Below are positions 1 to 7,640 of a stretch of 7,640 nt of DNA, piece after piece; the first letter of the stretch is position 1, and each line of letters opens with the position of its first letter. The DNA is from Thiotrichaceae bacterium (GTDB taxonomy: Bacteria > Pseudomonadota > Gammaproteobacteria > SZUA-229): assembly GCA_002746365.1 (NCBI GenBank), contig NVWZ01000001.1:81663-89302 (forward strand). Reading direction: 5' to 3'. Under the pieces are notes generated by a model, which made no database searches, was not told where the DNA came from, and was given only the letters and a program-made list of their open reading frames with translations. A program made the position numbers and the translations under genes.

Positions 1-53
1 ATTGGGGCAGCCCAGACCGCGATGGTATAGGCAATATCAGGAATGGATGACAT
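1..53 (-). CDS. Partial N-terminus, probable site-2 protease (M50 family)
   Basis: Only the first 17 codons are inside the window, reading leftward from an ATG at 53-51 (MSSIPDIAYTIAVWAAP). A short hydrophobic start ending in 'AVWAxP' is typical of small M50 zinc metalloproteases, which continue into a membrane helix carrying HExxH; that motif would lie outside the window. The family cleaves substrates within the membrane. Genes of this type are often found directly downstream of yciO in gammaproteobacteria, and yciO lies upstream here on the same strand. An in-frame TAA just upstream leaves this ATG as the only visible start. No good Shine-Dalgarno sequence is seen. The identification rests on 17 residues plus context, so it is tentative. 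Confidence 0.5.
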   Translation of the reverse strand, partial: MSSIPDIAYTIAVWAAP

Positions 54-70
54 TGTAGATACTAAAAATT

Positions 71-76
71 ATTATA
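71..76 (-). promoter_or_regulatory. Candidate -10 box for the M50 protease gene
   Basis: The minus strand carries a perfect TATAAT about 17 bases upstream of the start codon. No convincing -35 hexamer sits 16-18 bases further upstream. Just upstream, at 97-106, is a TTTACACTGT block that also occurs over the yciO promoter. Confidence 0.35.
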
Positions 77-114
77 AATGGTTATTTAGGGTGCAGTTTA
101 CACTGTAGCAACAA

Positions 115-135
115 TGAAAAGTGAAAAATGAAAAC
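115..135 (-). repeat. Short inverted array of the (TGAAAAR) heptad
   Basis: Three heptads of the form TGAAAAG / TGAAAAA / TGAAAAC lie end to end. They are the reverse complement of the unit that makes the long tandem repeat at 271-353. The palindromic element at 164-231 therefore sits between inverted arrays of the same heptad. Confidence 0.6.
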
Positions 136-163
136 ACATAAACAGCACTTGAGCGGCACTTAC

Positions 164-231
164 GTCATTTCGAACAGAGGGAGAAATCTGAACCCCAGCA
201 GAACAAGATCTCTCCCGCTGGTCGAGATGAC
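164..231. repeat. Interspersed palindromic repeat (REP/MITE-like), copy 1
   Basis: An imperfect inverted repeat begins GTCATTTCGAAC and ends GGTCGAGATGAC, with GAGAAATCT / AGATCTCTCC inside. Its flanks also match the copy at 1054-1103: GCGGC before it, and TGTCCG-GCTGCACAA (about 239-254) after it, compared with TGTCCG-GTTGTACAA in the other copy. The conserved unit is therefore nearer 100 bases. Palindromes with GTCAT...ATGAC ends of this kind are common non-coding dispersed repeats. Here it lies in the yciO-M50 intergenic gap. Confidence 0.75.
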
Positions 232-270
232 ATAAATGGTGTCCGAGCTGCACAAATAAATATGTTTAAA

Positions 271-353
271 ACTTTTCACTTTTCACTTTTCACTTTTCAC
301 TTTTCACTTTTCACTTTTCATTTTCACTTTTCACTTTTCATTTTTCATTTTTC
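271..353. repeat. Heptanucleotide tandem repeat (ACTTTTC)n
   Basis: Twelve near-identical units run head to tail: seven perfect ACTTTTC copies from 271 to 319, one 6-base ATTTTC, two more ACTTTTC, then two ATTTTTC variants. The tract ends eight bases before the yciO stop codon. On the transcribed strand it is a purine run of GAAAAGT units between yciO and the M50 gene. A heptad array with internal perfect copies is prone to slippage, so copy number probably varies between strains. No coding role is apparent. Confidence 0.9.
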
Positions 354-361
354 ACTGCTCG

Positions 362-979
362 TCAGAGCCCATGCTCCTTACCCTTACCATGTCGCCTTAC
401 CTCAGGCACACCCTCTGTCATTCGAATAACGGTGGTCGGCTCAATACCACAATGCCCGCCATCAATAATCAGATCCACATGTTTTTCCAGTTGTGCGCGA
501 ATATCCTCAGCATCGGTGACGGGAAATGCTTCACCAGGCATAATGAGCGTACAACTCATTAATGGCTGCCCCAATTCTTTCAACAAAGCATTCACTACCG
601 GATGCTCCATCACCCGCAAACCAATATGACGACGCCTGGCATGCATCAAACGACGCGGCACCTCGCTGGTTCCGGGCAGAATAAAAGTATAAGGCCCCGG
701 TGTTAAAGATTTAAGTAAACGATAATCCGCATTTTCAATCTTTGCATAAATCGCAATTTCAGATAGATCGCGACACACCAATGTCAGATTATGTTTGTCA
801 TCAATCTGTCGAATTCGGCGTAACCGGGTCACGGCATTTTTATCGCCAATATGACACCCCAGCGCATAACTGGAATCGGTTGGATAAACGATGACCCCGC
901 CCTTATGAATAATCTCTACCGCCTGTTTGATGAGACGCTTCTGAGGGTTGTCTGGATGAATTTCAAAATATTGTGACAT
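362..979 (-). CDS. yciO: YciO family protein (Sua5/YciO/YrdC fold)
   Basis: The 205-residue protein matches E. coli YciO (about 206 aa) from its first residues (MSQxFxIHPDNPQxRLIxQA) onward. It carries the family's nucleotide-binding fold: VYPTDSSYALGC at 31-42, TPGPYTFIL at 93-101, EVPRRL at 106-111, GLRV at 120-123, and DGG...PTTVI at 173-185. The fold is that of the threonylcarbamoyl-AMP synthases that start t6A tRNA modification. YciO proteins are not equivalent to TsaC/YrdC, and their cellular job is unsettled. The protein should be cytoplasmic. No Shine-Dalgarno sequence precedes the ATG, and a promoter is placed so that the transcript may begin at or next to the start codon. The gene is flanked on both sides by copies of one palindromic repeat. 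It probably reads toward the M50 gene, although the long repeat-filled gap makes co-transcription uncertain. Confidence 0.95.
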   Translation of the reverse strand: MSQYFEIHPDNPQKRLIKQAVEIIHKGGVIVYPTDSSYALGCHIGDKNAVTRLRRIRQIDDKHNLTLVCRDLSEIAIYAKIENADYRLLKSLTPGPYTFILPGTSEVPRRLMHARRRHIGLRVMEHPVVNALLKELGQPLMSCTLIMPGEAFPVTDAEDIRAQLEKHVDLIIDGGHCGIEPTTVIRMTEGVPEVRRHGKGKEHGL

Positions 980-985
980 AAGGTA

Positions 986-1014
986 ATTTTACACTGTTGT
1001 GTAAAGTTAGTGAA
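986..1014 (-). promoter_or_regulatory. Candidate sigma70 promoter of yciO with overlapping inverted repeat
   Basis: On the minus strand TTCACT (1014-1009), a 17-base spacer and TAAAAT (991-986) match the -35/-10 consensus at 4/6 and 5/6. Only six bases separate the -10 box from the ATG, so initiation would fall at about the A of the start codon. A 7-bp inverted repeat, TTTACAC-TGTT-GTGTAAA at 988-1005, overlaps the -10 box and could bind a dimeric regulator. Confidence 0.45.
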
Positions 1015-1053
1015 AATTGAAAAAAATTTAAAACAGGCCACTCTCGCGGCTTT

Positions 1054-1103
1054 GTCATCTCGACCACAGGGAGAGTAAGATCTCTCCCTGTGGTCGAGAT
1101 GAC
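1054..1103. repeat. Interspersed palindromic repeat, copy 2, perfect 22-bp arms
   Basis: The left arm at 1054-1075 (GTCATCTCGACCACAGGGAG plus AG) and the right arm at 1082-1103 are exact reverse complements around a six-base loop, TAAGAT. The flanking T1053/A1104 extends the pairing by one. The flank GTCCGGGTTGTACAA about ten bases after the right arm matches the flank of copy 1. It lies upstream of yciO and would form a very stable hairpin in RNA or single-stranded DNA. Confidence 0.9.
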
Positions 1104-1186
1104 AGGTAAAGGATGTCCGGGTTGTACAAGATCAGGCATGGGTAGAATTGTTTTACGCTTTTTATTTTTCATTCCTCAAAGTCCGG

Positions 1187-1192
1187 TATAAT
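1187..1192 (+). promoter_or_regulatory. Orphan perfect -10 box (TATAAT)
   Basis: TATAAT is followed by GCTCAACC. No clear -35 is present at 16-18 bases; the upstream sequence is a T-rich tract. If used, it would start a transcript about 240 bases before yciI, either a long leader or a small RNA. No terminator is seen between it and yciI. Confidence 0.3.
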
Positions 1193-1288
1193 GCTCAACC
1201 TACAAAAACAACAAGCGTTATCAAGGCGATAAACAACATCAATTATGTTTAGTTACTGATTGATTTACTTCAAATTATTCTTTATTTT

Positions 1289-1317
1289 TTGACTTATAAA
1301 TAAGCCAATTTTCTAAT
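1289..1317 (+). promoter_or_regulatory. Candidate sigma70 promoter of yciI
   Basis: TTGACT (1289-1294), exactly 17 bases, then TCTAAT (1312-1317), each 5/6 to consensus. Transcription would begin near 1324, giving a leader of about 115 bases before yciI. The region between yciO and yciI (980-1438) otherwise holds the palindrome at 1054-1103 and AT-rich sequence with no gene seen. Confidence 0.6.
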
Positions 1318-1359
1318 TGAAAACACCTTTTCAGGGCAACTCGGAAAATAGCGCAGTCA

Positions 1360-1374
1360 ATGTTGTACGAATAG
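1360..1374 (+). other. Mini-ORF in the yciI leader repeating the yciI start sequence
   Basis: AATGTTGTACG at 1359-1369 is repeated exactly at 1438-1448, where it is the start of yciI. In the leader it reads ATG TTG TAC GAA TAG (MLYE, stop). No good ribosome binding site precedes it. It may be a duplication scar or a leader-peptide-like element; the sequence alone does not decide. Confidence 0.3.
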
Positions 1375-1438
1375 ATGGATGCATGGGTAGATTTCAAATT
1401 ATTTGATTTAACGAACAAAAAACGGAGAACCCCTAATA

Positions 1439-1741
1439 ATGTTGTACGCCATCATTGCACAAGATGTTGAGAACAGCCTCAAAGATCGCCTGGCAGCACG
1501 CGCCAAACATCTGCAACGTTTAACCGCTCTGCAAGAACGTGGGCGTTTAATATTAGCCGGCCCACACCCTGCCGTCGACAGTGAAGACCCCGGAGAAAAT
1601 GGATTTAGTGGCAGTTTAATCGTCGCCGAATTTGAAAGCCTGGAACAAGCAAAAGCCTGGGCTGATGCCGATCCCTATGTAGCAGCGGGTGTATACGCCA
1701 AGGTCACCGTCAAACCTTTTAAGAAAGTTTTTCCGAATTAG
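1439..1741 (+). CDS. yciI: YciI family protein
   Basis: The 100-residue protein aligns over its whole length with E. coli YciI (about 98 aa). It shares MLYxIxAQD at the start, AGPxPAVDSxDPG around 40-52, [32 protein letters not shown] at about 55-86, and a VKPFKKVF tail. It is a small ferredoxin-like alpha/beta protein of the YCII domain family. The conserved His (H24) and Asp residues (D9, D47, D78) are the sort thought to form a putative active site. No reaction is established for this branch. GGAG at 1424-1427 lies 11 bases before the ATG. In many gammaproteobacteria yciI sits with yciB and a BolA-type gene; neither is present here, and tRNA-Leu follows after 54 bases. Base composition is more balanced than in the block beyond the tRNA. 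Confidence 0.95.
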
Positions 1742-1751
1742 ACACAACGCC

Positions 1752-1787
1752 TGTTAACCAAACACTATTTACTATAAAATGCGCCCT
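1752..1787 (+). promoter_or_regulatory. Candidate tRNA-Leu promoter with GC-rich discriminator
   Basis: TATAAA at 1773-1778 (overlapping TAAAAT at 1775-1780) is followed by GCGCCC, the GC-rich discriminator typical of stable-RNA promoters under stringent control. The -35 region around 1752-1759 (TGTTAACC) is a poor match. Transcription would begin a few bases before the mature tRNA end at 1796. Confidence 0.45.
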
Positions 1788-1795
1788 GCATATAT

Positions 1796-1882
1796 GCCGG
1801 GGTGGTGAAACTGGTAGACACGCCGGATTCAAAATCCGGTTCCTTCACGGGAGTGCCGGTTCGATTCCGGCCCTCGGTACCA
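1796..1882 (+). tRNA. tRNA-Leu, anticodon CAA
   Basis: The 87-base class II tRNA has acceptor strands GCCGGGG / CCTCGGT, with G-T wobbles at the first and fifth pairs. The D-arm contains GGTAGACAC. The anticodon stem CCGGA/TCCGG (1823-1827 and 1835-1839) encloses TTCAAAA with anticodon CAA at 1830-1832. A long variable arm follows, then the T-arm GCCGG-TTCGATT-CCGGC, and an encoded ACCA at 1879-1882. The class II variable arm and the anticodon identify leucine, reading UUG. No clear terminator follows. tRNA-Leu genes are common insertion sites for genomic islands, and the composition changes directly downstream. Confidence 0.97.
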
Positions 1883-2110
1883 TATATTTCAATTAGTTAC
1901 GATCACCTCTTCCAATCAGCGCGTTTCCAATACTTTCCATGTAGACACCGTAACGCTCGATTTACCGTGACACGGTTTAGTTTAAAATTCTATTTTTTCA
2001 TGAAAACACCAGTGTGAATCCGATTCTTGCACCATATACTTCCGATAAAGTAAAAAAAATTTCTAGTTATACATTTCCAATATTTCTTACGTAGACACAA
2101 TGCAGGAGAT
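1879..2110 (+). repeat. Degenerate direct repeats after the tRNA, possible tRNA-derived or att scar
   Basis: Two blocks recur about 150 bases apart. ACCATATATTTC at 1879-1890 (the tRNA CCA end plus flank) recurs as ACCATATACTTC at 2031-2042. The 25-base block at 1924-1948 (TTTCCAATAC...GTAGACAC) recurs at 2074-2098 with 20 of 25 matches. GTAGACAC is also an exact 8-mer of the tRNA D-arm (1814-1821). GAATCCGATTC before the second ACCATATA resembles a worn T-arm. The 355-base spacer 1883-2237 holds no gene, and no strong promoter for the next operon was found in it. Confidence 0.45.
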
Positions 2111-2227
2111 TGACTGCACCACAATAGTCCACCCTCTGACATATTATTTATTTTCAAAGGCATATTAAATTACTACAAATCTCATCACCATTGAAGTAAC
2201 CTAGATTCTTAATTTTAAACATATCTT

Positions 2228-2233
2228 AGGAGA
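2228..2233 (+). promoter_or_regulatory. Shine-Dalgarno site of the dGTPase-like gene
   Basis: AGGAGA lies four bases before the ATG at 2238. This fixes the start and contrasts with the weak or absent sites of yciO and of the second gene of the operon. Confidence 0.8.
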
Positions 2234-2237
2234 AAGC

Positions 2238-3626
2238 ATGCTCACTTGGGACAAGCTGCTAAATCAAGTTAGACGTAAAACACTACACAAATCTAAGGAA
2301 ACAATGGGTACCGGCATAGGCAGGACGGAGTTTGAACGAGACTACGACCGCATATTATTTGCCGCACCCACGCGCAGGCTTGCAGATAAAACCCAAGTTT
2401 TCCCCATGGAAGAAAATGATTCAGTAAGAAATAGACTGACTCATTCTCATGAGGTTAGCAATCTAGCAAGAAGCATTGGTGTACGCTTGGCTTTTGAGCA
2501 TGCCGAAGAAGTTTTTGGGCCAGATCATGAGTTACTTCAAGTAAAAAGGAATGTACCCTCGTTATTAGCTGCTGTAGGACTAGCTCATGATTTAGGGAAC
2601 CCGCCCTTTGGCCACCAAGGGGAAGTTGCAATTCAACAATGGTTTTCCGAACATGAATTTCCTGACAATAAAAATAATATTGATTCAGACTTTCTTAAAT
2701 TTGACGGTAATGCGCAAACTTTTAGATTACTAACTCGTCTGCAAGTACTAAATGATCAATTTGGACTAAATCTTACAGTTGGAACACTTGCCGGATTAAT
2801 TAAATACCCAAGTATTTATGGAACAGAAAACAAAAGCGGCTACAAGAAACATGGGATTTTTAAAAGTGAAGAAGAAATAATCAAAGAAGTTTGGGAGCAA
2901 ACGGGCCTTAAAGAAGGCTTGAGACACCCACTGGCATATATAATGGAAGCCTGTGATGACATAGCTTATTCAATTATCGACGCTGAAGATACTGTCAAAA
3001 AAGGTTACGCATCTTTTTATGATCTAATGGACTTCCTAGATTCATTTGATAAGAGTGATAAAATTATTCAAGAAGTTATTAAAGACGTAAGAGAAGAAAA
3101 TGAAAAATTCAAAAAAGCATCACTTAGCTCTCGTGAATTAAATGACATCTCTATGCAAATGTTTCGAGTGAAAGCGATTTCAGAAATGATACAAGCTGCA
3201 ACAAACGTTTTTGTAAAAAATATAGATAAGATCATGGATTGCTCTATAGAGCCTGGATTCGAACTAATAGAAAATTCAGAATGCGCACAGCTGTGTAAAG
3301 CAGCCAAGAAGTTTGATCTCCGCTATGGTTTTCTACATAAGGACGTATTAAAACTTGAATTACAAGGCAATAACTACATAAAAAAGACGATGACCATGCT
3401 ATGGAAAGGAATATCCAAAGATGGCCACCATAAGGATCATCCATTTGAGCGGTACGCCTTTGGAGAAATTTCTGAAAATTACCAAAGAGTTTATAATGAT
3501 ACAACGAAATCTGATTATGCAAAACACCAATTGCTATGTGATGCAATATCGGGAATGACTGAATCTTATTTAATTAAGAAACATGACGAATTAAAATGTC
3601 TTGAATCAAAAAAATGCAAAAAATGA
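2238..3626 (+). CDS. dGTPase-like HD-domain triphosphohydrolase
   Basis: The 462-residue protein has the marks of the dGTP triphosphohydrolase (Dgt) family. The N-terminal block FERDYDRILFAAPTRRLADK (32-51), followed by TQVFP, precedes RLTHSHEV with the first metal His (H69). HDLGNPPFGHQGE (117-129) gives the HD pair H117/D118 and H126. FDGNAQTFRLL (155-165) is the family's (E/D)GNAQ signature. YIMEACDDIAYSIIDAED (234-251) supplies the distal metal Asp (D241). Family enzymes split dGTP or other dNTPs into nucleoside and triphosphate in the cytoplasm; bacterial dGTPases have been shown to restrict phage by draining dNTPs. Length is near Dgt (about 505 aa). The lysine-rich C-terminus (about 300-462) is less conserved to my eye. 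The gene is AT-rich compared with yciO and yciI, and its stop overlaps the next gene. Substrate preference cannot be read from sequence. Confidence 0.9.
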   Translation: MLTWDKLLNQVRRKTLHKSKETMGTGIGRTEFERDYDRILFAAPTRRLADKTQVFPMEENDSVRNRLTHSHEVSNLARSIGVRLAFEHAEEVFGPDHELLQVKRNVPSLLAAVGLAHDLGNPPFGHQGEVAIQQWFSEHEFPDNKNNIDSDFLKFDGNAQTFRLLTRLQVLNDQFGLNLTVGTLAGLIKYPSIYGTENKSGYKKHGIFKSEEEIIKEVWEQTGLKEGLRHPLAYIMEACDDIAYSIIDAEDTVKKGYASFYDLMDFLDSFDKSDKIIQEVIKDVREENEKFKKASLSSRELNDISMQMFRVKAISEMIQAATNVFVKNIDKIMDCSIEPGFELIENSECAQLCKAAKKFDLRYGFLHKDVLKLELQGNNYIKKTMTMLWKGISKDGHHKDHPFERYAFGEISENYQRVYNDTTKSDYAKHQLLCDAISGMTESYLIKKHDELKCLESKKCKK

Positions 3627-4513
3627 TATTCCCTAAACCATTACCTATAGAATCTATCGGCAATCTAAGAGACCGAGTAGAAAGGCTACTTAAAAAACCG
3701 GTCAAAAGCTTACATGAGCCAAATCAGTTATCGTTTGACATGCCGCTTATTGATAATAAAAACATTAGCAACATAAACCATCCAAGTAAAAACATAGCAG
3801 AGTTTTTAAACTTCATCACTGACGCCATGCCAGATGGAGATGTATATTTATTTGGAGGCATTCTACGCGACATGGCACTATTAGGTAGAAGAGGTTTCAA
3901 CTCTGACATCGACTTAGTTGTAGACGGAAACTGGTCTAATTTTGTTAATTATCTAGAATTCTTAAATGCCCACAAAAATAAATTCGGCGGCTATAGGCTC
4001 ATGGTTGGAGAGTGGCCAGTAGACATCTGGAATGCCAGAGAAACTTGGGCCATCAAAAAGGGGCTTGTAGAATATAAAGGCATAGCTTCTCTAACAGAAA
4101 CAACTGTTTTAAATTGGGATGCAATACTAATGAATTGGAGAACTCGAAACTTCATTTATCGCAAAAACTACATCGATGACATAAATTCGATGTCACTGGA
4201 TATAGTACTAGAAAAAAACCCGAACCCATTAGGAATGGCAATTAGAGTTTTCAGGCACTTATGCTTAAAAAATGCAAAAAAAATAACACCATCAGCAGCG
4301 AATTATCTTGCTAAATGTGCAAAAAAATACACCTATGAGGAGATTAGAAAAGGAGAAATAAGTAGTTACGGAAACAATGTAATTCACACTGCAATATATA
4401 GCTTCTTTAAACATATTAATACTTCAGATGATCAAAACATTAAGCACCAATTTAATATTGCAAGCAACCTAGTAAAAAGAGAGCTTGATCTAAATAATCA
4501 CCTACTAGGATAG
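3614..4513 (+). CDS. CCA/poly(A)-polymerase-like nucleotidyltransferase
   Basis: The 299-residue protein shows the polymerase-beta nucleotidyltransferase core. FGGILRDMALLGR (80-92) matches the GGxxRDxxLGR motif of the poly(A)-polymerase/CCA-adding head domain. SDIDLVV (97-103) gives the catalytic Asp pair D98/D100. WPVDIW (134-139) offers the third carboxylate, D137. A TVLNWDAILMNW block (164-175) and NPLGMAIRVFRHL (204-216) recall the downstream neck region of those enzymes. No anticodon/tRNA-binding or HD extension is evident, so it is shorter than a true CCA-adding enzyme (about 370-410 aa). The substrate is unknown. It begins inside the dGTPase gene: ATG at 3614 gives a 13-base overlap, while an in-frame ATG at 3623 (codon 4) forms an ATGA overlap with the upstream stop and may be the real start. 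No Shine-Dalgarno is seen, so translation is probably coupled. The first 60 residues have no recognised domain. Confidence 0.8.
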   Translation: MQKMIFPKPLPIESIGNLRDRVERLLKKPVKSLHEPNQLSFDMPLIDNKNISNINHPSKNIAEFLNFITDAMPDGDVYLFGGILRDMALLGRRGFNSDIDLVVDGNWSNFVNYLEFLNAHKNKFGGYRLMVGEWPVDIWNARETWAIKKGLVEYKGIASLTETTVLNWDAILMNWRTRNFIYRKNYIDDINSMSLDIVLEKNPNPLGMAIRVFRHLCLKNAKKITPSAANYLAKCAKKYTYEEIRKGEISSYGNNVIHTAIYSFFKHINTSDDQNIKHQFNIASNLVKRELDLNNHLLG

Positions 4514-4527
4514 CATTAATGCTAAAC

Positions 4528-4577
4528 AAAAAAGATCTACTGCAACCACATTTTTAATTAATGCGATCACAGTAGAA
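4528..4577 (-). terminator. Rho-independent terminator of the AIPR gene
   Basis: In the 68-base gap between the convergent genes the minus strand reads TCTACTG ... CGCATT-loop-AATGTG ... CAGTAGA followed by TC and six T (4533-4528). A 7-bp outer and a 6-bp inner stem are separated by a small internal loop. The plus-strand side lacks a T run, so it serves the minus-strand gene better than the operon that converges on it. Confidence 0.55.
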
Positions 4578-4581
4578 TTTA

Positions 4582-5952
4582 TTACATTGCCCTTTTCATA
4601 TTAGCAATTTCTATAGCTTGCATGGACATTACCACAGAATGAATAACTGCTTTGTATGCACCAGCATTTTTACCTAACGATTGAGGATTGTACTCATTTG
4701 ATTTAATCATATCAACAACCACAGACACCATTTCGTTAATATTATCTTCAATAAATTCCAACGGCTCCACTTTCCATGCTAGTTCACCGCCTTTAATTTC
4801 CATAATTTGCGTAAGCCCGCAGATAACAGGAATAATAAAACCATCTGGGTACTTATAATACATTTCATATTCATGATATTTCGTATATGGCTGGCGTGAC
4901 AAATAGCTGCCACCTTTCGTTTTACCATCATAATTTCTCACACATGTAATACGACCAAACCCTGACGAATGGAAATTATATGCGTCCGGGAACAAACGAT
5001 AAATCAAGTCATATGCCTCAGGCATTATTTCCATCATTTTTAGCGCACTATGCACCAGTGGGTTGATCAGCTTGATTCTATCGCTAGAATTTTTCTTTTC
5101 ACTGACATCATCATGTTTCATAATTTCATTAAATATCTTGACGCACTGGCCTTTTCCCGAATAGATTGAAACTGGGTTTATTTTTGACACATCGGAAGGT
5201 AGCTTTCCTTCATTTTGAAGAGCCATCATAGGTATCATTGAAAGAGCTATTATATCTGCTGCTTTTATTGTTTTACCCGGTTCGTTTGTTTTCCATTCTA
5301 TTTTTTCTTCTACTTCTTCATCTAAGGCATCTGCCAATATACGATAGTAGCCCGAGTGATTACCTCTAGCCGTTTCTGTTAACTCTGCATTATTATTTCT
5401 TGCTGAAGATATTTCTAGTATATGCTCAACAAAATCACCTTCATTATTTTTTGCTGGAAAAATAATTTCAATTGGGATATAAAAATCATCTAAATCTGAT
5501 GAACTCTCTACATACTTTCGAATATCATCTTTGACTTCATCCCACTTATCTTTTACCTCTTCCCATGTCTTTGCTTTAATATTTTCTTTATCAATCACAC
5601 ATGATATTAAATGAGATGCGATGGCTAAAGTATTATGACCACCATCAACTATTCCTTCTAATTCTGGCTCAATAAAATTCAAGCGGTATCTATTTCTGTC
5701 AAGTGCTTCACATTCACGAGAGGAAACAAGCAGCCCCTTGCTCTTAAACATAAATAGCTCAGGTGAAGTCTCTAACGTCTCTCTTATATCTGCTGTAACT
5801 TTGCTTGACTTAGCTAAACGCGGATTTGCATTCAGGTCAGCATTATCAATAAGATTACACATTCCTTTAGCATCTAATAAGCCAATAATTTTATTTAATG
5901 ACTTACGTTCTTGGGTATGACAATCGTGGATTTTTACAATCGTTTTTTTCAC
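4582..5952 (-). CDS. AIPR family protein (abortive infection phage resistance)
   Basis: Read from GTG at 5952 the protein has 456 residues. NPRLAKSSKVTADIRETLET (43-62), then SPELFMFKSKGLLVSS (63-78), follow the AIPR pattern 'NpR...n..I..TL...p..F...NNGi', with KSKG in place of the usual NNG. IVDGGHNTLAIA (101-112) matches the next AIPR block (I-NGGQT-like, reminiscent of the DGQHR motif), and ISSARNNNAELT (181-192) follows. AIPR proteins occur in phage-resistance loci, sometimes with restriction-modification genes; their mechanism is not settled. No signal peptide or membrane segment is seen. An upstream ATG at 6033 would add 27 residues, but GTG has GGAG at 5963-5960 seven bases away, so I prefer it. 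The gene is AT-rich, converges on the dGTPase operon and ends at a terminator-like hairpin. Confidence 0.75.
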   Translation of the reverse strand: MKKTIVKIHDCHTQERKSLNKIIGLLDAKGMCNLIDNADLNANPRLAKSSKVTADIRETLETSPELFMFKSKGLLVSSRECEALDRNRYRLNFIEPELEGIVDGGHNTLAIASHLISCVIDKENIKAKTWEEVKDKWDEVKDDIRKYVESSSDLDDFYIPIEIIFPAKNNEGDFVEHILEISSARNNNAELTETARGNHSGYYRILADALDEEVEEKIEWKTNEPGKTIKAADIIALSMIPMMALQNEGKLPSDVSKINPVSIYSGKGQCVKIFNEIMKHDDVSEKKNSSDRIKLINPLVHSALKMMEIMPEAYDLIYRLFPDAYNFHSSGFGRITCVRNYDGKTKGGSYLSRQPYTKYHEYEMYYKYPDGFIIPVICGLTQIMEIKGGELAWKVEPLEFIEDNINEMVSVVVDMIKSNEYNPQSLGKNAGAYKAVIHSVVMSMQAIEIANMKRAM

Positions 5953-5958
5953 TTGGAT

Positions 5959-5986
5959 TCTCCAATTAATGTTTTCAAATTGGAGA
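5959..5986 (-). promoter_or_regulatory. RBS-sequestering hairpin of the AIPR gene
   Basis: On the minus strand TCTCCAATT (5986-5978) and AATTGGAGA (5967-5959) are exact complements around a 10-base loop. The second arm contains the GGAG ribosome site of the GTG start. A folded leader would hide it, suggesting translational control. Alternatively it is an operator for a dimeric repressor. No convincing -35/-10 pair was found upstream; TACTAT at 5998-5993 is a lone -10-like box. Confidence 0.5.
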
Positions 5987-6285
5987 CTTGGAATAGTATT
6001 ACTTGAACGCAAACAAAAGAGGCGACCTATCACAGGTCATATGTTTGCCATTAACTACCAAGCCTCATCTCTTCGGCGTTGCCGTGCTCTTTCCAGAGCG
6101 GTTTAAAACAGCCTTATCACAAGGCTTACTAGACTCTAACACCCACTTAAAAGCTAAGTCAAGAAAAAATACCATTGACGGATTACAGCCTCCACAAACT
6201 CAATACTAAGAATTGTCAATTTTCCCCGATATTCAATAAGTTTTTTAATACAACTAATTTCCGTACAGTTATTGACAGAACTCCA
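5987..6285. other. Gene-free stretch upstream of the AIPR gene
   Basis: I see no convincing gene in this stretch. A 68-codon plus-strand reading frame at 6003-6209 lacks a ribosome site and recognisable domains. Small inverted repeats are GACCT-ATCAC-AGGTC at 6024-6038 and GCCTT...AAGGC at about 6110-6124. The middle part (about 6060-6200) is less AT-rich than the genes beside it, so it may be a remnant from elsewhere. Confidence 0.4.
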
Positions 6286-6341
6286 AGGGGCCGAAACCAG
6301 TTCCGGCATTTTCTTTCGAAAATCCCGAAACTTTAGCCCCT
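6286..6341. repeat. Imperfect palindrome, possible REP-type hairpin
   Basis: AGGGGC (6286-6291) pairs with GCCCCT (6336-6341), and ATTTTC (6308-6313) pairs with GAAAAT (6318-6323) around TTTC. Between them, AGTTCCGG and CCCGAAACT pair with few mismatches. The result is one long hairpin of about 56 bases. No gene reads through it and no T run follows, so it looks like a dispersed repeat and not a terminator. Confidence 0.6.
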
Positions 6342-6353
6342 AACCTTCCAGAA

Positions 6354-6375
6354 ATCCGGGGACAGTATACTTATT
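6354..6375. mobile_element. Possible remnant of a transposase-flanking repeat
   Basis: ATCCGGGGACAGTATACTTA (6354-6373) resembles, from memory, a short sequence recurring beside REP-associated (Transposase_17/IS200-like) transposase genes in gammaproteobacteria. No transposase is present, and the match to memory cannot be checked here. It stands next to the 6286-6341 palindrome. Confidence 0.3.
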
Positions 6376-6423
6376 AGAAATTTCGATAATGCGACATGAT
6401 CAGGCCATGTGGACCACATACGT

Positions 6424-6672
6424 TTACAAATCCAACAATTCATGTGGTTTCAGCTTAAATGCTTTCGCTATCTTAAATAAATTGGATAAAGTCATATTTA
6501 TTGTCTCACCACTTTCAATCCGTTTAAATTGACGATAAGACAATTCAAACTTTTCCATTTCCTCCTGTGTAAAACCTTTTTCTTTACGTAATTCATAAAT
6601 TCTTTTTTTAAGTTTTTTGGTGAAACGCTGAAACTCATTATGATACGCACTATCTGAACCAATTCCTCTCAC
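6424..6672 (-). CDS. Small XRE-family helix-turn-helix regulator
   Basis: The 82-residue protein is almost entirely a Cro/C1-type DNA-binding domain. LKKRIYELRKEKGFTQEEME (21-40) is the first two helices, SYRQFKRIESGETINMTLSN (45-64) covers the recognition helix and turn, and LFKIAKAFKLKPHELLDL (65-82) is the closing helix with the usual 'P.ELL' end. The short N-terminus has no partner domain. The start is GTG at 6672, with AAGAGGGA (6687-6680) eight bases upstream, a good ribosome site. It is divergent from the small gene at 6783, and an inverted repeat between them may be its operator. It could be the repressor half of a small regulatory or toxin-antitoxin-like pair, or a leftover phage or island regulator. 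Confidence 0.85.
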   Translation of the reverse strand: MRGIGSDSAYHNEFQRFTKKLKKRIYELRKEKGFTQEEMEKFELSYRQFKRIESGETINMTLSNLFKIAKAFKLKPHELLDL

Positions 6673-6696
6673 GAATAAATCCCTCTTAAAATCAAA

Positions 6697-6746
6697 GTTC
6701 CATTAATGTCACTTTTCTCCTTTACAAAACAGGACATACATGGAAC
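6697..6746. promoter_or_regulatory. Inverted-repeat operator candidate between divergent genes
   Basis: GTTCCATTAATGTC (6697-6710) and GACATACATGGAAC (6733-6746) are inverted with 12 of 14 matches, separated by 22 bases. The half-sites lie about 36 bases apart centre to centre, on roughly the same DNA face for two bound dimers. ACAATTGT at 6745-6752 is a further small palindrome. The position between the XRE gene and the 6783 gene suits autoregulation. Confidence 0.55.
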
Positions 6747-6782
6747 AATTGTGAAGTTTTTTAAATAAAGGACTAATTTCAA

Positions 6783-7031
6783 ATGAATAAGGACACCTGC
6801 GTACCCCCCTCCCCTTTAATTGCTGAAGATTCAGGCAATAATGTCGGCCACCAAGACACTCTGAATAGAATCGAAGACATACTACAGTTACTTACTGAAC
6901 TAGATTTATCTGAGGAGTGGTCAGCCAAAGCTAAAACGGGCCATTACTGGATTTTGTTAGTACTAATTGATTCAATAAGGTATGTAAGCGATGCACTTGC
7001 CAGTGAAGCAGATGATAAATTAAAGGGGTAG
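6783..7031 (+). CDS. Small hypothetical protein, family not recognised
   Basis: The 82-residue protein has no signal peptide. A polar, proline-containing N-terminus (about 1-24) leads into two likely helices: TLNRIEDILQLLTELDLSEE (26-45), which is leucine-rich and amphipathic, and HYWILLVLIDSIRYVSDALA (54-73). The second is hydrophobic but has internal charges, so it is more likely a packed helix than a membrane span. AAGGA (6768-6772) ten bases before the ATG supports translation. It is divergent from the XRE gene across a putative shared operator, so it may be the gene that regulator controls. I recognise no catalytic motif. After the stop come a 14-bp perfect palindrome and a weak CAGC/GCTG hairpin with a T run at 7070-7090, which might terminate transcription. 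Confidence 0.6.
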   Translation: MNKDTCVPPSPLIAEDSGNNVGHQDTLNRIEDILQLLTELDLSEEWSAKAKTGHYWILLVLIDSIRYVSDALASEADDKLKG

Positions 7032-7035
7032 ATTT

Positions 7036-7049
7036 CATTACTAGTAATG
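7036..7049. repeat. 14-bp perfect palindrome after the 6783 gene
   Basis: CATTACTAGTAATG is fully self-complementary and lies five bases beyond the stop codon. It has no loop and no T run, so it suits a protein-binding site better than a terminator. Confidence 0.5.
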
Positions 7050-7112
7050 CCACTTACTTAAGCCAGAAACAGCCATAAAAGCTGATTTTTCGTAGATAAC
7101 TAAATATAATTA

Positions 7113-7207
7113 TCTCGCGGAGGCGCAGGGAACGCTGAGAAAAAACACAGGATTTAGAGTCATTAAGACATAAAAAACCTTTGCGTCCTCTGCGCCTCTG
7201 CGAGAGA
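7113..7207. repeat. Interspersed inverted repeat with GC-rich ends
   Basis: The left arm, beginning TCTCGCGGAGGCGCAGGG at 7113, and the right arm, ending GCGCCTCTGCGAGAGA at 7207, are complementary over about 27 bases with five mismatches. They flank a loop of about 40 bases. Elements with GCGCCTCTGCGAGA ends are, from memory, widespread dispersed repeats in proteobacterial genomes. The right end abuts the truncated acetyltransferase fragment. Confidence 0.8.
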
Positions 7208-7429
7208 AACAAGGTTGACGCTGCAGCACAGCTCTGGTTCTTTGTTCAAGGTAAAGCGAGTATCTTCCGGCTGGCGTATGATGAAGAGTGGAAACGTTAC
7301 TCACCGGGTTCAATCCTTACTGCCTATCTTATGAGTAAAAAATCTGTCAAAGGTTATATCGAAAAACTTTCAAATCAAACGGCTACAAAAATCACGCCGC
7401 TGAAAATTCAAAAGAAGGGGCGACGATTA
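7208..7429 (+). pseudogene. Fragment of a GNAT (BioF2/CelD-like) acetyltransferase
   Basis: In the frame starting at 7208, AAAQLWFFVQGKASIFRLAY and the adjoining DEEWKRYSPGSILTAYLM (about 7220-7333) match the C-terminal core of Acetyltransf_6-type N-acyltransferases (pattern AAQxWFxxxGKAxIxKLAYDExxxxxSPGxxLTAxLM). The bulk of the enzyme is absent upstream, where the palindrome at 7113-7207 begins. After LM the reading (SKKSVKGYIEKL...) no longer fits the family, whose usual next block (GDDxYKxxW) I do not find in any frame. The only upstream start is a TTG inside the palindrome. I read it as a decayed fragment left by the insertion or recombination at the repeat. Confidence 0.6.
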
Positions 7430-7579
7430 ATGGATAATAACGCTGGCCTAACCCATGAACCAGACCGCCGTACCAAAAATGCAGAACGACGTAATTTGGA
7501 CACGATAAATTATGCCAGCCCTGCTCGTCGCTATACAATCGATCGAAGAACCGGTGTTAAAGAGCGACGGTCAGCCTGA
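7430..7579 (+). CDS. Small arginine-rich protein with DRR/ERR motifs
   Basis: The 49-residue protein starts at ATG 7430, eight to ten bases after AAGGGG (about 7415-7420), a plausible ribosome site. It is very basic, with repeated pairs: DRRTKNAERR near the middle, then RRYTIDRRTGVKERRSA at the end. Short proteins with repeated 'DRR-G-xRR' motifs are common hypothetical proteins in gammaproteobacteria; their role is unknown to me. The frame is continuous with the acetyltransferase fragment, and a start at 7331 (82 aa) is possible. The basic repeat could bind nucleic acid, but that is a guess. Confidence 0.5.
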   Translation: MDNNAGLTHEPDRRTKNAERRNLDTINYASPARRYTIDRRTGVKERRSA

Positions 7580-7640
7580 AACAAGTCATGAACTTCCCTG
7601 CTCCCTTTTGGTCATAACAGCCGTTAACCATTTTAGGTCG

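Follow-up and report, generated by a model that had tools for sequence, protein, structure and literature searches.

The window, by which we mean the whole 7,640-nucleotide stretch of Thiotrichaceae bacterium DNA analyzed here, carries at 2238-4513 an overlapping gene pair that, judging by its sequence, is almost certainly a Clover anti-phage operon. CloA, encoded first, would hydrolyze dGTP upon a rise in dTTP, and CloB, encoded second, is predicted to make p3diT, because the pair is Clover by sequence; a convergent AIPR-family gene is most likely independent of both. As described in excerpts of PMC12265719, Clover is a CloA-CloB anti-phage pair reported in 2025, in which the dGTPase CloA is activated by dTTP and inhibited by p3diT, the product of CloB; the two experimentally tested systems are those of Salmonella enterica SA20044414 and Escherichia coli H5. 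Homology, gene order, gene overlap, catalytic residues and both sets of ligand-binding residues are conserved in the window pair. By analogy, we infer that window CloB would make p3diT, that dTTP would activate window CloA, and that the pair would stop phage. In a healthy cell, p3diT made by CloB would keep CloA inactive; upon infection, phage-driven dTTP would override this inhibition, and the activated CloA would deplete dGTP.

A first-pass annotation of the same DNA had rightly sensed a defense function, and its finding is real but already explained. The dGTPase-nucleotidyltransferase pairing that it took for an undescribed system can be settled as Clover, already on record in the excerpts of PMC12265719; a 2023 defense catalogue shows it as a dGTPase only. 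Among the options it offered for the nucleotidyltransferase was "sensor or antitoxin," and a brake role of this kind would match that of published CloB. The window adds a divergent member to Clover, with both allosteric pockets fully conserved.

The gene pair and its surroundings

The features of the window are as follows, with coordinates and strand.

362-979, minus: Sua5/YrdC-family gene, upstream flank
1439-1741, plus: YciI-family gene (yciI), upstream flank
1796-1882, plus: tRNA-Leu(CAA), left border of the variable slot
1879-1890 and 2031-2042, plus: 12-nt repeat of the tRNA tail junction, one mismatch
2228-2233, plus: AGGAGA, likely ribosome-binding site of cloA, from sequence
2238-3626, plus: cloA, HD-domain dGTPase effector, ORF of 462 aa, homology to SeCloA
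3623-4513, plus: cloB, Pol-beta/CCA-like nucleotidyltransferase, predicted p3diT synthase, ORF open from ATG 3614 (299 aa)
4582-5952, minus: AIPR-family gene, convergent, ORF open to 6033 (483 aa)
6424-6672, minus: small Cro/CI-type HTH regulator, same island as cloAB
6783-7031, plus: 82-aa ORF without Pfam, NCBIfam or PHROGs match
7057-7222, strand not assigned: dispersed repeat near the right end of the island

The overlapping dGTPase and CCA-like nucleotidyltransferase genes and the convergent AIPR gene are present as first annotated (ORFs 2238-3626, 3614-4513 and 4582-6033), with the starts of cloB and AIPR refined. Translation of cloB probably begins at ATG 3623 rather than 3614, since homologues begin at that methionine (M4, nearly invariant in alignment A1), and 3623-3626 then reads ATGA, a stop/start overlap of the two genes. 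The placement of the block behind a tRNA gene was borne out by the tRNA-Leu(CAA). Its AT-richness was correct in direction but is moderate, because GC in 500-base windows is 0.31-0.42 in the block versus 0.38-0.47 before it. The 12-nt repeat is possibly a remnant of integration at the tRNA; it is short and could be chance. Beyond the window lie msrB-like, GGDEF/EAL, glyoxalase-like and dapC/dapD-like genes, named by reading of their translations.

A dNTPase gene and a nucleotidyltransferase gene in one operon, with a CloB homologous to an experimentally tested one, are among the marks of Clover; the window has both genes in one operon, and its CloB is homologous to that of E. coli H5. We recognized E. 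coli H5 by its strain name and the gene pair at NZ_CP010169.1, not by IMG number. With the Salmonella and H5 systems the window shares gene order, an HD dGTPase with dTTP and p3diT pockets, and the same three CloB carboxylates; as in H5, moreover, the two genes overlap and the island adjoins a tRNA. It differs from them in its CloB, which is only distantly related to that of H5 and has a longer N-terminus, in a histidine-to-tyrosine exchange at CloA position 263, in bacterial lineage, and in having an AIPR neighbor.

Regulatory pockets of CloA and identity of CloB

The product of cloA carries the Pfam domains HD and HD_assoc. Among PDB entries, the four of Clover CloA, 9p8s-9p8v, score best (E 5e-156 to 2e-158) and the next relative follows at 3e-51; 252 of 457 aligned residues (55%) are identical to SeCloA of Salmonella (9p8t). 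These entries are printed as 8P9S-8P9V in the excerpts of PMC12265719 and appear as 9p8s-9p8v (dNTP triphosphohydrolase) in the PDB copy. Residue numbers in those excerpts equal the chain number minus two, with letters agreeing at 40 of 41 positions; the sole mismatch is Q377, which is Glu both in the PDB chain and in window CloA.

Window CloA keeps all six residues of the catalytic HD motif and HE dyad (H69, H117, D118, D242, H126, E129), all ten of the p3diT pocket (T25, R29, R34, D37, R38, F41, N75, N181, Q311, R314) and all nine of the dTTP pocket (R47, D61, Q172, K256, S418, N420, A444, T449, Y452). Against the published letters, 7/8 dGTP residues, 5/6 switch residues and 1/2 assembly residues agree; the position of Q427 is Asp, and of the octamer contacts R46 is kept, with H263, which stacks between subunits in the octamer, replaced by tyrosine (Y261). 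Two other dGTPases served as controls in one joint alignment. The housekeeping dGTPase Dgt of E. coli K-12, which, unlike window cloA, has no nucleotidyltransferase adjoining, retains the catalytic set (6/6) but only 4/10 p3diT and 4/9 dTTP residues, although at only ~29% identity Dgt may be misaligned in some pocket columns. The control 2pgs, a partial sequence with its C-terminal part missing, scores 6/6, 5/10 and 2/9, respectively. Aligned CloA proteins from 15 other Clover loci (E. coli H5, E. coli SC467 and 13 from genome contigs) keep 9-10/10 p3diT and 7-9/9 dTTP residues; locus L008 stands outside this comparison because its contig cuts CloA. By its two regulatory pockets, Clover CloA is therefore distinguishable from both control dGTPases, and window CloA groups with Clover.

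These counts bear on a rival reading, a single-gene anti-phage dGTPase followed by an unrelated housekeeping nucleotidyltransferase, as might be suggested by PADLOC-DB 2023, where the first gene matches as plain "dGTPase" (E 1.3e-75) and the second goes unmatched. Not only is every p3diT and dTTP residue kept, but the first gene scores just 192.9 bits against a cut-off of 400 in the NCBIfam model antiphage_dGTPase (NF041026), and its companion travels with it elsewhere (see below); we regard this reading as close to negligible. The lone anti-phage dGTPase class was rejected on that same score and on the presence of the CloB partner. The single-gene SpdGTPase of Shewanella (PDB 9p8w), listed as an anti-phage enzyme and active alone in vitro according to excerpts of PMC12265719, is likewise an HD dGTPase, but distant from window CloA (E 8e-27). 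In the comparison with a defense catalogue that the first-pass annotation had proposed, PADLOC-DB 2023 shows the dGTPase and holds no match for CloB, be it from the window or from E. coli H5.

CloB is the more divergent partner. Pfam recognizes in it a sub-threshold NTP_transf_2/PolyA_pol head (PolyA_pol 16.4 versus a cut-off of 23). In single comparison it is 30% identical to H5 CloB over 184 aa (E = 1e-28), a relationship that profile comparison (HHalign) rates at 99.8%, and 33% identical to the partner gene of E. coli SC467 over 206 residues. The motif [D/E]h[D/E] ... h[D/E]h is present as D98-I-D100 and V-D137-I; D98, D100 and D137 align with D71, D73 and D113 of H5, and all three Asp columns are invariant in the 26 sequences of alignment A1. 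Published CloB is inactivated by D71A/D73A, printed in one legend as D61A/D63A, in the excerpts of PMC12265719. The predicted structure (pLDDT 82.9) comes closest to class II CCA-adding enzymes (Foldseek E 1.4e-7, TM 0.46 by query length), so the label "CCA-like" given at first pass is apt. The predicted fold resembles that of class II CCA-adding enzymes and poly(A) polymerases, from which CloB differs in its short length, its distinct family and its score under the PolyA_pol cut-off. As a separate class, CBASS, which pairs a CD-NTase/SMODS cyclase with a product-activated effector, was tried and rejected: CloB has no SMODS or PADLOC cyclase match, and the whole window genome yielded no SMODS match.

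The N-terminal part of window CloB is longer than in the H5 enzyme, with residues 30-54 predicted at pLDDT <50, and the insertion is common to its own clade. Together with the low identity to the tested H5 enzyme, this clade-shared insertion could be read as marking a variant form of Clover, in which the long CloB yields another nucleotide and the CloA pocket has adapted to that product. Such a variant is extremely unlikely: the ten p3diT-reading residues are unchanged, including the base-specific positions Q311, D37 and N75, and a distant Xanthomonas CloB also makes p3diT, as stated in excerpts of PMC12265719.

Association of cloA with cloB across genomes

The first-pass annotation had suggested tallying how often a dGTPase gene lies directly upstream of nucleotidyltransferase homologues. 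It does so in all 18 distinct loci to which CloB searches led, the opposite of rare co-occurrence. Fourteen of these loci came from genome contigs; a class sample of 368 other genomes gave three further genomes, one of them L007 again, and a phylum sample of 398 genomes gave one new clear match, with the window genome and genome G398 recurring and four weak matches dropped. Two of 72,556 plasmid records carry CloB, of which one was read for gene order. Individual loci depart from the plain arrangement: CloA is cut by the contig start in L008, matches in two frames in G111 and G398, and in G447 the CloA and CloB reading frames stand some 0.15 kb apart. The G398 copy looks decayed because CloB has two stops within the match; this decayed-looking pair is located in L067 and L072.

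Gene overlap of this kind is not confined to the window: of 19 Clover loci, the window and two from E. coli among them, 16 have an in-frame start codon for CloB that overlaps the CloA end. Across 18 loci, CloA and CloB identities correlate (rho 0.815, a value reached by none of 2000 permutations), with shared ancestry of the loci uncorrected. Separately, in E. coli SC467 (L006:7905-10134), a Clover-type pair with the gene name dgt is inserted between flhB and cheZ.

The AIPR gene and the tRNA-Leu/msrB slot

The convergent gene is a member of the AIPR family PF10592 (38.1 bits versus a cut-off of 25) and belongs there to a separate subfamily, which the Pfam model detects only weakly. Its start is probably GTG 5952, since a database copy (P0121) has 456 aa and GGAG precedes this GTG. 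The gene shares the island with cloB, at a distance of 68 bp, and phage resistance has been tied to AIPR families in the portions of the literature drawn on here, which could point to a three-gene module with the AIPR protein as a further effector or regulator of the pair. Among Clover loci, however, a profile built from 120 AIPR relatives matched the window's own gene alone and none of the 20 other Clover loci (the 18 found through CloB plus E. coli H5 and SC467), in flanks of up to 10 kb that are shortened in L013, L017 and L019 (short contigs) and cut on one side in L008, L010 and L014. The AIPR gene therefore does not look like a Clover component, and of the three-part module proposed at first pass, the dGTPase and Pol-beta nucleotidyltransferase stand as one defense unit while the AIPR gene probably falls away, as it does not recur next to cloAB in those 20 loci.

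Of 18 other Clover genomes or records, a set without the two E. coli loci, 4 have PF10592 somewhere, against 11/368 other class genomes above the cut-off (12/368 at E up to 0.001), in sets unmatched for lineage or size; the higher rate would favor a module, and it also fits defense-rich genomes. All four genes sit outside the Clover stretch: on another contig in L017, L019 and G447, and in L018 at a distance of ~1.7 Mb according to record coordinates, although the Clover contigs of L017 and L019 span only 9.8 and 4.5 kb and linkage could lie past their ends. Among the class sample, this AIPR has one other home, genome G218 (45% identity; L065:8185-10873), where the gene, missed by the Pfam model and found by protein query, sits behind a DprA-like gene, and the 17 kb there contain neither CloA nor CloB. 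Plasmid records carrying this AIPR (n=11) and those carrying CloB (n=2) do not overlap. A three-gene module is, in sum, very unlikely, and most likely the AIPR gene acts in abortive infection independently of Clover, with which it shares the mobile slot behind tRNA-Leu. It is a long shot that AIPR serves in a two-tier arrangement, as a second-line effector firing once Clover is breached; if so, the slot would be a compact layered defense island.

The island with cloAB occupies a variable slot between tRNA-Leu(CAA) and msrB. Matches in sister genomes covering both yciI and the tRNA end at ~1882-1900, and one separate match (G008:C281) continues to 1951. The site is empty in G011, where ~150 bp separate tRNA-Leu from msrB on a single contig; the slot holds ~3.5 kb of other genes in G004 and ~5.4 kb in G007, and in G013 the tRNA copy ends two contigs with different sequence behind each. 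The remaining sister contigs retrieved either break off within the slot or showed no msrB following the tRNA. The slot, empty in G011 and with other cargo in G004 and G007, is therefore a site of gene turnover at which the genus exchanges cargo, and a defense hotspot is suggested. CloB was found in none of 17 same-genus genomes searched (65-99% complete), and this absence, with the empty or otherwise filled slot, counts toward horizontal gain of the pair. No integrase was seen among the window ORFs. The tRNA tail is repeated 174 bp downstream in G007 (28/34 bases).

The G007 slot also contains a SMODS/CD-NTase gene (L055:4771-5757; best PADLOC cyclase model, E 3.8e-39), with adjoining cytochrome genes and with ankyrin genes; a Pfam scan of the other five cargo proteins gave no recognized CBASS effector. 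In the window itself, the dispersed repeat at 7057-7222 contains a 26-nt inverted repeat (85% complementary) and has three further copies at 91-92% in the genome, with shorter matches in genome and genus. In the flank before yciI, a perfect 23-nt inverted repeat with a 6-nt loop lies at 1053-1104, one arm of which has a 91% copy at 210-232. A short match to an Acetyltransf_6 (GNAT) domain fragment at 7181-7330 is probably a gene remnant.
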